Positions 1-64,000 of a stretch of 64,000 nucleotides of DNA are shown one piece after another; the stretch's first letter is position 1, and every line of letters starts with the position of its first letter. This stretch comes from Solwaraspora sp. WMMD791 (GTDB lineage: Bacteria > Actinomycetota > Actinomycetes > Mycobacteriales > Micromonosporaceae). The notes below the pieces were generated by a model, which saw only the letters and a list, made by a program, of their open reading frames with translations, had not been told where the DNA came from and did no database searches. The stretch lies in assembly GCF_029581195.1 (NCBI RefSeq), contig NZ_CP120737.1, positions 1,054,001 to 1,118,000 of the forward strand. Reading direction: 5' to 3'. The translations under genes were made by a program, and so were the position numbers.

Positions 1-77
1 TGCGGCGGGTGGACGGCGCCTACGGCGACCGGAATCTGATGTGTGCGTGTCCGCCGCCGCAGGAGTACAGCGATTGA
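1..77 (+). CDS. gcvP: Glycine dehydrogenase (GcvP), C-terminal end only
   Basis: The frame that ends at the TGA at 75-77 encodes RRVDGAYGDRNLMCACPPP followed by QEYSD. The GDRNL...C.C segment matches the conserved extreme C-terminus of the PLP-dependent P-protein of the glycine cleavage system, which decarboxylates glycine in the cytoplasm. Only about 24 codons lie in the window, so the catalytic part is outside and nothing can be said of its start or operon. A stem-loop follows shortly after. The identification rests on this short signature, which is distinctive for the family. Confidence 0.85.
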   Translation, partial: RRVDGAYGDRNLMCACPPPQEYSD

Positions 78-104
78 CGCCGGTGTCGCGGCGGGTGGGC
101 GCGT

Positions 105-132
105 CACCGGGCGGCGGGTTCGCCGCCCGGTG
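105..132 (+). terminator. Stem-loop after gcvP
   Basis: A perfect 12-bp inverted repeat (CACCGGGCGGCG and its complement) around a GGTT tetraloop lies 28 bases after the gcvP stop, between it and the convergent DUF5999 gene. There is no U tract, as is usual for actinobacterial terminators. Confidence 0.6.
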
Positions 133-188
133 CGGCATGTGAGGGAGGATCGGCTCGACGGTGAGCCTTCGAGTGGCGGCGCGGCGGG

Positions 189-389
189 TCAGGCGGCGAG
201 AGCGTGCCGGGCGGGGCCGCGGTGTGGGGCGATGCTGCTGCCGTCGGGGAGCAGTTCGCCGGTGTCCTCGAACACGATGACGCCGTTGCAGAGCAGGCTC
301 CAGCCCTGCTCGGGGAAGCAGGCGATCACGCGGGCCGCTTCACGGTCGGTGGCGTCGGACGAGGGACAGGTCGGTTGGTGCTGGCACAT
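189..389 (-). CDS. DUF5999 family protein
   Basis: A 66-residue protein beginning MCQHQPTCPSSDATDREAAR and containing EQGWSLLCNGVIVFEDTGEL and LPDG. This is the familiar small actinobacterial DUF5999 protein of unknown function, with a Cys/His-rich start (MCQHQPTC) that could bind a metal. An earlier ATG at 422 is in frame, but family members begin at MCQHQ, so the start at 389 is preferred. It stands alone, convergent with gcvP and divergent from the deformylase gene. Confidence 0.8.
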   Translation of the reverse strand: MCQHQPTCPSSDATDREAARVIACFPEQGWSLLCNGVIVFEDTGELLPDGSSIAPHRGPARHALAA

Positions 390-629
390 CGGGTTCTCCG
401 GACTGTGGGGGCGCTGTGTCATGGTTCACATGACCAGTGATGAACGTTACCAAGCCGAACGACACCGTTCCGGGCCAGTGACGGCCTGCCGACGCAAGAA
501 TCCACCCTTCGGCTGAGGCAGGTCGAACCGATCGGCCTGGAAGCGCTCCCATGAAGACCCGCTACCGACCCGCACCCGCCGTCCGCCCACATCACCGGCG
601 ACCCACCGGCCACCACTAACCTGACAGCC

Positions 630-1127
630 ATGACGATGCGCCCGATCCGGATCATCGGCGACGCCGTGCTGCGTAGCCCCGCCGAACCCGTCACCACCTT
701 CGACCGGTCCCTGCGCGACCTCGTCACCGACCTGATGGACACCCTGCTCGGCGCCCCCGGCCGCGCCGGCGTCGCCGCACCCCAGATCGGCGTGAGCGCC
801 CGCGTGTTCGTCTACGACGCCGACGGCCACCGCGGCCACGTCGTCAACCCACACCTGCACCTGGCCGACGACACCGACACCGACGACGAAGGCTGCCTGT
901 CCATCCCCGGCCTGTACTTCCCGACCCCACGCGCCCGCCACGCCCGCGTCGACGGCGTCGACCAGCACGGCGAACCCGTCACCATCACCGGCACCGGCTT
1001 CCTCGCCCGCGCCCTGCAACACGAAACCGACCACCTCGACGGCCGCCTCTACGTCGACACCCTGCGCGGCGACACCCGCCGCCGCGCCCTGCGCGAAATC
1101 CGCGCCGCCCACTGGACCCGCCACTGA
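630..1127 (+). CDS. def: Peptide deformylase
   Basis: A 165-residue metalloenzyme that removes the formyl group from the N-terminal methionine of new proteins in the cytoplasm. All three family motifs are present: GVAAPQIG (about residues 47-54), EGCLSIPG with the metal-ligand cysteine (about 88-95), and QHETDH (about 130-135), which supplies the two histidine ligands and the catalytic glutamate. The length is typical of short type-I deformylases. It is a single gene, convergent with the siderophore operon and separated from it by only 6 bases. Actinomycetes often carry several deformylases, so this may be a paralogue. Confidence 0.93.
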   Translation: MTMRPIRIIGDAVLRSPAEPVTTFDRSLRDLVTDLMDTLLGAPGRAGVAAPQIGVSARVFVYDADGHRGHVVNPHLHLADDTDTDDEGCLSIPGLYFPTPRARHARVDGVDQHGEPVTITGTGFLARALQHETDHLDGRLYVDTLRGDTRRRALREIRAAHWTRH

Positions 1128-1133
1128 CCCGCC

Positions 1134-2348
1134 TCACAGCACCACCACCCGCGGATACGGATGCCGCAGAAAATCGTGGTGCGAAATGTCCCACCCGTAG
1201 GCACCCGCCCGGTCGAACACCACCACGTCCCCGATCCGCAACCGCCCCACCACCAGCCCCCGGCACAACACGTCCCGCGGCGTACACAACTCACCAGCCA
1301 CATCCACCGCGGCCCCCGCCACCTGCGCCCGCGCGAACGGATACGGCCACCGGTCCACCGGCACCACCGCGAACGGATGGTCGTAACCCCACGCCGCCGG
1401 CAACCGGAAATGATGCGTCCCACCCCGCACCACCGCGAACCACCGGCCCTGCGTGCACTTCACATCCACCACCTGCGCCGCGTACCAGCCGGCCTCCGCC
1501 GCCAACCACCGACCCGGCTCGAACACCAACCGCAGCCCCGCCGGCAGCACCAACCCCGCCAACCCCGCACCGAACGCCGCCAGGTCGAACCGGCCGCCAC
1601 CGACATAGTCCACCCCGAACCCGCCGCCCACGTTCACGTACTCCACCGGCACCCCGAACCGGCGGCCGGCCGCCACCGCCCACGCCACCGCCGCCACCAC
1701 GAACCGCGCGTGCGCCACCGCGTCCAGGTTGTTCGACACCGCGTGCAGGCTGAACCCCACCAGCCGCACCCCCGACAACCCCGCCGCCACCGCCACCACC
1801 TCACCCAGCTGCGCCTCGTCCACCCCGAACTGTGTCGCCACCCCCGCCATCGCGTGACTACCCGACAACCCGCCACCCGGCCGGTTCACCCGCACCGCCA
1901 CCTCCACCCGCCGACCCGCCGACCGCGCCACCACATCCAACCGCCGCAACTCCGACACACTCTCCACGTTCACCAACGCCCCCGCCGCCACCGCCGCCGC
2001 CAACTGCCCATCGGTCTTACCCGGCCCACCGAACACCACCTGCCGCGCCCCCGCCGCCACCGCCGCCGCCAACTCACCCCCCGACGCCACCTCCACCCCG
2101 TCCAACACCCGCGCCAACTCCGCCACCACCGCCGGATGCCCGTTCGCCTTCATCGCGTACAGCACCTGCGCCCCCACCGGCAGCACCGACCGCAACCGCC
2201 GCGCCGCCCCCCGAAGCACCGACCGGTCGTACACATACGCACACACCGGCTCCACCGCCGCCGACTCGGCCAACTCGGCCACCACCGCCGCCACCGCACC
2301 CGGCAGCCGCACCACCCGGCCACCACCCGGCACCTCACCCCCGGTCAC
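1134..2348 (-). CDS. Type III PLP-dependent decarboxylase (siderophore pathway)
   Basis: A 404-residue alanine-racemase-fold decarboxylase of the diaminopimelate/ornithine decarboxylase group. YAMKANGHP (about residues 84-92) holds the PLP-binding lysine, the glycine-rich phosphate-binding loop is NVGGGFGVDY, and CTPRDVL carries the expected active-site cysteine. Such enzymes occur in NIS siderophore clusters (for example SbnH in staphyloferrin B synthesis), where they decarboxylate an amino-acid or citryl-amino-acid intermediate. The GTG start overlaps the stop of the upstream synthetase (GTGA), so the two are probably translationally coupled. It is the last gene of the operon. The substrate cannot be read from the sequence. 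Confidence 0.85.
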   Translation of the reverse strand: MTGGEVPGGGRVVRLPGAVAAVVAELAESAAVEPVCAYVYDRSVLRGAARRLRSVLPVGAQVLYAMKANGHPAVVAELARVLDGVEVASGGELAAAVAAGARQVVFGGPGKTDGQLAAAVAAGALVNVESVSELRRLDVVARSAGRRVEVAVRVNRPGGGLSGSHAMAGVATQFGVDEAQLGEVVAVAAGLSGVRLVGFSLHAVSNNLDAVAHARFVVAAVAWAVAAGRRFGVPVEYVNVGGGFGVDYVGGGRFDLAAFGAGLAGLVLPAGLRLVFEPGRWLAAEAGWYAAQVVDVKCTQGRWFAVVRGGTHHFRLPAAWGYDHPFAVVPVDRWPYPFARAQVAGAAVDVAGELCTPRDVLCRGLVVGRLRIGDVVVFDRAGAYGWDISHHDFLRHPYPRVVVL

Positions 2349-4129
2349 CGCGCCACCCCCGGCCCGCCACCGTCGAACCCCACATCCGAGATCGGATTCC
2401 GCACCGGCACATACAGGTCACCCGACCCCGCCAACCGCATCCGCACCAACGCCTTGTGCGCCACCAGCGGCGCCGTGAACGCCGCATGGTCCTCCACCGC
2501 CCACCCCGCACACCCCCGCTCACCCCGCAACGACCCGTACGTCTCATCCACCACCGACCGCACCACCCGCCACGCCGCCACCTCATCCACCCCGAACACA
2601 TCCACCACCGACCGCACCACCTCACCCACATGCGCCTGCAACAGCGTGTACCCCACCTTGGCCCGCATCACCGCCACATCATCGGTGGCCACCACCGAAC
2701 CCGGCGCCAACCCCACCGACACCCCCGCCGCCGCCAACCGCGGCCGCGCCAACCGCAACCCCGCGAAATCCCGCACCACCAACCGGAACGGCACCCCACC
2801 GCGAAACGTCGGCAGACAGTTCTGCAGATGCGCCTCCAACGCCACCCCGAACCGGGTCGCCAACCGCAACACCGGCGGCACCACCACGGAGACGTACGCC
2901 GCCACGAACCCCAACCCCGCCGCCGCCCCCACCAACCCCCGCACCCGGCCGAACTGCGCCACCCGCGCCACCAACTCCCGACCCGTCACCAACGCCACCC
3001 CCGGCACCGCCACCTCACCCGGCACCAACCGGCCCACCAGCCCCTCCCGCACGATCGCCGACACGTCCCGGCCCGACCCCACCGGCACCGCCGCCCCCGC
3101 CACCTCCGGCAACAACACCAACCGCGCCGCCGCCACCTCGTCGTCGGCCACCACCGACGACAACACCGACGACAACACCGGCCCGTTACGGGTACTCGCC
3201 ACCGAAATCGTCCGCCGCGTCGACGTCACCTGAATGTCCAACGACACCTTCAGATACCGCCGCCGCCCGTCGACACCCGCCGGCAACAGCACCGTACGCA
3301 CCGCCGCCGTCGGCACCGCCGACACCACCTGCGGCAGCAACCGCACCACACCCGCCGCCACCAGATCGGCGTACCGACGCGCCACCACCCGCATGCCCTG
3401 CCACACATGCACCGGCTGCACCACCCACCCCGGCGGCGCCGCCGGCACCTGCGGATACCACCGCCGCAACCACGCCCCCACATCGTCACCCACATGCAGA
3501 TCACGACGCACCGCCACGAACCCCACCCGCGTCGCCGGCGACCCCACGTCATGCGCCACCGCGTCCGCCACCGACCACCCCAACCGGGTACGGCCACACG
3601 GATGCAGATTGTGACCCGTCAGCGCCTGCCGCTCCGCCCACACCGCCCAACCGTCCGGCCCCTCAGGACCGCCCGACCCACCCGCCGGACCCGCCACCGG
3701 CGGACGCGCCGCCGCCACCGCCAGATGCACCACCGCGTCGGTCAACTCCGCCGCCAACGCCCACCCCCTCCGCCCAGCCAGCAACTCCACCGGCAACACC
3801 GCCCACGGATCCGCCACCCACCGCTCATCCACCACAAACCGGTCGAACCCGTACCACCGTCCCCGCCCACCCCACACCGCCCGCGCCGCCCCCACATCCT
3901 CCCGACACAACGCGTCGACCAACCGCGCCGCCACCACCCGCGCCGCCCACGGCACCGCCTCCCGGAACCCCGCCACCCACCCCGGCGCCACCACCCGCAA
4001 CTGCTCCTGCGCCGACTCCACCGCCGCCGCCAACCCCACCGACCCCCGCACACACCCACACGACCGGCCCACCCCCGACCCCACCGCACCCCACCCCGCC
4101 CAACCACCCGCCGCCACCGGACCGCTCAC
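2345..4129 (-). CDS. IucA/IucC family NIS siderophore synthetase (second copy)
   Basis: A roughly 594-residue NRPS-independent siderophore synthetase, which adenylates a carboxylate such as citrate and condenses it with an amine or alcohol. Visible motifs in order are TGHNLHPCGRTRLG, KVSLDIQVTSTRRTIS with RNGPVLS, EAHLQN, VVRDFAGLRL and HKALVRMRL, the last being typical of the FhuF-like C-terminal segment. A longer frame is open to 4222, but the GTG at 4127-4129 overlaps the upstream stop as GTGA and is the more credible start. Codons are strongly G-ending. No exporter or ferric-siderophore uptake gene is next to it. Confidence 0.88.
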   Translation of the reverse strand: MSGPVAAGGWAGWGAVGSGVGRSCGCVRGSVGLAAAVESAQEQLRVVAPGWVAGFREAVPWAARVVAARLVDALCREDVGAARAVWGGRGRWYGFDRFVVDERWVADPWAVLPVELLAGRRGWALAAELTDAVVHLAVAAARPPVAGPAGGSGGPEGPDGWAVWAERQALTGHNLHPCGRTRLGWSVADAVAHDVGSPATRVGFVAVRRDLHVGDDVGAWLRRWYPQVPAAPPGWVVQPVHVWQGMRVVARRYADLVAAGVVRLLPQVVSAVPTAAVRTVLLPAGVDGRRRYLKVSLDIQVTSTRRTISVASTRNGPVLSSVLSSVVADDEVAAARLVLLPEVAGAAVPVGSGRDVSAIVREGLVGRLVPGEVAVPGVALVTGRELVARVAQFGRVRGLVGAAAGLGFVAAYVSVVVPPVLRLATRFGVALEAHLQNCLPTFRGGVPFRLVVRDFAGLRLARPRLAAAGVSVGLAPGSVVATDDVAVMRAKVGYTLLQAHVGEVVRSVVDVFGVDEVAAWRVVRSVVDETYGSLRGERGCAGWAVEDHAAFTAPLVAHKALVRMRLAGSGDLYVPVRNPISDVGFDGGGPGVAR

Positions 4130-5754
4130 CGCCACTGCGCCAACGGACCCGCCACCCACGCCCACCGCACCGCCAACGGATCCGGCGCCAACCGCATCGA
4201 CAACGTCGCCTTCACCGGCCACCGCTCACCGAACACCGCCGACGCCACCCGCCCCCGCACCACCGCCGGCAACCCCGCCACCGCCTCCCGCACCACCACA
4301 CCCACCCGCTGCCACAACCGCCCCGGCGCCACCCCGAACTCCCGCGCCAGCACCGCCACCGGCTCACCCACCGCCACCCCCACCGCCGCCAACGCCGTCA
4401 CCACCACCTCCACCGGATCCGCCGCCACCACATCACCAGACAACGACGGCACACCCACACCCGCCGCCGCCAACGCCACCGGATCCACCCGCACACCCCC
4501 CACATCCCGATACCAGGCACCCACCAACCGCCCCGAACGCCACACCAGCACCACATTCTGCCCATGCGCCTCCAACCCCACCCCCCAGCCCACCATCGAC
4601 ACCACCGGCGCCACCACCACCCGCGCCAGATCCGCCACGAAACCCACCGGATCCCCGCCATACCCCGCCCGCACCAACCCACCCACCACCGACCCACCAC
4701 CCGGCGCACCCACCGGCGCCGCCAACGCCCCCACCGGCATCACCTGCACCCCCGACGCCACCCGCGGCACCCGCCGGCGCACCACCGCCAACGACCGGCA
4801 CGCCACCCCGTCCACCACCACCGCACCCGCCGCCACCTCCGGCAACACCCCGAACCCCGGCACCCGCCGCGCCAACCGCGACAACACCGCCGTCAGCACC
4901 GGCCCGTTGCGCACCGCCGCCTCCGACACCGTGCGCACCGCCGACGTCATCTGCACATCCACCGCCGTCTTCCACTGCCACGACCCACCCGACAACGGCA
5001 CCACCGTCCGCAACGACATCAACGGCCGCGCCGGCACCACCCGACCCGTCGGACGCAACCACGGATACGCGCCCAGCACATGCTCCCGCTGCCACGGATG
5101 CACCGGCAACAGCGGCGCCAACCCCGCCCCGGTCGTCAACCACCGCCCCGGCGGCACCGCCACCAACTCCAGCGGCACCACCGGCCGATGCTCCGGCGCG
5201 TACCGCAACACCTCCAACGTCGACATCCCCACCCGGGCCCGGCACCCCGGATGCACCGGATGCCCGTCGACCACCACCTGCTCCCACCCCACCAGCGACC
5301 GCGTCAACCCCGCACCGGCACCACCCGTACGCCCCACCGCCACCGCCCGCGCCCCCCGCGCCAACGCCACGTTCGCCACACTGTTGTCCAACTCCGCCGC
5401 CACCGACCCGGCACCGGACAGCCCCAGCACCCTCAACAGCCGCCCGGGATCAGTCACCACCTCCGACCCCACCGTCACCGCCAACCCCGGACCGGCCGGC
5501 GCGAACAACTCCGCCGCGGCCGCCGGACCCACCACCTCACGGCCATCAGCCAACGTCACCGTCAACCGGCCGTCGCCCACCCGCTGACCGGCCACCCCCG
5601 GCACCGGCTCACGCCCCACCGCACCCCACAACCGAGCCAGCACCGCCGCCCGCGCCCCCGGCACCGCCGCCTCCACCGCCGCCACCAGCTCCGGCCGGCA
5701 CTGCCGCAACGCCGACACCGTCGCCGTCACATCCGGACACCACTCACCCGACAC
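4126..5754 (-). CDS. IucA/IucC family NIS siderophore synthetase (first copy)
   Basis: A roughly 542-residue paralogue of the next gene. It carries DGHPVHPGCRARVG, LLPVHPWQREHVL, KTAVDVQMTSAVRTVS with RNGPVL, GLEAHGQN, WYRDVGGVRV and KATLSMRL, the full set of NIS synthetase signatures for ATP, Mg and carboxylate binding. The GTG at 5754 is preferred over the GTG at 5772 because AGGAGGT lies just upstream of it and the 5772 start has no ribosome site. Two synthetases plus one decarboxylase would suffice to assemble a small citrate- or dicarboxylate-type siderophore. The product is unknown. Confidence 0.87.
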   Translation of the reverse strand: MSGEWCPDVTATVSALRQCRPELVAAVEAAVPGARAAVLARLWGAVGREPVPGVAGQRVGDGRLTVTLADGREVVGPAAAAELFAPAGPGLAVTVGSEVVTDPGRLLRVLGLSGAGSVAAELDNSVANVALARGARAVAVGRTGGAGAGLTRSLVGWEQVVVDGHPVHPGCRARVGMSTLEVLRYAPEHRPVVPLELVAVPPGRWLTTGAGLAPLLPVHPWQREHVLGAYPWLRPTGRVVPARPLMSLRTVVPLSGGSWQWKTAVDVQMTSAVRTVSEAAVRNGPVLTAVLSRLARRVPGFGVLPEVAAGAVVVDGVACRSLAVVRRRVPRVASGVQVMPVGALAAPVGAPGGGSVVGGLVRAGYGGDPVGFVADLARVVVAPVVSMVGWGVGLEAHGQNVVLVWRSGRLVGAWYRDVGGVRVDPVALAAAGVGVPSLSGDVVAADPVEVVVTALAAVGVAVGEPVAVLAREFGVAPGRLWQRVGVVVREAVAGLPAVVRGRVASAVFGERWPVKATLSMRLAPDPLAVRWAWVAGPLAQWR

Positions 5755-5762
5755 CGCACCTC

Positions 5763-5896
5763 CTACTGCCACGTCGCCCCCGCCACGCCCGGATCCGCGT
5801 CCACCGTCACCGGCCCCGCCGCCGACGCACCCACACCCCCCACCAGCCCACCGCCACGAACACCAACGACGAGCAGCACAACGCCTTCACCACCAT
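5763..5896 (-). pseudogene. Possible frameshifted small secreted peptide leading the siderophore operon
   Basis: From the ATG at 5896, after a GGGAGGG ribosome site, the frame reads MVVKALCCSSLVFVAVG, which looks like a signal peptide, then becomes WWGVWVRRRRGR and stops. One frame over, the same DNA reads LVGGVGASAAGP, VTVDADPGVAGATWQ and a TAG at 5763, directly before the AGGAGGT of the first synthetase. Restoring one base in a G run would join them into a 44-residue protein with an ordinary signal peptide and an ASA-type cleavage site. The length, 134 bases, is one short of 45 codons. It may be a real mutation, a sequencing error or chance. Confidence 0.35.
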
Positions 5897-5937
5897 CCCG
5901 ACACCCTCCCACAACCCGCACCCCGTAGGGTGCTCAC

Positions 5938-6726
5938 GTGCGCATGGCCACCTTCAACCTGCTGCACGGACGCTCACCCCACGACGGCCAGGTCGACCCC
6001 GACCGGCTCACCACCGCGATCACCACCCTCGACGCCGACATCCTCGCCCTGCAGGAAGTCGACCGCGGCCAACCCCGCAGCGCCCGCCACGACCTGACCG
6101 CGCTCGCCGCGACCGCCCTGGCCGCACCCACCCACCGCTTCGCCGCCGCCATCGTCGGCACCCCCGGCGACACCTTCCGCACCCCTCACCACGACCACGA
6201 CGGCCACGACGAACCCTGCTACGGCATCAGCCTGATCAGCCGCTACCCGGCCCGGCACTGGCAGATAACCAGACTCGACCCCGCCCCGCTGCGCTCACCC
6301 GTCCTCGTCGCCGACCCGGCACCCCGGCTGCTGCTGCTCCGCGACGAACCCCGCGTCCTGCTCACCGCCGTCCTGGACACCCCGCACGGGCCCGTCACCG
6401 TCGCCGCCACCCATCTGTCCTTCGTCCCCGGCTGGAACCTGCGCCAACTACGGGCCGTCACCCGCACCCTGCGGGCACTACCGCCACCACGGCTGCTGCT
6501 CGGCGACCTCAACCTGCCCGCCGGGCTGGCCGCCGCCGTCACCGGCTGGCAGCCACTGGCCCGCCGGCCCACCTACCCCACACCGCGGCCCCGCGTCCAA
6601 CTCGACCACATCCTGCTCGACCCGCGCGGCGCGCCACCGGCCCTGTCCAATGTCACCCACGTCGCCACCCCCGCGCTCGACGTCTCCGACCATCGGCCGC
6701 TCGTCGTCACCGTCACAGGTCGCTGA
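5938..6726 (+). CDS. Endonuclease/exonuclease/phosphatase family protein
   Basis: A roughly 262-residue EEP-fold metal-dependent hydrolase. Diagnostic parts are MATFNLLHG at the N-terminus (catalytic Asn), DILALQEVDR with the metal-binding Glu, THLSF, LLLGDLNLP (the D.N pair) and a C-terminal VSDHRPLVVTV with the catalytic His. The fold covers nucleases, sphingomyelinases and inositol phosphatases, so the substrate is undetermined. There is no clear signal peptide, which favours a cytoplasmic role. The GTG at 5938 and the ATG at 5944 are both plausible starts. It is divergent from the siderophore operon. Confidence 0.85.
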   Translation: MRMATFNLLHGRSPHDGQVDPDRLTTAITTLDADILALQEVDRGQPRSARHDLTALAATALAAPTHRFAAAIVGTPGDTFRTPHHDHDGHDEPCYGISLISRYPARHWQITRLDPAPLRSPVLVADPAPRLLLLRDEPRVLLTAVLDTPHGPVTVAATHLSFVPGWNLRQLRAVTRTLRALPPPRLLLGDLNLPAGLAAAVTGWQPLARRPTYPTPRPRVQLDHILLDPRGAPPALSNVTHVATPALDVSDHRPLVVTVTGR

Positions 6727-6737
6727 CCCGCGCCGCG

Positions 6738-7763
6738 TCAGCGGTAGGGATCTTCCGGCACACCGTCGGTCACCAGTCGCTGCAGCGACCGGTTCGACCG
6801 GTTGGCCCGCACCGCCGCCCGCTGCTGGTCGGCCGTCACGTCGATGTAGTGCTGACTCGCCGTCAGGCTCGCGTGCCCGAGCAGCCGCATGATCTCGGCG
6901 GCGTTGGCGCCGTCCTCGGCCAACCGGGTGGCGAACGTGTGCCGCAGCGCGTGCAGCGCCGCGCCACGGGGTACCCGCTCGACGATCCCGGCCCGGCGGA
7001 AGCACGACCGCACCAGGTACTGCAGCCCGCCCCGGCGCAGGGCCTCACCGGCCCGGTCGACCAGCAGAGCACCGTCGGGGCGTACCGACCGGGGTCCGAA
7101 GCGCCGCCGCCGGCTGGCGAGGTAGCCGGCGATCGTGGCGTCCAGGGCGGGCTCCACCGGCACGGTCCGGAACCGTCCGCCCTTGCCGGCCACCTCGAGG
7201 CGCCGTTCGCCGTCGCGGCCGGTCAGCGACCCCACCCGCAGCGCCAACAGCTCACCAAGGCGCAGGCCGGCGCAGAGGGCCAGCGCGACGACGGCGAGGT
7301 CCCGTTCCGGCCAGGGGTCGCGTTGGCGGTTGTCGCCACGGGCGGCGGCGGCCAGCAGCGTTTCCGGGGTCTCCTCACCGCGCAGTGGTTTCGGCACCGG
7401 CAGGGGAGCGCGGGGCCGGCCGACGGCCGGCATCGGATTGCCCGCCACGGCGCCTTCGGCGACGAGGAAGGTGAAGAACGAGTTCCAGGTCGACCAGGCA
7501 CGGTGCACGGAGGCGGGGGAGCGGGGGGCGGCGAACCGGGCGAACGCCGCCCGGAGCTGACGCTGCCCGACAGCGCTCAGAGGCAGGTCCACGGCGGTCG
7601 GGGCGGTCGCGTCGGTGGCGGCGTCGTCGCCGATCAGTCGCAGTACGGCGGTCAGGTCGCGGCGGTAGGCCTGCAGGGTGTGGGGGGAGGGTTTGCGGGA
7701 GGCCCGGTCGACGAGGAAATCCTCGACCGCCCGACCCACCGGGTAATCCGACAAATTGTGCAT
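6738..7763 (-). CDS. Tyrosine recombinase (XerC/D-like integrase)
   Basis: A 341-residue site-specific recombinase. An N-terminal SAM-like core-binding domain (about residues 10-120, including TLQAYRRDL) precedes the catalytic domain. The expected residues are visible: Arg in CAGLRLGELL, Lys in EVAGKGGRFR, HxxRH in LHALRHTFAT, His in LLGHASL and the nucleophile Tyr in SQHYIDV. Its size fits chromosomal Xer-type or simple integrases rather than phage integrases with long N-terminal arms. No phage genes, relaxase or tRNA attachment site is nearby. A palindromic site covers its start codon, which suggests autoregulation or control by another repressor. Confidence 0.9.
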   Translation of the reverse strand: MHNLSDYPVGRAVEDFLVDRASRKPSPHTLQAYRRDLTAVLRLIGDDAATDATAPTAVDLPLSAVGQRQLRAAFARFAAPRSPASVHRAWSTWNSFFTFLVAEGAVAGNPMPAVGRPRAPLPVPKPLRGEETPETLLAAAARGDNRQRDPWPERDLAVVALALCAGLRLGELLALRVGSLTGRDGERRLEVAGKGGRFRTVPVEPALDATIAGYLASRRRRFGPRSVRPDGALLVDRAGEALRRGGLQYLVRSCFRRAGIVERVPRGAALHALRHTFATRLAEDGANAAEIMRLLGHASLTASQHYIDVTADQQRAAVRANRSNRSLQRLVTDGVPEDPYR

Positions 7764-7778
7764 AACGGATATTATGCA
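7759..7778. promoter_or_regulatory. Palindromic site over the recombinase start codon
   Basis: TGCATAA and TTATGCA flank a 6-bp spacer. The core is CATAA-N6-TTATG, and the ATG of the recombinase (7761-7763) lies inside the left arm. The same CATAA-N6-TTAT layout recurs at 8076-8091. The AT-rich island stands out in this GC-rich region and is likely a repressor site. Confidence 0.5.
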
Positions 7779-8258
7779 TCACTTCTCGCGATACAGGTAG
7801 GGGTGGGCGAGTGGAGGGAGTGACCGATGTCCACGGCGTCGGGAGAGAGCGGGTCGTTCGGGCCGACGCGCCCGGCGGTGGCCGCCGCGACAATCGGTCG
7901 CCAGGCCGCGACCAGGAACGGGGCGCCGGCCGGCCGCAGCCGGTGACCTGACCCTGGACGGCCGCCACGCGCCGACGCAGATGCCGTCGCACGGGCCGGA
8001 GGAAAGCGGCACGTCGACCGGGGGCGACGATGTCCCACTCGCGCCAAACACAGGCTCGCCACTTCGCTTAGTTGACATAATGTACATTATCGAACCGGCA
8101 CGGGGTCCGTCGTCGGAGCCCCGTGGGACACCGACACCGGATCGACCCCTGCGGGCAACCGACGCCGCTGCCGGACGATCCGGTGCCGGTGTCCCTGACG
8201 CAGCTGGCCCGGTTCGCGGGTCGACCGTGAGCCGTGGCAGGCCGGTCCGCCGGCCAGG
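7779..8258. other. Gene-poor stretch between recombinase and SDR
   Basis: About 480 bases with no convincing gene. Open frames on both strands give low-complexity translations without family resemblance. One minor possibility is a GTG-started frame of about 35 codons on the plus strand ending in DPVPVSLTQLARFAGRP at the TGA near 8229, but it lacks a good ribosome site. The stretch holds the second CATAA-N6-TTAT palindrome, with TTGACA at 8072-8077 overlapping it. It may be the remnant of a lost small gene or a control region. Confidence 0.4.
8076..8091. promoter_or_regulatory. Second CATAA-N6-TTAT palindrome overlapping a TTGACA box
   Basis: ATAATGTACATTAT (8077-8090) is a perfect 14-bp palindrome, part of CATAA-TGTACA-TTATC. 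A TTGACA hexamer at 8072-8077 runs into it, as expected for an operator over a -35 element, though no good -10 box follows at 17 bases. It matches the layout of the site at the recombinase start. Confidence 0.5.
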
Positions 8259-8987
8259 TCACAGACCGCCGGCGACCCGGATCACCGCCCCGGTGGTGTA
8301 GGACGCCTCGTCGCTGAGCAGCCAGGCGACGGCGCCGGCGATCTCCTGCGGTTGCCCGGCCCGACGCAGCGGCACCATCGGCGCGACCCGGTCCGGACGG
8401 TTCGGCTCACCGGACAGGGCGTGGATGTCGGTGTGGACGGTGCCGGGAGCGACGCCGTTGACCCGGATGCCCCGGGGGCCGAGCTCCTTGGCCAGGCCGA
8501 TCGTGAGAGTGTCGGTGGCGGCCTTGACGGCGGCGTAGTGGACGTACTCGCCGGGGCTGCCGAGGGTGGCGGCGGCGGACGAGACGTTGACGATGGCACC
8601 GCCGGCGCCCATCCGGCGGGCGGCCTGCTGGGCGCAGAGGACGTACCCGATGAGGTTGACGTCCACGACGCGGCGCAGGTCGTCGACGGTCAGGTCGACG
8701 AAGGGTCCGATCCGGCTGGTGACGCCGGCGTTGTTGACCAGACCGGTGAGCGTGCCGAGGTCGGCGGCGGCGTCGAACAGCGCGGCGACGCCCGCCGGGT
8801 CGGTGGTGTCGACGGCGACGCTGATCGCGGTACGGCCCGCCGCCCGCACGTCGTCGCGGACCGCGTGGGCGGCGTCGGCGTCGCGCCGGTAGCCGATGAC
8901 GAGGTCGTGTCCGGCGGCGGCGAGGCGGCGTACGGTGGCCGCGCCGATCCCCCGGCTGCCGCCGGTGACCACGGTGACCGGTGCCAT
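8259..8987 (-). CDS. SDR family NAD(P)-dependent oxidoreductase
   Basis: A 242-residue classical short-chain dehydrogenase. It begins MAPVTVVTGGSRGIGAATVR with the TGxxxGIG dinucleotide-binding loop, has LVNNAGV for structural support, VNVSSAAA with the catalytic serine, the YAAVK catalytic pair and a C-terminal TGAVIRVAGGL. Substrate class is unknown. The ATG at 8987 is preceded by GAGGGGAGAC and fits the family, so the longer frame to 9188 is not needed. It is divergent from the patatin gene, with 73 bases between the two starts. Confidence 0.9.
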   Translation of the reverse strand: MAPVTVVTGGSRGIGAATVRRLAAAGHDLVIGYRRDADAAHAVRDDVRAAGRTAISVAVDTTDPAGVAALFDAAADLGTLTGLVNNAGVTSRIGPFVDLTVDDLRRVVDVNLIGYVLCAQQAARRMGAGGAIVNVSSAAATLGSPGEYVHYAAVKAATDTLTIGLAKELGPRGIRVNGVAPGTVHTDIHALSGEPNRPDRVAPMVPLRRAGQPQEIAGAVAWLLSDEASYTTGAVIRVAGGL

Positions 8988-9060
8988 GGTGTCTCCCCTC
9001 TCCCCTGCGGTGTCGCTGGCGGTGACGTTACCGCCGCCGAGGCGGGGCAATAGGACAGGT

Positions 9061-9909
9061 ATGGCGGTTAGGCGTGCGGTGGTGCTGGGCAGCGGCGGGG
9101 TGACCGGGGTGGCCTGGCAGATCGGGGTGTTGGCCGGGTTGGCGCGGGCCGGGGTGGAGCTGGGCGCGGCGGATCTGGTGGTCGGCACGTCGGCGGGCGC
9201 GGTGGTGGGTGCGCAGTTGCGCTCGGGGGCGGATCTGCGGCGGCTGTACGCGGGGCAGTTGGTGGCCGGTGAGCCGTCGACGGATCGGATGGGTGCGGGT
9301 GCGGTGTCGTGTCTGCTGTGGTCGGCGGTGTGCAGCCGCGACGGGCGACGGGCGCGGGCGCGGATCGGCCGGTACGCGGTGGCGTACGCGGCGGGGTCGC
9401 CGGTGTCGCGGCGGCCGGTGTTCGAGGAGGCGTTGCCGGTGTGGTCGTGGCCGGAGCTGGCGTTGTGGGTGACGGCGGTGGACGCCGAAACGGGTGAGCT
9501 GGTGGTGTTCGACGGGTCGCAGCCGGGGGTGGATCTGGTGGACGCGGTGTCGGCGAGTTGCGCGGTGCCGGGGGTGTGGCCGCCGGTGGTGGTCGGTGGG
9601 CGGCGGCTGATCGACGGTGGGATGCGGTCGGCGGCGAACGCGGATCTGGCGGCGGGGTGCGCGTCGGTGGTGGTGTTGGCGCCGATCAGGTGGGGGGTGG
9701 GCTGGTTGGCGCCGGTGGCGCGGCAGGTGGCGGGGTTGTCGGGGCAGGTGGTGGTGGTGTCGCCGGACCGGGCGGCCCGGCGGGCGATCGGGCGGCGGCT
9801 GCTGGATCCGGCGCGGCGGCCGGGTGCGGCGCGGGCGGGGTGGCGGCAGGGGTTGGCGGTGGCCGGCCGGGTGGGCCGGTTGTGGTCGGGTGATGCCGGG
9901 TCGCGGTGA
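9061..9909 (+). CDS. Patatin-like phospholipase family protein
   Basis: A 282-residue serine lipase-type hydrolase with a Ser-Asp dyad. GSGGVTGVAW (about residues 10-19) is the oxyanion glycine loop, VVGTSAGAVVG (about 40-50) carries the nucleophile Ser in GTSAG, and LIDGGMRS (about 184-191) supplies the catalytic Asp in DGG. The order and spacing are as in bacterial patatins. There is no signal peptide. The ATG at 9061 follows AGGACAGG. Codons are markedly G-ending. The lipid substrate is unknown. Confidence 0.9.
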   Translation: MAVRRAVVLGSGGVTGVAWQIGVLAGLARAGVELGAADLVVGTSAGAVVGAQLRSGADLRRLYAGQLVAGEPSTDRMGAGAVSCLLWSAVCSRDGRRARARIGRYAVAYAAGSPVSRRPVFEEALPVWSWPELALWVTAVDAETGELVVFDGSQPGVDLVDAVSASCAVPGVWPPVVVGGRRLIDGGMRSAANADLAAGCASVVVLAPIRWGVGWLAPVARQVAGLSGQVVVVSPDRAARRAIGRRLLDPARRPGAARAGWRQGLAVAGRVGRLWSGDAGSR

Positions 9910-9991
9910 GCGGTGGGGTGCGGTCGACGGTGTCGGCGGGGGCTGGTAGGAAGGCAGCACTCAAACAGGTGTACGGACGGAAAGGGTGCTG

Positions 9992-10699
9992 ATGGTTGCC
10001 GCGGGCGCTGGTGCGGGTGGGTTGTCGGACGAGGAGTTGGGGGTGATCCGGGAGGCGGTGGCCGCTGGGCGTAAGCCGAAGGTGATGTTCACCGAGTCGG
10101 CGGGGCAGATCGCCGGGCAGGTGGGTCAGGTGGTGGGCCTGGCGGATCCGGCGGTGTCCGACGAGTGGGTGGTGGTGCGGTTCGGTCGGGACGAGTTGCC
10201 GTTCTCCCCCGCTGATCTGGTGGTGGCGCCGCGGGGTGCGGGTGCGCGGCGGCCGGCGGCGGAGCCGGTGGTCGACCCGGTGCGGGTGGTGCCGGAGCCG
10301 GAGTTCAAGTTGGGTGAGCCGCCGGTGGTGGTGCCGGCGCGGCGGGAGCAGGTGGAGGAGGAGGCCACGGTGGATGAGGGTGCGCAGCGGCCGGCGCGGC
10401 GGGCGGCGAAGGTGGTGAAGCCGAAGGCGCCGGCGGGGTTGACGGTGACGTTGGCGTATGCCGACGGTGAGTGGACGGTGGCGGCGGCGCAGGGGGCGAA
10501 GGCGTTGGCGAAGCCGTACGTGATCCGGCCGGCGGAGGCGTTGAAGATGGTGGCGTTGGTGGATGTGCCGGGGGTGCATGAGGCGGTGGAGCAGATTCTG
10601 GCGTCGGAGCGGGCCGAGGCGCAGCGGCAGGCGGAGAAGTTGCGGGCGGAGTTGGCGGAGGTGGAGGCGCGGTTGGCGGAGTTGCCGGAGGTGGGTTGA
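9992..10699 (+). CDS. Conserved actinobacterial hypothetical protein (possibly DUF6319)
   Basis: A protein of about 235 residues. Residues 1-80 include LGVIREAVAAGRKPKVMF and WVVVRFGRDELPFSPADL, a Pro/Val-rich linker follows, then a lysine-containing stretch and a C-terminal coiled coil (about residues 195-232, EQILASERAEAQRQAEKL onward). I recall such proteins as DUF6319 in Actinobacteria, but this name is not certain. No catalytic motif is visible. GTG at 9986 and ATG at 9992 are both possible; the ATG has GGAAAGGG a few bases upstream. A strong hairpin follows the gene. Confidence 0.6.
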   Translation: MVAAGAGAGGLSDEELGVIREAVAAGRKPKVMFTESAGQIAGQVGQVVGLADPAVSDEWVVVRFGRDELPFSPADLVVAPRGAGARRPAAEPVVDPVRVVPEPEFKLGEPPVVVPARREQVEEEATVDEGAQRPARRAAKVVKPKAPAGLTVTLAYADGEWTVAAAQGAKALAKPYVIRPAEALKMVALVDVPGVHEAVEQILASERAEAQRQAEKLRAELAEVEARLAELPEVG

Positions 10700-10713
10700 C
10701 GGTGGGGTGTGGT

Positions 10714-10746
10714 GGTGCCCCCGGTGCTGGTCGCGCCGGGGGCACC
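10714..10746. terminator. Stem-loop between convergent genes
   Basis: A perfect 11-bp stem (GGTGCCCCCGG with its complement) around an 11-base loop, located 15 bases after the hypothetical gene and 22 before the end of cydB on the opposite strand. It could terminate both. Confidence 0.7.
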
Positions 10747-10767
10747 GTCGTGTGGGGGGCCGGTGGG

Positions 10768-11766
10768 TCAGTGGCTGGGTTGGTCGGTGACGTGCACGCG
10801 GTGGCGGAAGACCCAGTAGGTCCAGCCCTGGTAGAGCAGGACGACGGGGGTGAGTGCGGCGGCGACCCAGGTCATGATCGTGAGGGTGTAGGTGGTGGAG
10901 GCGGCGTTGGTGGTGGTGAGGGTGCCGGCGGGGTCGCCGGTGGAGGGTAGGACGGTCGGGAACAGGGTGGTGAACAGGGCGGCGACGGCCAGGCCGATGG
11001 CGGTGGCGGTGCCGGTGAAGGCCCAGCCTTCGCGGCGTACCTGGTTGGCGGCCAGCCCGGCGACGAGGGCGAGTGCGGCGGTGACGGCGAGGGCGATGGC
11101 GGCGGGGTTGGCGCGGATGGTGAGGGTCCAGGTGAGGAATCCGACGGCGAGAGCGGCGGCGGCCAGGCCGGTCCAGGTGGCGACGCGGCGGGCGCGGTGG
11201 CGCAGGTCGCCGGTGGTCTTGAGGGCGAGGAAGACGGCGCCGTGGGTGATGAACAGGGCGGTGGTGGTGGCGCCGCCGAGCAGGGCGTACGGGTTGAGCA
11301 GGGTGAGCAGGGTGCCGGTGTATTCGTGGTCGGCGTCCAGGGGTACGCCGGCGACGATGTTGGCGAAGGCGACGCCCCAGAGCGCGGCGGGGATGGCGGA
11401 GCCGGCGAAGATGGCGTTGTCCCAGCGGCGACGCCAGTGGGGTTCGTCGCGTTTGTCGCGGTATTCGAAGGCGACGCCGCGCAGGATGAGGGCGATGAGG
11501 ATGAGTAGCAGCGGAAGGTAGAAACCGGAGAACAGGGTGGCGTACCACTCGGGGAAGGCGGCGAACATGGCGCCGCCGGCGGTGATGAGCCAGACCTCGT
11601 TGCCGTCCCAGACGGGGCCGATGGTGGTGATGGCGGCGCGTCGTTCGGGTTCGGTGCGGCCGATGAGGCGGGCGAGGATGCCGACGCCGAAGTCGAAGCC
11701 TTCGAGGATGAAGTATCCGGTGAAGAGTACGGCGATGAGCCCGAACCAGACGGTGGTGAGTTCCAC
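10768..11766 (-). CDS. cydB: Cytochrome bd oxidase subunit II
   Basis: A 332-residue polytopic membrane protein that pairs with CydA in the bd-type quinol oxidase, a high-affinity terminal oxidase of the cytoplasmic membrane. The start MELTTVWFGLIAVLFTGYFI, the FILEGFDFGVG segment, GPVWDGNEVWLI and the ALFITHGAVFLALKT helix are hallmark CydB features. The length is typical. It follows cydA after an 18-base gap and is clearly in the same operon. No cydD or cydC assembly-transporter gene follows in this window, so these would have to be elsewhere. Confidence 0.95.
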   Translation of the reverse strand: MELTTVWFGLIAVLFTGYFILEGFDFGVGILARLIGRTEPERRAAITTIGPVWDGNEVWLITAGGAMFAAFPEWYATLFSGFYLPLLLILIALILRGVAFEYRDKRDEPHWRRRWDNAIFAGSAIPAALWGVAFANIVAGVPLDADHEYTGTLLTLLNPYALLGGATTTALFITHGAVFLALKTTGDLRHRARRVATWTGLAAAALAVGFLTWTLTIRANPAAIALAVTAALALVAGLAANQVRREGWAFTGTATAIGLAVAALFTTLFPTVLPSTGDPAGTLTTTNAASTTYTLTIMTWVAAALTPVVLLYQGWTYWVFRHRVHVTDQPSH

Positions 11767-11784
11767 GAGGGGTCTCCGGGGTGG

Positions 11785-13206
11785 TCAGTGGGTGGCGGCG
11801 AGGGGCCGGTCGAGGGTGGTGTCGTCGTCGGTGTCGTCCGGTGGTGGTGGGTCGGTGAGGTCGGGTAGTCCGTTTCGGGCGTAGCGGATGAGGAGCTTGA
11901 CCTCGATGACGGCGAGGGCGGCGTAGATGAGGGTGAAGGCGGTGAAAGAGGTGAGGACTTCGGTGAGGGAGACGCTGCGGCTGACGCCGTCGCGGGTGAG
12001 CATTTCGCCGAAGACGATCCAGGGTTGGCGGCCCATTTCGGTGAAGATCCAGCCGAAGGTGTTGGCCAGCAGTGGCAGGACGGGCAGGGTGAGGCCGGCG
12101 CGCAGCAGCCAGCGGCCGGTGGGGGTGCGGCCGCGTCGGGTGGTCCACAGGGCCCAGAGGGCGATGGCGGCGGTGGCGAGGCCGAATCCGATCATGAAGC
12201 GGAAGCTCCAGTAGGTGACGGGGATGATCGGGGTGTAGCTGCCGGGGCCGTACTGGGCGGCGTACTGGGCCTGCAGGTCGGTGATGCCTTGGACTTGGCC
12301 GGTGGGGTCGCCGGTGGACAGCCAGGACAGCAGGTACGGGATCTTGAGGGCCCAGATTTCGCGGCTGCCGTCGAGGGTGCCGATGGTGACGACGGAGAAG
12401 GAGGCGGGGCTTTCGGTGGTGTAGAGGCCTTCGGCGGCGGCCATCTTCATGGGCTGGACCTGGGTCATGATCTTGCCTTGGATGTCGCCGGTGATGATGA
12501 CGGCGGCGGTGGCGGCCAGGGTGGTCCAGGCGCCGATCTTGGTGGCGGTGCGGAAGGCGGGGGTGTCGGGGCCGTCGGGGTGGCGGATGAGGTGCCAGAG
12601 GGCGACGGCCAGGACGAGGGCGCCGGCGACCATGAAGCAGCCGGCGAGGGTGTGCGGGAAGGTGATGAGGGTGACCTTGTTGGTGAGTACGGCGATGAAG
12701 TCGGTGAGTTCGGCACGGCCGGTGTCGGGGTTGATGCGGTAGCCGACGGGGTTCTGCATCCAGGAGTTGGCGGCGAGGATGAACCAGGCGCTGATGATGC
12801 TGCCGAACGAGGCGAGCCAGATGGTGGCCAGGTGCAGGGCTTTGGGTAGCCGGTTCCAGCCGAAGATCCACAGTCCGAGGAAGGTGGATTCGAGGAAGAA
12901 GGCGAGCAGGGCTTCGATGGCCAGGGGTACGCCGAAGATGTCGCCGACGAACCGGGAGTAGTCGCTCCAGTTCATGCCGAACTGGAATTCCTGCACGATG
13001 CCGGTGACGATGCCCATGGCGAAGTTGATGAGGAACAGTTTTCCGTAGAACTTGGTGAGTTTGAGGTAGCGGTCGTCGCCGGTGCGGTGCCAGGCGGTCT
13101 GCAGGATGGCGACGAGCAGGCTGAGGCCGATGGTGAGTGGGACGAACAGGAAGTGGTAGACGGTGGTGACACCGAACTGCCAGCGGGCTATGTCGAGCGC
13201 GTCCAC
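11785..13206 (-). CDS. cydA: Cytochrome bd oxidase subunit I
   Basis: A 473-residue membrane protein holding haems b558, b595 and d and the quinol site. It begins MDALDIARWQFGVTTVYHFL (His near residue 18 is the haem b595 ligand), contains FFLESTFLGLWIFGWNRL and FPHTLAG with the b558 His, and has GRQPWIVFGEMLT, a conserved quinol-region segment. The Q-loop appears to be of the short type common in Gram-positive bacteria. The GTG start is preceded by GGGGGAG. A long palindrome 21-48 bases upstream is likely to control it. Confidence 0.95.
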   Translation of the reverse strand: MDALDIARWQFGVTTVYHFLFVPLTIGLSLLVAILQTAWHRTGDDRYLKLTKFYGKLFLINFAMGIVTGIVQEFQFGMNWSDYSRFVGDIFGVPLAIEALLAFFLESTFLGLWIFGWNRLPKALHLATIWLASFGSIISAWFILAANSWMQNPVGYRINPDTGRAELTDFIAVLTNKVTLITFPHTLAGCFMVAGALVLAVALWHLIRHPDGPDTPAFRTATKIGAWTTLAATAAVIITGDIQGKIMTQVQPMKMAAAEGLYTTESPASFSVVTIGTLDGSREIWALKIPYLLSWLSTGDPTGQVQGITDLQAQYAAQYGPGSYTPIIPVTYWSFRFMIGFGLATAAIALWALWTTRRGRTPTGRWLLRAGLTLPVLPLLANTFGWIFTEMGRQPWIVFGEMLTRDGVSRSVSLTEVLTSFTAFTLIYAALAVIEVKLLIRYARNGLPDLTDPPPPDDTDDDTTLDRPLAATH

Positions 13207-13226
13207 GGCTCCCCCATCTAGTTACT

Positions 13227-13254
13227 ACAAGTCGTAGTACATACTACAACTTGT
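13227..13254. promoter_or_regulatory. 28-bp near-palindromic operator upstream of cydAB
   Basis: ACAAGTcGTAGTAc on the left mirrors aTACTACaACTTGT on the right, with 24 of 28 positions symmetric. It contains GTAGTA-CA-TACTAC and TACTAC-N5-GTAGTA sub-palindromes. It sits just before the cydA ribosome site, where the promoter must be. The TACTAC/GTAGTA half-sites recall BlaI/MecI/CopY-family operators rather than the Rex box (TTGTGAA-type) known for Streptomyces cydAB; that assignment is an inference. Confidence 0.6.
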
Positions 13255-13371
13255 CGTGGAACAGGCCAGGGGCGGTGGTCCCGACAGGCCCGGGCCATCG
13301 GTCCCCACCGGGGCGGGACCGTCGGCACGGGGCGCCCGGGGCGGGCCGGCCTGTGCGACGATCGACCGCTG

Positions 13372-14205
13372 ATGGACACCCCCACTCACCCTGCCCCCGC
13401 GCGGTGGCGGCCGCCGCTGCTGTGGCGGCTGCTGCAGATCGCCGCCCGGGTCGTGGTCGGGCTGCTCGCCCGGCTGCGGGTCACCGGCGACGTACCGGAC
13501 GCGCTGCGGCACGGACCGCTGATCCTGGCCGCCAACCACATCAGCCCGTTCGACCCGGTCGCGCTCGCCGCCGCCTGCCGGGTGCGGCGGGTCGCACCGC
13601 GGGTGCTCGCCACCGGCGGTCTGTTCCGGGCCCCGGTGGTCGGCCCGGTGATGCGCCGCGCCGGGCACATCCGGGTCGACCGGCGTACCGACACCGTCGC
13701 CCAGGCGCTCGACGTCGCCGTGGCCGCGGTGGCCGGCGGCGCGGTGGTCCTGGTCTACCCGGAGGGGCGCATCGGTCTCGACCCGTGGATGTGGCCAGAA
13801 CGGGGCCGGACCGGTACCGCGCGGCTCGCGCTGGCCAGCGGCGCGGTGGTGGTGCCCGTGGCCCAGTGGGGAGCCCACGAGGTGCTGCCGTGGGCGGCAC
13901 CACGTGGGCTGGGCCGCGCGGTGCTCCGCGCGGTGCTGCGCCGCCCGGTGGTCCGGGTCCACTTCGGCGCCCCGGTGGACCTGTCCGGCGTCGACCCGGC
14001 GCGGCCGGGGGCCGCGCAACGCGCGACGCAACGGATCATCGACGCCCTCACCGACGAGCTGGCGGCGTTGCGCCCGGACGAACCGCAGGCACCCCGGCAC
14101 GTCGACGTGACCCGGCCGGTCGACGTGACCCGGCGACACCGCCGGGGCCGGGTCGACGCGGCGGACGACGCCACGGCAACCGGTCCGGCATCAGACGGCG
14201 GCTGA
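13372..14205 (+). CDS. Lysophospholipid acyltransferase (PlsC family)
   Basis: A 277-residue 1-acyl-glycerol-3-phosphate acyltransferase-like protein. It has a hydrophobic N-terminal segment (LLQIAARVVVGLLARL), the catalytic NHISPFD (HxxxxD motif, about residues 59-65), and YPEGRIG (the EGR acceptor-binding motif, about 125-131). It would transfer an acyl chain to a lysolipid at the membrane. The last 40 residues are Arg/Asp-rich and probably disordered. It is divergent from cydA and does not appear to be in an operon. Confidence 0.88.
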   Translation: MDTPTHPAPARWRPPLLWRLLQIAARVVVGLLARLRVTGDVPDALRHGPLILAANHISPFDPVALAAACRVRRVAPRVLATGGLFRAPVVGPVMRRAGHIRVDRRTDTVAQALDVAVAAVAGGAVVLVYPEGRIGLDPWMWPERGRTGTARLALASGAVVVPVAQWGAHEVLPWAAPRGLGRAVLRAVLRRPVVRVHFGAPVDLSGVDPARPGAAQRATQRIIDALTDELAALRPDEPQAPRHVDVTRPVDVTRRHRRGRVDAADDATATGPASDGG

Positions 14206-14254
14206 CGACCGCCGTACCCGCAGGACGCAGCGCCGCCGGTTACGTTGCCGCAGG

Positions 14255-14776
14255 TCACCGGGAGCGTTGCCGCAGGTAGGCCAGGACGGCCTCGCGGGTG
14301 GTGCGGACCCCGAACGCCGCGCGGGCCTGCGCGATGCGGCGGTTGGCGGTCCGCAACGACAGGAACTCGGCGGCCGCCGCCGCGGCGATCGTCTCGCCGT
14401 TGGCGAGCCGGTCGAGCAGGGCCCGCTGCTCCGGCACCAGGACGGTGTCGATCGGCGACCCCGGCGGGTCGACGTCACCGTGGCGCAGCACCGGACCGAG
14501 CCGGCCGAGGTCGTCGACCAGGGCCCGACCGACGTCGCCGGTCGGGTCGACCACCGCGACGACGGCGGCACCCCGGGCGGCGGCCAGCGCCACCAGGGCG
14601 ACGGTGTCGGCGTCGGTGACCCGGCCGTGCAGGGCCAGTCGGGCGGCGGTCAGGTCCCAGGTGGCCTCGGTCAACGCGAAGCCTTCCCGGATGGTCCAGC
14701 CGTCGCGGGCGAGCCGCCGCAGAACGGCGTTCGCCTCGGTGGAGCTGGACAGGACGTAGCGCGGCGGTGCGCTCAT
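14255..14776 (-). CDS. LuxR-type HTH protein coupled to the large regulator
   Basis: A 173-residue protein. The C-terminal 60 residues (VPEQRALLDRLANGETIAAA and then LSLRTANRRIAQARAAFGVR) follow the pattern of a LuxR/GerE helix-turn-helix. The N-terminal 110 residues resemble a degenerate receiver or sensor fold (VVAVVDPTGDVGRALVDDL) but without an obvious Asp phosphorylation pocket. Its ATG overlaps the stop of the upstream LuxR ATPase gene (ATGA), so the two are made together and probably work together. It is not a recognised named family. Confidence 0.65.
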   Translation of the reverse strand: MSAPPRYVLSSSTEANAVLRRLARDGWTIREGFALTEATWDLTAARLALHGRVTDADTVALVALAAARGAAVVAVVDPTGDVGRALVDDLGRLGPVLRHGDVDPPGSPIDTVLVPEQRALLDRLANGETIAAAAAAEFLSLRTANRRIAQARAAFGVRTTREAVLAYLRQRSR

Positions 14777-17379
14777 CGGTCGGTCTCCATGGCCAGGGCG
14801 GCTGCTTCGGTGCGGGTGCGGGCACCGAGTTTACGCATCCCGGCCCGGACGTGGGTTTCCACGGTTTCGGTGGAGATGCCGAGCTGGCCGGCGATGCGCC
14901 GGGTCGGCTCGCCCTGGGCGACCAGCCGCAGCACGTCACGTTCCCGGCCGGTGAGCAGGTCACCGTCACGGGTGCCCCGGTCGTCGCGGCGTACCGCGTG
15001 CCGGCGCAGCGCGCGGCGGCAGCGGCCCAGCAGCACGACCAGGCCGGCCTGCGCGGCGATGCGTTCCGCGGCGAGCAGCGCGGGCACCGCGCGACGCGGG
15101 TCGGGTTCGTGCAGGCCTTGGGCGAGCAGGCACCGGACCTGTTCGCGGACGCTGACGTCGGGCCAGGCGGCGGCGGCGTCGCCGAACCGGCGGGGGTCGG
15201 CCGCCGACCAGGCGGCGAGGGTCGTCGCCGCCGGCGCCGGCAGCGAGGGTGCCAGCGTGGCCGGCAGTGGTGAAGTCACCGTGGAGGTGTCGTGGGCGGC
15301 CCAGTGGGCGGTGATCCGCCGCAGGCCGTCGATCAGCGGCGGCACGGCTGGCGACGCGGCGACACCGGTGGGCGCGGTGGCCTTGTCGGGTTGGCCGTCG
15401 AGCCAGGCCGCTTCCCGGGCGACCCAGTCCAGCAGGCCCGGTGGTGGTGTGGTCGCGGTGGCGGCGGCGAGCCGGGCCCGGGCGGCGGCGAGCAGTCCGC
15501 CGTCGGCTTCGAGCAGGCCCGCCGTGGCGGTGGCGTAGCCGTGGGCGGCGGCGGGCAGGGTGCGGTCGGTGAGGTCGGTGGCGGCGCGCAGCAGCGCGTC
15601 GGTGGCGGTCGGCAGTGCGTCGGCGCCGACGGGTGCGGGCGGTTCCTCGCCGACCGGGGTGGGCCGGTCCTGGCCGGGCTGGTCGCGGGCCGGCTGCTCC
15701 CCTGTCGGCTGCTCCCCTGTCGGCGGGTCACCGCGCAGGGCCAGGCACCACAGCCGGGCGGCGAGGAACCGCGTCTGCCAGCTGTAGGCGAGGTCGGCTG
15801 CGCAGGCGCTCGCTGCGGCGGTGGCGGCGTGCGCGGCCTCGGTGAGCCGGCCGTCGCCGGTGAGGGTCTCGACCAGCTGCCAGGCACTCCACCTGGCGGT
15901 CAGCAGGTCGCCGGCGGCGGCCGCGGCGGCGGCGGTGCCGGCGAGCCGGGGTTCCCAGCCGGGGGTGCGGTCGGCGGCGGCGACGGCGGCCAGCGCCGCG
16001 CGCAGGCCGACATGGGTCGGCGTGACACCGTGGCGGGCGGTGACGGCGGCGGCGCGGCGGGTCGCCGCCGCCGGGTCGACGGCGAGATCGGCCAGCAGCA
16101 GCACCCGGTCGGCGGTGGCGGCCAGCGGCGACATGGCGGCCGCGTGGCCGGGGACGCCGGCGGTCAGGGCGGCGGCGGTGGCACGGGCGGCGGCGAGGTC
16201 CCCGGCCTGCAGCAGCGCCTCGGCGCGCAGGGCGGCGGCTTCGCCGGTGTCGCCGGCGGCGGCGAGCAGGGTCAGGGCGTGGCGGGGCCGGCCGGTGGCC
16301 AGGGCCGCTCGGGCCGCGTCGAGACGCACGGCGTTGGTGGCGGATGGCTGGTCGCAGGCGAACAGCAGCGCGTCGGCGCGGGCGCCGCCGGTGGTGGCGT
16401 CGGCGGCGGCGGTCAGGGCCCGCCGGTAGGCGCCGTCGGTGTCGCCGGCGGCGGCGAGGTGCCGGGCGGCCTCCATCGGATCGGTGACCAGGTCGGCGAG
16501 GCGCCGGTGCAGGGCGCGGCGGCTGGCGGTGTCGAGCAGGCCGGCGGCGACGTCGGCCTGGTACGGCGAGACCGGGCTGACCAGACCGGCGGCGACAGCG
16601 GCCAGCCCGGCGGCGGCGAGTTCGGTGACGCCCTCACCGAGGGCAGCGGCGGGTGCCGCCCGGCCGAGCAGGCCGAGGGCGGCCAGGGCGGTGCGGGCCG
16701 GCCGGGTCAGGTCGGCCAGGGCGGCGGCGACGGCGTAACTGACCTGGTCGAGGTCGGTGGCGTCGGGTGGTGGCGCGGTGGCGCGGGCGGCGCGGTGGCG
16801 GGCCAGGGCGGTGGCGGCGAGCGGGTTGCCGCCGGCACGTCGGGCCAGGTCGGCGACGGTCGCCGGGTCCAGGCCGGGAGCGGTACGGCGGATCAGGTCG
16901 GCGGTGGCGGTCGGGTCCAGAGGTGGCAGCGCCAGCCAGTGGCTGTCGTCGCCGCGCAGCCGGTCGACGGCGGCGGCGGGCAGCGGGTGCGGGGTACGCA
17001 GGGCGACGACGACCCGGCAGTGGCGGGCCACGGCGGGCAGGGCGGCGACGGTGACCGGGTCGGCCCACTGCAGGTCGTCGAGGACGAGCAGGCCGTGGCG
17101 TACCCGGGACCGGACCGCCTCGGCGAGCAGCGCCACGTCGTGGGTGGGTAGCCGGACCCGTAGGGCGTGGCTGAGGGGGAACGCGGGGACGTGGCGCAGC
17201 GCGGTGAGGGCGCCACCGGAATGGACCGGGCCGGGCGACGCCGTGGCGACGCGGCGCAGCGTGGTGGTGCGGCCGCTGCCGGGGACGCCGGTGATGACGA
17301 CGAGGCCGGGGCGGGTGAGCCGGGCGGCGGTGGCCGCCACCACGTCGGTGGCGTGAGCGCCGTCGGCTGGTTGCCGCAC
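14773..17379 (-). CDS. Large ATP-binding LuxR family transcriptional regulator (LAL type)
   Basis: An 868-residue STAND-type regulator. ITGVPGSGRTTTLRR (Walker A) lies within the first 60 residues, and LLVLDDLQWADP (Walker B) near residue 95. A long alpha-helical, alanine-rich repeat region fills the middle, and a canonical LuxR HTH closes the protein (LTGRERDVLRLVAQGEPTRR, then ISTETVETHVRAGMRKLG). The frame is open to 18729, but the GTG at 17379 follows GGGGGAGGACGG and gives a normal LAL start. It is divergent from two dynamin-like genes, as the regulator IniR is near iniBAC in mycobacteria, and probably controls them. Confidence 0.85.
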   Translation of the reverse strand: MRQPADGAHATDVVAATAARLTRPGLVVITGVPGSGRTTTLRRVATASPGPVHSGGALTALRHVPAFPLSHALRVRLPTHDVALLAEAVRSRVRHGLLVLDDLQWADPVTVAALPAVARHCRVVVALRTPHPLPAAAVDRLRGDDSHWLALPPLDPTATADLIRRTAPGLDPATVADLARRAGGNPLAATALARHRAARATAPPPDATDLDQVSYAVAAALADLTRPARTALAALGLLGRAAPAAALGEGVTELAAAGLAAVAAGLVSPVSPYQADVAAGLLDTASRRALHRRLADLVTDPMEAARHLAAAGDTDGAYRRALTAAADATTGGARADALLFACDQPSATNAVRLDAARAALATGRPRHALTLLAAAGDTGEAAALRAEALLQAGDLAAARATAAALTAGVPGHAAAMSPLAATADRVLLLADLAVDPAAATRRAAAVTARHGVTPTHVGLRAALAAVAAADRTPGWEPRLAGTAAAAAAAGDLLTARWSAWQLVETLTGDGRLTEAAHAATAAASACAADLAYSWQTRFLAARLWCLALRGDPPTGEQPTGEQPARDQPGQDRPTPVGEEPPAPVGADALPTATDALLRAATDLTDRTLPAAAHGYATATAGLLEADGGLLAAARARLAAATATTPPPGLLDWVAREAAWLDGQPDKATAPTGVAASPAVPPLIDGLRRITAHWAAHDTSTVTSPLPATLAPSLPAPAATTLAAWSAADPRRFGDAAAAWPDVSVREQVRCLLAQGLHEPDPRRAVPALLAAERIAAQAGLVVLLGRCRRALRRHAVRRDDRGTRDGDLLTGRERDVLRLVAQGEPTRRIAGQLGISTETVETHVRAGMRKLGARTRTEAAALAMETDR

Positions 17380-17526
17380 CCGTCCTCCCCCGCTTCCGGC
17401 TCGTGGCCCTCTCCGGGCGAAGGTGGCACGAACATGGGATCCTGCGCCGGAGAGGATATTCGTACTGTGGATGTCGGTGGTGGGCGCACCACCGCGTGCC
17501 GTGCTGCCGGGAGGACGACCAGCGAG

Positions 17527-17583
17527 ATGAGCGTGTACCACCGTCGGGCGTCTGTCATTGTCGCCGACCCTGCGGGGCGGTGA
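17527..17583 (+). other. Possible 18-codon leader peptide before the dynamin operon
   Basis: After GGGAGGACG an ATG opens a short frame, MSVYHRRASVIVADPAGR, that stops at 17583, eight bases before the GTG at 17591. It could be a translated leader coupled to the GTPase gene, or chance. Confidence 0.25.
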
Positions 17584-17590
17584 CCAATCC

Positions 17591-19132
17591 GTGGGTGCGG
17601 GGCCGTTGAGCAGCCGGGTCGCGGCGTTGTGTGACGAGGTGGGTCCCCGGGTGGGCGCGCCGACCGGCGGTGAGGTGGCGCGGGTCCGGCGACGGTTGGA
17701 CGAGCCGCTGCGGGTGGCGATCGCCGGACGGCTCAAGGCGGGCAAGTCGACGCTGGTCAACGCGTTGATCGGGCGGCGGGTGGCGCCGACGGAGGTCGGT
17801 GAGTGCACCCGGGTGGTCACCCAGTTCCGGTACGGCACCGCCGACCGGGTGGACGTGGTGCGCCGCGACGGCGTACGGGTCAGTCTGCCGTTGGATCCGA
17901 CGGGGATGATCCCGCAGCGGCTGGGGGTGCCGACGGCGCGGATCGCGTTCGTCGACGTCACCTTGACCAGTGACCATCTGCGGGAGTTGACGGTGATCGA
18001 CACGCCGGGGTTGTCGTCGGCCAGCACCGGCGTCAGTGACGCGGCGCGGCGGTACCTGTTCGCCGGCGACGGCGCGGCCTCCCCGGACGCAGGTGAGGCG
18101 ACGGCGCCGTTCGACGCCGGGATCGACGACGACTCCGTCGGGGCGGTCTCCGGTGCCGAGGCGATCGTGTACGTGTTCACCCAGTCGGTGCGAGACGACG
18201 ACGTACGGGCGTTGGAGGCGTTCCGGGCGGCGTCGGCACGGTTGTCGAGCAGCCCGATCAACTCGGTCGGGTTGTTCAACAAGGTCGACAAGCTGGTCGC
18301 CGGTGGGGCCGATCCGTGGCCGGTGGCGGCGCCGCTGGCCGCCGACCAGACGCGGGTGCTGCGTCGGATCGTGTCGGACGTGGTGCCGGCGGTCGGGTTG
18401 CTGGCGGAGACGACCGAGGCGGGCCGGTTGACGGCGGCCGACTGTGAGGCGCTGCGGACGTTGGCGCAGGTGCCGACGGCGCAGTGGACGGTGCTGACCG
18501 CGTCGGTGGACCTGTTCGTGTCCCGGGACTGTCCGGTGCCGCGGGCGCAGCGGGAACGGCTGCTGGGACTGCTGGACCTGTACGGGATCGGGTTCGCGGT
18601 GGCGCAGCTGCGGGCGGCGCCGCAGTTGGCGTCCGGGGACCTGGTGCGGGCGTTGTACGCGGCGTCGGGGTTTCCCCGGCTGCGGCACACCGTCGACGAG
18701 GTGTTCCGGTGGCGGACCGACGCGATCAAGGCCGGGTGGGCGTTGTCGACGCTGGAGAAGGTGGCCAGTCACACGGCACACCCGGGTGACCGGGAGACGC
18801 TGCGCGACGCCATCGAGCGGCTGCTGCACCAGCCGGAGTACCACCGGCTGCGACTGCTGGAGGTGGCGCAGCAGGTGACCACGGGCAGTGTGGAGCTGCC
18901 GGAGGCGATGGAGCAGGAGCTGACCCGGTTGGCGTTGTCGGCGGATCCGCGGTGGGTGCTGGACCTGCCGGCGGCGTCGGTGGAGCAGTTGGCGGCGGCG
19001 GCGGTGGAGGCGGCCACCCGGTGGCGGGTGTTCGCCGTCGCCGGGGCGTCGCCGGCACAGTCGCGGGTGGCGTTGGTGGCCCACCGGGGATTCCATCTGC
19101 TGTCGCAGCAGGTACGGGCGGTGCGCCGGTGA
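17591..19132 (+). CDS. Dynamin-like GTPase, first of a tandem pair
   Basis: About 513 residues. The G1 loop is GRLKAGKST (within the first 50 residues), the G3 motif is VIDTPGL (about 135-141) and the G4 motif is NKVD (about 230). A long helical C-terminal half follows, as in bacterial dynamin-like proteins (IniA/IniC, DynA/DynB), which remodel or stabilise membranes. No transmembrane segment is obvious. TTG at 17558 is an alternative start; the GTG at 17591 is used here and neither has a strong ribosome site. Its stop overlaps the next start (GTGA). A LuxR-type regulator gene is divergent from it. Confidence 0.85.
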   Translation: MGAGPLSSRVAALCDEVGPRVGAPTGGEVARVRRRLDEPLRVAIAGRLKAGKSTLVNALIGRRVAPTEVGECTRVVTQFRYGTADRVDVVRRDGVRVSLPLDPTGMIPQRLGVPTARIAFVDVTLTSDHLRELTVIDTPGLSSASTGVSDAARRYLFAGDGAASPDAGEATAPFDAGIDDDSVGAVSGAEAIVYVFTQSVRDDDVRALEAFRAASARLSSSPINSVGLFNKVDKLVAGGADPWPVAAPLAADQTRVLRRIVSDVVPAVGLLAETTEAGRLTAADCEALRTLAQVPTAQWTVLTASVDLFVSRDCPVPRAQRERLLGLLDLYGIGFAVAQLRAAPQLASGDLVRALYAASGFPRLRHTVDEVFRWRTDAIKAGWALSTLEKVASHTAHPGDRETLRDAIERLLHQPEYHRLRLLEVAQQVTTGSVELPEAMEQELTRLALSADPRWVLDLPAASVEQLAAAAVEAATRWRVFAVAGASPAQSRVALVAHRGFHLLSQQVRAVRR

Positions 19133-20997
19133 GCGGCGCGGCCGGGTCGGCGGCGTTGGGCACCTTGCTGACCGGGGCGGTCGACACGTGTCTGGGGTTC
19201 GTGCGCGGCCTGGACCCGGACGCGGCGGCGGAGATCGACGCCCAGCGGCGCCGTGAGGTGACCCGGCCGTCGGTGGTGGTCGTCGGGGAAACCAAACGGG
19301 GCAAGAGTTCCCTGGTGAACGCGTTGATCGGGGTGACCGGGTTGTCGCCGGTGGACGCGGCGGTGGCGACGTCGGCGTACCTGGAGTTCGACCACGGGCC
19401 GGTGACGGCGGCGCGGGCGTTCGTGCCGGGTGAGGCCGAGGCGGTGGACGTGCCGGTGGACCGGCTGCGGGACTGGGCCACGGTGTCGGGGGTGCTGCCG
19501 CAGGGGGCGCGTCCGCCGAGGCGGATCGCGGTGACCTGCCCGGCGCCGCTGCTGCGGTACGTGTCGCTGGTGGACACCCCGGGCGCGGGTGGGCTGGACC
19601 CGGTGCACACCGAGATCGCGGTGGACGCGGTGTCGCGGGCGGCGGCGCTGCTGTTCGTGGTGGACGCCTCGACCCCGTTCACCCGACCCGAGCTGGATTT
19701 CCTGATCGAGGCCAGTAAACGGGTCAACGTGGTGGTGTTCGCGTTGACGAAGACCGACGCGTACCCGGGGTGGCGCACCATCCTGGCCGACAACCGGGCC
19801 CAGCTGCAGGCGCACGCGCCCCGGTTCGCGGCCGCCGCGTGGTTCCCGGTGTCGGCGCGGCTGGCCGAGCTGGCGTTGACCCTGCCGGCGGCCGACGCCG
19901 GTGAACTGGTCGACGCCTCCCAGGTGGCGCCGCTGCAGCACGCGCTGATCGAACTCGCCGGCAACGGCCATCTGTTGGCGCAGGCGAACCTGCTGCGGAC
20001 GATCCGCAGCGAGCTGGTGCGGCTGGACCTGACGGTCGGGCAGCAGATCGCCGCGTGTGACCCGGACCCGGGTGAGGTGCAGCGGGCCAAGCAGGAACGG
20101 GCCGGGTTGGCGGCCCGGAAACGGACCGAGACGCGGCAGTGGTCGTTGGCGTTGAACACCGAGACGCAGCGGGCCCGGGTGGAGGCCACCGGTCGGCTGC
20201 GTACGGCGGTCGGCGGGCTGCAGGAGCAGTTCCTGGCCCGGATCGACGCGGCCCGGGGTGAGTCGTTGAAGCAGTTGCCGGCCGAGCTGGACCGGGCGTT
20301 GCACGCGGTGTCGCTGCGGTTCTCCCACGAGTTGCAGGCCCGGTTCCGTACGGTCGCCGAACGCACCCTGGCGCAGGTGTTCACGCCGGCCGAGTTGCAG
20401 TTCGTGGTGGCGCGGATCAACGCCACGTTGCGGCACGCGTTGGCGACCCGGCCGCGTCGTGACGGCGGCGGCGCCGACAACGTGATGGTCGCGTTGTCGG
20501 CCGGTGGGATGGCGTTCATGGCCGGGCGGGGGGTCGCGGCGGGCGCGTCGGCGTTGGGTGCCGGCGCGGTGGTCGGTGGTGGGCTGCTGGTGCCGGTCGC
20601 CGGTCTCGGGCTGGGGTTGGCCGCCGGGGCGTTCATTCTGTACCGGCGGCGGGTCGCCACCGACCGGCAGCAGGCCCGGCTGTGGCTGCGGGAGGTTCTC
20701 GGTGAGGCGCGGGCGGCGTTGACCGACGAGTTGGCGCAGCGGTTCACCGACCTGCAGTACGCGTTGACGGTGGCGTTGGACGACGCGATCGAGCGGCGGC
20801 TGGCCGAGTTGGACGCGCACATCGCCGAGATCGACGCGGCGGTGGCGCGGGACAAGGCGCAGCGGGCGCGGCGGCGCTCGGCGTTGCAGGCCCGGCGGGA
20901 CACGATCCGGGCCCGGGTGAAGCAGGTCGACGAGGTGCTGGCCCGGGCCCGGGTGTTGGCGCCGGCGGCCCCGGCGGCGGAGGCGGTGGCGCGGTGA
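19129..20997 (+). CDS. Dynamin-like GTPase with membrane hairpin, second of the pair
   Basis: A 622-residue protein. GETKRGKSSL is the P-loop (about residues 53-62), LVDTPGAGG the G3 motif (about 147) and LTKTD the G4 motif (about 207). Coiled-coil segments follow, and a hydrophobic Gly/Ala-rich hairpin at about residues 457-504 (AGGMAFMAGRG through LGLGLAAGAFILY) probably inserts in the membrane. A basic, Arg/Ala-rich coiled coil ends the protein. The GTG start overlaps the upstream stop, so the two GTPases are made as a pair and may form a heteromeric membrane-remodelling machine like IniA/IniC or DynA/DynB. Confidence 0.87.
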   Translation: MSGAAGSAALGTLLTGAVDTCLGFVRGLDPDAAAEIDAQRRREVTRPSVVVVGETKRGKSSLVNALIGVTGLSPVDAAVATSAYLEFDHGPVTAARAFVPGEAEAVDVPVDRLRDWATVSGVLPQGARPPRRIAVTCPAPLLRYVSLVDTPGAGGLDPVHTEIAVDAVSRAAALLFVVDASTPFTRPELDFLIEASKRVNVVVFALTKTDAYPGWRTILADNRAQLQAHAPRFAAAAWFPVSARLAELALTLPAADAGELVDASQVAPLQHALIELAGNGHLLAQANLLRTIRSELVRLDLTVGQQIAACDPDPGEVQRAKQERAGLAARKRTETRQWSLALNTETQRARVEATGRLRTAVGGLQEQFLARIDAARGESLKQLPAELDRALHAVSLRFSHELQARFRTVAERTLAQVFTPAELQFVVARINATLRHALATRPRRDGGGADNVMVALSAGGMAFMAGRGVAAGASALGAGAVVGGGLLVPVAGLGLGLAAGAFILYRRRVATDRQQARLWLREVLGEARAALTDELAQRFTDLQYALTVALDDAIERRLAELDAHIAEIDAAVARDKAQRARRRSALQARRDTIRARVKQVDEVLARARVLAPAAPAAEAVAR

Positions 20998-21635
20998 ACA
21001 GCGAGTTCGGTGACTGGCCCGGTGACGACTTCCCGGGTGACGACGCCGACACCGCCGATCTGGGTGGCGGCGTCGACGACGGTCCGCTGCCGCAGGAAGG
21101 GTTCGGCCCTGCCGACGCGGTGTCGGGGTTCGGTGCCGCCGACGACGTGCCGTTCGGCGACGACAGCGACGACGGTGACAGCGGCGGGGGTGCGGGTGCG
21201 TTGAGCTACGGCGGCGACCTGTCCGAGCCCGACCCAGTTGGTGGCGACGACGCCGACACGGCGCCGGCGGAGGCGGGTTTCGGTGCCGCGCCGGCGGCCG
21301 AGACCGGGTTCGGCCCGGCCGACCCGCCGCCCGGGGCCGACCCGGACGCTCCGGCCGGTGTCGACGAGTGGCCGGCGGCGGCGTTCCCCCCGCCGTTGGA
21401 CCCGTCCGGGGTGCCGACCCCGGTCGACGGCTGGCCGTGGGCGGACCCCGAGCTGATCGGCGGCGGGTCCGTCGGCGACGCCGCAGGTCCGAGCGACGAC
21501 CCGGTCGACCCGGCGGACGTGGCCGGCTACGCCGGCCTGGCCGACAACGACGACGGTACGCGGCAGTGGGCGACGCTGATCGCCTCCGACGATCCGGCGA
21601 CCAGCACCTTGGCCCGGTTCTGGTCCGGCGGCTGA
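20994..21635 (+). CDS. Acidic low-complexity protein coupled to the dynamin pair
   Basis: A 213-residue, Asp/Gly/Pro/Ala-rich protein with almost no basic residues. Repeated GFG-A and FGPAD elements (GFGPADAVSGFGAAD, GFGAAPAAETGFGPAD) fill residues 35-120, and a more ordered C-terminus ends DNDDGTRQWATLIASDDPAT. The start overlaps the second GTPase stop (GTGA), so it is the third gene of this operon. The position recalls the glycine-rich IniB of mycobacterial iniBAC, but no sequence identity can be claimed. It may be a disordered adaptor. Confidence 0.65.
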   Translation: MNSEFGDWPGDDFPGDDADTADLGGGVDDGPLPQEGFGPADAVSGFGAADDVPFGDDSDDGDSGGGAGALSYGGDLSEPDPVGGDDADTAPAEAGFGAAPAAETGFGPADPPPGADPDAPAGVDEWPAAAFPPPLDPSGVPTPVDGWPWADPELIGGGSVGDAAGPSDDPVDPADVAGYAGLADNDDGTRQWATLIASDDPATSTLARFWSGG

Positions 21636-21696
21636 CCGCCGGACGGCTGCCCGACGCGACCCACGCGGCGGTGATGCCGCGACGTGCGAGCCGGTT

Positions 21697-22107
21697 TCAG
21701 CCGGCCGACGCCGCCGGGGGGCGCGGTACGGCGCAGGCGGCGGTGCCGCCCGGCAGCCGGTGGCGGTTCGCGGCCACCCAGCGGTACACCGGCCAGGCCA
21801 GGGCGGTGACCGGGCGCAGACCGAGGACCGTGCCGGCGGCCCGCCACAGCGGGTTGCTGGTACGCAGCAGCGCGGCGATCGCCACCGGCCCGGCACCGGC
21901 CGCGCCGGTGGTGCCGGCGGGCACCCACTGCACGGCCGTCGTGCCCTGCTCCCGGGTGAGGCCGAGCGCCGGCAGGTCGGCCCACTGCCACGGTACGAGG
22001 GTCGCCTTGTGCGGCACCCGCCGCTCGATGAACCGCACGCACATGGTGCAGAACGCGCAGTCGCCGTCGTAGACGAACGTGCCTCGGGGTTCTCCGGTGC
22101 CGGTCAC
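21697..22107 (-). CDS. Thiol-disulfide oxidoreductase DCC family protein
   Basis: A 136-residue protein of the DUF393/DCC family. The characteristic VYDGDCAFC (about residues 12-20) contains the D-x-x-C pattern, followed by CVRFIERR. Members are predicted to act as thiol redox proteins. The GTG at 22107 is 5 bases after the HTTM gene stop, and the two families frequently occur together, so they form one operon. A tryptophan- and proline-rich tail (LAWPVYRWVAANRHRL) is typical. Confidence 0.85.
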   Translation of the reverse strand: MTGTGEPRGTFVYDGDCAFCTMCVRFIERRVPHKATLVPWQWADLPALGLTREQGTTAVQWVPAGTTGAAGAGPVAIAALLRTSNPLWRAAGTVLGLRPVTALAWPVYRWVAANRHRLPGGTAACAVPRPPAASAG

Positions 22108-22111
22108 GTGA

Positions 22112-23080
22112 TCATTGTCCCGCGTCGGCGGCGGCCGGTGCCACCGGTTGTGTCCGATCACGCACCGTCGGCGGCGGGCCCCCGCCAGATCCGCCGGGAT
22201 CACCGCCGCCGTGGCCGGGTCCGGCAGGGCCGTCCTCGCGGCCGGTCGACCGGCGTCGGTCGACGCGACTGCGTACCCACACCAGTGGCCGGATTCTCTC
22301 CAACGGCAGGAACGCGCCCATCGCCACCAGGTGCGGGGCGAACGAGATGGCGATCGTCGCGAACGACAGCAGGTGGAACGAGTAGAAGAAGCCGATGACG
22401 GCGTACCGCAGTCGGCCCCGGGTCACGAACACCAGCGGGCTGAGCGCCTCGAAGGCGACGATGCCGATCTGGGCGACGATCAGCAGGTACGGCACGGCGG
22501 CGATCAGGTCGGCGAACTCGGTGCCGCGACGCAGGAACGCACGGGCCAGGACGCTGCCGGTCAGCCAGCCCCAGCCACCGAAGCGGATCTTCGCGTACGC
22601 GGAGAAGAAGTAGGTGCAGACCACGGCGAGTTGGATGACCCGCAACGACCAGCCGGCGGCCTCGCTGCGCCGGCGTTCGCCGTGGCGGGCCGCGCCCACC
22701 GTGGGCAGGACGGCGAGCGCGACGAGGAACGCGAACCGGTCGTGGTCGACCTTGCCGTAGCTCATCGCCACGACCATCCACGCGAAGTAGAACGCGAACA
22801 CCGACCAGCCGAGCGCCCGCGGGTACCGGCCCGTCGCCGCCAGCGGCGCCAGCAGCAGCAGCGCCCACCAGATGAGGTCGACGACGACACCGGTCGGGGC
22901 CGGCAGGTGCAGGAACCGGGCGAACGCCAGGGGCTCGTACAGTTCGGCCGGCACGTCCCCACGGGTCCGTACCCACGACGAGTAGACCAGCAGGTCGAAC
23001 ACGATGAACAGGTAGGCGACGGTCCGCAGCGCGGCGACCCGGCCCAGTGGGACCGGTGCGAACAACCAGCGGCGGGTCAC
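22112..23080 (-). CDS. HTTM domain integral membrane protein
   Basis: A 322-residue polytopic membrane protein with about six to seven hydrophobic helices. The segment VCTYFFSAYAKIRFGGWGWL is typical of the HTTM (vitamin K carboxylase-like) domain in actinobacteria. The last 45 residues are Gly/Pro/Arg-rich and likely cytoplasmic. Its ATG overlaps the stop of the upstream gene (ATGA), and the DCC gene follows at once. HTTM-DCC pairs are known, but the biochemical role is not established. Confidence 0.8.
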   Translation of the reverse strand: MTRRWLFAPVPLGRVAALRTVAYLFIVFDLLVYSSWVRTRGDVPAELYEPLAFARFLHLPAPTGVVVDLIWWALLLLAPLAATGRYPRALGWSVFAFYFAWMVVAMSYGKVDHDRFAFLVALAVLPTVGAARHGERRRSEAAGWSLRVIQLAVVCTYFFSAYAKIRFGGWGWLTGSVLARAFLRRGTEFADLIAAVPYLLIVAQIGIVAFEALSPLVFVTRGRLRYAVIGFFYSFHLLSFATIAISFAPHLVAMGAFLPLERIRPLVWVRSRVDRRRSTGREDGPAGPGHGGGDPGGSGGGPPPTVRDRTQPVAPAAADAGQ

Positions 23081-23520
23081 GGCCGCTCCCAGACGGCGCG
23101 GGTCTCGTCGTGCCAGTCGCCGGTCAGCGCACTGTTGCGGATCTCGTGCAGCCGCACGACCACGCTGACCCGTACCAGCGGTGGCGCGTCGGGGTTCATC
23201 CGTGCGTAGCTGTCGGCGATCAGTTCGAGCCGGCCCGGATCGTCGACGTACGCCGATTCGAGTCCTTCGACCTCGGCGCGGCGGACCCCGGCGTTGCGTT
23301 CGGTCAGGACCAGGGTCCGGCCGGTGGCGTCGACACCTTCCACCCGGGTGTCGGGGGCCGGGTCGTTCGGGCCGTTGATCCCCGCGTACATGCTGAACGG
23401 CCCGAACGGGAAGTGGTCGTCGGTGCCCCAGAGTGTGCCGGCCAGCAGCAGTGTGAACGCGGCAACGGTGGCGAGCACACGGACCAGACGGCCAGCTGCC
23501 GTCAGAGTCTGGGTCTGCAC
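23077..23520 (-). CDS. Membrane-anchored protein of the HTTM operon
   Basis: A 147-residue protein with one N-terminal hydrophobic helix (residues 14-29, VRVLATVAAFTLLLAG) and a roughly 115-residue extracytoplasmic domain beginning TLWGTDDHFPFGPFSMYAG. It has no recognised catalytic motif. The GTG at 23520 directly precedes the hydrophobic helix; the frame upstream of it reads as non-coding. It is first in the three-gene operon with HTTM and DCC proteins and overlaps the HTTM start, suggesting one membrane complex. Confidence 0.7.
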   Translation of the reverse strand: MQTQTLTAAGRLVRVLATVAAFTLLLAGTLWGTDDHFPFGPFSMYAGINGPNDPAPDTRVEGVDATGRTLVLTERNAGVRRAEVEGLESAYVDDPGRLELIADSYARMNPDAPPLVRVSVVVRLHEIRNSALTGDWHDETRAVWERP

Positions 23521-23585
23521 CGGGCGCACTGTACCGGACCGCCGCCGCCGGTCGCGGCCGTGACCGGCCGTGACCGGCGTTCGCG

Positions 23586-24884
23586 TCAGCTCAGCAGCAG
23601 CGCCACCAGGACCACGGCGGCGAGGAGGACCAGAGCCGCCAGGATGGCCACCAGGACCGGGCCGTGTTCGTCGTACCACGGGCGGGCCGGCGTCGCCGCC
23701 GCGGCCGGCACCGGATACGGCCCTGCCGGTGAGGACAGGTACGGCACCGGCGACGGCACGGCGGGCGACCTCGGCGCCGGCGCGGGTGGGCCGGGGGGCG
23801 CGGTCCGCGCGGCGCCGGCCATCCGCAGTACGCCGTCGGCGACGACGGTCTCCGGCTGCTCCAGGGTCGTCGGTGCCACACCCAGCCGGGTGTGGATCAG
23901 CCGCGCCGCGAGCGGGATCCGGCTGGAGCCGCCGACGAGAAACACCCCGACCAGGTCGGCGGGGGTCAGACCGGCGGCGGTGACGGTCTGCGCCAGGCAG
24001 TCCACGGTCCGGGCCAGGTGGCCGTGGATCAGCGACTCCAACTCGTCGCGGGTCAGATGGGCGGCCACGTCCAACGCCGGCAGGTGCACGTCGGCGCTGG
24101 CGGTGCGCGACAGGGTCTCCTTGGCGGCGCGGACGTCGTCGTAGAGCAGGGCGCGGGCCCGCCGCGACCCGGTGTCGGCCGGGGCGACCAGTCCGTTCCA
24201 CATGACGGTGCGGTTCGGTGAGTAGGCGCGGCCCAGGTGTTCCACCAGCGCCTGGTCGAACTCGAGACCACCGACCTCGGTCAGGCCCTGCTCGGCGAGG
24301 ACGACGAAGCCGGCGGCGTCGAATCCGGTCGGTTCGCGGCGGACCACCGCCGCGTCGAAGGTGCCGCCACCGAGGTCGTAGACGGCCAGCGCCCGACCGG
24401 GTGGCAGCGCCGCGCCCAGCACAGCCGTGTAGTAGGCCGCGGCGGCGACCGGCTCGGCGACCAGCGTCGGTTGCGGCAGTCCGGCGGCGTACGCGGCCTG
24501 GACCAGGACGGCCCGCCGCCGCTGCCCCCAGCTCGCCGGGTGGGTCAGCCGGACCTCGTCGAGGCCGCCGAGCTGGCGGCGGGCCTCGGCGGCGACGTGG
24601 CGCAGCACGGCGGCGATCAGCTGCGGCACCGGTGTCTCGGTATCGCGCAGCAGCACCGTGCCGTCGTCGACGCGGCGTTTCGGGTGGGGTTCGAACCCGG
24701 CCGGGTCGATGCGGGCGCGCCGGTGCGCGTCGTGTCCGACGAGCAGCCGCCCGTCGGGTTCCCGGTACACCGCCGACGGCAGCAGCGGGGCGCCGTCGAA
24801 CAGCAGTGGCCGGGTCCGTCCGTCGCCGCCGCGCACCACCGCCACCGTGTTCGAGGTGCCGAAGTCGATGCCCAGTGCCCGCAT
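23586..24884 (-). CDS. Hsp70 family protein with C-terminal membrane anchor
   Basis: A 432-residue DnaK-type ATPase domain. MRALGIDFGTSNTVAVV is phosphate loop 1, VYDLGGGTFDAAVV phosphate loop 2, and GVFLVGGSSRIPL the adenosine motif. There is no peptide-binding domain; a Pro/Ala-rich linker leads to a single C-terminal helix (VLVAILAALVLLAAVVLVALLLS). It is therefore a membrane-tethered actin/Hsp70-fold ATPase, not a general chaperone. A homologue fused to a beta-propeller is at 53742-56501. Hsp70-like genes often lie near dynamin/ini loci, and here one is 2 kb away. Confidence 0.85.
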   Translation of the reverse strand: MRALGIDFGTSNTVAVVRGGDGRTRPLLFDGAPLLPSAVYREPDGRLLVGHDAHRRARIDPAGFEPHPKRRVDDGTVLLRDTETPVPQLIAAVLRHVAAEARRQLGGLDEVRLTHPASWGQRRRAVLVQAAYAAGLPQPTLVAEPVAAAAYYTAVLGAALPPGRALAVYDLGGGTFDAAVVRREPTGFDAAGFVVLAEQGLTEVGGLEFDQALVEHLGRAYSPNRTVMWNGLVAPADTGSRRARALLYDDVRAAKETLSRTASADVHLPALDVAAHLTRDELESLIHGHLARTVDCLAQTVTAAGLTPADLVGVFLVGGSSRIPLAARLIHTRLGVAPTTLEQPETVVADGVLRMAGAARTAPPGPPAPAPRSPAVPSPVPYLSSPAGPYPVPAAAATPARPWYDEHGPVLVAILAALVLLAAVVLVALLLS

Positions 24885-24960
24885 GGGGGGCACCCTACTG
24901 CCGGCGCGGCGCAACCTGACGTACGCCCGCCGGTTGCCGGCGGCGGGCATACTGCGCAGC

Positions 24961-25764
24961 GTGCCGCACCGTTACGCCTACCTCGACTCCCCCACGCCGA
25001 TCGCGTTCGCGCACCGGGGCGGGGCGGCCCGGGGTGACGAGAACACCGCCGAGGCGTTCGCCCGGGCCGTCGAGCTGGGTTACCGGTACGTGGAGACCGA
25101 CGTGCACGGCACCGCCGATGGTGTGGCGGTGGTGTTCCACGATCCGACGTTGGACCGGCTGGCCGGGATCAAGGGCGCGGTGGCGAAGATGCGCTGGGCG
25201 GACCTGGCGACGGTACGCGTCGGCGGGTCGGCGGCGGTGCCCCGCCTCGACGACGTTCTCGACGCGTGGCCGCAGGTGCGGTTCAACATCGACGTGAAGG
25301 CCGACGGCGGGGTACGGCCGACGGTGGAGACGCTTCAGCGGTGCGGTGCCGCCGACCGGGTGCTGCTGGCGTCGTTCTCCGACCGGCGGCTGCACCGGCT
25401 GCGGACGTTGACGCAGGGCCGGGTCGCGACGTCGCTGGGAATGCGGGCGGTGACCCGGCTGCGGATCGCGTCGGTCACCGGTGGCCGGTTGCGGCTTCCG
25501 CCGTCGGTGGTGGCCGCGCAGGTGCCGGTGCGGTTCAACCGGGTCCCGGTGGTCGACGCCCGGTTCGTGGCGTACTGCCACCGGCTGGGGTTGCAGGTGC
25601 ATGTCTGGACGATCGACGAACCTGCCGAGATGAACGAGTTACTCGACCTCGGGGTGGATGGCATCATGACCGATCACGTCGAGGTGTTGCGTGACGTGTA
25701 TCTGCGTCGTGGCCACTGGCCGCCGGACCGGCGGGTCGACGTGGACAGTGCCGCCCGTACCTGA
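24961..25764 (+). CDS. Glycerophosphodiester phosphodiesterase
   Basis: A 267-residue GDPD TIM-barrel enzyme that cleaves glycerophosphodiesters to glycerol-3-phosphate and an alcohol. IAFAHRGG and DENTAEAF carry the HR and ENT motifs, YVETDVHGTADG the metal-binding E and D, VFHDPTLDR the catalytic His, and VWTIDEP and GIMTDHVEVL the C-terminal barrel signature. No signal peptide is visible, so it is probably cytoplasmic. The GTG at 24961 gives the standard length. It is followed after 16 bases by the MFS gene, likely the same transcript. Confidence 0.92.
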   Translation: MPHRYAYLDSPTPIAFAHRGGAARGDENTAEAFARAVELGYRYVETDVHGTADGVAVVFHDPTLDRLAGIKGAVAKMRWADLATVRVGGSAAVPRLDDVLDAWPQVRFNIDVKADGGVRPTVETLQRCGAADRVLLASFSDRRLHRLRTLTQGRVATSLGMRAVTRLRIASVTGGRLRLPPSVVAAQVPVRFNRVPVVDARFVAYCHRLGLQVHVWTIDEPAEMNELLDLGVDGIMTDHVEVLRDVYLRRGHWPPDRRVDVDSAART

Positions 25765-25780
25765 CCAGTAGAAGGATCCG

Positions 25781-27187
25781 ATGGCCGACCCCACCGAGCC
25801 CGCGTCCGTTCCGCCCCCGGCCGCGGCGGCCGGCGCCGCGCCGGCGAGCACCCGCCGGGAACGCACCGGCTGGTACTTCTACGACTGGGCGATGTCGGCG
25901 TTCTCCACGACCGTCATCACCGTGTTCCTGGGTCCGTTCCTGACCAGTGTCACGAAGCAGGCGGCCGGCTGCGCGATCGACGCCGTCGAGTGCACCGGGT
26001 ACGTGTATCCGCTGGGTATCCAGGTGGCGCCGGGGGCGTACTTTCCGTACCTGGTGTCGTTGTCGGTGGCGTTGACGGTGCTGGCGTTGCCGGTGACCGG
26101 GGCGATCGCCGACCGGACGATGCACAAGAAGCGGCTGCTGGCGGCGACGGCGTTCCTCGGCGCGGCGGCGACCATCGCGATGATCTTCGTGACGGGTGAC
26201 CGGTATCTGCTCGGTGGCGGGCTGTTCATCCTGGCCAACGTGACGTTCGGCGCGAGCGTGGTGGTGTACAACTCGTTCCTGCCGCAGCTGGGTGGCCCGG
26301 ACGACCGGGACGGGATCTCCAGCAGGGGCTGGGCGTTGGGGTACCTCGGTGGTGGTCTGCTGCTGGCGGCGAACCTGGTGGTGGTGCAGTCGTTCAGCGT
26401 CGACGGTGATCCGCAGCGCACCCTGGATCTGGCCCGCTGGTCGATCGTGTCGGCCGGGGTGTGGTGGGCGGTGTTCACCCTGGTGCCGCTGGCCTGGCTG
26501 CGGGAACGTCCGGCGTTGGAGGCGCACCCGGGCGGCAACGTGCTCACCGACGGGTTCCGGCAACTGGGGCGTACGGTGCGGGGGCTGAAGGCGTACCCGT
26601 TGACGTTGTTCTTCCTGCTGGCGTTCCTGGTCTACAACGACGGCATTCAGACGGTGATCGCGTTGGCCAGCCAGTACGGCACCGAGGAGCTGCGGCTGGA
26701 CCAGTCGACGCTGATCGTGACGATCCTGCTGGTGCAGTTCCTGGCGTTCGGTGGGGCGTTGGCGTTGGGGGCGGTGGCGAAGCGGATCGGCGCGTGGAAG
26801 ACGGTGCTGGCCAGCCTGGTGCTGTGGACGGCGGTGATCCTGGCGGCGTTCCGGTTGCCGGCGGAGGCGCCGGCGCAGTTCATGGCGCTGGGGGCGGCGA
26901 TCGGCCTGGTGCTGGGCGGCTCGCAGGCGCTGAGCCGGTCGCTGTTCAGCCAGATGATTCCGGCCGGGAAGGAAGGCGAGTACTACGGCTTCTACGAGAT
27001 CAGCGACAAGGGCACCAGCTGGTTGGGGCCGTTGGCGTTCGGTGTGGTGTTCCAGCTGACGAACTCGTACCGGGTGGGTCTGGTGTCGTTGTTGATCTTC
27101 TTTGTGATCGGGTTCCTGCTGCTCGCGGCGGTGCCGGTCCGCCGGGCGATCATCGCCGCCGGCAACACCCCGCCCCGGGTGCTGTGA
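25781..27187 (+). CDS. MFS transporter of the UMF1 (Atg22-like) family
   Basis: A 468-residue protein with about 12 hydrophobic helices. The RRERTGWYFYDWAMSAFSTT start, VVVYNSFLPQLGG and QALSRSLFSQMIP followed by GEYYGFYEISDKG are the hallmark of UMF1-family proteins, homologous to the vacuolar amino-acid exporter Atg22. It probably exports amino acids or another small solute across the cytoplasmic membrane. The ATG follows AGAAGGATCCG. The 25 residues before the first helix are Pro/Ala-rich. It follows GDPD in the same direction. Confidence 0.88.
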   Translation: MADPTEPASVPPPAAAAGAAPASTRRERTGWYFYDWAMSAFSTTVITVFLGPFLTSVTKQAAGCAIDAVECTGYVYPLGIQVAPGAYFPYLVSLSVALTVLALPVTGAIADRTMHKKRLLAATAFLGAAATIAMIFVTGDRYLLGGGLFILANVTFGASVVVYNSFLPQLGGPDDRDGISSRGWALGYLGGGLLLAANLVVVQSFSVDGDPQRTLDLARWSIVSAGVWWAVFTLVPLAWLRERPALEAHPGGNVLTDGFRQLGRTVRGLKAYPLTLFFLLAFLVYNDGIQTVIALASQYGTEELRLDQSTLIVTILLVQFLAFGGALALGAVAKRIGAWKTVLASLVLWTAVILAAFRLPAEAPAQFMALGAAIGLVLGGSQALSRSLFSQMIPAGKEGEYYGFYEISDKGTSWLGPLAFGVVFQLTNSYRVGLVSLLIFFVIGFLLLAAVPVRRAIIAAGNTPPRVL

Positions 27188-27222
27188 CTCCCTGCCCTGC
27201 GACGCGCCCCGACGCCCCGGCC

Positions 27223-27302
27223 CATGATCGCGACGATCTTGCACTGATCGAGAACATTCGTCGGATTTGTCCATCGATGAGTGCAAGATCGTCGCGATCA
27301 TG
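27223..27302. repeat. Perfect 23-bp inverted repeat, intergenic
   Basis: Arms at 27223-27245 and 27280-27302 (starting CATGATCGCGACGATCTTGC and its exact complement) flank a 34-base loop. The loop extends the pairing imperfectly (ATCGA). It lies between two convergent genes, so it may act as a terminator, but its sequence is unlike the usual GC-only hairpins. It resembles dispersed intergenic repeats I recall from Micromonosporaceae. A short GGAGGGCGY tandem repeat (27302-27341) follows. Confidence 0.7.
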
Positions 27303-27345
27303 GAGGGCGTGCGGAGGGCGCGGAGGGCGTGGAGGGCGCGGCGGC

Positions 27346-28170
27346 TCAGGGAATGGGCTGGGTCGCCTCGATGGTGGCGATCGCCGTACGGGTGGCCGCC
27401 ACGAAGTCCCAGAACACCGTGTTGGTGGTGTTGCGGCGCTGCGCGACGGTGTTGGTGCCGAACATCGCCGCCCGCAGCGGGGTGGTGATCTCCAGCTGGG
27501 CGCCCATGCCGAGCAGGGTGCGGTTGGCGATGTTGGCGGTGGCGGTGCCGGCGATCGCCGGGATGCCGGTGGCGTCGAACGCGGTGAACCCGGCCGCCGT
27601 GTAGGCGGTGATCAACGCGGCCCGGAACGCCGCGTTGCGGCCGCCGACGGCGACGGCCTGCGCGTTCGACGGCAGCCCGGCGGTGCCCGGGGTGCAGCCG
27701 TGCAGGGCGACGACGTTGAGTGCGCTCGCCGCCACCGACAACGCCGGGGTGTCGTCACAGTTGCTGGCGGTCACGTGCAGGTCGCCGTTGCCCGACGAGC
27801 GGATGCCTTCGAACATCCAGTAGTCGTGTGTCGGGCCGGCGGCGGGGGTCGCCGCCAGGGTCGCCGGGTGGTAGCCGGCGATCGCCAGGCACAGCTCCGA
27901 GGTGCCACCCTCGATGCCGCCGCCGTGCGGGGCGATGATCGCGGTACGCGGGAACGCGAACGCCGTCGGGTTGGAGTTGTCGAGCAACGGATGCCGCCGG
28001 TAGCGGCGGGCGTAGTCGACGCCTTCGGTGAGGTTCGGGTCGGCGTACAGATCGGTGTTGGAGTCGTACAGGTCGGCGGCGAGTGCCGGAGCGGCCGGCA
28101 ACGTCACCAGGGGTCCGGCGACAGCCGCGGTGGCGATCATGCCGAGGACGGCCCGTCTGCTGGTGCTCAT
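27346..28170 (-). CDS. Exported poly-gamma-glutamate hydrolase family protein
   Basis: A 274-residue secreted protein. The N-terminus MSTSRRAVLGMIATAAVAGP has a twin-arginine signal with a likely cut after APALA. The mature part contains IIAPHGGGIEGGTSELCLAI, the conserved zinc-binding and catalytic segment of the phage PghP-like (DUF867) poly-gamma-glutamate hydrolases, plus ALHGC near residue 155. It would cut gamma-linked glutamate polymers, or related gamma-glutamyl bonds, outside the cell. The ATG follows GGAGGAACCACCTC, a very good ribosome site. It is a single gene. Confidence 0.82.
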   Translation of the reverse strand: MSTSRRAVLGMIATAAVAGPLVTLPAAPALAADLYDSNTDLYADPNLTEGVDYARRYRRHPLLDNSNPTAFAFPRTAIIAPHGGGIEGGTSELCLAIAGYHPATLAATPAAGPTHDYWMFEGIRSSGNGDLHVTASNCDDTPALSVAASALNVVALHGCTPGTAGLPSNAQAVAVGGRNAAFRAALITAYTAAGFTAFDATGIPAIAGTATANIANRTLLGMGAQLEITTPLRAAMFGTNTVAQRRNTTNTVFWDFVAATRTAIATIEATQPIP

Positions 28171-28410
28171 GAGGTGGTTCCTCCATCAGGTGTGGTTGCC
28201 CTGTGGTGTCGGGCGAGGAACACCGTGTCACATCGACCGTGACGATCACCAACGATTTCCGTTGCCCCGAGGGGCATGCACCGCCGAATCCGGCGGCAGA
28301 ATCCCCAGGTACGGCGGATTTCGCACCGCTACGGTGTCGGATCCGTGACGTGTGCCGTGTCGGCGACCCGACATCGCCCCGCCCTCGGCCCGGCCCAGGC
28401 GGGCGGGCGG

Positions 28411-28800
28411 TCAGCTGGCGAGGCCCACCGCGAGCGCGACGATGCCGAGCAGCGGCGCCACCCCCTGGATGAGCGCGCCGCGTACCATCGTCGGCCGGGA
28501 GATCACCAGGACCAGGCTGGCCGCGACCATCGACCCGGTGCCGGTGAAGACCAGGGTCGCGCCGACAGCGGTGGCACCGGCGGTCAGCACGACCACGCCG
28601 AGCACGATCACGATCGCCAGGAAGAGGTTGTAGAAGCCCTGGTTGAACGCCAGCGGCTGGGTGGTCCGGGCCTCCTGCTCGCTGGCGATCCCGAACACGG
28701 CACGGGCCCGGCGGCCGGTCCACACCACCGACTCCAGGTAGAAGATGTAGACGTGGATCAGTGCCGCCACGCCGGCGAAGACCAGTCCTGCGACAACCAT
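28411..28800 (-). CDS. DUF1304 family membrane protein
   Basis: A 129-residue protein with four predicted hydrophobic helices. VAALIHVYIFYLESVVW, the NQGFYNLFLAI motif and GVAPLLGIVAL at the end are typical of DUF1304, a family of small membrane proteins of unknown function. The ATG at 28800 is preceded by a G-rich site (GGGGGG). It stands alone, divergent from the phosphatase gene that starts 127 bases away. Confidence 0.88.
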   Translation of the reverse strand: MVVAGLVFAGVAALIHVYIFYLESVVWTGRRARAVFGIASEQEARTTQPLAFNQGFYNLFLAIVIVLGVVVLTAGATAVGATLVFTGTGSMVAASLVLVISRPTMVRGALIQGVAPLLGIVALAVGLAS

Positions 28801-28926
28801 GCCAGCCCCCCGGTCGTTCGTGGTCGGTGCCAACATTCTGCACACCCCACGGGCACGTCCGGCCGCAGGCCCCGGCACCAGCGACCGGTCCACGACGGTG
28901 ACCGCCGCCGCCGTAAGGTGACGGCC

Positions 28927-30144
28927 ATGGACCGGACCTTGGAACGGCAGTGGCTCGACGCGCTCAGCGACGTGCTGACCCGCTCCCACCTGTTCCAGCC
29001 CGACGAACTCGCCCCCGAGTTCGCCGAGGTGATGGCCGGTCTCGGCGTACACACCACGATCTACCTGGCAGACGAGGAGCAGCAGACGCTGCGTCCCGTA
29101 CCGCATCCGGGCCGGACCGACCCCGAACCGCAACCGGTCGAAGGGTCCCTCGCCGGACGGGCCTTCACCCTGGTCGAGTCGATCCCGGCACTGAACGAAC
29201 CGGCCTGGTGGATTCCGATGATCGACGGCACCGACCGGCTCGGCGTCATCGACTTCGTCTTCGACGACCCGGACGACGCCGTCGACCCGCACACCCGACG
29301 CCGCTGCGAAACCATGGCCGGGCTGATCGGCCACCTGATCACCGTGACCGCCCCGAAGGGCGACCACCTGCTGCGGGTCAGCCGGTCCCGGACATCGACC
29401 GCCGCCGCCGAACTGATGGCGCCGGTGCTGCCGCCCCTGACCGCCGCCACCCGCCGGATCACCGTCAGCGCCGTCCTGGAGCCCAGCTACGACATCGGCG
29501 GCGACGGCTTCGACTACGCCATCGACGGGAACCACGCCCAGCTGGCGATCTTCGACGCCGTCGGGCACAGCATGAAAGCCGGCCTGACCTGCAGCGCCGT
29601 GATCGCCGCGATCCGGGCGGCCCGCCGCGCCGGGCACGACCTGCCCGCGCAGGCCGACGCCGCCGACGCCGCCGTGCTGGACCAGTTCACCGACGCCCGG
29701 TTCGTCACCGCGGTCCTGGTCGACATCGACCTGGACAGCGGGCTGCTGCGCTACGTCAACGCCGGACACCCGAGGCCGATGCTGCTGCGCGGCGGCAAAA
29801 TGGTCCGCGAGCTGCGCGACGGCCGCCGGCTGCCGCTGGGCATCCGGCGTACGGTCCGCGCCGTCGGCGAGGAACACCTCGAACCCGGCGACCAGCTGTT
29901 GATGTTCACCGACGGCGTGGTCGAGGCCCGGGGCAGCGACGACGGCGGCGAGTTCGGCCTGAGTCGCCTGGCCGACCTCGCCGAACGCCAGGCCGGCACC
30001 GGGCTGCCGGCACCCGAGGCGGTACGCCGGCTCGCCCGCGCCGTCGCCGACTTCCGGGGCGGCCCGCCCAGTGACGACGCCACCCTGCTGCTGGCCGACT
30101 GGTCCCCGGCCGCCGCCGAACGCACCGTGATCACCCCGCTGTGA
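28927..30144 (+). CDS. SpoIIE-type PP2C serine/threonine phosphatase
   Basis: A 405-residue protein. The N-terminal 150 residues look like a GAF-type sensor (VHTTIYLADEEQQTLRPV, RLGVIDFVFDD). The C-terminal 230 residues are a SpoIIE/RsbU-like phosphatase: PSYDIGGDGFDYAIDG and IFDAVGHSMKAGL supply metal-binding Asp residues, FTDGVVEARG and PPSDDATLLL the rest. Such enzymes dephosphorylate anti-sigma antagonists. Its stop overlaps the GTG of a pentapeptide-repeat gene (GTGA), so they are coupled, which is unusual and ties signalling to that protein. The start ATG at 28927 fits the family. Confidence 0.9.
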   Translation: MDRTLERQWLDALSDVLTRSHLFQPDELAPEFAEVMAGLGVHTTIYLADEEQQTLRPVPHPGRTDPEPQPVEGSLAGRAFTLVESIPALNEPAWWIPMIDGTDRLGVIDFVFDDPDDAVDPHTRRRCETMAGLIGHLITVTAPKGDHLLRVSRSRTSTAAAELMAPVLPPLTAATRRITVSAVLEPSYDIGGDGFDYAIDGNHAQLAIFDAVGHSMKAGLTCSAVIAAIRAARRAGHDLPAQADAADAAVLDQFTDARFVTAVLVDIDLDSGLLRYVNAGHPRPMLLRGGKMVRELRDGRRLPLGIRRTVRAVGEEHLEPGDQLLMFTDGVVEARGSDDGGEFGLSRLADLAERQAGTGLPAPEAVRRLARAVADFRGGPPSDDATLLLADWSPAAAERTVITPL

Positions 30145-31082
30145 CACCGTCGGAGGATCTGCGGGCCAGCGCACTGGACGAGCTGCGGGCCACCGGGCTG
30201 TACGTGCGGGCCGCACGTCAGCTCGGCGCCGACACCGCACCGGTCCGCCTGGCCGGGCTGCACGCCCTGGAACGCCTCGGTCAGGCCGGTGCCGCCGACC
30301 GGCAGCAGGTCACCGACGTGCTCTGCACCTACCTGCAGCTGCCGTTGCCGGCGCAGTGGCCGGACGCCGCACAGGAACGCCGGGTGCGTCTCGCCGCGCA
30401 GCACATCCTCGCCCGGCACCTACGGCCAGGGCCGGCCGAACACGCACCGGATCCGGCATTCTGGGCGGGGGTCGTCGTCGACCTGACCGGGGCCACCGTC
30501 ATCGACGCCGACTTCACCGGCTGTCACCTGCACGACGCCCGGTTCGGCGGGGCGCGTTTCGTCGGCGACGCCCGGTTCGACGAGGCGACCTTCACCGGCA
30601 CCGCCGGGTTCGTCGAGGCCAGCTTCGCCGGTACGGCCGGGTTCGTCGACACCCGGTTCACCGGCCCCGCCGAGTTCGACCGGGCCGTGTTCAGCGGCCC
30701 CGTCGGCTTCGGCGACACGATCTTCGCCGGCACCGCCGGGTTCGCCGGAGCGACATTCGACGGTACGGCCGGCTTCGGTGACACGACGTTCCACGGCATC
30801 GCCCGGTTCACCGGTGCCGTGTTCGCCCGCGACGCCCTGTTCGGCGGGGCGGCGTTCAGCGGCACCGCCCAGTTCGCCGACGTCCGGTTCGGGGTCGACG
30901 CCTGGTTCACCGAGGCCACGTTCGCCGGCATCGCCCGGTTTGCCGGGGCGACGTACGGCAAGGATGCCTGCTTCGACGGGGCGGTCGTCGGCGTCGGCGT
31001 GGGCCGGGACCGCGACGAATGGCCCGCCGGCTGGCACGTCGACCCCGCGACCCGCCACCTGGTACGCGCCCCGCACCACTGA
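30141..31082 (+). CDS. Pentapeptide-repeat protein coupled to the phosphatase
   Basis: A 313-residue protein. Residues 1-100 form a helical module (LYVRAARQLGADTAPVRLAG, then LHALERL and VTDVLCTYLQLP) shared with the next gene. From about residue 115 to 285 runs a right-handed beta-helix of pentapeptide repeats of the F-centred type (GDARFDEATFTGTAGFVEAS and so on), and the end is WPAGWHVDPATRHLV. No membrane segment is present, in contrast to its neighbour. Pentapeptide helices can mimic DNA or act as scaffolds. The GTG start overlaps the phosphatase stop. Confidence 0.87.
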   Translation: MTPSEDLRASALDELRATGLYVRAARQLGADTAPVRLAGLHALERLGQAGAADRQQVTDVLCTYLQLPLPAQWPDAAQERRVRLAAQHILARHLRPGPAEHAPDPAFWAGVVVDLTGATVIDADFTGCHLHDARFGGARFVGDARFDEATFTGTAGFVEASFAGTAGFVDTRFTGPAEFDRAVFSGPVGFGDTIFAGTAGFAGATFDGTAGFGDTTFHGIARFTGAVFARDALFGGAAFSGTAQFADVRFGVDAWFTEATFAGIARFAGATYGKDACFDGAVVGVGVGRDRDEWPAGWHVDPATRHLVRAPHH

Positions 31083-31094
31083 CCACGACCGCTA

Positions 31095-31125
31095 CCGCTG
31101 GCGGTACGGCTCTACTGTGGCTTCC
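31095..31125 (+). promoter_or_regulatory. Candidate promoter, copy 1 of a repeated motif
   Basis: CCGCTGGCGGTACGG and TCTACTGTGG upstream of the membrane pentapeptide gene match the sequence at 32591-32621 at about 27 of 31 positions. TACTGT resembles a -10 hexamer. The conservation of non-coding sequence before two genes suggests a shared control element. Confidence 0.5.
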
Positions 31126-31134
31126 CGACGGCGG

Positions 31135-32508
31135 ATGGTTTCCAGCGGACGGCGGGACACTCGGGTGATCAAGCATTGGAAGGCGGCGACGCCGGCAGCG
31201 GCGGGTGCGGCGGCCCTGCTCGCCGCCGCCGTACTGCTGCTGCCGGGTCGGCTGTGGTCGACGCTGGGTCGGCTGGTCGGCGACCACTGGCCGGCGCTGC
31301 TGCTCGCCGTGGCCGGCGTGACCGGCCTGGTCGTCGGCGGGGTGCTGTGGCGGCGGTCGCGGCCGGCGGTCGAGGCGTCGGCGGCACCCGTACCGCCGCA
31401 GCGTCCACTGCGTCCGTTGCCGACCTGGATGATCGTGGCCGGCGCGCTGGTCGTCGCCGGCATCACCTGGGCCGCGGTGTGGGGTCTGCAGGCCACCGTC
31501 CCGGCCGGTGTCGGAACGCCGCTAGAGCAGGCGCAGCTGCGGGTGGAGACGATCCGCACCGGCTTGTCGGTCGGCGCGGGTGCCGGTGCCGCCGCCGCGC
31601 TGCTGCTGGCGTTACGCCGCCAGCAGGTCACCGAACGGACCCAGCAGGCGACCGAGTACGACGCGGGCGAAAAACGGGTCACCGAGCTGTATGTCAAGGC
31701 CGCCGAACAACTCGGCTCCGACAAGGCACCGGTACGCCTGGCCGGCCTGTACGCCCTGGAACGCCTCGCCCAGGACAACCCGGTGCACCGGCAAAGCATC
31801 GTCGAGGTCATCTGCGCCTACCTGCGCATGCCGTACACGCCACCGGTTGAGGAGCAGGCAGATCGGAGCGCTGCTGAAACCGACACGCAACCTGACCCCC
31901 GGGAGGAACGCCAGGTACGGCTGGCCGCCCAGCGCATCCTCGCCCGCCACCTGCGGCCGACGACGGCGGACCGCAAGCTGAGCCCGACGTACTGGAACGG
32001 AGTTACCGTCGACCTGACCGAGGCGACCCTCCTCGACGCCGACTTCAGTAACTGCCACCTGAACGACGCCCGCTTCGAGGGGGCGTCGTTCACCGGCGAC
32101 GCCAGGTTCTTCTGGGCGAGGTTCACCGGCGACGCCCTGTTTGGCGAGGTGACGTTCACAGGTCGCGCCTGGTTCGCCGCAGCGAGGTTCACCGGCCACG
32201 CCATATTCGCCAGGGCGAGGTTCACCGGCGACGCCAGATTCGACAAGACGACTTTCACCAGCCATGCCTGGTTCGTCGGGGCGACGTTTACTAAAGTCGC
32301 CAGGTTCGCCTGGGCGAGGTTCGCCGGCCGTGCCGCGTTCAGCGAGGCGACCCTTGTTAGCGGGGTGGATTTCAACGGCGCTCGTGTCGACGGCGGCATC
32401 GATGACTATAGTGTTTGGCCAGCGGGGTGGCAGGTCGATCCGGAGACGCGGCGAGTGGTGCGCATACCTCCAGAGGAGAAGCCGGGAGGGGACGCGGAGC
32501 CGAAGTAA
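31135..32508 (+). CDS. Membrane-anchored pentapeptide-repeat protein
   Basis: About 457 residues from ATG 31135 (or 447 from GTG 31165, which starts VIKHWKAATPAAAG). Three hydrophobic helices fill the first 160 residues (GAAALLAAAVLLLPG, PALLLAVAGVTGLVVGGVLW, MIVAGALVVAGITWAAVWGL). A helical module follows that is shared with the previous gene (LYVKAAEQLGSDKAPVRLAG), then F-centred pentapeptide repeats from about residue 320, ending WPAGWQVDPETRRVV. The architecture places a beta-helix on the cytoplasmic side of the membrane. Its own promoter-like motif precedes it. Confidence 0.87.
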   Translation: MVSSGRRDTRVIKHWKAATPAAAGAAALLAAAVLLLPGRLWSTLGRLVGDHWPALLLAVAGVTGLVVGGVLWRRSRPAVEASAAPVPPQRPLRPLPTWMIVAGALVVAGITWAAVWGLQATVPAGVGTPLEQAQLRVETIRTGLSVGAGAGAAAALLLALRRQQVTERTQQATEYDAGEKRVTELYVKAAEQLGSDKAPVRLAGLYALERLAQDNPVHRQSIVEVICAYLRMPYTPPVEEQADRSAAETDTQPDPREERQVRLAAQRILARHLRPTTADRKLSPTYWNGVTVDLTEATLLDADFSNCHLNDARFEGASFTGDARFFWARFTGDALFGEVTFTGRAWFAAARFTGHAIFARARFTGDARFDKTTFTSHAWFVGATFTKVARFAWARFAGRAAFSEATLVSGVDFNGARVDGGIDDYSVWPAGWQVDPETRRVVRIPPEEKPGGDAEPK

Positions 32509-32590
32509 AGGCGGCTACCGTCACCCTGCGGGCAATCCAGCGCACCCGCAGACGCCCGGTTGTAACGGATCCGACAGCGCGGCGGTCTGA

Positions 32591-32621
32591 CCGCTGGCGA
32601 TACGGGTCTACTGTGGTTGCC
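32591..32621 (+). promoter_or_regulatory. Candidate promoter, copy 2 of a repeated motif
   Basis: CCGCTGGCGATACGGG and TCTACTGTGG, nearly the same as 31095-31125, upstream of the small adaptor-like gene. With TACTGT (32609-32614) as -10, transcription would begin about 25 bases before the ATG at 32647. Confidence 0.5.
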
Positions 32622-32646
32622 ACCTCGGACGGACGGAGTGGCGGGC

Positions 32647-33072
32647 ATGGTGGACATCGACCCGATCGCGGCCGCGACCGGTGCCGCGTTGATCCAGGCG
32701 ATCGCGACCGACGCGTGGGAGAAGGCCCGCGACGGGGCGGTCGCGCTGTGGCGGCGGGTACGCCCACAGCAGGCCGACGCCGTCGCCGCCGAGCTGGTCG
32801 AGGTACGCGACGAGGTCCTGATCGCTCGCCGCGACGGTGACACCGACACCGAGCAGGGCCTGGTCGACGATTGGCAGCGCAAGCTGCAGCGGCTGATCCG
32901 CCAGGATCCGGCGTTCGCCGCCGAGCTGCGTAGCCTCCTCGACGACACCCTCACTCCCCTGCTGCCGCCCGCCGACCAGCAGCAGGTCGGCAGCATCACG
33001 ATGACCGCCACCGCCAGGGACAGCGGCTGCGTCTACCAGGCCGGCCGTGACCAGCACATCACCGAGCGGTGA
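32647..33072 (+). CDS. Small adaptor-like protein upstream of the TPR NTPase
   Basis: A 141-residue protein with an alanine-rich helical N-terminus (DPIAAATGAALIQAIATDAW EKARDGAVALW, written in two parts), a charged helical middle (DDWQRKLQRLIRQDPAFAAE) and a C-terminal beta-type tail CVYQAGRDQHITER. Proteins of this kind occur widely in actinobacteria as partners of STAND or effector proteins. The tail matches VIQAAGDQHITIY at the start of the next protein. GGAG lies 8 bases before the ATG. The stop overlaps the next start (GTGA). Function is not known; an adaptor role is inferred. Confidence 0.7.
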   Translation: MVDIDPIAAATGAALIQAIATDAWEKARDGAVALWRRVRPQQADAVAAELVEVRDEVLIARRDGDTDTEQGLVDDWQRKLQRLIRQDPAFAAELRSLLDDTLTPLLPPADQQQVGSITMTATARDSGCVYQAGRDQHITER

Positions 33073-35675
33073 CGCGACCCGACACCCACTTGCACGGCGA
33101 GGCTAGCGGCCACGGGCAGGTGATCCAGGCCGCCGGTGACCAGCACATCACCATCTACAAGCAGCGGGCGGCCTACCGGGTGGAGCGGTGGCAGCCGCCA
33201 CGGCCACCGGACCCGCGTACGTTGGTCGACCAGCCGAGCATGTTGCTCGCCGCCAACAACCAGGTGGTGCCGTTCACCGCCCTGCGCGACGCCGACCGCG
33301 CCGAGCTGGCCGCCTGGCGGGACGACCCGGCGCGCGGGGTGGCGGTACGGCTGCTGCACGGGCCGGGCGGGCAGGGCAAGACCCGGCTCGCGGCCCAGTT
33401 CGGCGCGGACAGCATCGCCGCCGGCTGGGCGGTCGCGGTCGCCCGGCACCGTAGCCAACTCGCCGCCGACGACCCGCCCGAGGCCACCGAGGCAACCGGG
33501 CGTGGCCTGATGGTGATCGTCGACTACGCCGAACGCTGGCCCGCCGAAGATCTGCGAGACCTGCTCAAGGACCGGCTACTGCGCCAGGGTGTGCCGACCC
33601 GGCTGCTGCTACTCGCCCGCCCAGAGTCGACCCTGTGGCCGCATCAGCACGATCTGACGACCCTCGGGTACGCGGCCGACGTCACCGCGCTGACCCCAGC
33701 CGCCGACAGCCCCGCGAACCGACAGCGGATCTTCGCCGAGGCCGCCGACCGGTTCGCCTTCGCGTACGGCATCGACGGCGGCTCGATCCAGCCGCCCGCC
33801 GACCTGGCCACCGGGGAGGCGTACCGGCAGATCCTGGTGATCCACATGGCGGCGCTGGTCGCGGTCGACGCCGCCGCGCGCCAGCGGACCGCACCGACCG
33901 GCGATCGGGACCTGTCGGCCTACCTGCTGCGCCGCGAGGTCGACCACTGGCACAAGCTGCACGAACAGCGGGCCAGCTTCGTCACGACCCCGCAGGTGCT
34001 GAGCCGTACGGTGTGCACGGCGACGTTGACCCGGCCGCTCGACTACGACGACGGCCTGGCCGCGTTAACGGTGGCCGGGGTGTGCGCACCGGACGCCACC
34101 GACCAGGTCCTGACCGACCATGCAGTCGGCTACCCGCCGGCTGAGCCAGACAAGGTGCTGGAGCCGCTGTATCCGGACCGGCTCGGCGAGGACTTCATCG
34201 CGCTTCGGCTGCCCGGGCACGGGGTGGCCGGTTCCCCTACCGATCCGTGGGCCGGTGGGGCGATCGCCAGGCTCATCACCGGCATCGGCCCTGATGGCGT
34301 TGGTCAGCCGCCTTGGTCCGCATCAGCGTTGACGGTATTGGTCGAGACCGCGATCCGCTGGCCGCACGTCGCGTCCCGGGTTCTCTCCCCGCTGCTGCGT
34401 CAGCGCCCCGAGTTGGCGGTCGCCGCTGGCGGCACCGTCCTGACCCGGATCGCCGACGTCGACGCACTCGACATTGCCGTGCTGGAAGCAATCGAGCCGC
34501 ATCTGCCGCAAGGTCTGCATGTCGGCCTGGCCATCGCCAAGGCCGGCATCACCAAGCGACTCACATCGCATCGGCTGACCACCGCAGATGAACCGACGCG
34601 GGCGAGGTTGCTTGGCACCCTCGGTAATCGGTTGTCGGAGGCGGGTCGGCGCGACGAAGCCCTCACCGCCACCACCGAAGCCGTCACGATCCGCCGCCGG
34701 CTCGCCCAAGTGAACCCCGCCGCCTACGAACCCGACCTCGCCGGATCGCTGAACAACCTCGGCATCCGACTGTCGGACCTCGGCCGGCGTGACGAAGCCC
34801 TCACCGCCACCACCGAAGCCGCCGACATCTACCGCCGGCTCGCCCAAGTGAACCCCGCCGCCTACGAACCCGACCTCGCCGGATCGCTGAACAACCTCTC
34901 CGTCGACCTGTCGAACCTGGGCCGGCGTGACGAAGCCCTCACCGCCACCACCGAAGCCGCCGACATCTACCGCCGGCTCGCCGCAGTCAACCCCGCCGCC
35001 TACGAACCCGACCTCGCCACGGCGCTGAACAACCTCGGCATGATGCTGTCGAACCTGGGCCGGCGCGACGAAGCCCTCACCGCCACCACCGAAGCCGCCG
35101 ACATCCGCCGCCGGCTCGCCACGGTCAACCCCGCCGCCTACGAACCCAACCTCGCCACGTCGCTGAACAACCTCGGCATCTGGCTGTCGGACCTGGGCCG
35201 ACGCGACGAAGCCCTCACCGCCACCGTCGAAGCCGTCACCATCCGCCGCCGGCTCGCCACGGTCAACCCCGCCGCCTACGAACCCGACCTCGCCACGTCG
35301 CTGAACAACCTCGGCATGATGCTGTCGGACCTGGGCCGACGCGACGAGGCCCTCACCGCCACCGTCGAAGCCGTCACCATCCGCCGCCGGCTCGCCCAAG
35401 TGAACCCCGCCGCCTACGAACCCGACCTCGCCAAATCGCTCTGGACCGAAGCCTGGGTGCGGGCAGCCCACCAATACGAGCTGCCCGAGGCGCTGACCGC
35501 CGCGACCGAGTCAGTCGAGCGTTACGAGAAGCTGTTCCAGCAAATCCCGATGGCGTACGTACGTGATCTTGCCGGGGCGCTGGGAACCATGGCGGACGTC
35601 CTCGACGGGCTCGGTCGGGGCGAGGAGGCGGCTGCGGTCAGGGCTCGCTGGGACGCGCTGACAGGAGAGCAGTAG
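33069..35675 (+). CDS. STAND-like P-loop NTPase with near-identical TPR repeats
   Basis: An 868-residue protein. Residues 10-30 hold the GDQHITIY element, GPGGQGKT at about 98-105 is Walker A and GLMVIVDYAE at about 146-155 Walker B, with LLLLARPE as a sensor strand. A helical region reaches about residue 510. Six 46-residue TPR units follow (518-793), each reading LGRRDEALTAT.EA..I.RRLA..NPAAYEP.LA.SLNN, and then a degenerate seventh. Such STAND-TPR proteins are signal-sensing switches, several of them anti-phage. The GTG overlaps the upstream stop. Its end overlaps the convergent gene by 38 bases. No effector domain is visible. Confidence 0.87.
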   Translation: MTRPDTHLHGEASGHGQVIQAAGDQHITIYKQRAAYRVERWQPPRPPDPRTLVDQPSMLLAANNQVVPFTALRDADRAELAAWRDDPARGVAVRLLHGPGGQGKTRLAAQFGADSIAAGWAVAVARHRSQLAADDPPEATEATGRGLMVIVDYAERWPAEDLRDLLKDRLLRQGVPTRLLLLARPESTLWPHQHDLTTLGYAADVTALTPAADSPANRQRIFAEAADRFAFAYGIDGGSIQPPADLATGEAYRQILVIHMAALVAVDAAARQRTAPTGDRDLSAYLLRREVDHWHKLHEQRASFVTTPQVLSRTVCTATLTRPLDYDDGLAALTVAGVCAPDATDQVLTDHAVGYPPAEPDKVLEPLYPDRLGEDFIALRLPGHGVAGSPTDPWAGGAIARLITGIGPDGVGQPPWSASALTVLVETAIRWPHVASRVLSPLLRQRPELAVAAGGTVLTRIADVDALDIAVLEAIEPHLPQGLHVGLAIAKAGITKRLTSHRLTTADEPTRARLLGTLGNRLSEAGRRDEALTATTEAVTIRRRLAQVNPAAYEPDLAGSLNNLGIRLSDLGRRDEALTATTEAADIYRRLAQVNPAAYEPDLAGSLNNLSVDLSNLGRRDEALTATTEAADIYRRLAAVNPAAYEPDLATALNNLGMMLSNLGRRDEALTATTEAADIRRRLATVNPAAYEPNLATSLNNLGIWLSDLGRRDEALTATVEAVTIRRRLATVNPAAYEPDLATSLNNLGMMLSDLGRRDEALTATVEAVTIRRRLAQVNPAAYEPDLAKSLWTEAWVRAAHQYELPEALTAATESVERYEKLFQQIPMAYVRDLAGALGTMADVLDGLGRGEEAAAVRARWDALTGEQ
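34620..35447 (+). repeat. Six tandem 138-bp TPR-encoding units
   Basis: Units begin at 34620, 34758, 34896, 35034, 35172 and 35310, each exactly 138 bp (46 codons). They are nearly identical in DNA, with long shared tracts such as GACGAAGCCCTCACCGCCAC. Differences cluster at a few codons (DI/TI, Y/R, AQ/AA/AT, G/D/M). This is what unequal recombination within the gene would give. Confidence 0.9.
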
Positions 35676-35919
35676 CTTCGGCGGTGAGGATCTGGTCGGG
35701 CCACTGCAGAAACCGGCGGTACAGGTCTGGCGGGCTGAGCTGCTCGGCGTCGCATTCCAGCAGGTCGTCGATCGCCTCGTACATGAGGGTGGCGAGGTAG
35801 ACGCACATCCCGATCCGGTCGTTGGCCCAGTCGGCGGTGATCTCGATCTTCGCGGATTCGCACGGCCATTCCGTACCGCACTCGCGGCAATTCCAGTGCG
35901 GGCGAGACGCGATGTGCAT
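35638..35919 (-). CDS. Small Cys-containing protein, actinobacterial family
   Basis: A 93-residue protein starting MHIASRPHWNCRECGTEWPC; the two CxxC-like pairs suggest a small zinc site. The rest is helical (MCVYLATLMYEAIDDLLECD and FLQWPDQIL). I recall similar proteins, often mislabelled flavin reductase, next to XRE/DUF397 genes in actinomycetes. Its ATG shares a base with the stop of the upstream gene (TGATG), so the two are translationally coupled. The true function is unknown. Its last 38 bases overlap the end of the TPR NTPase gene. Confidence 0.7.
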   Translation of the reverse strand: MHIASRPHWNCRECGTEWPCESAKIEITADWANDRIGMCVYLATLMYEAIDDLLECDAEQLSPPDLYRRFLQWPDQILTAEATALLSARPSEP

Positions 35920-36224
35920 CAGTGTGCCCCGTTCACTCGGGCGCGCTGTCCGCGCGTCAACAGGCCGGCGACCCACACGTACGCGGTGGGGTGGTTCCAT
36001 CGGGGGCCGCGATCCCACTGCGGCGACTGGTTCGACGGCCGATCCGTCGGCTTCGGGCGCGGTGCCGGCGTGTTGTGCAGGTACGGCGCGATGGTCGACG
36101 GCAGGTACCTGTCGGGGCAGGGCCAGCGTATTCCGCAGCGGCAGTACCGGCCGAGTCGCCGCCAGTTGCGGGCGTGTCGCGGCTCGAACCGTATCCGATC
36201 GTCGCGTGTGGACCTCAATCGCAT
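35919..36224 (-). CDS. Small Arg/Pro-rich hypothetical protein
   Basis: A 101-residue basic protein. WRRLGRYCRCGIRWPCPDRY contains a CxC...C arrangement like small zinc-binding proteins of actinomycetes, and the C-terminal part is Pro/Arg/Trp-rich (NQSPQWDRGPRWNHP). The ATG follows AAGAAGGG. It is translated with the next gene (TGATG overlap) and divergent from the XRE regulator, 151 bases away. I do not recognise a named family. Confidence 0.6.
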   Translation of the reverse strand: MRLRSTRDDRIRFEPRHARNWRRLGRYCRCGIRWPCPDRYLPSTIAPYLHNTPAPRPKPTDRPSNQSPQWDRGPRWNHPTAYVWVAGLLTRGQRARVNGAH

Positions 36225-36375
36225 TTGTCAACCCTTCTTGCAACACATTTTCCATGATCACTGAACTCTTCCTTCACATCATGCTTATTCGCCATCTGGC
36301 TCAGCGCAATCTCGCACCGGTAGGTTCGGACCCAACATCCACCCACCATTACGCGACACGAGAGGACGGGGTTTC

Positions 36376-37263
36376 GTGGACGACGCCGGCAGCACTGTCC
36401 CGCGCAGGCAACTGGGTCGATATCTGAGAGAGCTTCGCGAAGACGCACATGTCACGGTCGCCGCAGCGGCCAAGGCACTCGAATGGTCGCCGCCGCGCAT
36501 CTGGCGCTACGAGGGCGGCCAGGTGCCGATCCACCCGAACGACGCCGAGGCGATGTGCCGGCTCTACGGCGCGCCCCCGGAAACGATCACGACGATGCGC
36601 AATTTGGCCCGCGAGACCAAGTCACGCGGCTGGTACCACGCCTACGACCACGCCATCACAGAATGGTTCAAGCTGTACGTCGGCCTCGAAGCCGCCGCTT
36701 CGACGATCCGCAAGTACGAGCCGAATGTCATCCCCGGTCTGCTCCAGTCCCTGGAGTACATGACGGAGATCATCACCACCGGAAACCCCGACCTGAGCCA
36801 GGCCCAGCAGCAGGCACGCATCGAAGTGCGGTCCAAGCGGCAGAAGCTGCTCGCCCGCGTCGTCCCACAGGCCCCCGACCTCGACGTGGTGATCGGCGAG
36901 GCAGCCCTTCGCTGTCCGACGAAGGATCGGGCCGCGATGGCGCGCCAACTGCGGCACCTCGCCGCCGTCGCCACCCAACGCCACAACGTGACCGTCCGGG
37001 TTCTCACCTTCGCCGCCGGACTTCCCAGCAGGCCAGAGGTCGGGTCGTTCTCCATTCTGACCTTCCCCAAGGTCAGCGTCCGCCCGCCCGAGCCGACCAC
37101 CGTCTACTCTGACGGCCCGTGTGGTGCCATCTACCTCGACAAACCCACCGAGATCGAGACCTATGAGGGCATCTGGTCGTCACTCAAGCAACACTGCCTC
37201 ACCCCGCTAGAATCGACCGAGTTCATCACCCGGATCGCCAAGGAGTACGACGATGAAGGCTGA
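36376..37263 (+). CDS. XRE family regulator with DUF5753 domain
   Basis: A 295-residue protein. An N-terminal helix-turn-helix (LGRYLRELREDAHVTVAAAA to SPPRIWRYEGG) is followed by the DUF5753 domain (YEPNVIPGLLQSLEYMTEII, then VVIGEAALRC and FSILTFP). Such proteins pair with DUF397 proteins in Streptomyces and Micromonospora (the WhiJ-like and SCO-type systems) and affect development or act like toxin-antitoxin modules. The GTG at 36376 follows AGAGGACGGGG. It overlaps the DUF397 gene by 11 bases. The promoter region upstream is unusually AT-rich for this genome. Confidence 0.93.
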   Translation: MDDAGSTVPRRQLGRYLRELREDAHVTVAAAAKALEWSPPRIWRYEGGQVPIHPNDAEAMCRLYGAPPETITTMRNLARETKSRGWYHAYDHAITEWFKLYVGLEAAASTIRKYEPNVIPGLLQSLEYMTEIITTGNPDLSQAQQQARIEVRSKRQKLLARVVPQAPDLDVVIGEAALRCPTKDRAAMARQLRHLAAVATQRHNVTVRVLTFAAGLPSRPEVGSFSILTFPKVSVRPPEPTTVYSDGPCGAIYLDKPTEIETYEGIWSSLKQHCLTPLESTEFITRIAKEYDDEG

Positions 37264-37435
37264 CGGCGTCTGGCGTAAGTCCACCCGGTCCGGTGCCGAC
37301 GGTGACTGTGTCGAGGTGGCCAGCCACCCGTACCGCGTCGCCGTCCGCGACAGCAAGGACCAGACCGGCCCAATCCTCACCTTCGACACCGCCGCCTGGC
37401 AGCACTTCGTCGACACGGTGAAGACCCGACCCTGA
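37253..37435 (+). CDS. DUF397 domain protein
   Basis: A 60-residue protein with the family pattern WRKSTRSGADGDCVEVA near the start, VAVRDSKDQTGPILTF in the middle and a final helix AAWQHFVDTVK. DUF397 proteins act with the adjacent XRE/DUF5753 regulator, for which they are thought to be the partner or antitoxin. Its ATG lies inside the end of the regulator gene (11-base overlap), so both are made together. A strong hairpin follows. Confidence 0.93.
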   Translation: MKADGVWRKSTRSGADGDCVEVASHPYRVAVRDSKDQTGPILTFDTAAWQHFVDTVKTRP

Positions 37436-37464
37436 TCTGCCCCGGACCACTACCCCGTTCCACG

Positions 37465-37504
37465 CGCCACGGGAATCCTCACCACACCGAGGATTTCCGT
37501 GGCG
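37465..37504 (+). terminator. Stem-loop after the XRE-DUF397 pair
   Basis: A 16-bp stem with one G-U pair (CGCCACGGGAATCCTC against GAGGATTTCCGTGGCG) and an 8-base loop, 30 bases after the DUF397 stop. It is a clear factor-independent terminator candidate. Confidence 0.75.
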
Positions 37505-37629
37505 TCTTCGTGTCCCGGACGTTACGTCAGCAGGCCACCATACTCGTCGCAAAATGCGGCCACCACAGAGGACAGACGACAGAAAGTAGCGGCTCTTGAC
37601 CACTGTGTGATCGACGGGTGATGATCTCG

Positions 37630-37646
37630 CAGTTGATCGTCAACTG
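37630..37646. promoter_or_regulatory. Palindrome upstream of the DD-peptidase gene
   Basis: CAGTTGA-TCG-TCAACTG, a perfect 7-bp inverted repeat, lies 17 bases before the start codon at 37663. It could be an operator or lie in the 5' leader. Confidence 0.4.
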
Positions 37647-37662
37647 TCGATGGGAATGATCG

Positions 37663-38406
37663 ATGAGGACTGCTCTCCACCGGGCCGGCCGAATGCTCGT
37701 CGCCTGCGCCGTCGTCGCCGCCACCGCCCTCGCGGGCGTCGTCACCACCGGAAGCGCCGCCCACGCCGACGGCTGCTACACCTGGGGGCGCAGCCTCTCC
37801 CAGGGGATGACCGGCGACGACGTACGGCAGCTGCAGATCCGCGTATCGGGTTACCCGGACTACGGCGCGGTGCTCGCCCTCGACGGGTCGTACGGTCCCG
37901 CCACCCGCTCCGCCGTGCTCCGCTTCCAGCAGGCCTACGGCCTGTCCGCCGACGGCGTCGCCGGTCCACAGACCTTCAACAAGCTCTACGAACTCCAGGA
38001 CAACGACTGCACGCCGGTCAACTTCAGCTACGCCGAAATGAACAATTGCAACAGCAACTGGTCCGGCGGCGCGGTGTCCGCCAGCACCGCCAAGTTCAAC
38101 GCTCTCGTGTCGATGTGGAAGCTCCAGGCCATGCGGCGCGCGCTCGGCAACGTACCGCTCCAGATCAGCAGCGGCTTCCGCAGCTACTCCTGCAACAGCG
38201 CCGTCGGCGGCGCCTCCAACAGCCGACACCTGTACGGCGACGGCGTCGACCTGGTCGGCTCGCCCTCGTTCTGTCGGCTCGCCCAGCAGGCCCGCTACCA
38301 CGGCTTCAGCAACATCCTCGGCCCCGGCTACCCCGGCCACAACGACCACACCCACCTGGGTGCCACCCCGAGCCGGTCCTGGTCCGCGCCGAGCTGCGGC
38401 ATCTGA
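37663..38406 (+). CDS. Secreted zinc D-Ala-D-Ala carboxypeptidase (M15) with PG-binding domain
   Basis: A 247-residue exported cell-wall enzyme. A signal peptide (residues 1-35, LVACAVVAATALAGVV, cut near AHA) is followed by a peptidoglycan_binding_1 domain (GMTGDDVRQLQIRVSGYP to DGVAGPQTFNKL, about 45-110) and a Peptidase_M15 domain. Zinc ligands are in SRHLYGDGVDL (His, Asp) and GHNDHTHLG (His). Several cysteines probably form disulfides. It resembles the Streptomyces albus G DD-carboxypeptidase. It cleaves the terminal D-Ala of stem peptides. A palindrome lies just upstream. Confidence 0.9.
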   Translation: MRTALHRAGRMLVACAVVAATALAGVVTTGSAAHADGCYTWGRSLSQGMTGDDVRQLQIRVSGYPDYGAVLALDGSYGPATRSAVLRFQQAYGLSADGVAGPQTFNKLYELQDNDCTPVNFSYAEMNNCNSNWSGGAVSASTAKFNALVSMWKLQAMRRALGNVPLQISSGFRSYSCNSAVGGASNSRHLYGDGVDLVGSPSFCRLAQQARYHGFSNILGPGYPGHNDHTHLGATPSRSWSAPSCGI

Positions 38407-38467
38407 GCATCGTCAGCCACCACGACCGCGAACCTGCTCCGGGGCTGCCCGGGGAAGCTGCTCCCGC

Positions 38468-38502
38468 CCTGACCGCCGGTGACCCGATCACCGGCGGTCA
38501 GG
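38468..38502 (+). terminator. Stem-loop after the DD-peptidase
   Basis: A perfect 15-bp stem (CCTGACCGCCGGTGA and its complement) around CCCGA, 62 bases after the stop of the peptidase gene. Confidence 0.7.
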
Positions 38503-38558
38503 ACAGACCGGCCGGTGCCGGGACCATAGGATCACGCGCCCACCGACACAATCGACAG

Positions 38559-39257
38559 ATGGACACCGTCGCAGAGCTGACCATCGTCCGCCACGGGCAG
38601 AGCGCCGCGAACGCGGCCTTCGCCGACGCCCGCGCCCGTGGTGTGGCCGACCACGGCCTCACCGGCCGCGACGCCGACATCGAGCTGACCCCGCTCGGCT
38701 GGCAGCAGGCCACCCACCTCGGCACCTGGCTCGCCACCCGACCCGCCGACCAGCGGCCCGACGTGGTCGTCTGCTCCCCGTACCTGCGGGCCCGTCAGAC
38801 CTGGACCCGCGTGGCCGGCACCGCCGCCGCGCTCGGCGTGCCCTGCCCGGAGGCGGTCGTCGACGCACGGTTGTGCGACCGGCTGATGGGTGACCTCGAA
38901 CTACTCACCCCGCTGATGATCACCCAGCGGTTCCCAGCCGAAGCCGCCCGGCTCGCCGCCGACGGACCGTACGCCTACCGCCCGCCGGGCGGTGAAACGT
39001 TCGACGACGTCGTCGCGCGCGTCAAGGCCGTCCTGGCCGAGCTCGACCGCGACCACGCCGGCCGGCGCGTCCTGATCGTCGCCCACGACGCGGTGGTCAT
39101 CGCGGCCCGCCACCTCCTCGACGGCCTGCCGTTCACCGAACTCGACGCGATCATCGCGGCCACGCCGGTCGCCAACGCGTCGATCACCCGCTACGTCGCC
39201 ACCGGCGACGGCCTCGAACTGGTCGAGTTCGCCACCACCGCCCACCTGCCGCCGTGA
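38559..39257 (+). CDS. Histidine phosphatase family protein
   Basis: A 232-residue phosphoglycerate-mutase-like phosphatase. LTIVRHGQSAANAAF holds the catalytic RHG, VVCSPYLRARQTW a second active-site Arg, and VLIVAHDAVVIAARHLLDG the second conserved His. Substrates range from phosphosugars to phosphoproteins, and this one is not determined. The frame is open much further upstream across the peptidase gene, but the ATG at 38559 fits the family N-terminus. It has no signal peptide and stands alone after a terminator. Confidence 0.9.
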   Translation: MDTVAELTIVRHGQSAANAAFADARARGVADHGLTGRDADIELTPLGWQQATHLGTWLATRPADQRPDVVVCSPYLRARQTWTRVAGTAAALGVPCPEAVVDARLCDRLMGDLELLTPLMITQRFPAEAARLAADGPYAYRPPGGETFDDVVARVKAVLAELDRDHAGRRVLIVAHDAVVIAARHLLDGLPFTELDAIIAATPVANASITRYVATGDGLELVEFATTAHLPP

Positions 39258-39270
39258 CTTGTGCTGCCGC

Positions 39271-39861
39271 TCAGGCCGACGGGCGGCGCAGCCGATAGCG
39301 CAGGTGCAGCACCCGGTTGCCCTGAATGATCACGTCAGGATCGTCCAGGAGGTGCTGTGTGTCGACCGACCCGAAGAAGCGCTTGCCGGACCCGAACACG
39401 ACGGGTACGACGTCCATGCGTACCTCGTCGACCAGGCCGGCGGCGAGCACTTGGCCGCCGACGTCGCCGGCGGCGACCTCGACCAGGCGGTCGCCGGCAA
39501 GCTCCTGCGCCGTGGCGACGGCCGCCTCGACACCGTCGACGAAGTGAAACGGCGCCTCCGGGTCCCAGCCCTTAGGCGCCGGACGGTGCGTCACGACGAC
39601 CACATGCTCGACCCCGGCCGGCGGCGTGCCGTCCCAGCCGTCCGTCATGTCGAAGACGTGGCGGCCGACGATCGTCACCCCGATCTGGTCCCAGTACGGC
39701 CGGACGTAGTCGTAGGAGGTCCGCGACACCGTCAACGCGCCGCTGTCGTCCAACGGGACGTCACCGCTGGACAGCCAGTCGAACAGCGGTCCGGGCTGGT
39801 CCTTGACGTCGGCGATGAAGCCGTCCACCGACACCGAGCCGTACATCACCACCGTGCCCAC
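39271..39861 (-). CDS. Dihydrofolate reductase family protein (RibD C-terminal type)
   Basis: A 196-residue protein of the DHFR/RibD-C fold. VVMYGSVSVDGFIADVKDQP is the typical start, VGRHVFDMTDGW and VEVAAGDVGGQVLAAGLVDE follow, and RLRR ends it. It probably reduces a pterin- or flavin-like compound with NADPH. The GTG at 39861 is chosen because GAGGAG lies a few bases upstream; the ATG at 39888 would add residues that no family member needs. It is convergent with the histidine phosphatase, 13 bases from its stop. Confidence 0.88.
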   Translation of the reverse strand: MGTVVMYGSVSVDGFIADVKDQPGPLFDWLSSGDVPLDDSGALTVSRTSYDYVRPYWDQIGVTIVGRHVFDMTDGWDGTPPAGVEHVVVVTHRPAPKGWDPEAPFHFVDGVEAAVATAQELAGDRLVEVAAGDVGGQVLAAGLVDEVRMDVVPVVFGSGKRFFGSVDTQHLLDDPDVIIQGNRVLHLRYRLRRPSA

Positions 39862-39926
39862 GAGGCTCTCCTCTACGTCAGGAGGCATCACGCTAGCGCG
39901 CCGTGAGCTGCCGTTCTTGTAGAAAA

Positions 39927-40766
39927 TCAATCCGCCGGCAGCGGCCAGCTGTCCAGCACATGGCCGGGATGTTCGCGCAGGAACCGCCGCCGCACCTCGA
40001 CGTACCGGGTCGGCGTGAGCCCGGTGAACGCCCGGAACTCGTGGCCGAAATGCGCCTGGTCGAAGTAGCCCGCCCCGCTGGCGAGCTCGGCCCAGTCGAC
40101 CGGTCCGGCCGGGTCGATCGCGAACACGGTGGCGGCGAAGCGGGAGGTACGGGCCAGCCGCTTCGGCGTGACACCGACGATCTCCTTGAACCGCCGCGCC
40201 AGATGAGTGCTGCTCACACCGGTCGCCGTACTCAGGTCGCCGATCGCGACCGCCCCACGGGTCCCCGTGATGACGCCGCTGGTGTGACGGACCAGCCCCA
40301 GGCCGGCGGTCGCACGCAGCCGTCGCGTCAGCTCCTCCTCCAGCAGCGTCAGCATCTCGTCCGGTCCGTCCGCCGCAGCCAGCCGGTCCCGCAGTACGGC
40401 GACGGCGGGCCGGCCCCACACCTGTTCCAGCGTCACCGGCCGGTCACACAGCTCGGCCGCCGGCATCGGCAGGAACGGCGCCAGCCCCCACGGCTTGAAA
40501 TGCACGCCGACCGACCGGGTCCGGACCGGGTAGCCGAAGTCGTACGCGCGGGTGGGCGTGGTGATCACGCAGCCGTCGGCGTACTCGGCCGTTGCGATGT
40601 CGGTGCCGGCGCGGATGCGCAACGGCGCCCCGAGGTTGACGATGAGCAACGCCGCCGGCGTGGGCGGCAGCGTCAACCGGGCGTACGGCGGCATACCCTC
40701 CAGGTGGTAAAGATCGTCGATCAGCCCGTCCAGCGGCGGTCGCGGCACTCTGGACACGTACTCCAT
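39927..40766 (-). CDS. AraC family transcriptional regulator
   Basis: A 279-residue regulator. The N-terminal sensing domain (ALLIVNLGAPLRIRAG, VGVHFKPWGLAPFL) resembles DUF6597-type effector domains, and the C-terminal 100 residues carry two HTH motifs (VAIGDLSTATGVSSTHLARR and SGAGYFDQAHFGHEFRAFTG). It would respond to a small ligand. It is divergent from the proline iminopeptidase gene (51 bases between starts), which it may control. The ATG at 40766 gives a normal-length protein. Confidence 0.9.
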   Translation of the reverse strand: MEYVSRVPRPPLDGLIDDLYHLEGMPPYARLTLPPTPAALLIVNLGAPLRIRAGTDIATAEYADGCVITTPTRAYDFGYPVRTRSVGVHFKPWGLAPFLPMPAAELCDRPVTLEQVWGRPAVAVLRDRLAAADGPDEMLTLLEEELTRRLRATAGLGLVRHTSGVITGTRGAVAIGDLSTATGVSSTHLARRFKEIVGVTPKRLARTSRFAATVFAIDPAGPVDWAELASGAGYFDQAHFGHEFRAFTGLTPTRYVEVRRRFLREHPGHVLDSWPLPAD

Positions 40767-40817
40767 GCCCACAGCATCGCCGACGCCCCTGCCGGCCCCC
40801 ACGAGGAGGAGTACGTC

Positions 40818-41786
40818 ATGACCGAGCCGTACGACACCGGGATGCTCGATGTCGGCGACGGCCACCAGGTCTACTGGGAGGTCTGCGGCAACCCCGACGG
40901 CGTACCCGTGGTTGTGTTGCACGGCGGGCCCGGCAGCGGATGCACGCGCCGGCACCGCGACGCGCTCGACCCCGAACGCTTCCGGGTCGTCCTGTTCGAC
41001 CAGCGCAACTGCGGCCGCAGCACTCCGTCGGCCGCCGACCCGGCCACCGACCTGGGCGCCAACACCACCGCCCACCTCGTCGCCGACATCGAACGGTTGC
41101 GCACCCACCTCGGCATCGACCGCTGGGTCGTGTACGGCGGATCCTGGGGCGCGACGCTCGCCCTGGCGTACGCGACCAACCACCCCGACCGGGTCCGCGG
41201 CATGATCCTCGTCGCGGTCACCATGACCCGCCGGTCCGAGGTCGACTGGCTGTACCGGGGTGCCGGCCGGTTCTTCCCCGAAGCGTGGCAGCGGTTCATC
41301 GCCCACGCCGGCCTGCCCGGCTACCGGCTGCCGACCGACACCGCGCCGCAGATCGAGCCGGTGCTGCTGCGCTACGGCCAGCTGCTCGCCGACCCCGACC
41401 CGGCGGTACGTCAGCGGGCCGCCGACGAATGGTGCGCCTGGGAGGACGCGCTGATCTCCGAGGAGCACAACGGCAACCCGGGCGCGTACTCCGCCGGTGA
41501 GCTGCGGCAGCGGCTCACCATGACCCGGATCTGCGCGCACTACTTCGGCAACGGCGCGTTCCTCGCCGACGGTGAGATCCTGCGTGACGTGCCGAAACTC
41601 GCCGGCATCCCCGGAGTGCTGATCCACGGGCGGGCCGACATCAGCGGGCCGGCGATCACCCCGTGGGAGATCGCGCAGGCGTGGCCCGACGCGCGGCTGC
41701 ACGTCATCGGCGACGCCGGCCACACCGGCACCGCCGCTACCCGCCGCGTCCTGGCCGACGCCGCCGACACCATGGCTCGTACGTAG
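40818..41786 (+). CDS. pip: Prolyl aminopeptidase (proline iminopeptidase)
   Basis: A 322-residue alpha/beta-hydrolase of family S33 that removes N-terminal proline. HGGPGSGCT (oxyanion loop), FDQRNCGRSTP, VYGGSWGATLALAYA with the nucleophile Ser in GGSWG, HGRADISGP with the Asp, and GDAGHTGT with the catalytic His are all present at the usual spacing. It is cytoplasmic. AGGAGGAG is a strong ribosome site. It is divergent from the AraC-type gene. Confidence 0.93.
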   Translation: MTEPYDTGMLDVGDGHQVYWEVCGNPDGVPVVVLHGGPGSGCTRRHRDALDPERFRVVLFDQRNCGRSTPSAADPATDLGANTTAHLVADIERLRTHLGIDRWVVYGGSWGATLALAYATNHPDRVRGMILVAVTMTRRSEVDWLYRGAGRFFPEAWQRFIAHAGLPGYRLPTDTAPQIEPVLLRYGQLLADPDPAVRQRAADEWCAWEDALISEEHNGNPGAYSAGELRQRLTMTRICAHYFGNGAFLADGEILRDVPKLAGIPGVLIHGRADISGPAITPWEIAQAWPDARLHVIGDAGHTGTAATRRVLADAADTMART

Positions 41787-41835
41787 CCGGGCCAGGCGTC
41801 GACGACTGCTTCCGCTGATCCGTCAGCGTCCCGGC

Positions 41836-41866
41836 TTGAGTCTCCACCCGCTGGAAGGTGCACGCT
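41836..41866 (+). promoter_or_regulatory. Candidate MerR-type promoter-operator
   Basis: TTGAGT (41836-41841) is followed by CTCCACCCGCTGGAAGGTG, a partly symmetric block, and the ATG of the MerR gene is at 41873. The stretched spacer with an inverted repeat between -35 and -10 is typical of MerR autoregulated promoters. The transcript would be almost leaderless. Confidence 0.45.
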
Positions 41867-41872
41867 GAAGCC

Positions 41873-42784
41873 ATGAACGACCGCACCGAGCTGATCACCA
41901 TCGGTCAGCTCGCCCGCCGTACCGGCCTGTCGGTACGCACCATCCGGTTCTGGTCCGATCAGGACGTGATCACCCCGGCCGGCCGTAGCGCCGCAGGCTA
42001 CCGGCTCTACGACGTGGCGGCGGTGGCCCGGCTGGACCTGGTGCACACCCTGCGGCAGCTGGGGCTGGACCTTGACACGGTACGACAGGTGCTGCAGCGG
42101 CAGACCAGCGTCGCCGACGTGGCCAAGGTGCACGCGGCGGCGCTGGACACGGAGATCCGCACGCTGCAGCTACGGCGGGCGGTGCTGCGGTCGATCGCCG
42201 AACGGGACAGTACGACAGAGGAGTTGAGACTCATGCACAAACTCGCCAACCTCACCGCCCAGCAGCGGCAGCGGCTGATCGACGACTTCGTCGCCCAGTC
42301 GTTCGACGGGGTGGATCCGCAGGCCCCGGGCGCGCACATCGCCACGATGATGCGGCAACTGCCGGCCGAGTTGCCGGCCGACCCCACCCGCGAGCAGATC
42401 GACGCCTGGGTGGAACTGGCCGAACTGGTCAGCGACGAGCAGTTCCAGCAGCGGGTCCGCGAGATGGCGGTCACCGGCGCGCAGCAGCCGTCGGCACAGC
42501 CGCCGTTCGACCCGGCCCAGGTGGTCGCGCAGGGCGGCGCGGCGCTGCAGGCCGGCCTCGCACCGGAGTCCACCGAGGCCCGGCAGATCCTGGACCGGAT
42601 CGTCGGCGCCGACCTGACCGGCCCGGACCGGCTGCGCCTCGCCGCGCAGACCGAGACGTTCACCGACCGGCGGGTGGAGCGCTACTGGCAACTGCTGGGC
42701 ATCCTCAACGGCTGGCCGGCCGCCCCGCCGCAGGTGCCGGCGATGGAATGGTTCATCGCCGCCCTGCGCGCCCACGCCGACTGA
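41873..42784 (+). CDS. MerR family transcriptional regulator with C-terminal sensing domain
   Basis: A 303-residue regulator. ITIGQLARRTGLSVRTIRFW is the winged HTH, with SAAGYRLYDVAAVARL as wing and second HTH, and a coiled coil (AAALDTEIRTLQLRRAVLRS) follows. The last 185 residues (KLANLTAQQRQRLIDDFV to MEWFIAALRAHAD) form a helical effector domain seen in actinobacterial MerR regulators. The MerR-like promoter overlaps its own leader. A terminator hairpin follows. Confidence 0.92.
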   Translation: MNDRTELITIGQLARRTGLSVRTIRFWSDQDVITPAGRSAAGYRLYDVAAVARLDLVHTLRQLGLDLDTVRQVLQRQTSVADVAKVHAAALDTEIRTLQLRRAVLRSIAERDSTTEELRLMHKLANLTAQQRQRLIDDFVAQSFDGVDPQAPGAHIATMMRQLPAELPADPTREQIDAWVELAELVSDEQFQQRVREMAVTGAQQPSAQPPFDPAQVVAQGGAALQAGLAPESTEARQILDRIVGADLTGPDRLRLAAQTETFTDRRVERYWQLLGILNGWPAAPPQVPAMEWFIAALRAHAD

Positions 42785-42793
42785 CCCGACGAA

Positions 42794-42827
42794 GCGGGAA
42801 GCCGAATCCGATGGACCGGCTTCCCGC
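42794..42827 (+). terminator. Stem-loop after the MerR gene
   Basis: An 11-bp perfect stem (GCGGGAAGCCG and CGGCTTCCCGC) with a 12-base loop, 10 bases after the stop. Confidence 0.7.
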
Positions 42828-42832
42828 ACCGG

Positions 42833-43003
42833 GCCGGTGACATCGTGATCAGCGCCCGGTCCACAAGCGGCACCACCTGGGCGTGGATGATCTGCGCGCT
42901 GCTGATCTTCCGGGAGCAACGGGTTCCGGCACCGCTCGCCGCAGTGGCGACGCCCTGTAGATCTAGAAGAACCGTGGTTGGTATACCGGCCAAATCCTTC
43001 TAG
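42833..43003 (+). pseudogene. Sulfotransferase remnant
   Basis: The frame reads AGDIVISARSTSGTTWAWMI followed by CALLIFREQRVPAPLAAVAT, the N-terminal PAPS-binding part (normally KSGTTW) and next helix of an aryl sulfotransferase, and then turns into unrelated CRSRRTVVGIPAKSF. It has no start codon, the lysine of the PAPS loop is replaced (TSGTTW), and it ends at the TAG formed with the IS630 end at 43001-43003. Only about 56 of roughly 280 residues survive. It is a decayed gene cut by a rearrangement. Confidence 0.75.
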
Positions 43004-44225
43004 TGCCGCGTCAGGCAACGTTGGCCCTGTTGACTACCTCGCGTAGGCGTTCGTCGGCGGCGTGCTTGTTCCGCCAGATGATGTAGCGGCGGATCATGCT
43101 GCCCTGCTCGGCGTGGCTGGTGTGGTCGGTGCCGTCGAGGGTGAAGTAGCGCAGGGCGGTGAACTGGGCCTCGATGCGGTTGAGCCAGGAACTGTTGGTC
43201 GGCGTGTAGGCGAACTCGACGTTGTTCGCGGCGGCCCAGTCGCCGACACGGGTGTCCTTCTTCGTGCTCAGGTGCGGGGAGTAGTTGTCGAGGACGATCG
43301 CGATTCGGGTCCGCGGCGGGTGCAGGCCGCGCAGGTAGCGGCAGAACTCCAGGAACCGTGTCCGGTGCTTCGTCGGCTTGATGTGGCCGTAGAGCTTGTC
43401 CGCGCCCAGGTCGTAGGCGGCGAACAGGTGGCGGACGCCGTATGGGCGGTTGTATGTCGCCCGTCGGCGGGGCCTGGGCCCACGCTCGGGGTCCTTGTGC
43501 CGTCCGCCGCGTTCGGCCCACTGCCGTCCAGGGTGGGGCTGCAGATTCAACGGGCCGAACTCGTCCAGGCAGAAGATGACGTCGGGCTCACCGGCCTCGG
43601 GTACGACCTCGTCGTCGGCGATCGCGTAGAGGTGCTCGACGCGGGCCTTCTTGGCGGCGTAGTCGGGGTCGCGGGAGGTCTTCCAGGTCTTCACCCGTTG
43701 AAAGGACACGCCCTCCTCGCGGAGCAGGACCCGTAGGCCCTCGTGGCTGATGTCGTCGACCACCCCCTCAGCGACCAGGAAGTCGGCCAGCTTGGCCAGA
43801 CTCCAGGTCGAGAACGGCAGACCGTGCTCGGCCGGCTTGGACTTGGCGATCTTCTTGATCTCACGCCGTTCCGGCAGGGTGAACGTCCGCGGCCGGCCAC
43901 CCTTGTACCTCGGGTAGAGCGAGTCGAAGCCGTCAGCGTTGAAGTTGTGGATCACGTCGCGGACCCGGTCCGCGCTGGTGAACGTCACCTCCGCGATCTT
44001 CCCCACTGGCATGCCCTGCGCGGACAGCAACACCATCTGAGCCCGTCGCCAGGTCACCACCGAGCCGGTGCCTCTACGGATGATCCGCAACAGGCGCTGG
44101 CCCTCGTCGTCGTCGATCTCACGGACGCGTACTCGCTCTCCCACCCGGACAGCCTGGCGGCACCCCACCGCCCGGACCAGCACCCGCACGGCGCGTCACG
44201 AGGCAAACGTTCCCTGACACGGCAC
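43003..44225 (-). mobile_element. IS630 family insertion sequence
   Basis: A 1,223-bp element with 20-bp inverted repeats that match at 18 positions: GTGCCGCGTCAGGCAACGTT at the left (43003-43022) and the complement of the right end (44206-44225). TA lies on each side (43001-43002 and 44226-44227), the target duplication typical of IS630/Tc1. It encodes one transposase. Left and right flanks are parts of two different genes, so the element also marks a rearrangement point. Confidence 0.92.
43011..44189 (-). CDS. IS630 family transposase
   Basis: A DDE transposase of up to 392 residues; family members begin nearer VRVREIDDDEGQRLLRIIRR, so the true start may be about 20 codons in. An N-terminal HTH region (VVTWRRAQMVLLSAQGMPVG) precedes the catalytic domain, with the three acidic residues in FCLDEFGP, IVLDNYSPH and SWLNRIEAQF. 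The reading frame is intact and its stop lies inside the left inverted repeat, so the element may still be active. Confidence 0.93.
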   Translation of the reverse strand: MRVLVRAVGCRQAVRVGERVRVREIDDDEGQRLLRIIRRGTGSVVTWRRAQMVLLSAQGMPVGKIAEVTFTSADRVRDVIHNFNADGFDSLYPRYKGGRPRTFTLPERREIKKIAKSKPAEHGLPFSTWSLAKLADFLVAEGVVDDISHEGLRVLLREEGVSFQRVKTWKTSRDPDYAAKKARVEHLYAIADDEVVPEAGEPDVIFCLDEFGPLNLQPHPGRQWAERGGRHKDPERGPRPRRRATYNRPYGVRHLFAAYDLGADKLYGHIKPTKHRTRFLEFCRYLRGLHPPRTRIAIVLDNYSPHLSTKKDTRVGDWAAANNVEFAYTPTNSSWLNRIEAQFTALRYFTLDGTDHTSHAEQGSMIRRYIIWRNKHAADERLREVVNRANVA

Positions 44226-44299
44226 TAGATCGCGGTGTGTCGCCGGGCGACGGCGAGCGCCAGCCTCGCCACCTCGGCCTGGAACTCCTCCGACGTCAC
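44225..44299 (-). pseudogene. 5' fragment of an AbiEii/AbiGii-type toxin gene, cut by IS630
   Basis: The GTG at 44299 opens VTSEEFQAEVARLALAVARR HTAI, after which the frame stops in the TA target of the IS element. The residues fit the start of nucleotidyltransferase AbiEii/AbiGii toxin-family proteins as I recall them. Only 24 codons remain, and the rest is not on the other side of the IS. The GTG overlaps the stop of the preceding partner gene (GTGA), as in intact pairs. Confidence 0.55.
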
Positions 44300-44597
44300 G
44301 CGGCGGCGGGCTGGTCGGTGGTACGCAGCCGCGGGTGCCGTTCTTCCCAGGCGTGTCGGACGCCGCGCGGGACCCACAGATCGGGCCAGAGCCGGACCAG
44401 GGTCGGGCCGTGTAGCCAGGTGGCCAGCTCGACCGAGGTGACCGCCTCGACCAGCACGGTCTCGTACATCCACCGCAGCAGCGCGGGATTGCCGAGAGGT
44501 CGACCCGGCGGTCGGGCTGCCAGTGCAGCCGGTGCGGCAGCTCGACGACTCCGCTGACCGGTCCGCGCAACTCGGCGAGATCGGCCGCGACCACCAC
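44296..44597 (-). pseudogene. Frameshifted partner gene of the AbiEii-type toxin
   Basis: From the GTG at 44597 the frame reads VVVAADLAELRGPVSGVVEL PHRLHWQPDRRVDL, then leaves frame near 44490-44495. The next frame continues GNPALLRWMYETVLVEAVTS and VELATWLHGPTLVRLWPDLW, then VPRGVRHAWEERHP, to the TGA at 44296. Joined, these give a roughly 100-residue protein like those encoded just before AbiEii-type toxins in Micromonosporaceae. One missing G would explain the break. Both genes of the module are therefore dead. Confidence 0.6.
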
Positions 44598-44647
44598 GTG
44601 GAGTCGACCTTCGGGGCGTTCACCTGACGTCCCCGCTCACCTGACCG

Positions 44648-46114
44648 TCACGGCGTCGTGGACGGTAGCGGGTACATGTCGTCGAGGCCGACCGTACGGA
44701 CGGGTTCGCCGCTGTCGGTCAGGCCCGGTTCGAACCCGGCCCCGCTGAAGCAGGTCAGCACGGTGTCCCGGGTGTCGTAGCCACGGGCGGCGAGCAGGTC
44801 ACGGGCCCGGCGCAGCCGGTCGACGTGGCGTGCCCCCATCACCTCGCCCCACTTCGCCTCGCCCAGGCCGAGCAGGCGGCGCTGCTCCCCGGGGACCGCC
44901 GGGGCGAACACGGCGACGTCCACCTCGATCTGCCGACGTCGCTGCGGGTCGGTGACGACGCCGGCGCCGACCTCACCGGGCAGCGCGCCGAACAGTTCCG
45001 GCGGCGCGGTCAGGGCGTACGCCCGGCACAGCCGTTCGAAGTGTGGGCCGATCACCTGGGCGGCGAGCCGGGACCGGGCGTCGCGCCACACCAGCTCGGC
45101 CCGGCCGCTTTCCAGCAGCCCCCACTGCGGTCGCATGATCACCTGGTAGAACGTGATCAACGGCTCCGCGATCCGGTATACCGTCCGTCCGGACCGGAAC
45201 ACGTCCGGTTCCCGTACCAGCAGGTGGGTGTCCTCGAGGACGTTGAGGTGGTGGCCGATGTCGGCCGCTTTACGGCCGATGTAGCCGGCGATACCGCCCC
45301 GGGTGTTGTTGCCGGTGGCGACGGCGGCCAGCACCGAGTGGTACAGCGCGGTGTCCCGGACGTCGGCCTCCTCCTCCAGCAGGTACCGCGCCTCCCGGAA
45401 CAACGGGGTGGCCGGGCTGAGCACGGTCCGGATCAGCCAGTCGTCGAAGTCGCCGAGGTCGCGCGGCGCGTCGTCACCAACGAACCGCCGGTACGCCGGG
45501 GTGCCGCCGACCACTGCGTGGTGCGCGACGGCGAGCTTCGGATCGGTCAGCCCCCAGAACCGGGCGGTGAGCACATGGTCGAAAGGCTGGACGACGAGTT
45601 CCAGGCTGGCCCGACCGCGCAGCGGGGCGGACCCGGCGAGCAGCCCGCCCATGACCGACATCGCCGACCCGCACAGCAACAGCGACAGCGACCGGTCGTC
45701 CGACACGGCTCGGTCGATTTCCCGCTGCAGGATCGACGGCAGCGCCGGCTCGACCTTGCTCAGGTAGGGAAACTCGTCCAGGACGACAGGGCCGGGCCGG
45801 TCACGGAGGGTGCACAGGTAGGTGACAGCCTCGTCCCAGCTGTCGAACCGGATGGGGGCCGCGACGCCCAGCCAGTTGCTCAACGCCTGGGTGAACAGGC
45901 GCAACGACTCGGCCGACGTCGCCTGAGTGGCACCGAAGTAGAGCCCGTTGGTCTGCCGGGTCAAGGCCTCCAAAAGGTACGTCTTGCCCTGCCGGCGTCG
46001 GCCGCTGACCACCCCCAGCTGCGGACCTGATCGGGCGAGGAACGCGGTGAGCTGCCGCCACTCGAAGTCACGGTCGAAGATCCGGGACGGTTTCGCGATC
46101 AGGACGACCTCCAA
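44648..46114 (-). CDS. AAA ATPase with DUF234 domain
   Basis: Up to 488 residues. VVSGRRRQGKTYLLEAL is the Walker A region (near residue 36), PVVLDEFPYL Walker B, and LLLCGSAMSVMGGLL the sensor. The C-terminal part (KAADIGHHLNVLEDTHLLVR, a winged helix, then VDVAVFAP and LGLGEAKWGEVMG) matches the DUF234 nuclease-like domain of archaeal-type ATPases, with an E.K motif. The TTG at 46114 is the outermost start; a GGAGG precedes CTG at 46102, so the start is unsure. A long palindrome lies immediately upstream. Confidence 0.83.
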   Translation of the reverse strand: MEVVLIAKPSRIFDRDFEWRQLTAFLARSGPQLGVVSGRRRQGKTYLLEALTRQTNGLYFGATQATSAESLRLFTQALSNWLGVAAPIRFDSWDEAVTYLCTLRDRPGPVVLDEFPYLSKVEPALPSILQREIDRAVSDDRSLSLLLCGSAMSVMGGLLAGSAPLRGRASLELVVQPFDHVLTARFWGLTDPKLAVAHHAVVGGTPAYRRFVGDDAPRDLGDFDDWLIRTVLSPATPLFREARYLLEEEADVRDTALYHSVLAAVATGNNTRGGIAGYIGRKAADIGHHLNVLEDTHLLVREPDVFRSGRTVYRIAEPLITFYQVIMRPQWGLLESGRAELVWRDARSRLAAQVIGPHFERLCRAYALTAPPELFGALPGEVGAGVVTDPQRRRQIEVDVAVFAPAVPGEQRRLLGLGEAKWGEVMGARHVDRLRRARDLLAARGYDTRDTVLTCFSGAGFEPGLTDSGEPVRTVGLDDMYPLPSTTP

Positions 46115-46115
46115 G

Positions 46116-46152
46116 AACGAGGAGTACGTTTCGTCGAAGTGTACTCCTCGTT
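46116..46152. promoter_or_regulatory. 37-bp palindrome before the ATPase gene
   Basis: AACGAGGAGTAC (46116-46127) and its exact complement (46141-46152) flank 13 bases whose centre, TTCGTCGAA, is also palindromic. Its place directly before the gene suggests an operator, perhaps for self-regulation. Confidence 0.55.
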
Positions 46153-46192
46153 TTGTCGCTGACGCGGGACCAGCGGTGGTCGGCCGCGCCGG

Positions 46193-47101
46193 CTACGGTC
46201 GGCCGTCGAGGAACATCCGTAGCCGGGTCAGCGTCTGCTTGTCGTCGCCGGGTACGTGCCCGTTGACCGCCCGGCAGACCCAGCCCAGGCGTGACGCCAG
46301 CCGGGCGGCGGCCACCAGGTCGCCGCCGAACCGGTCGGCGTACGGGGCCAGGTAGGCGTCGCGGAACGGTGTGGTGTCGACCGAGTTCGGTACGTCGTCG
46401 AGCCCCCAGGCCAGCACACCGTCGAGGGTGACCGACAGGGTGAAGAACGGGTGCGACACGCAGGCGTCGCCCCAGTCCATCAGCAGGTGGCGGCCGTCGC
46501 GGACGAAGACCTGCGCGTCGTGCAGGTCGTCGTGCTGCAGCAGCTCCGGCAAACCGTACGCGGCGAGCTCGGCGCACAGGCTGGCCACCATCGGCACCGC
46601 GTCGCGGAAACGTGGTTCGGCGCCGACGGCGTCGACGATCCGTTCGTATGCCTGCGGCAAGGTGGCCAGCCGCCGGTCGGGCACCCCGAGGGCGAGCAGG
46701 TCGTCGACGTCGTCGGCCAGGTCGAGCTGGACTCCGGCGTACAGCGGCAGCACGGCGTACCACCGGTCCAGGCTGCGCTCGCGCTGGCTCACCACCCGCA
46801 GCGTCTCCCCGGCGTCGGCCATCAGCATCCAGCCGGCGGCGGTGTCGGCGGCCAGCGGCGGCGGCACCGCGTCGGGCCGGCGGGCGGCGAGCCGGGTCAC
46901 GACGGCGGCTTCGTGGCGCAGCGCCTCGGCGTTGGCCTTGAACCAGACGTCCCCGGCGTCGGTCGGTACGCGCAGCACGGTCGACCAGGGGTAGACGTGC
47001 GGCTGGTCGACCGGACCGGTCCGGGTCATCGCGAGCTCGCCGAGTCGGGCGTCGATCCAGTCCCGCACCTGGTCCAGCCACTGCGGGTCGCGCCAGCGCA
47101 T
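46193..47101 (-). CDS. Aminoglycoside phosphotransferase (APH) family protein
   Basis: About 302 residues with a kinase-like fold. LLQHDDLHDAQVFVRDG is the catalytic loop (HxDxxxxN with the usual Asp; the Asn position reads Gln/Val), and LLMDWGDACVSHPF the metal-binding DxD-like motif. The N-lobe TVLRVPTDAGDVWFKANAEA holds the probable ATP-binding Lys. Such proteins phosphorylate small alcohols, not necessarily antibiotics. ATG at 47101 and GTG at 47110 are both possible starts. It is alone on its strand here. Confidence 0.82.
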   Translation of the reverse strand: MRWRDPQWLDQVRDWIDARLGELAMTRTGPVDQPHVYPWSTVLRVPTDAGDVWFKANAEALRHEAAVVTRLAARRPDAVPPPLAADTAAGWMLMADAGETLRVVSQRERSLDRWYAVLPLYAGVQLDLADDVDDLLALGVPDRRLATLPQAYERIVDAVGAEPRFRDAVPMVASLCAELAAYGLPELLQHDDLHDAQVFVRDGRHLLMDWGDACVSHPFFTLSVTLDGVLAWGLDDVPNSVDTTPFRDAYLAPYADRFGGDLVAAARLASRLGWVCRAVNGHVPGDDKQTLTRLRMFLDGRP

Positions 47102-47180
47102 GTCGTCCACGGTCCGGGATGCTAGCGAGCCGTCCACACGCGGCGACACTTCTTTTCCGGCTCTGTCGGCGATGCGCGGA

Positions 47181-47543
47181 TCAGTCGTGGTCGGGAGCGC
47201 CGGTGATGTGGTGGTCAGCGGCGTACAGCGCCTCGGCGACCAGTCGGCGCACGTGGCCGCCGCGCGCCCGGTAGAACACCCGCCGGCCGTCGCGGCGGCT
47301 GGCCACCAGGCCGGCGAGCAGCAGTTTCGCCAGGTGCTGCGACACGGCGGGCCGGGCGGCGCCGACCGCCGCCGCGAGGGTGCCGACGTCGTGCTCGCCC
47401 TCGCGCAGCTGCCACAGCAGACGCAGCCGGGTGGGGTCGGCGAGCATCCGCAACGCGGTCACCGCCGTGTCGATCTGCGCGCCGGTGGGTGGCTGCTGCC
47501 CAGCTGTGGCACCTGCAGCGTTGTCGCGTGCGTACATGGGCAC
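47181..47543 (-). CDS. ArsR family metalloregulator
   Basis: About 120 residues with a winged HTH: MLADPTRLRLLWQLREGEHD, VGAARPAVSQHLAKLLLAGL and the wing RRDGRRVFYRARG. The C-terminal helix has a histidine cluster (EALYAADHHITGAPDHD) that fits the alpha5 metal site of CzrA/SmtB/KmtR-type zinc, nickel or cobalt sensors. It is divergent from the CDF exporter gene with 68 bases between the starts and most likely represses it until metal is bound. A start at ATG 47537 is equally possible. Confidence 0.9.
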   Translation of the reverse strand: MPMYARDNAAGATAGQQPPTGAQIDTAVTALRMLADPTRLRLLWQLREGEHDVGTLAAAVGAARPAVSQHLAKLLLAGLVASRRDGRRVFYRARGGHVRRLVAEALYAADHHITGAPDHD

Positions 47544-47611
47544 CTATTCTGCCGACCTGGTGGCCCGCACCGCCACCCGGCACAGCGGCGAGTGACAGAG
47601 GTGAACCCGAC

Positions 47612-48766
47612 ATGGCGCACGACCACGACCAGCACGGCCACCACCACCATCCGCACACCCATCCGCATGCGGCACGGCACGGCTGGTGGCGACGGGTGCG
47701 GCACCAGCTGACTCCGCACTCCCACGACACCGCCAGCAAGGTCGACGACTCCCTCGAATCGTCGCGCGACGGACTCCGTGCCCTGTGGATCTCCCTGGCG
47801 ATTCTCGCCGCCACCGCCGCAGCCCAGGCCGTCATCGTCATCGCCTCCGGCTCGGTGGCGCTGCTCGGCGACACCCTGCACAACGTCGCCGACGCGCTCA
47901 CCGCCGTACCCCTCGCGATCGCGTTCCTGATCGGCCGCCGCGCCGCCACCCGCGCCTACACCTACGGGTACGGCCGCGCCGAGGACGTCGCCGGCATCGT
48001 CATCGTGGCCGTCATCGCCGGTTCGGCGATCGCCGCCGGTTGGACCGCCGTCGACCGGCTGATCGACCCGGCGCCGATGAGCCACGTGCCGTGGGTGGCC
48101 GCCGCCGGCGTCGTCGGCTTCGCGGGCAACGAACTCGTCGCCCGCTACCGGATCCGCGTCGGCCGACGCATCGGCTCGGCCGCGCTGGTCGCCGACGGTC
48201 TGCACGCCCGTACCGACGGGTTCACCTCGCTGGCGGTGGTCGCCGCCGCCGGAGGCGCGGCGGCCGGCTGGCAGTGGGCCGACCCGCTGGTCGGACTCGC
48301 CATCACCGTCGCGATCGGATACGTGCTGCGTGACGCGGCCCGCGAGGTGTACCGGCGGCTGATGGACGCGGTCGACCCCGACCTGGTCGACACCGCCGAA
48401 ACGTCCCTGCGCGCGGTGCCCGGCGTCCGCGACGTCACGGCGGTACGGCTGCGCTGGATCGGCCACCGGCTGCACGCCGAAGCGGACCTCGTGGTCGACG
48501 CGGATCTGACCCTGATCGCCGCGCACGAGGTGGCCGCCGACGCCGAACACCAGCTCACCCACGCCGTACCGAGGCTGCGGTCGGCGACCGTGCACACCGA
48601 CCCGGCCGGCCATGCCGGGGCCCATCACCACGTCGTCCTGTCCCACCAGCGTCGTCGTGCCGCCGCCCCGGACGGCGGCGACGCCACCCACCAGCGTCGT
48701 CGTGCCGCCGCCCCGGACGGCGGCGACGCCACCCACCGGCACGACGACGTCGAGGTCGCCGGCTGA
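47612..48766 (+). CDS. Cation diffusion facilitator metal exporter
   Basis: A 384-residue CDF transporter. A His-rich start (HDHDQHGHHHHPHTHPHA) precedes six hydrophobic helices. The transport site is formed by LLGDTLHNVADAL (helix 2) and ADGLHARTDGFTSL (helix 5), and a cytoplasmic domain (RAVPGVRDVTAVRLRWIGHR) follows. It exports zinc, cobalt or similar divalent metal out of the cytoplasm. The tail contains two exact copies of HQRRRAAAPDGGDAT. Control by the divergent ArsR gene is likely. Confidence 0.93.
   Translation: MAHDHDQHGHHHHPHTHPHAARHGWWRRVRHQLTPHSHDTASKVDDSLESSRDGLRALWISLAILAATAAAQAVIVIASGSVALLGDTLHNVADALTAVPLAIAFLIGRRAATRAYTYGYGRAEDVAGIVIVAVIAGSAIAAGWTAVDRLIDPAPMSHVPWVAAAGVVGFAGNELVARYRIRVGRRIGSAALVADGLHARTDGFTSLAVVAAAGGAAAGWQWADPLVGLAITVAIGYVLRDAAREVYRRLMDAVDPDLVDTAETSLRAVPGVRDVTAVRLRWIGHRLHAEADLVVDADLTLIAAHEVAADAEHQLTHAVPRLRSATVHTDPAGHAGAHHHVVLSHQRRRAAAPDGGDATHQRRRAAAPDGGDATHRHDDVEVAG
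48644..48733 (+). repeat. 45-bp tandem duplication in the CDF gene
   Basis: Two successive 45-bp copies (48644-48688 and 48689-48733) encode HQRRRAAAPDGGDAT twice near the C-terminus. They look identical by eye, so the duplication is recent. Confidence 0.85.
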
Positions 48767-48778
48767 CCCGGCAGCGAT

Positions 48779-49270
48779 TCAGCCGGTGACCTTGGCGATG
48801 AACGCCGCGACGTTCGCCACGGTCCGGGCGACCTTCTCCTCCAGGGTGAGCGACTCGTGCAGCCGCGCGCCCGCGCCGGCGTCCTTCCTGCCCCGTACGT
48901 ACAGCGAGCAGGACAGGTCGCTGCACAGATAGGTGCCGACCGAGTTGCCGGCCTGCCCCGACCTGCCCGCCTTCGCCGCGACCATCAGCGACACCCCGGA
49001 CACCGGCGCGGTCAGGCAGATCGAGCACATGCTGCGCCGCCGCTGGGTGGTCGACGGCGTGGGGCAGCGCAGCGCCACCGCCACCGGTCGCTGCCCCAGC
49101 TCGGTGACGAGGTAGGCCCGCTCGGGCGACTGCGGGTCACGCCAGCCGAGGAAGTCCAGCTCCGGCCACGGCCGGCCGGCCAGATCACGCGGGACGTGCA
49201 GGCGCTTCGTCTCGCCCTTGGTGCAGTTCACGAACGCGGCACGGATCTCCCGCTCACTCAGTGGGGTCAT
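48779..49270 (-). CDS. FBP-type treble-clef zinc-finger protein
   Basis: A 163-residue protein with the FBP C-terminal zinc finger also found in FusB-type elongation factor G-binding proteins. MCSICLTAPVSGVSLMVAAK and SGQAGNSVGTYLCSDLSCSL with YVRGRK hold the four cysteines. The N-terminal half (MTPLSEREIRAAFVNCTKGE) is the usual start. Cytoplasmic binding to the translation machinery is possible, but no drug-resistance role is shown. It is divergent from a TetR gene over a perfect palindrome. Confidence 0.85.
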   Translation of the reverse strand: MTPLSEREIRAAFVNCTKGETKRLHVPRDLAGRPWPELDFLGWRDPQSPERAYLVTELGQRPVAVALRCPTPSTTQRRRSMCSICLTAPVSGVSLMVAAKAGRSGQAGNSVGTYLCSDLSCSLYVRGRKDAGAGARLHESLTLEEKVARTVANVAAFIAKVTG

Positions 49271-49285
49271 ACCGGGCAGGCTAGT

Positions 49286-49308
49286 TTTGCCTAAAGGCAT
49301 TAGGCAAA
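49286..49308. promoter_or_regulatory. Perfect operator palindrome between FBP and TetR genes
   Basis: TTTGCCTAA-AGGCA-TTAGGCAAA: 9-bp arms, 5-bp centre. GATAAT (49311-49316) just downstream is a good -10 for the TetR gene, so a bound repressor would cover its -35 region. It is probably the target of that regulator and controls both genes. Confidence 0.7.
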
Positions 49309-49350
49309 TGGATAATGTGTCATGGATACGGTGCGAGAGGAGACGTCGCG

Positions 49351-49920
49351 GTGCCACGTGCGGGGTTGAACACCGAGAAGGTGACCACAGCCGGTGCGGA
49401 GCTGGCCGATGAGGTCGGGTTCGACCAGGTCACCGTCTCCGCACTGGCCCGTCGCTTCGGCGTCACCGTCGCCAGCCTGTACTCACACGTCCGCAGCGGC
49501 CACGACCTCAGGACCCGGATCGCCCTGCTCGCCCTGACCGAGCTCGCCGACCGGGCCACCGACGCCGCCGCCGGGCGCTCCGGCAAGCAGGCCTTGACCG
49601 CCATCGCCGACGTCTACCGTGACTACGCCCGCGAACACCCTGGTCGTTACGCCGCGGCCAGGCTGCGACTCGACCCGACCACCGCCGCGGCCAGCGCCGG
49701 AGGTCGGCACAGCCGGTTGCTCCGCGCGGTGCTGCGCGGATACCAGCTGCCCGAACCGGAGCAGACCCATGCCGTACGGCTGATCGGCGGCGCCATCCAC
49801 GGCTACGTCAGCCTGGAAACCAGCGGCGGATTCGACCACAGTGACCCCGATCCGCAGGAAAGCTGGTCGCGCGCCCTGGACGCGCTCGACGCCCTGCTGC
49901 GCAACTGGCCGACAAACTGA
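49351..49920 (+). CDS. TetR/AcrR family regulator
   Basis: A 189-residue repressor. An HTH (EVGFDQVTVSALARRFGVTV and ASLYSHVRSGHDL) is followed by a helical ligand-binding domain with the WHG-type signature (AVRLIGGAIHGYVSLETSGG). The GTG at 49351 follows GAGAGGAGACG. The perfect palindrome and -10 box upstream point to autoregulation, with the FBP zinc-finger gene as second target. The ligand is unknown. Confidence 0.92.
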   Translation: MPRAGLNTEKVTTAGAELADEVGFDQVTVSALARRFGVTVASLYSHVRSGHDLRTRIALLALTELADRATDAAAGRSGKQALTAIADVYRDYAREHPGRYAAARLRLDPTTAAASAGGRHSRLLRAVLRGYQLPEPEQTHAVRLIGGAIHGYVSLETSGGFDHSDPDPQESWSRALDALDALLRNWPTN

Positions 49921-49992
49921 CCCCTGGTGCTGCCGGGGTGATCACCCGACCCTATGTAGCGAAAAAACGGAGGGTCGGCTAGGTTCCATGCC

Positions 49993-50322
49993 GTGATAAC
50001 CCCCGTACGCACCACCACGGCTGTGGTCACGGTGCTCGCCGCACTGCTGGAGCAGCCCGACACCGACCGGTACGGCACCGACCTGATGCGGGCCACCGGC
50101 TACCCCAGCGGCACCCTGTATCCGATCCTGCACCGGCTGCAGAAGGCCGGCTGGGTCGAGGCGGCCTGGGAGCAGATCGACCCGGTCGCCGCCGGACGTC
50201 CCGCCCGGCGCTACTACCGGCTCACCGCCGACGGCGCCGAAGCCGCCACCGCAGAAATCACCGCGCTGCGCCGGCAACTCGCCAAGGCACAACAGCCCAC
50301 CACCAAGGTACGGCCGGCATGA
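49993..50322 (+). CDS. PadR family transcriptional regulator
   Basis: A 109-residue winged-HTH protein. ERYGTDLMRATGYPSGTLYP-like text is present (DRYGTDLMRATGYPSGTLYP, then ILHRLQKAGWVEAAWE), followed by GRPARRYYRLTADGAE, the PadR wing. Its stop overlaps the ATG of a large membrane protein gene, a regular PadR-membrane pair in actinobacteria. The GTG at 49993 lies close behind a possible -10 (TAGGTT), so the transcript may be leaderless. Confidence 0.92.
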   Translation: MITPVRTTTAVVTVLAALLEQPDTDRYGTDLMRATGYPSGTLYPILHRLQKAGWVEAAWEQIDPVAAGRPARRYYRLTADGAEAATAEITALRRQLAKAQQPTTKVRPA

Positions 50323-52241
50323 CCGCCCTCACCGACTGGTGCCTGCGGATCGCCGCGCGACGCTGGCCGGCCGACGTACGCGCCGACATGCTCGCCCAGT
50401 GGCACGCCGAACTCGTCTGGCTGGCACAGCAGGGCCGGCACGTCGAACGCCTCCGGTTCGCGGTCAGCCTGGCCTGCGTGTCGCCGGCCATCGACGACGT
50501 ACCCCACGGGTGGCGGGACGACCGGCCCGGACCCGACGCCGTGCTGCGGCCCGCAGCGGCGCTGCTGCTCATCGGCACAGCGGTGGTCGCCTTCGGCACA
50601 CTGGCCCCGGCCAACCTGCTGCTGGAGCAGGTGTCCGGGATGTCGTTCGGCGACCCGGGCCAGCCGCTGCCCGCCGGGGCGGTCGACGCCGTACTCATGG
50701 TGGTGTTCTGCCTGATGGCCGGGCGTGCACTCGGCCGGCGGCTACCGATGGCGGCGGCACACACCGGGCGGTTCGGTCCGGCCGGGTCCGCCGCGTACGC
50801 CGCCGTGCCCGTCGCCGTCGCGTTCGTCCTCGGTTCGCTGCCCAGCCCGTACGCGCCGTCGCTGGCCGCGTCGACGGTGGCCGTGCTCGGGTGGACGGCC
50901 GCGACGGCCGCCCTGGCGGTCGGTGCCGCCCGGCAGGCCGCGAACACACGGCGTGGCCGGGGGATCGCGCTGGCCGTCTGCGGTGTTCCCGCTGCGGCGG
51001 TGGCCGCCGCGCTTCCCGCCGCCTGGGTCGCTTCGCTGGCGATGCCCGGCACCGACCAGGTGCTGTCGTCGGTCGGCTGGTTCGTGGTTCCGCTGGTCCC
51101 ACTGGGCACGCTGGTGGTGGCCTACGGCTGGGCGGCGGCGCGACACCGGCCCCCGGTCGACGCCGCCGCTGCGGCGGCCGACGGACACACCGCGGCGCCG
51201 GCCCGCGCGGCGCTGCCGGCCCCGGTCCTCGCCGCCGGTGTCGCCCTGCTCACCGCGGCGGTCACCTTCTGGGCGTACGCCGTCGCGGTGCTCACCCCGG
51301 CGATGCCCGCAGTGTCCCGCCGGGCCCCGATGCCCGGCGGCGACGGCGAGATCTACGTGTGGGTCGCCGAGCTGCGGTGGGCCGCCATCGTGCTCACCGG
51401 GTTGGCGCTGCTGGCGGCCACCGCGCACCGGCGACGCGCCGGGTACGGTGCCGGCGCGCTGACCGGGATGCTGCTCGTCGCAGACAGCGTGATCGGCCGG
51501 ACCGACCCGGACCTGCGGCTGCCGCTCGTCGTGGGAGCGCTCGCCGTCGGCGCGAGCTGGCTGCTCACCGGCCACCCCGGCCCGGCCACCCCCGCCGGGA
51601 CCCGACGGTTGCGGCTGCGCCTCGGTACGGCGGCCATCGCCAGCGCGGCCTGCGCACCCGTGCTGTTCGCCCAGGGCACCCCGACGGTCAACCACGCGTT
51701 CCTGCCCGTCGGGCTGCCCGCCGGCACCGTCGCCGTGGCGGTCGGATTCGCGGTGCTCGCCGCCGTCGCCGCGCTCGCCGCCCGACGTGACCGGCTGCCG
51801 CGCCCGGCGGCGGTGGCCCTGCTGGTGGCACCCACGGTGACCCTGGCAGGGCTGGGCGTCTATCTCGGCAACGGCGCGGACAGCACCGTCCCGGTGTTCG
51901 CGGTCCTGTTGACGGTGCCGCTGGCGATGACCGTCATCGGCGTGCTGCGGGACCGGAACCGCCCGGCAGGCATGTGGTGGACGGCGAGCGTTTTGTCCGC
52001 GCTGGCCGCCCCACCGGTGATCTTCGTCGCCGCGTTGCTGCTGATGCCCGTCCCGTCGGCGCTGTTCGTCCTGGCCGGCACCGGCTACCCGGCGGACGGC
52101 GTCTCCGTCCTGCCGGGAATGGCGCTGATCGCCGTACCGGTCGGTGCCGTCGTCGCCCACGCCGTCGTGTCCCCGCCCGGCCAGCCGGCCACGGCCGACG
52201 ACCCGTTGGTGGACCTGGCGGGGCGGCCGGCGCCGGCCTGA
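50319..52241 (+). CDS. Multi-pass membrane protein paired with PadR
   Basis: A 640-residue protein. Residues 1-70 form a cytoplasmic N-terminal region (WCLRIAARRWPADVRADMLA, QWHAELVWLAQQG) seen in proteins co-encoded with PadR regulators, and about 13-14 hydrophobic helices follow. There is no recognised transporter motif. The ATG overlaps the PadR stop, so both are translated together. It may sense or respond to membrane stress, but function is unassigned. Confidence 0.75.
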   Translation: MTALTDWCLRIAARRWPADVRADMLAQWHAELVWLAQQGRHVERLRFAVSLACVSPAIDDVPHGWRDDRPGPDAVLRPAAALLLIGTAVVAFGTLAPANLLLEQVSGMSFGDPGQPLPAGAVDAVLMVVFCLMAGRALGRRLPMAAAHTGRFGPAGSAAYAAVPVAVAFVLGSLPSPYAPSLAASTVAVLGWTAATAALAVGAARQAANTRRGRGIALAVCGVPAAAVAAALPAAWVASLAMPGTDQVLSSVGWFVVPLVPLGTLVVAYGWAAARHRPPVDAAAAAADGHTAAPARAALPAPVLAAGVALLTAAVTFWAYAVAVLTPAMPAVSRRAPMPGGDGEIYVWVAELRWAAIVLTGLALLAATAHRRRAGYGAGALTGMLLVADSVIGRTDPDLRLPLVVGALAVGASWLLTGHPGPATPAGTRRLRLRLGTAAIASAACAPVLFAQGTPTVNHAFLPVGLPAGTVAVAVGFAVLAAVAALAARRDRLPRPAAVALLVAPTVTLAGLGVYLGNGADSTVPVFAVLLTVPLAMTVIGVLRDRNRPAGMWWTASVLSALAAPPVIFVAALLLMPVPSALFVLAGTGYPADGVSVLPGMALIAVPVGAVVAHAVVSPPGQPATADDPLVDLAGRPAPA

Positions 52242-52267
52242 ACCGGTCAGCGCGCACGGCTGGGTCG

Positions 52268-53272
52268 TCAGCGCACGTTGAAGCCAGCGGCCCAGCCGGT
52301 CAGGTCGGCCACGGTCACGTTGCCGCCACACAGCACCAGGCCGATCCGGGCGTGCGGGCCGACCTGGTCGACCACCCGGCGGGCCGCCGGCAGCAGGCAG
52401 CCGGCGGCCGGCTCCGCCCACACCTTGGCGTGCTCGGCCAGCTCCACGCTGCCCCGCACCGCTTCGGCGTCGGAAACCACCAGCACGTCGGTGACCAGCG
52501 TCGACACGTGGTCGAGGGTCAGCTGGGACACCATCGGCGCGCTCAGCGTGGTCACGATCGACGACAGCTCCACCGGCACCGGGGCACCGGCCGCGCGGGC
52601 CTGCGCCATCGCCTGCGCGCCGTTGGTCTCCACGCCCCAGATCCGGGTGCCCGGCGCGCGGGCGTGCAACGCGGCCGCCACTCCGGAGATCAACGCCCCG
52701 CCGCCGATGCTGACCAGCACGTCGGTCGGCGCGGTCGCCGGGTCGGCGCCGGCTGCGCCGTCGGCCTCAGCGCCGAACGCGTCGTCGGCGAACTCCAGAC
52801 CGACGGTGCCCTGTCCGGCGACCACGACCGGGTCGTCGAACGGGTGCACCAGCGTCAGCCCCTCGGACCGCAGCCGGTCCATCAGGTCGAACGCCGCGCC
52901 CATGCCGTCGACCAGCCGGACCGTCGCCCCGGCGTCGCGGGCGATCTCGGTGGCCCGCGCCGGCGCGCTCGTCGGCATCACCACGGTGGCCTTCACGTCC
53001 AGGGCCTGCGCCATCACCGCCACGGCGATGCCGTGGTTGCCGCCGCTGACCGCCACCACACCGGCGGCGCGCTGCGCGTCGTCGAGAGTCAGCAGCTTCG
53101 CCGCCGCACCCCGCGCCTTGAACGACCCGGTACGCTGCAGCAACTCCAGCTTCGCCGTCACCGGCACACCGAGCAGGTCCGACAGCCCCGGGCTGGGCAC
53201 CGTCGGGGTCCGTACGACGTGCCCGGCGATCCGCCGCGCCGCCGCCTCGATCTCCGCAAGCTCGATCGTCAT
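52268..53272 (-). CDS. Threonine/serine ammonia-lyase-like PLP enzyme
   Basis: A 334-residue fold-type II PLP enzyme. TGSFKARGA contains the PLP lysine, VSGGNHGIAVA the substrate loop, SIGGGALISG the phosphate-binding glycine loop, and VLCGGNV the ring-nitrogen region. There is no ACT regulatory domain, so it is like catabolic threonine dehydratase or serine racemase rather than biosynthetic IlvA. It converts threonine or serine to a keto acid plus ammonia, or racemises serine. The ATG at 53272 fits; the frame upstream is non-coding. Confidence 0.88.
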   Translation of the reverse strand: MTIELAEIEAAARRIAGHVVRTPTVPSPGLSDLLGVPVTAKLELLQRTGSFKARGAAAKLLTLDDAQRAAGVVAVSGGNHGIAVAVMAQALDVKATVVMPTSAPARATEIARDAGATVRLVDGMGAAFDLMDRLRSEGLTLVHPFDDPVVVAGQGTVGLEFADDAFGAEADGAAGADPATAPTDVLVSIGGGALISGVAAALHARAPGTRIWGVETNGAQAMAQARAAGAPVPVELSSIVTTLSAPMVSQLTLDHVSTLVTDVLVVSDAEAVRGSVELAEHAKVWAEPAAGCLLPAARRVVDQVGPHARIGLVLCGGNVTVADLTGWAAGFNVR

Positions 53273-53376
53273 CCGGCTCTCCCCCGTACCTGCCGTTGAG
53301 CGGCAACGCCCCAGTATGCCCGGCCGCACCGCAGCCTTCGACCCGGCCGGGTCGGAGCCGGCCGGGATCAGCACGA

Positions 53377-53725
53377 TCAGCCTGCCGGTCCCGCCCCGGC
53401 GGCCCGGTCACGCAGCTCCCACCGCGTATTGCCGTCCCAGGTCTGCGGCGCCGCGTCCAGGCACCGGCGCACGGTGTGCTCACCGGTCACGCCGCTGGGA
53501 CAGCAGAAGATCCGCGCCGGCCAGGTGCTCACCGCCGAGCTGCCCGGTGTCCAGATCGATGGACTGGTGGTCGCCGAGCGCCACACCGGTTCCGGTACCG
53601 ACCTCGACCCACCCCGGCGCTCGGGCCACCGCCGAACCGGTGCCGCGCAACGCCGCCGACGTCACCCCGACGGCGGCGGCGACCAGCAGCGCGGCGGCGG
53701 TCACCCACCTGCCGCGGCGGTTCAC
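53377..53725 (-). pseudogene. Frameshifted small membrane/secreted protein after Hsp70-propeller
   Basis: The GTG at 53725 opens MNRRGRWVTAAALLVAAAVG and VTSAALRGTGSAV, a signal-anchor, then VALGDHQSIDLDTGQLGGEH and LAGADLLL before leaving frame near 53505-53520. The next frame continues FCCPSGVTGEHTVRRCLDAA and PQTWDGNTRWELRDRAAGAG to the TGA at 53377. Together they would form one protein of about 115 residues with paired cysteines. It lies 16 bases after the Hsp70-propeller gene, likely in its operon. A real mutation or a sequencing error are both possible. Confidence 0.55.
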
Positions 53726-53741
53726 CCCCGGCGCGGCAAGG

Positions 53742-56501
53742 TCAGCCCAGGTCGGCGGGGACGGTCAGCACCCGTACCTGATGGTCGGCGGTGACCACGG
53801 CGACGGTGTCACCGTCGAGCACCACCCGCTGCACCCCGGCGGTCTCCAGGTCCGCGCCGACGTCGACGGCGGCGCTGCGGCGGCCGGTCGCCGTGTCCCA
53901 GACGGCGACCTGCGGCACGGCCGTGCTGGTGGTCACGTCGACCCGGATGCTCACCACCGCCGCCCGGCCGGCACCGGTCGCGGCGGCCGAACCATGATCA
54001 CCGGCCGGTACGACCTCCGTACCGTCGTCGAAGGAGAGCAGTACGAAGTCGTCGACGGTGTCGAACGTCTGGTCACCGAAGAGCAGCGCGTCGGGGCCGG
54101 CGTACCAGTTGGCGTCAACGCCGGAGTCGGTGGTCCGTTTCCACGCCTCGGTGCCGTCGGTGGTGCGCACCGCGACCGTCCGGTACGCGGTGCCTTCGAC
54201 CGCCACGCACACCAGTCGCGGGCCGCACGCCTTGACCCGTTCGATGGTGTCGGCACCGGCGAACGGCACCTCCCACTTCTTGGTGAACCCGTCCAGGTCG
54301 TAGGCGGCCAGCACGGCGCGCCCCGGCGAGGCGTCGTCGGAGAGCTTGCCGATGGCCAGCCCGTCGTAGACCGTCCACCGTTCGTGGTCCAACGGCAGGT
54401 CACCGTCGCTGACCGGCCGGCCGTCGCCGGCGTCCAGGACGACACCCCGGCCGCTGCCCTCGTTGAGCTCCACGACCCGCTCCGCGGCGGCGTGCCGGTT
54501 GTCGGCCAGGGCGTGTTCGGCGGCGGGCAGCAGCCCGGCGCCGTCGGGCACGGTGGCACCGTCGGTCCAGACGCTGACCGGCCGGATCCGTTCGGCGTCG
54601 ATGATCAGCAGGTCGTCGTCGGGCGCCTCGCGGCGCCACCGCTGCTCACCGGTGGTCAGGTCGACCCGGGCGACCGCGTTGTCGAAGATGCCGTCGCGGA
54701 CCTCCACGACCACGTCGGTGCCGACGTACACCACGTCGGTGAAGGTCTCCCAGCTGCGTTTCCACTTGACGGTGCCGTCGGTGGCGTCGAGGACGACCCG
54801 CATGTCGTCGCCGGAGTCGGTGGCCGAGTCGGCCGCGTCGACGACGAGCAGCCCGCCGACGGCGGTCAGGGCCACCTCGGTCGGTTCGACGTCCAGGTCG
54901 ACGTTCCAGACCGGGTCACCGCCACCGGCCGGGACGGCGGTGACGGTGGTCGCGCCGACCCGCACGGCCGCGTACACCGCCAGGTCACCGGCGACGGTGA
55001 CCGTCGAGGCGATCGTGCCGGCCGGCAACGTGACCTCATGGGTCGGGGTCAGGCCGGCGCCGACGGCCGGGTCGCCGCCGAGGAACCCGCCGAACAGGCC
55101 GGTGCCGGTGCTGTCACCGGCGCCGTCGTCGCGGTCGAGAATCCGGTCCAGTAGCCGACCATTGGTCAGCCCGATGACGCCGACGAGGGTCAGCACCACG
55201 GCGGCGGCGACCGCCGCGACCCACCGGCCGACCCGCCGACGCGGGCCCTCGGCCCGCGCATCCGACGGGTCCGTCGGTCCGGCCGCCACCGGCCCGGCGG
55301 ACGACGGGTACGGGCGCACCGGCTGCCCGTACGGCCCCGGTGACGTCGGTGCCGCCCCGGTGGACGGTGCCGCGAAGAACGGGGTGGCCGTCGACGGTGC
55401 CGGCGCAGACATCGCCGGATCGTGGTGCAGCGCCCCGTACGCCACCGGCAGTTCCGGCTGCTCCGGCACGGACGCGGCGACGCCGAGCCGAGCGTGCAAC
55501 CGGCTGGCGACCAGCGGCATCCGGCTCGCCCCGCCGACCAGCAGCAGCCCCGCGAGGTCCGCCGGCGCCACCCCGGCCAGTTGCAGCACCCGGCGGGTCT
55601 CGTCGACAGCCCGGTCGACCAGCGGCCCGGCGATGCGGTCCAGTTCCTCCCGGGTCAGATGCATCGGGTCGTCCCGGCCCGGCACCGTCACCGGCGCCAC
55701 CGAGGTCCGCGACAACATCTCCTTCGCCGCCCGCACCTCGGCCCAGAAGGCGTGCCGGTCCCGGCGGTCGGCGGCGGTCACCGGCCGGTCCAACCGGGCC
55801 CACAGCTGCGGATCCCGGGTCGAGACCAGCTGACCCAGATGCGCGACGAGAGCGTTGTCGACGTCGAGACCACCCAGGTCGTCCAGGCCACCGGTGGCCA
55901 GCACCCGCAGCCCGCCGACCCGGCCGGCACCGGCCGGCTCGTTACGGACCACCGCCACGTCCAGGGTGCCGCCGCCGAAGTCGAACACCGCCAGGGCACC
56001 GCCGGGTGGGACCTGCTGCCCGAGGACCCGTACGCAGTAGGTGGCCGCGGCGATCGGCTCGTCCAGCAGCCGCACCGGGCCCAGCCCGGCGGCGTCGGCC
56101 GCCGCCCGCAGCAGGTCCCGCCGGGGCGTACCCCAGTCCGCCGGGCAGGTCAGCACGGTCGCGCCGACCGGATGCACCCCGGCCAGCGCGGCCTCCCCGG
56201 CGACCCGGCGCAGACTCGCCGCCAGCAGCTGCGCCACCGGCAGCTCCCGGTCGCCCAGCAGCACCGCGCCGTCGTCGATGTGCCGTTTCGGGTGCGGCTC
56301 GAACCGCTGCGGCTCCCCGGCGGCCAACCGCTGCGCGTCACGTCCGGTGTGGATGGTGCCGACGGCGTCGACGAAGACCCCGGACGCCAACAGCGGCGAC
56401 CCGTCGAACAGCAGCGTCCGGGGCGGCTCGTCGCCACGGCGGACCGTGGCGACGGTGTGCGTGGTACCCAGGTCGACGGCGAGCCGTACCGGTCCATTCA
56501 C
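53742..56501 (-). CDS. Hsp70-type ATPase fused to an extracytoplasmic beta-propeller
   Basis: A 919-residue protein. The DnaK-like domain (residues 1-390) has VRLAVDLGTTHTVATV, AVFDFGGGTLDVAVV and GLLLVGGASRMPL, with no peptide-binding domain. A Pro/Ala-rich linker leads to one membrane helix (WVAAVAAAVVLTLVGVIGL, about residue 470). The outer 440 residues form PQQ-like propeller blades (LVVDAADS, DATDGTVKWKRSW, DLTTGEQRWRRE, TTDGTEAWKRTT). The design suggests a transmembrane sensor linking an outside ligand to an inside actin-fold ATPase. The GTG at 56501 follows AGGACGACACC. A smaller paralogue is at 23586-24884. Confidence 0.87.
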   Translation of the reverse strand: MNGPVRLAVDLGTTHTVATVRRGDEPPRTLLFDGSPLLASGVFVDAVGTIHTGRDAQRLAAGEPQRFEPHPKRHIDDGAVLLGDRELPVAQLLAASLRRVAGEAALAGVHPVGATVLTCPADWGTPRRDLLRAAADAAGLGPVRLLDEPIAAATYCVRVLGQQVPPGGALAVFDFGGGTLDVAVVRNEPAGAGRVGGLRVLATGGLDDLGGLDVDNALVAHLGQLVSTRDPQLWARLDRPVTAADRRDRHAFWAEVRAAKEMLSRTSVAPVTVPGRDDPMHLTREELDRIAGPLVDRAVDETRRVLQLAGVAPADLAGLLLVGGASRMPLVASRLHARLGVAASVPEQPELPVAYGALHHDPAMSAPAPSTATPFFAAPSTGAAPTSPGPYGQPVRPYPSSAGPVAAGPTDPSDARAEGPRRRVGRWVAAVAAAVVLTLVGVIGLTNGRLLDRILDRDDGAGDSTGTGLFGGFLGGDPAVGAGLTPTHEVTLPAGTIASTVTVAGDLAVYAAVRVGATTVTAVPAGGGDPVWNVDLDVEPTEVALTAVGGLLVVDAADSATDSGDDMRVVLDATDGTVKWKRSWETFTDVVYVGTDVVVEVRDGIFDNAVARVDLTTGEQRWRREAPDDDLLIIDAERIRPVSVWTDGATVPDGAGLLPAAEHALADNRHAAAERVVELNEGSGRGVVLDAGDGRPVSDGDLPLDHERWTVYDGLAIGKLSDDASPGRAVLAAYDLDGFTKKWEVPFAGADTIERVKACGPRLVCVAVEGTAYRTVAVRTTDGTEAWKRTTDSGVDANWYAGPDALLFGDQTFDTVDDFVLLSFDDGTEVVPAGDHGSAAATGAGRAAVVSIRVDVTTSTAVPQVAVWDTATGRRSAAVDVGADLETAGVQRVVLDGDTVAVVTADHQVRVLTVPADLG

Positions 56502-56563
56502 GGTGGGTGTCGTCCTTTCCCGGTCAGGACCGGTGCCATCGTCGTGCTGCGTCGGCGGGCATG

Positions 56564-56974
56564 CTATCTGCCGGCCGCCACCGCCGTGTCGGCGCCGAGC
56601 TGGCGCAACACCCGGGTACGCAGCGTCTCGTACTGGTCGCGGCACCGCACCGGCGGACCCTCCGGCCGGGCCACGACCTCGCCGGCGGTGATCTGCTCGT
56701 GCGGCCCGAACTGGTCACGGGTCAGGTCGATCTCGACCACGCCGAGCCGGTTCCACCAGTGGTGGCCGGTACGCCGCCCGTCGGCGTGCACCTCGCCGCG
56801 CAGCAGGTCACCGCCGAGCAGGTCGTGCAGCACCAGGGCGGTGACGCCGCACTGGCCGCGCGCCGGGTTGCCGGTGTGCCAGTCGGCCAGATCAGCCGGA
56901 TCGCAGGTGTCGGCGGACCAGGCGGAGCGGATGACACGTTCGATGTGGGTGAGGGTCCAGGTGCGGGGGAACAT
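56564..56974 (-). CDS. YunG-like hypothetical protein
   Basis: A 136-residue protein. IRSAWSADTCDPADLADWHT followed by GNPARGQCGVTALVLHDLLG and TGHHWWNRL show a conserved Cys (QCG) and His (HHWWN) in an arrangement like a small cysteine-peptidase fold. I recall it as YunG family, with moderate certainty. The ATG at 56974 gives the usual length; the frame is open further up without support. It is divergent from thymidine kinase and lies upstream of the Hsp70-propeller gene on the same strand. Confidence 0.7.
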   Translation of the reverse strand: MFPRTWTLTHIERVIRSAWSADTCDPADLADWHTGNPARGQCGVTALVLHDLLGGDLLRGEVHADGRRTGHHWWNRLGVVEIDLTRDQFGPHEQITAGEVVARPEGPPVRCRDQYETLRTRVLRQLGADTAVAAGR

Positions 56975-57092
56975 GGCGGCAGATCCTGCCACAGTGGTCC
57001 GACATTGCTTTCGCTTGCGCGGTCGGCGGTTGCCGGTCGCCAGTGGGCGGGGGTCGCCACCTGCCAGGTAACGGCTAGTAAGCTGCCCGGTC

Positions 57093-57797
57093 GTGACCGA
57101 CGACAGTCTGCGGGTGGTGTCCGGGCCGGCCAGTGGCGAACAGTCCGCGTTGGCGACCGCCTGCCTCGCCGCCGGTGACGGGCGGCTGCGCCACGGCGCG
57201 GCGTTGAAGTTCTTCTGGGGGCCGATGGACTGCGGCAAGTCGACCCTGGCCCTGCAGATGGACCACAACCACGCCCGGCAGGGCCGCCGGGGCCTGGTGC
57301 TGACCCGCAACGACCGGTCGATGGGCCCGCAGGTCACCACCCGGATCGGCCTGGCGCACTCGGCGATCGAGGTCACCGACGACCTCGATCTGGTGGCGCT
57401 GGTGCGGGGCCGCTGGGCCGACGGCACCCGCGTCGACTACCTCATCTGCGACGAGGCCTGTTTCTACACCGTCGCCCAGGTGGAGCAGATGGCCGACCTG
57501 GTGGACGGCTACGACGTCGACGTGTTCGCCTTCGGCCTGGCCAGCGACTTCCGGTCGACGTTGTTCCCGGCCGCGCAGCGACTGTTCGAACTCGCCGACG
57601 AGGTGTGCCGCATCCAGGTCGAGGTGCTGTGCTGGTGTGGCCGGCAGGGCCTGCTCAACGCCCGGGTCGTCGACGGGGTGGTGGCCCGCCACGGCGAACA
57701 GGTCGTCATCGGCGACACCGTCGACCACGCCGACGTGCGCTACCAGGTGCTGTGCCGCCGCCATCACCGCACCGGCGACCTCGGACCTGCGGAGTAG
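57093..57797 (+). CDS. tdk: Thymidine kinase
   Basis: A 234-residue type II (TK1-like) kinase that phosphorylates thymidine with ATP in nucleotide salvage. FFWGPMDCGKSTLALQMDHN is the P-loop region, LICDEACFYTVAQVEQMADL holds Walker B and the catalytic Glu, and the zinc site is EVLCWCGRQG with RYQVLCRRHH at the end. The N-terminus has about 38 extra residues compared with the shortest family members. The GTG is only about 12 bases after a TAGTAA -10-like box, so the message may be leaderless. Confidence 0.92.
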   Translation: MTDDSLRVVSGPASGEQSALATACLAAGDGRLRHGAALKFFWGPMDCGKSTLALQMDHNHARQGRRGLVLTRNDRSMGPQVTTRIGLAHSAIEVTDDLDLVALVRGRWADGTRVDYLICDEACFYTVAQVEQMADLVDGYDVDVFAFGLASDFRSTLFPAAQRLFELADEVCRIQVEVLCWCGRQGLLNARVVDGVVARHGEQVVIGDTVDHADVRYQVLCRRHHRTGDLGPAE

Positions 57798-57828
57798 CCG
57801 CGCGACCGGTAGCGACGTCGGTGGTCGA

Positions 57829-58827
57829 TCAGATCGGACCGAGGCGGGCCAGCAGCTCGGCCTCCCGCTGCGGGTCGAGCCCGACCGGTGGGCGGTCGGT
57901 GCGCTGCGGCGGCAGAGCGTCGAGGCCGCGCAGCCAGGCCCAGGTGTCGGCGACGGTGTCGGTGACCGGCCGGCAGCGCAGGCCGGTCGCGACCGCCCGG
58001 GACACGTCACCACGGTGCAGCGCGTCGTGGAGCTCACCCGGCGGCAGCCAGACCGGCAGCTCCGTCCAGGGCGCGATGCCGGCGTCAGCGATCACCGCCG
58101 GATCGACCCAGCGCAGCCGGGCGTGCGACCCGGTCACCCGTACGCAGGCCGCCAGCAGCTCCCCCATCGTGGTGTGACCGGGCGGGCTGACCACGTTGTA
58201 CGGCCCGGACCGGCCGGCAGCGGCCGCGTCGAGCGCCCAGGACGCCAGGTCCCGGGCGTCGACGTACTGCAACGGCAGGTCGGGTGGGCCGGGGGCGAGC
58301 ACCTGACCGCCCCGGGCGACACGGGTCAGCCACCACGGCAGCCGGCCGACGTCCTCGTACGGGCCGAGGATCAGCCCGGCGCGGGCCAGCAACGCCCGGT
58401 CGCCGAACGCGTCCAGCGCCGCCAGTTCACCGCCGCGTTTGGCCCGGGCGTAGTCGCCGTCGTCGGCGTCGTCGGCAGACGCGTCGACCAGTGGGGCGTC
58501 CTCGTCGGCGCCGGCCGGTGGCGCGAACACGTACACCGACCGGCTCGACACGTACGTGTAGTGCCCGACCCGGCCGCGCAGCAGCCGGGCCGCGTCGCGG
58601 ACCACCGACGGCGCACCCGACCAGGTGTCGACGGCCAGGTCCCAGTCACCGGTACGCAGCCCGGCGAGGCCGTCGACGGTGCTGCGGTCGCCGACGACAA
58701 CCTGCGTGCCGGCCGGCGCCGGCCGGTGGCCCCGGTGCAGCACGGTGACCGCCCAGCCACGGGCCAGTGCCGCCTCGACGACGCACCGGCCGACGAACCC
58801 CGTACCGCCCAGCATCAGCAACCGCAT
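57829..58827 (-). CDS. NAD-dependent epimerase/dehydratase family protein
   Basis: A 332-residue Rossmann-fold protein. [20 protein letters not shown] is the dinucleotide loop (GGTGFVG), [10 protein letters not shown] supplies Ser and Tyr, and [10 protein letters not shown] the YxxxK-like segment, though the catalytic Tyr is in DYARAK. It resembles extended SDRs acting on sugar nucleotides or mRNA-binding homologues of plants; the substrate is unknown. The ATG at 58827 matches the family start. It is divergent from the acyl-CoA dehydrogenase gene (116 bases). Confidence 0.85.
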
Positions 58828-58943
58828 ACCGGCCACTGTGCCGGCCGGCGGAGCCGCGCGGAAGGTCGTCACGCTCTCAGCGGAACCACCACCGGTTACT
58901 GTCAGGTAGTCATGGCGGTGAGTGCGAGGGAGGACCGAACATC

Positions 58944-60656
58944 GTGGACCGCTACGTCCAACCGGTGCCCGCCCCGGGTGACCCGTACCGCACCGACTGG
59001 CTGCTCGACGCCTGGCTGCGCCGCCACCTCACCCCGGCTGGGCTGGCCGCGGCCGATCACCGCCTGGCGGCGTTGTCCGCCGAGGTCACCGGCGCGCTAC
59101 GGGCCGCGCACGACGACGCCGAGCGGCATCCGCCGCGGCTGGTCCGCTACGACCCGTGGGGTGCCCGGATCGACCGGATCGAGACCGCCGACGGCTGGCA
59201 GCGGCTGCGCGCCGCCGCCGCCCGGCACGCCCTGGTCGCGCTGCCGTACCAGGGCGACGGCCAGGCGGGTCCCGACGCGACGGGCCGGGTCGTGCAGCAC
59301 GCCCTGCTGCACCTGTACGCGCCCGAGTCGGCCACCTTCTCCTGCCCGGTGGCGATGGCCGACGGTGCGGCCGCGCTGCTGAGCCGGCCCGACGTCGACC
59401 CGGCGGTCCGCGACGCCTGGCTGCCCCGGCTGACCAGCACCGACCCGGACGTCGCGATCACCAGCGGGCAGTGGATGACCGAAGCTCAGGGCGGTTCCGA
59501 CCTGTCCGGGACCGGCACCGTGGCGGTCCCGTCGGGCGCCGGCGGCTGGCGGTTGACCGGCGAGAAGTGGTTCTGCTCCGCCGTCGACTCCGCGATGGCC
59601 GTGGCGTTGGCCCGCCCCGCCGGTGCGCCCGCCGGCAGCCGGTCCCTGGCGCCGTTCCTGGTGCCCCGCTACGCCGCCGACTCCCCGCTGGCCGCCGCCG
59701 GGGACGACCCGGCCGCGCCCGCCCCCGGCGTGCGGGTCCACCGGCTCAAGGACAAGCTCGGTACGTGGGCGCTGCCCACCGCCGAGGTCGGCCTGACCGA
59801 CGCGTACGCGCTGGCGCTGGGCGACCCCGACGCACCGGGACTGGGCCGGGCGATGACCCTGGTCGTGGTGACCCGGCTGCACAACGCCTCCGCCGCCGCC
59901 AGCGGAATGCGTCGTGGCCTGGCGTACGCGCACGCCTATGCCACCGCCCGGCACGTCGCCGGCGGGCCGCTGATCGGTTCCCCGGCGCACCGGGCGGTAC
60001 TCGGCGGGCTCGCCGTCGACGCCGCCGGCGCGTTCGTCCTGGCCGGGCACGCGTTCGCGTTGCTCGGCCGGGCCGAGTCCGGCGACGACGACGCCGCGGC
60101 CGAGTTGCGGATCGTCGCCCCGCTGGCGAAGCTGGCCACCGGCCGCCTCGCCGTCGCCTCGGCCAGCGAGTACGTCGAGTGTTTCGGCGGCGCCGGTTAC
60201 GTCGAGGACACCGGGGTGCCCCGGCTGCTGCGCGACGCCCAGGTGCTGCCGATCTGGGAGGGCACCACCACGGTGCTGGCCCTGGACGCGCTGCGGGCGG
60301 TGCGACGCGGCGGCGGTGCCCCGCTGCTGGCCCGGATCGACCAGGCCGTCGAGCTGGCGGCCGGGTTCGCCGCCGACCTGGCCGGTACGCTCGCCGCCGC
60401 CGCCGCGCGGCTGCGCGACGACCTGGCCGGGGTCACCGCCGCCGACGGGTCGGCGACCCTGGCGGGTGCCCGGCCGATGGCACTGCGGACGGCGCACACC
60501 CTGGCCGCCGCGCTGCTCGTCGAGCAGGCTGACGGCGACGGCGACCGCGACGACGCGGCCCGGGTCGCGGCCCGGCTGTGGGCACGCCGCTGGTTGGCCG
60601 GCGACGACGCCGCCGTCGACGCCCACCGGCACCTGGAGCTGCTCAGTCGGATCTGA
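58944..60656 (+). CDS. AidB-like acyl-CoA dehydrogenase
   Basis: A 570-residue flavoprotein of the AidB branch. [20 protein letters not shown] and [15 protein letters not shown] bind FAD and substrate, [20 protein letters not shown] with [19 protein letters not shown] is the AidB-type catalytic-domain end, and a helical C-terminal extension follows. E. coli AidB protects DNA against alkylation or has weak isovaleryl-CoA dehydrogenase activity; which applies here is unknown. The GTG at 58944 follows GAGGGAGGACC, which decides the start over the longer open frame. Confidence 0.9.
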
Positions 60657-60740
60657 CCGACGGTGTTCCCGCAACTACCCGGACCGCGAATAGTGTGTGT
60701 CGGCGCGCGCGACGGCGGCCGGCGGTGCACGATCACTGTC

Positions 60741-61748
60741 ATGGGTTCGTTGGAGATCAGCCCGACGGTCTGGATCGTCACGATCGTCGTCATCGTCGCG
60801 TTGCTCGCGCTCGACCTGGCGGTCGCGGCGTGGCGCCCGCACGCCGTCGGCTTCGGTGAGGCCGTCGCCTGGTCGGTGTTCTACGTCGCCGTGGCCATCG
60901 TCTTCGGGCTGATCTTCATGGCCTGGGCCGGCGGCGGCTACGGCACCGAGTACTTCGCCGGATATCTGGTGGAGAAGAGCCTGTCGGTCGACAACCTGTT
61001 CGTCTTCGTCATCATCATCAGCACGTTCGCCGTACCGGAGGAGCACCAGCACAAGGTCCTCACCTTCGGCATCATCGCGGCGCTGATCATGCGGGCGATC
61101 TTCATCGCCGCCGGCGCGACCCTGCTGAACCTGTTCTCGTTCATGTTCCTCGTCTTCGGCCTGCTGCTGATCTTCACCGCGGTCCAGTTGTTCCGCCACC
61201 GTAACGAGGATCCGCAGGTCGACGACAACGTCCTCGTCCGCGCCACCCGACGGGTCCTGCCGGTGGCCCCGGACTACGTCGACGGGCGGCTGGTCACCCG
61301 CCTCGACGGCCGACGGGTCGTCACCCCACTGTTCATCGTGCTGATCGCGATCGGCAGCACCGACCTGCTGTTCGCCCTCGACTCGATCCCCGCCGTGTTC
61401 GGCATCACCCAGGAGCCGTACATCGTCTTCGTCGCCAACGCGTTCGCCCTGATCGGGCTGCGGGCGTTGTTCTTCCTGGTGAAGGGGTTGCTGGACCGAC
61501 TGGTCTACCTGTCGACCGGGCTGGCGTTGATCCTCGCGCTGATCGGCGTCAAGCTGGTGCTGCACTGGGGGCACACCCTCGACGACCGGGTACCCGAGGT
61601 GGAGACGCCGGTGTCGCTGGGCCTGATCCTGGTGATCCTGACCATCACCGTCGTCGCCAGCCTGATCAAGGTCCGCCGCGACCCGACCGCCCGCGCCCAC
61701 GCCGGTTCGCTGCGGGCGCACGACGATCAGCGGCCCGACGCCGGCTGA
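60741..61748 (+). CDS. TerC/Alx family membrane protein
   Basis: A 335-residue protein with about nine hydrophobic helices. EKSLSVDNLFVFVIIISTF and STDLLFALDSIPAVFGIT are the two acidic metal-site helices that define the TerC family, implicated in manganese export and tellurite resistance; FALIGLRALFFLVKGLLDRL is also typical. The ATG at 60741 is the family start. No yybP-ykoY manganese riboswitch is visible in the 84 bases upstream. It is convergent with a recombinase gene. Confidence 0.92.
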   Translation: MGSLEISPTVWIVTIVVIVALLALDLAVAAWRPHAVGFGEAVAWSVFYVAVAIVFGLIFMAWAGGGYGTEYFAGYLVEKSLSVDNLFVFVIIISTFAVPEEHQHKVLTFGIIAALIMRAIFIAAGATLLNLFSFMFLVFGLLLIFTAVQLFRHRNEDPQVDDNVLVRATRRVLPVAPDYVDGRLVTRLDGRRVVTPLFIVLIAIGSTDLLFALDSIPAVFGITQEPYIVFVANAFALIGLRALFFLVKGLLDRLVYLSTGLALILALIGVKLVLHWGHTLDDRVPEVETPVSLGLILVILTITVVASLIKVRRDPTARAHAGSLRAHDDQRPDAG

Positions 61749-61794
61749 CCGCGCGAACGACCCCGCCAGCCGGGTCCGGCTGCGGGTCAGCCGG
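61741..61794. terminator. Inverted repeat across two convergent gene ends
   Basis: CCGGCTGACC (61741-61750) and its exact complement (61785-61794) enclose 34 bases and include both stop codons of the convergent TerC and recombinase genes. It may act as a weak two-way terminator. Confidence 0.4.
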
Positions 61795-62800
61795 TGGTCG
61801 CGGCCCGCGCCGACCGGGCGGCGGCGATCCGGTACGCCGGATCCCGGTCCAGGTTGTGCCGGTCCCGGTCGTAGCGCCGGGTGGTCCGGGGATCGGCGTG
61901 CCCCATCGCGTCCTGTACGTCCTCCAACGGCACGCCCTCGGCACGGGCGGTGGTGGCGAACGCGTGCCGCAGCGAGTGCGGCGACAACCGGTCCCACGCC
62001 GGCAGCCCGGCGGCCCGGGCCAGCCGACGCACCAGTCGGAACACCGCGTGCCGGTCCAGCCGGGCACCGGTCGCGGTGACCAGCAGCGGGCCGGTGAGCG
62101 AGTCGACGGTCGTCGCGGCTGCCCGCGCCCGTTCGTCGAGGTAGGCGTCGAGGATTCGCGCGGTGTCCGGGGCGAGCGCCCGCCGCCGCGAGCGGCCGCC
62201 CTTGCCGACGAACCGCACACTCCGGTGCCCCCGTTCGTGACCCAGGTCGGACACGTTCAACGACACCAGTTCACCGACCCGCAACCCGAGGTCGGCCAGC
62301 AGGGCCAGTACGGCCAGGTTGCGCCCGCCATTGGGACGCGGGTCGGCGCGGGCCGCCACGAACAGCGCGTCGACCTGGTCGGGGGTGAGCCCGATCGTCG
62401 CCGAATGGTCGCGATTGATCCGGGGCCGGTCGGCGTCGGTGACCGGATTGGCCGGCACCGCCCGCAGCCGCACCAGGAACGCGTACCAGCTGGACAGCGC
62501 CGACAGTTTGCGGGCCACCGTCGCCGGGGTCAGCAGCCGGCCGCTGCGCGGGTCGATCGTCGCCTCCAGCACACGGGCGTAGGCGTTGACGTCCAGGAAC
62601 GACGCCTGCAGCGGGTCGAGGTCGGCGCCGGCGCACCAGGTCAGCCAGCCGGCGACGTCGCGGCGGTACGCCTCCCGGGTGTGCGCCGACAGTCGGCGGT
62701 TGCGCAGCCACGCCTCGGTGAAGTCGGCCGGTGCGGTGGCGGCGGTCAGGGCCCGGTCGGTCGGCCGGGGGACGAGACCGGGGACGGCTGCGCGGCGCAT
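61787..62800 (-). CDS. Tyrosine recombinase (second, XerC/D-like)
   Basis: A 337-residue recombinase. The core-binding domain (RRLSAHTREAYRRDVAGWLT) precedes a catalytic domain with Arg in LADLGLRVGELVSL, Lys in FVGKGGRSRRRAL, HxxRH in LSPHSLRHAFATTA, His in MGHADPRTT and Tyr in RRYDRDRHNL. It is only distantly like the recombinase at 6738-7763. No att site, phage gene or conjugation gene is near. The ATG at 62800 is the best start. A GGGC repeat lies 64-87 bases upstream. Confidence 0.9.
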   Translation of the reverse strand: MRRAAVPGLVPRPTDRALTAATAPADFTEAWLRNRRLSAHTREAYRRDVAGWLTWCAGADLDPLQASFLDVNAYARVLEATIDPRSGRLLTPATVARKLSALSSWYAFLVRLRAVPANPVTDADRPRINRDHSATIGLTPDQVDALFVAARADPRPNGGRNLAVLALLADLGLRVGELVSLNVSDLGHERGHRSVRFVGKGGRSRRRALAPDTARILDAYLDERARAAATTVDSLTGPLLVTATGARLDRHAVFRLVRRLARAAGLPAWDRLSPHSLRHAFATTARAEGVPLEDVQDAMGHADPRTTRRYDRDRHNLDRDPAYRIAAARSARAATTG

Positions 62801-62863
62801 CGCAGCAGGATGCCAAAACCGTACGGTGTCGGCGGCGCCGGCACGCCGGACAGATGATCATTT

Positions 62864-62887
62864 CCCGCCCGCCCGCCCGCCCGCCCG
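62864..62887 (-). repeat. (GGGC)6 microsatellite, G-quadruplex-prone
   Basis: Six uninterrupted CCCG units on the plus strand, i.e. GGGC units on the strand of the recombinase gene. Runs of three G with one-base spacers can form a very stable G-quadruplex, and the repeat number could vary by slippage. Confidence 0.7.
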
Positions 62888-62930
62888 CTCGGCCGTCCCG
62901 GTCCCTCGGTGGCGGCGGTGGCGTCGCGGC

Positions 62931-63755
62931 TCAGGACATCCGGATGATCTGGCCGGTGACGTAGCGAGCCTGGTGTGCGGCGAGCAGCACGACGACCTCG
63001 GCGACGTCCTCCGGCCGTGCGATGCGGCTCACCGGGCTGGCGCCGGTGACCTGCTGCGCGACCTCCGGGGTCACCCAGCCGGTGTCGGTCACCGGCGGCG
63101 CCACCACGTTGGCCGTCACCCCGTACGGGGCGAGTTCGGCGGCCGCCGACATCGTGTAGTTCTCCTGCGCCGCCTTGGCCGCCCCGTAGGAGACCTCCTC
63201 GGGGAAGCCGTGCGGACCGCCGGAGGTCAACCCGATGATCCGCCCCCAGGTGGCCTTGCGGGCCAGGTGCCGGCGGGCGAACTCGGCGATCAGCAGGGCT
63301 GGGGCGCGGGCGTCGACGGCGAACTGCCGGTCGAAGGTGCCGGCGTCGACGTGGCTCAACGGCCGGCCGAACCGGTCCCGGCTGTCCGGGCGGAACGTGT
63401 CGCTGAGCCAGCCGCTGGCGTTGTTGACCAGGATGTCGACCGGGCCGAACGAGGCGGCCGCCTCGTCGAACAACCGCGCCGGGGTGGCCGGGTCGGCCAG
63501 GTCCGCCTCGACGGCGATGGCCTTGCCGCCGGCGGCGACGATCCGGTCGACCACGCTACGCGCGCTCTGGGCGCGGGCCCGGCCGTACTGGGCGGGGAAC
63601 GACGGGTCGTCGGCGTAGGGCGCCGGGTCCATCCGCAGGTACGTGGCGAGCACCGCCGCTCCCTGGGTGGCCAGCGCGACAGCGATCGCCGCGCCGATGC
63701 CCTGGTTGGCACCGGTCACGATGGCCACGTGGCCGGTCAACCGGGGATCGATCAT
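62931..63755 (-). CDS. SDR family oxidoreductase
   Basis: A 274-residue short-chain dehydrogenase. GHVAIVTGANQGIGAAIAVA is the cofactor loop, ILVNNASGWL the structural motif, IIGLTSGGPHGF the catalytic Ser region and SYGAAKAA the YxxxK pair; it ends ARYVTGQIIRMS. An insertion (TYLRMDPAPYADDPSF, PAQYGRARAQ) after the second strand is typical of a subgroup of actinobacterial SDRs. Substrate is unknown. The ATG at 63755 gives a standard length. Confidence 0.88.
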   Translation of the reverse strand: MIDPRLTGHVAIVTGANQGIGAAIAVALATQGAAVLATYLRMDPAPYADDPSFPAQYGRARAQSARSVVDRIVAAGGKAIAVEADLADPATPARLFDEAAASFGPVDILVNNASGWLSDTFRPDSRDRFGRPLSHVDAGTFDRQFAVDARAPALLIAEFARRHLARKATWGRIIGLTSGGPHGFPEEVSYGAAKAAQENYTMSAAAELAPYGVTANVVAPPVTDTGWVTPEVAQQVTGASPVSRIARPEDVAEVVVLLAAHQARYVTGQIIRMS

Positions 63756-63870
63756 GGCCGGGCCGGCTCCTCGCGGTCGGGGTACGGTGCTGCCGGTCCA
63801 GGATGCCGCCTCGGTGGCACCGCTGCGACCCGTTTCCCGGCTTGTCCCCCTGCCGCCCCGCCCGTTTCCC

Positions 63871-63919
63871 ACCATGCGGCCCTCTGCCCGGCGTCACGCC
63901 GGGCAGAGGGCCGCATGGT
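63871..63919. terminator. Perfect 23-bp hairpin
   Basis: ACCATGCGGCCCTCTGCCCG GCG (63871-63893) and its exact complement (63897-63919) enclose a 3-base loop, 10 bases beyond the stop of the partial minus-strand gene. It is a very strong terminator for that gene and shields the SDR downstream of it. Confidence 0.85.
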
Positions 63920-63928
63920 CGGGCGTTG

Positions 63929-64000
63929 TCAGTTGGCGAGCTGCCGGCGGCCGGTGTCGCCGACGCTGATCGAGACACGACGCGGCTTGGCCCGCTCGGC
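63929..64000 (-). CDS. C-terminal end of an unidentified protein
   Basis: The minus strand reads AERAKPRRVSISVGDTGRRQ LAN and stops at 63929. It runs out of the window upstream. The 23 residues end in a basic, strand-like segment that I cannot assign. The strong hairpin directly after the stop supports a real gene end. Confidence 0.6.
   Translation of the reverse strand, partial: AERAKPRRVSISVGDTGRRQLAN

What the first reader, a model, noticed from the sequence alone, without database searches (positions are those of the whole stretch)
28927..35675. A candidate regulated conflict or signalling island: phosphatase, two pentapeptide proteins, adaptor, TPR NTPase
Five same-strand genes lie together. 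Two GTGA overlaps join the phosphatase to the first pentapeptide protein and the adaptor to the NTPase. The second pentapeptide protein carries the same helical module as the first, but with a membrane anchor. STAND-type NTPases with TPRs are established sensors in bacterial conflict systems; a SpoIIE phosphatase and paired soluble/membrane pentapeptide beta-helices as their companions are not something I know as a described system. The link between the two halves is inferred from position and from a shared promoter motif.
Basis: partly seen in the sequence, partly recalled or inferred. Interest (0 to 1): 0.72.

Follow-up and report, generated by a model that had tools for sequence, protein, structure and literature searches.

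The report
Amyloid-type immune pair beside pentapeptide operon
Two of the five genes look like a bacterial immune receptor and its partner that recognise each other through a matching short amyloid-like tag, and the other three appear to be separate neighbours, one of which shares a promoter with the pair.

Summary
The five genes, both GTGA overlaps, the repeated helical module and the shared promoter motif are real, but the full set occurs in only 1 of 7 genomes of the genus (own included). The "adaptor" (32647-33072) and the TPR NTPase (33069-35675) form a separable pair with a shared motif: adaptor C-terminus GCVYQAGRDQHIT, NTPase N-terminus GQVIQAAGDQHIT. A profile from 41 tails of more distant adaptors hits only these two of 928 six-frame window stretches. 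At 54 loci of named actinobacteria, 34 of 47 called next genes carry the motif near the N-terminus (0 of 187 internal slices); 20 of 28 scanned are STAND/AAA-type NTPases. Own pairs match better than swapped ones (0 of 10,000 permutations). This is the layout of published NLR-associated amyloid signalling (BASS) pairs. SpoIIE and PPR2 are neighbours in 7 of 7 genus genomes, two of which lack the pair; outside the genus their relatives were never within 20 kb (0 of 17 genomes listing both). The real link is local: one promoter element precedes PPR2 (7/7) and the adaptor (5/5), with no other copy in the genome at up to 3 mismatches.

The parts
28927..30144 (+). SpoIIE/PP2C-type phosphatase (N-terminal part without a Pfam match; GAF-like is a guess from recall); genus-conserved neighbour, not part of the core pair
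   Evidence: PF07228 E 1.2e-45; next to PPR2, or to PPR1 then PPR2, in 7 of 7 genomes of the genus
30141..31082 (+). PPR1, soluble pentapeptide-repeat protein; separate gene in 2 of 7 genomes of the genus
   Evidence: PF13576 E 3.5e-32
31096..31120 (+). promoter-like element, copy 1, upstream of PPR2 (-10-like TACTGT)
   Evidence: found upstream of PPR2 in 7 of 7 genomes of the genus
31165..32508 (+). PPR2, membrane-anchored pentapeptide-repeat protein (start GTG 31165 most likely; ATG 31135 possible)
   Evidence: PF13576 E 1.6e-23; hydrophobic N-terminal segments; start context conserved
32592..32616 (+). promoter-like element, copy 2, upstream of the adaptor
   Evidence: upstream of the adaptor in 5 of 5 genomes of the genus that have it
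32647..33072 (+). 'Adaptor': helical-bundle partner/effector with C-terminal amyloid-like motif
   Evidence: AlphaFold2 mean pLDDT 84.1, helices between 6 and 115, low-confidence tail strands 128-132 and 135-139; relatives at 54 loci
32995..33069 (+). C-terminal signalling motif of the adaptor (core GCVYQAGRDQHIT)
   Evidence: motif HMM E 1.7e-14
33069..35675 (+). STAND (NLR-type) NTPase with TPR array; receptor of the pair
   Evidence: GTGA overlap with the adaptor
33102..33152 (+). N-terminal signalling motif of the NTPase (ASGHGQVIQAAGDQHIT)
   Evidence: motif HMM E 5.4e-7 for its stretch
34643..35440 (+). array of near-identical 138-base (46-residue) TPR units, 5.8 copies, 91% matches
   Evidence: unit number differs among genomes of the genus by a simple pattern count

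Best explanation
The functional core is a two-gene NLR-type signalling pair. The STAND-TPR NTPase is the sensor: its variable TPR array would recognise an invader or stress cue, and NTP-driven oligomerisation would bring together its N-terminal motif (GQVIQAAGDQHIT). The clustered motif would template, by amyloid-type beta-arch stacking, the matching C-terminal motif of the adaptor (GCVYQAGRDQHIT). That would polymerise the adaptor's helical domain and switch on its effector action, probably a membrane-directed or growth-arresting output. Shown here by sequence: the pair, its translational overlap, the shared motif, pair-wise matching of motif variants, partner diversity, and separability from SpoIIE and the pentapeptide genes. 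Inferred: oligomerisation, amyloid nature, effector output and a role in defence. The SpoIIE-PPR genes are genus-conserved neighbours. In this genus the pair has the same local promoter element as PPR2, so the two are probably co-regulated rather than parts of one machine.
For: A motif HMM from 41 of 54 adaptor tails of named loci (adaptors at most 61% identical to the window's) hits only the adaptor tail (E 1.7e-14) and the NTPase N-terminus (E 5.4e-7) among 928 window stretches at E <= 1. An own-genome motif search at E <= 0.1 gives 6 hits, all in neighbouring genes; its alignment contains the window's two motifs, so those two are hits by construction. A second adaptor-NTPase pair in the same genome carries its own variant, VYQQGSGIQYN/VFQQGDGFQYN (E 0.036 and 0.015); local scores are 42 and 72 within pairs, 28 and 17 across. 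At 54 loci in named actinobacteria, 31 next genes start one base before the adaptor's stop codon, an NTGA-type overlap. 34 of 47 called partners have the N-terminal motif at E <= 0.01; the best of 187 internal slices had E 0.45. Over 30 non-redundant pairs the own-pair score is 53.0 against 43.0 for non-own, 0 of 10,000 permutations reach it. 20 of 28 partners scanned have a STAND/AAA-type NTPase match at E <= 0.001. AlphaFold2 gives a helical bundle and a low-confidence strand-turn-strand tail. The layout matches the published description (passages of PMC7889193).
Against: Amyloid formation is untested. The motif profile did not report the published BASS3 peptide, and the BASS1-10 profiles were not available. 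By simple local alignment the window's own pair scores 42: above the shuffle mean (23.3, sd 4.9) but below the best internal control (47) and the best shuffle (55); 11 of 30 pairs do not exceed all internal controls and one (L130) scores 19. The adaptor has no clear transmembrane helix (19-residue mean at most 1.34), although Bell effectors are described as having one. Its two models have no PDB match. 13 of 47 called partners lack the motif by this profile. Three adaptor relatives of one genus lack the tail and an NTPase partner (L042, L043, L046), and no motif-bearing partner was called for some others such as L041, L048 and L049. No defence phenotype is known and there is no credible PADLOC match.
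Confidence: 0.7

Rival explanations
1. A homotypic docking peptide rather than an amyloid: the two motifs pair as short beta-strands and bring one adaptor to each NTPase protomer, without self-templating polymerisation.
For: The sequence evidence shows shared, matched motifs but not polymerisation. The tail is short and partly charged, and the published BASS3 peptide is not reported by the profile.
Against: Shared receptor/effector motifs at exactly these termini are the published mark of amyloid signalling pairs (passages). Q and G in the core and a predicted, low-confidence strand-turn-strand fit a beta-arch.
Confidence: 0.2
2. A single regulated island: the phosphatase and pentapeptide proteins are components or regulators of the adaptor-NTPase system.
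For: SpoIIE, PPR2, adaptor and NTPase keep strand and order in 5 of 7 genomes of the genus, own included. A promoter-like element with no other copy in the genome at up to 3 mismatches is conserved upstream of both PPR2 and the adaptor; in G002 both copies share the same base changes.
Against: The pair is absent while SpoIIE-PPR2 stays in 2 of 7 genomes, and all five genes together occur in 1 of 7. Outside the genus there is no co-location among listed matches (0 of 17, 0 of 9 and 0 of 4 genomes for SpoIIE-PPR2, SpoIIE-adaptor and PPR2-adaptor). The whole neighbourhood, with unrelated genes, is syntenic in the genus, so position alone says little.
Confidence: 0.12
3. A developmental or stress switch rather than defence: the NTPase-adaptor pair controls differentiation or programmed death during normal growth.
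For: Found mostly in Streptomyces and related actinobacteria (record titles), which differentiate; SpoIIE-type phosphatases often act in such switches (both recalled).
Against: Patchy presence (adaptor matched in 22 of 151 genomes), several receptor types paired with one adaptor family, and TPR unit numbers that differ between genomes of the genus (6, 11 and 2 in three by pattern count) fit conflict systems better.
Confidence: 0.2

Closest known systems
NLR-associated bacterial amyloid signalling pairs (BASS motifs with Bell effectors; Dyrka et al. 2020, not held, known from passages of PMC7889193, PMC12261475, PMC8086366 and PMC7885112)
   Same: Adjacent or overlapping genes; shared short motif at the NLR N-terminus and the C-terminus of a small helical partner; actinobacteria.
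   Different: Assignment to any of BASS1-10 not tested; no clear transmembrane helix in the partner; here placed under a promoter element shared with a pentapeptide gene.
RHIM/PP/BASS3 motif family (published peptide VDLRDAKGVQVGDGNVQINRF)
   Same: By eye: hydrophobic-Q-small-G core followed by a second short strand.
   Different: Spacing and core differ (VYQAGRD against VQVGDGN); our profile does not report it.
STAND/EAD conflict systems of multicellular prokaryotes (Kaur et al., PMC7159879, PMC8195603; passages read)
   Same: STAND NTPase switches, homotypic adaptor logic, variable repeats; pentapeptide repeats listed among superstructure-forming domains.
   Different: No EAD, Death-like or TRADD-N match (whether those libraries hold such models was not checked); SpoIIE has 0 occurrences in either main text.

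Membership tests
NLR-associated bacterial amyloid signalling pair (BASS type) | Two adjacent or overlapping genes, NLR and partner | tested here: met
   GTGA overlap; NTGA-type overlap at 31 of 54 related loci
NLR-associated bacterial amyloid signalling pair (BASS type) | Same short motif at the NLR N-terminus and partner C-terminus | tested here: met
   window pair alone scores 42 by local alignment, below the best control of 47, but is found by the profile
NLR-associated bacterial amyloid signalling pair (BASS type) | NLR architecture: STAND-type NTPase plus superstructure-forming repeats | tested here: met
   TPRs and Walker A; nSTAND_NTPase5 31.0 bits, just under its cut-off of 34
NLR-associated bacterial amyloid signalling pair (BASS type) | Motif belongs to one of BASS1-10 | not testable with these tools
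   profiles not held; one published BASS3 peptide not reported by our profile
NLR-associated bacterial amyloid signalling pair (BASS type) | Motif forms self-templating amyloid | not testable with these tools
   only a predicted strand-turn-strand at low confidence
Bell effector domain | Small alpha-helical bundle | tested here: met
   six helices between residues 6 and 115; 92 of 141 residues at pLDDT 90 or more
Bell effector domain | Hydrophobic transmembrane helix | tested here: inconclusive
   best 19-residue hydropathy mean 1.34, below the 1.6 threshold; no dedicated predictor used
Bell effector domain | Sequence match to Bell profiles | not testable with these tools
   no match in the libraries scanned; no Bell profile known to be among them
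Five-gene SpoIIE-pentapeptide-STAND island | Conserved co-occurrence and order of the five genes | tested here: not met

The most novel reading that the evidence does not exclude
In this genus an amyloid-type NLR pair has been captured into a regulatory circuit with a membrane pentapeptide beta-helix protein and a SpoIIE phosphatase. One promoter element, with no other copy in the genome, switches on the membrane protein and the effector-receptor pair together, so that the membrane pentapeptide protein acts as the docking site or brake of the amyloid-activated effector.
Probability: 0.1. Interest if true: 0.75.

Novelty: new member of a known kind. Interest (0 to 1): 0.45.

Why it matters
It turns an 'adaptor' family without a Pfam, NCBIfam or PADLOC name, seen here at 54 loci of actinobacteria, into a testable effector class, and gives two motif pairs within one genome (window and 2.72 Mb) with which specificity and cross-talk of bacterial amyloid signalling could be measured directly. 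It also shows that the apparent five-gene island should not be treated as a new conserved system.

Tried and rejected
Five-gene system: rejected as a conserved unit. Chance origin of the shared promoter motif: rejected (0.00 expected in the window, 2 found; the same 2 in the whole genome). Known defence system: the only PADLOC match was PtuA on the TPRs at E 0.089. Herpes_UL49_2 match of the adaptor at E 0.013, 16.1 bits against a cut-off of 25: taken as chance. Fold search of the adaptor: two models, best E 2.0 and 2.5; sequence search of solved structures: best E 0.12. Sigma-70 consensus scan reported nothing at the shared element. Gain or loss of the pair in G003/G006: right-hand homology resumes at window 35628, inside the NTPase 3' end, but this stretch also encodes the end of the opposite-strand ORF, so the two cannot be told apart. 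Concerted evolution of the promoter copies: suggestive in G002 only; within-genome distances 3, 5, 4, 5, 6 against a mean of 5.9 between genomes, so not claimed.

Rows dropped before counts: 15 of the 54 loci (no called partner, partner under 340 aa, or starting more than 60 bases away) were left out; adaptors about 75% or more identical were then reduced to one, from 40 pairs to 30 (29 loci and the window). 7 of 54 loci had no called partner. 13 of 54 tails did not fit the anchor pattern used for the HMM. The tails and the partners come from the same loci, so that count tests the partner side only. Pfam was run on 28 of the 50 partner ORFs listed. One search uses only matches listed (E <= 1e-3; 1e-40; 1e-30; 1e-20), which score a limited number of candidates per genome; contig breaks can hide neighbours. 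The NTPase query was its first 510 residues; PPR1 was not searched on its own.
Full report
Observation. Family matches are SpoIIE (PF07228), pentapeptide repeats twice (PF13576), no credible family for the adaptor, and TPRs with a sub-threshold nSTAND_NTPase5 match for the NTPase, which has a Walker A motif. PPR1 and PPR2 are 45.5% identical over 312 columns, and only PPR2 of the five has strongly hydrophobic segments. The shared 25-base element occurs twice in the 6.93 Mb genome with up to 3 mismatches, at window 31096 and 32592.

Are the five genes one unit? I searched 151 genomes (the own one and 150 relatives) with the adaptor, SpoIIE, PPR2 and the first 510 residues of the NTPase. All seven genomes of the genus, own included, have SpoIIE and PPR2 side by side or with PPR1 between. 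PPR1 as a separate gene occurs in two of seven (own genome and G006). Adaptor and NTPase occur in five of seven. So all five genes together occur in one of seven. In G003 and G006 PPR2 is followed directly by the opposite-strand ORF (window 35641-36261) and the XRE/DUF5753 gene, without the pair. The surrounding genes (MFS, poly-gamma-glutamate hydrolase-like, HTH) are syntenic in the genus, so position within the genus is weak evidence of function. Outside the genus, using the matches listed in those four calls, SpoIIE and PPR2 lie within 20 kb in 0 of 17 genomes that list both, SpoIIE and adaptor in 0 of 9, PPR2 and adaptor in 0 of 4, PPR2 and NTPase in 0 of 6, SpoIIE and NTPase in 1 of 12 (19.7 kb), but adaptor and NTPase in 4 of 7, at 0.5-1.6 kb. 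Many of these genomes are in several contigs and the lists are capped, so these are not exhaustive.

What is the adaptor? Its last 25 residues (ITMTATARDSGCVYQAGRDQHITER) resemble residues 12-28 of the NTPase (ASGHGQVIQAAGDQHIT). I fetched 54 loci with relatives of the adaptor, at most 61% identical, from named actinobacteria: mostly Streptomyces, also Micromonospora, Nonomuraea, Actinomadura, Streptosporangium and others. At 31 of 54 the next called gene starts one base before the adaptor's stop codon, as in the window. A profile from 41 of these 54 tails reported two of 928 six-frame stretches of the window at E <= 1: the adaptor tail (E 1.7e-14) and the NTPase N-terminus (E 5.4e-7). The same profile hit the first 150 residues of 34 of 47 called partner proteins at E <= 0.01; among 187 internal 150-residue slices of those proteins the best E was 0.45. 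Tails and partners come from the same loci, so this count tests the partner side only.

Pairs match as pairs. For 30 non-redundant pairs (of 40 eligible) the mean local score of tail against own partner N-terminus was 53.0, against other partners 43.0, against shuffled N-termini 23.3 (sd 4.9, highest 55); no permutation of 10,000 reached the observed mean. 19 of 30 own scores exceeded every internal control (highest 47). The window pair itself scores 42 and so is not among the 19; L130 scores 19. In the window's own genome a motif search at E <= 0.1 gave six matches, all in neighbouring genes: the window pair (in the query alignment, hence by construction); two tandem paralogues at 904.5 and 905.5 kb, both with the motif near the N-terminus (E 4.8e-7 and 4.8e-6); and a second adaptor with its own NTPase-like neighbour at 2.72 Mb (E 0.036 and 0.015); 150 of 267 first-look candidates were scored. 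The last pair uses a different variant (VYQQGSGIQYN and VFQQGDGFQYN). Scores within pairs are 42 and 72, across pairs 28 and 17, which suggests insulated channels.

Partners are NLR-like. Of 28 partner proteins scanned (of 50 listed), 20 had a STAND- or AAA-type NTPase match at E <= 0.001: nSTAND1 with WD40, NB-ARC with TPR, nSTAND_NTPase5 with TPR, NACHT, AAA_16; some of these are below Pfam's cut-offs. Eight had none: one TPR only (L133), one MgtE_N (L139), six without any match, of which three (L113, L118, L125) start 125-417 bases from the adaptor and may be miscalled. The window NTPase has a recent-looking TPR array, 138-base units, 5.8 copies at 91% matches. A simple pattern count gives 6 units in the own genome, 11 in G001 and 2 in G005; the pattern finds none in G002, and in G004 the frame stops at residue 119.

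Structure. AlphaFold2 with 59 sequences gave mean pLDDT 84.1: helices between residues 6 and 115, confident to about residue 105, and two strands, 128-132 and 135-139, at low confidence in the motif. Foldseek's best PDB matches had E 2.0 and 2.5 for the two models, and a profile search of PDB sequences none better than E 0.12.

Promoter. The element was found upstream of PPR2 in 7 of 7 genomes of the genus and upstream of the adaptor in 5 of 5 that have it, with 0 to 4 mismatches. In the other loci held then (L036 to L152), at up to 5 substitutions, it was found only in further fetches of the same genus loci and as one 5-mismatch site in L110, 2.9 kb past the adaptor. The 12 aligned copies all keep TCTACTGTG, a plausible -10 region, with a mostly conserved CTGGCGGTACGG before it. 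A sigma-70 consensus scan does not report it. This suggests that the pair and PPR2 are expressed together in this genus; it does not make them one machine.

Comparison. [quoted passage not shown] PMC12261475, PMC7889193, passages). The founding paper (Dyrka et al. 2020) was not held. The layout is therefore known; this pair is a new member by architecture. Whether the motif is one of BASS1-10 was not testable, one BASS3 peptide was not reported by our profile, and the adaptor has no clear transmembrane helix, so I do not call it a Bell protein. For a described SpoIIE-pentapeptide-STAND system I ran one search (154 papers with at least 3 of 5 terms, 12 listed and seen as listing only) and looked for SpoIIE in two conflict-system papers (0 occurrences); I saw none, and this covers only the open-access library.

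Verdict. A likely member of a little-tested immune class, sitting beside a genus-specific phosphatase-pentapeptide cluster with which it shares a promoter element.

Noticed in passing
G000:C1:904471-905547 (L159:6331-8736): Two tandem paralogous genes carry the same motif near the N-terminus (GQGQVFQAGRDIVISG) before helical-looking repeat regions that resemble, by eye, the MgtE_N-type partner at L139; the adaptor search listed no adaptor there.
   Followed up: partly
G000:C1:2723965-2724108 (L160): Second adaptor-NTPase pair in the same genome with its own motif variant; a natural specificity control.
   Followed up: partly
L042, L043, L046 (three genomes of one related genus): Adaptor relatives without the C-terminal motif sit between a gene related (64-65% identity) to the window's MFS gene at 25781 and a small P-loop protein that looks like a thymidine kinase (recalled, not scanned), with no NTPase partner called.
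   Followed up: partly
34643-35440: TPR units are near-identical and their number differs among genomes of the genus (6, 11 and 2 in three by pattern count), suggesting fast-changing recognition; in G004 the NTPase frame is interrupted early.
   Followed up: partly
35641-36261 (-): Opposite-strand ORF, matched at least in part in all seven genomes of the genus, overlaps the NTPase 3' end tail to tail; no Pfam, NCBIfam or PADLOC match.
   Followed up: no
36376-37263: XRE/DUF5753 regulator beside the locus in all seven genomes of the genus; candidate binder of the shared promoter element.
   Followed up: no
L037/L038, L040: In G002 SpoIIE, and in G005 PPR2, match in two reading-frame pieces (frameshift or sequencing error); G002 also holds a second copy of the locus with the same match scores on a small contig.
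   Followed up: no
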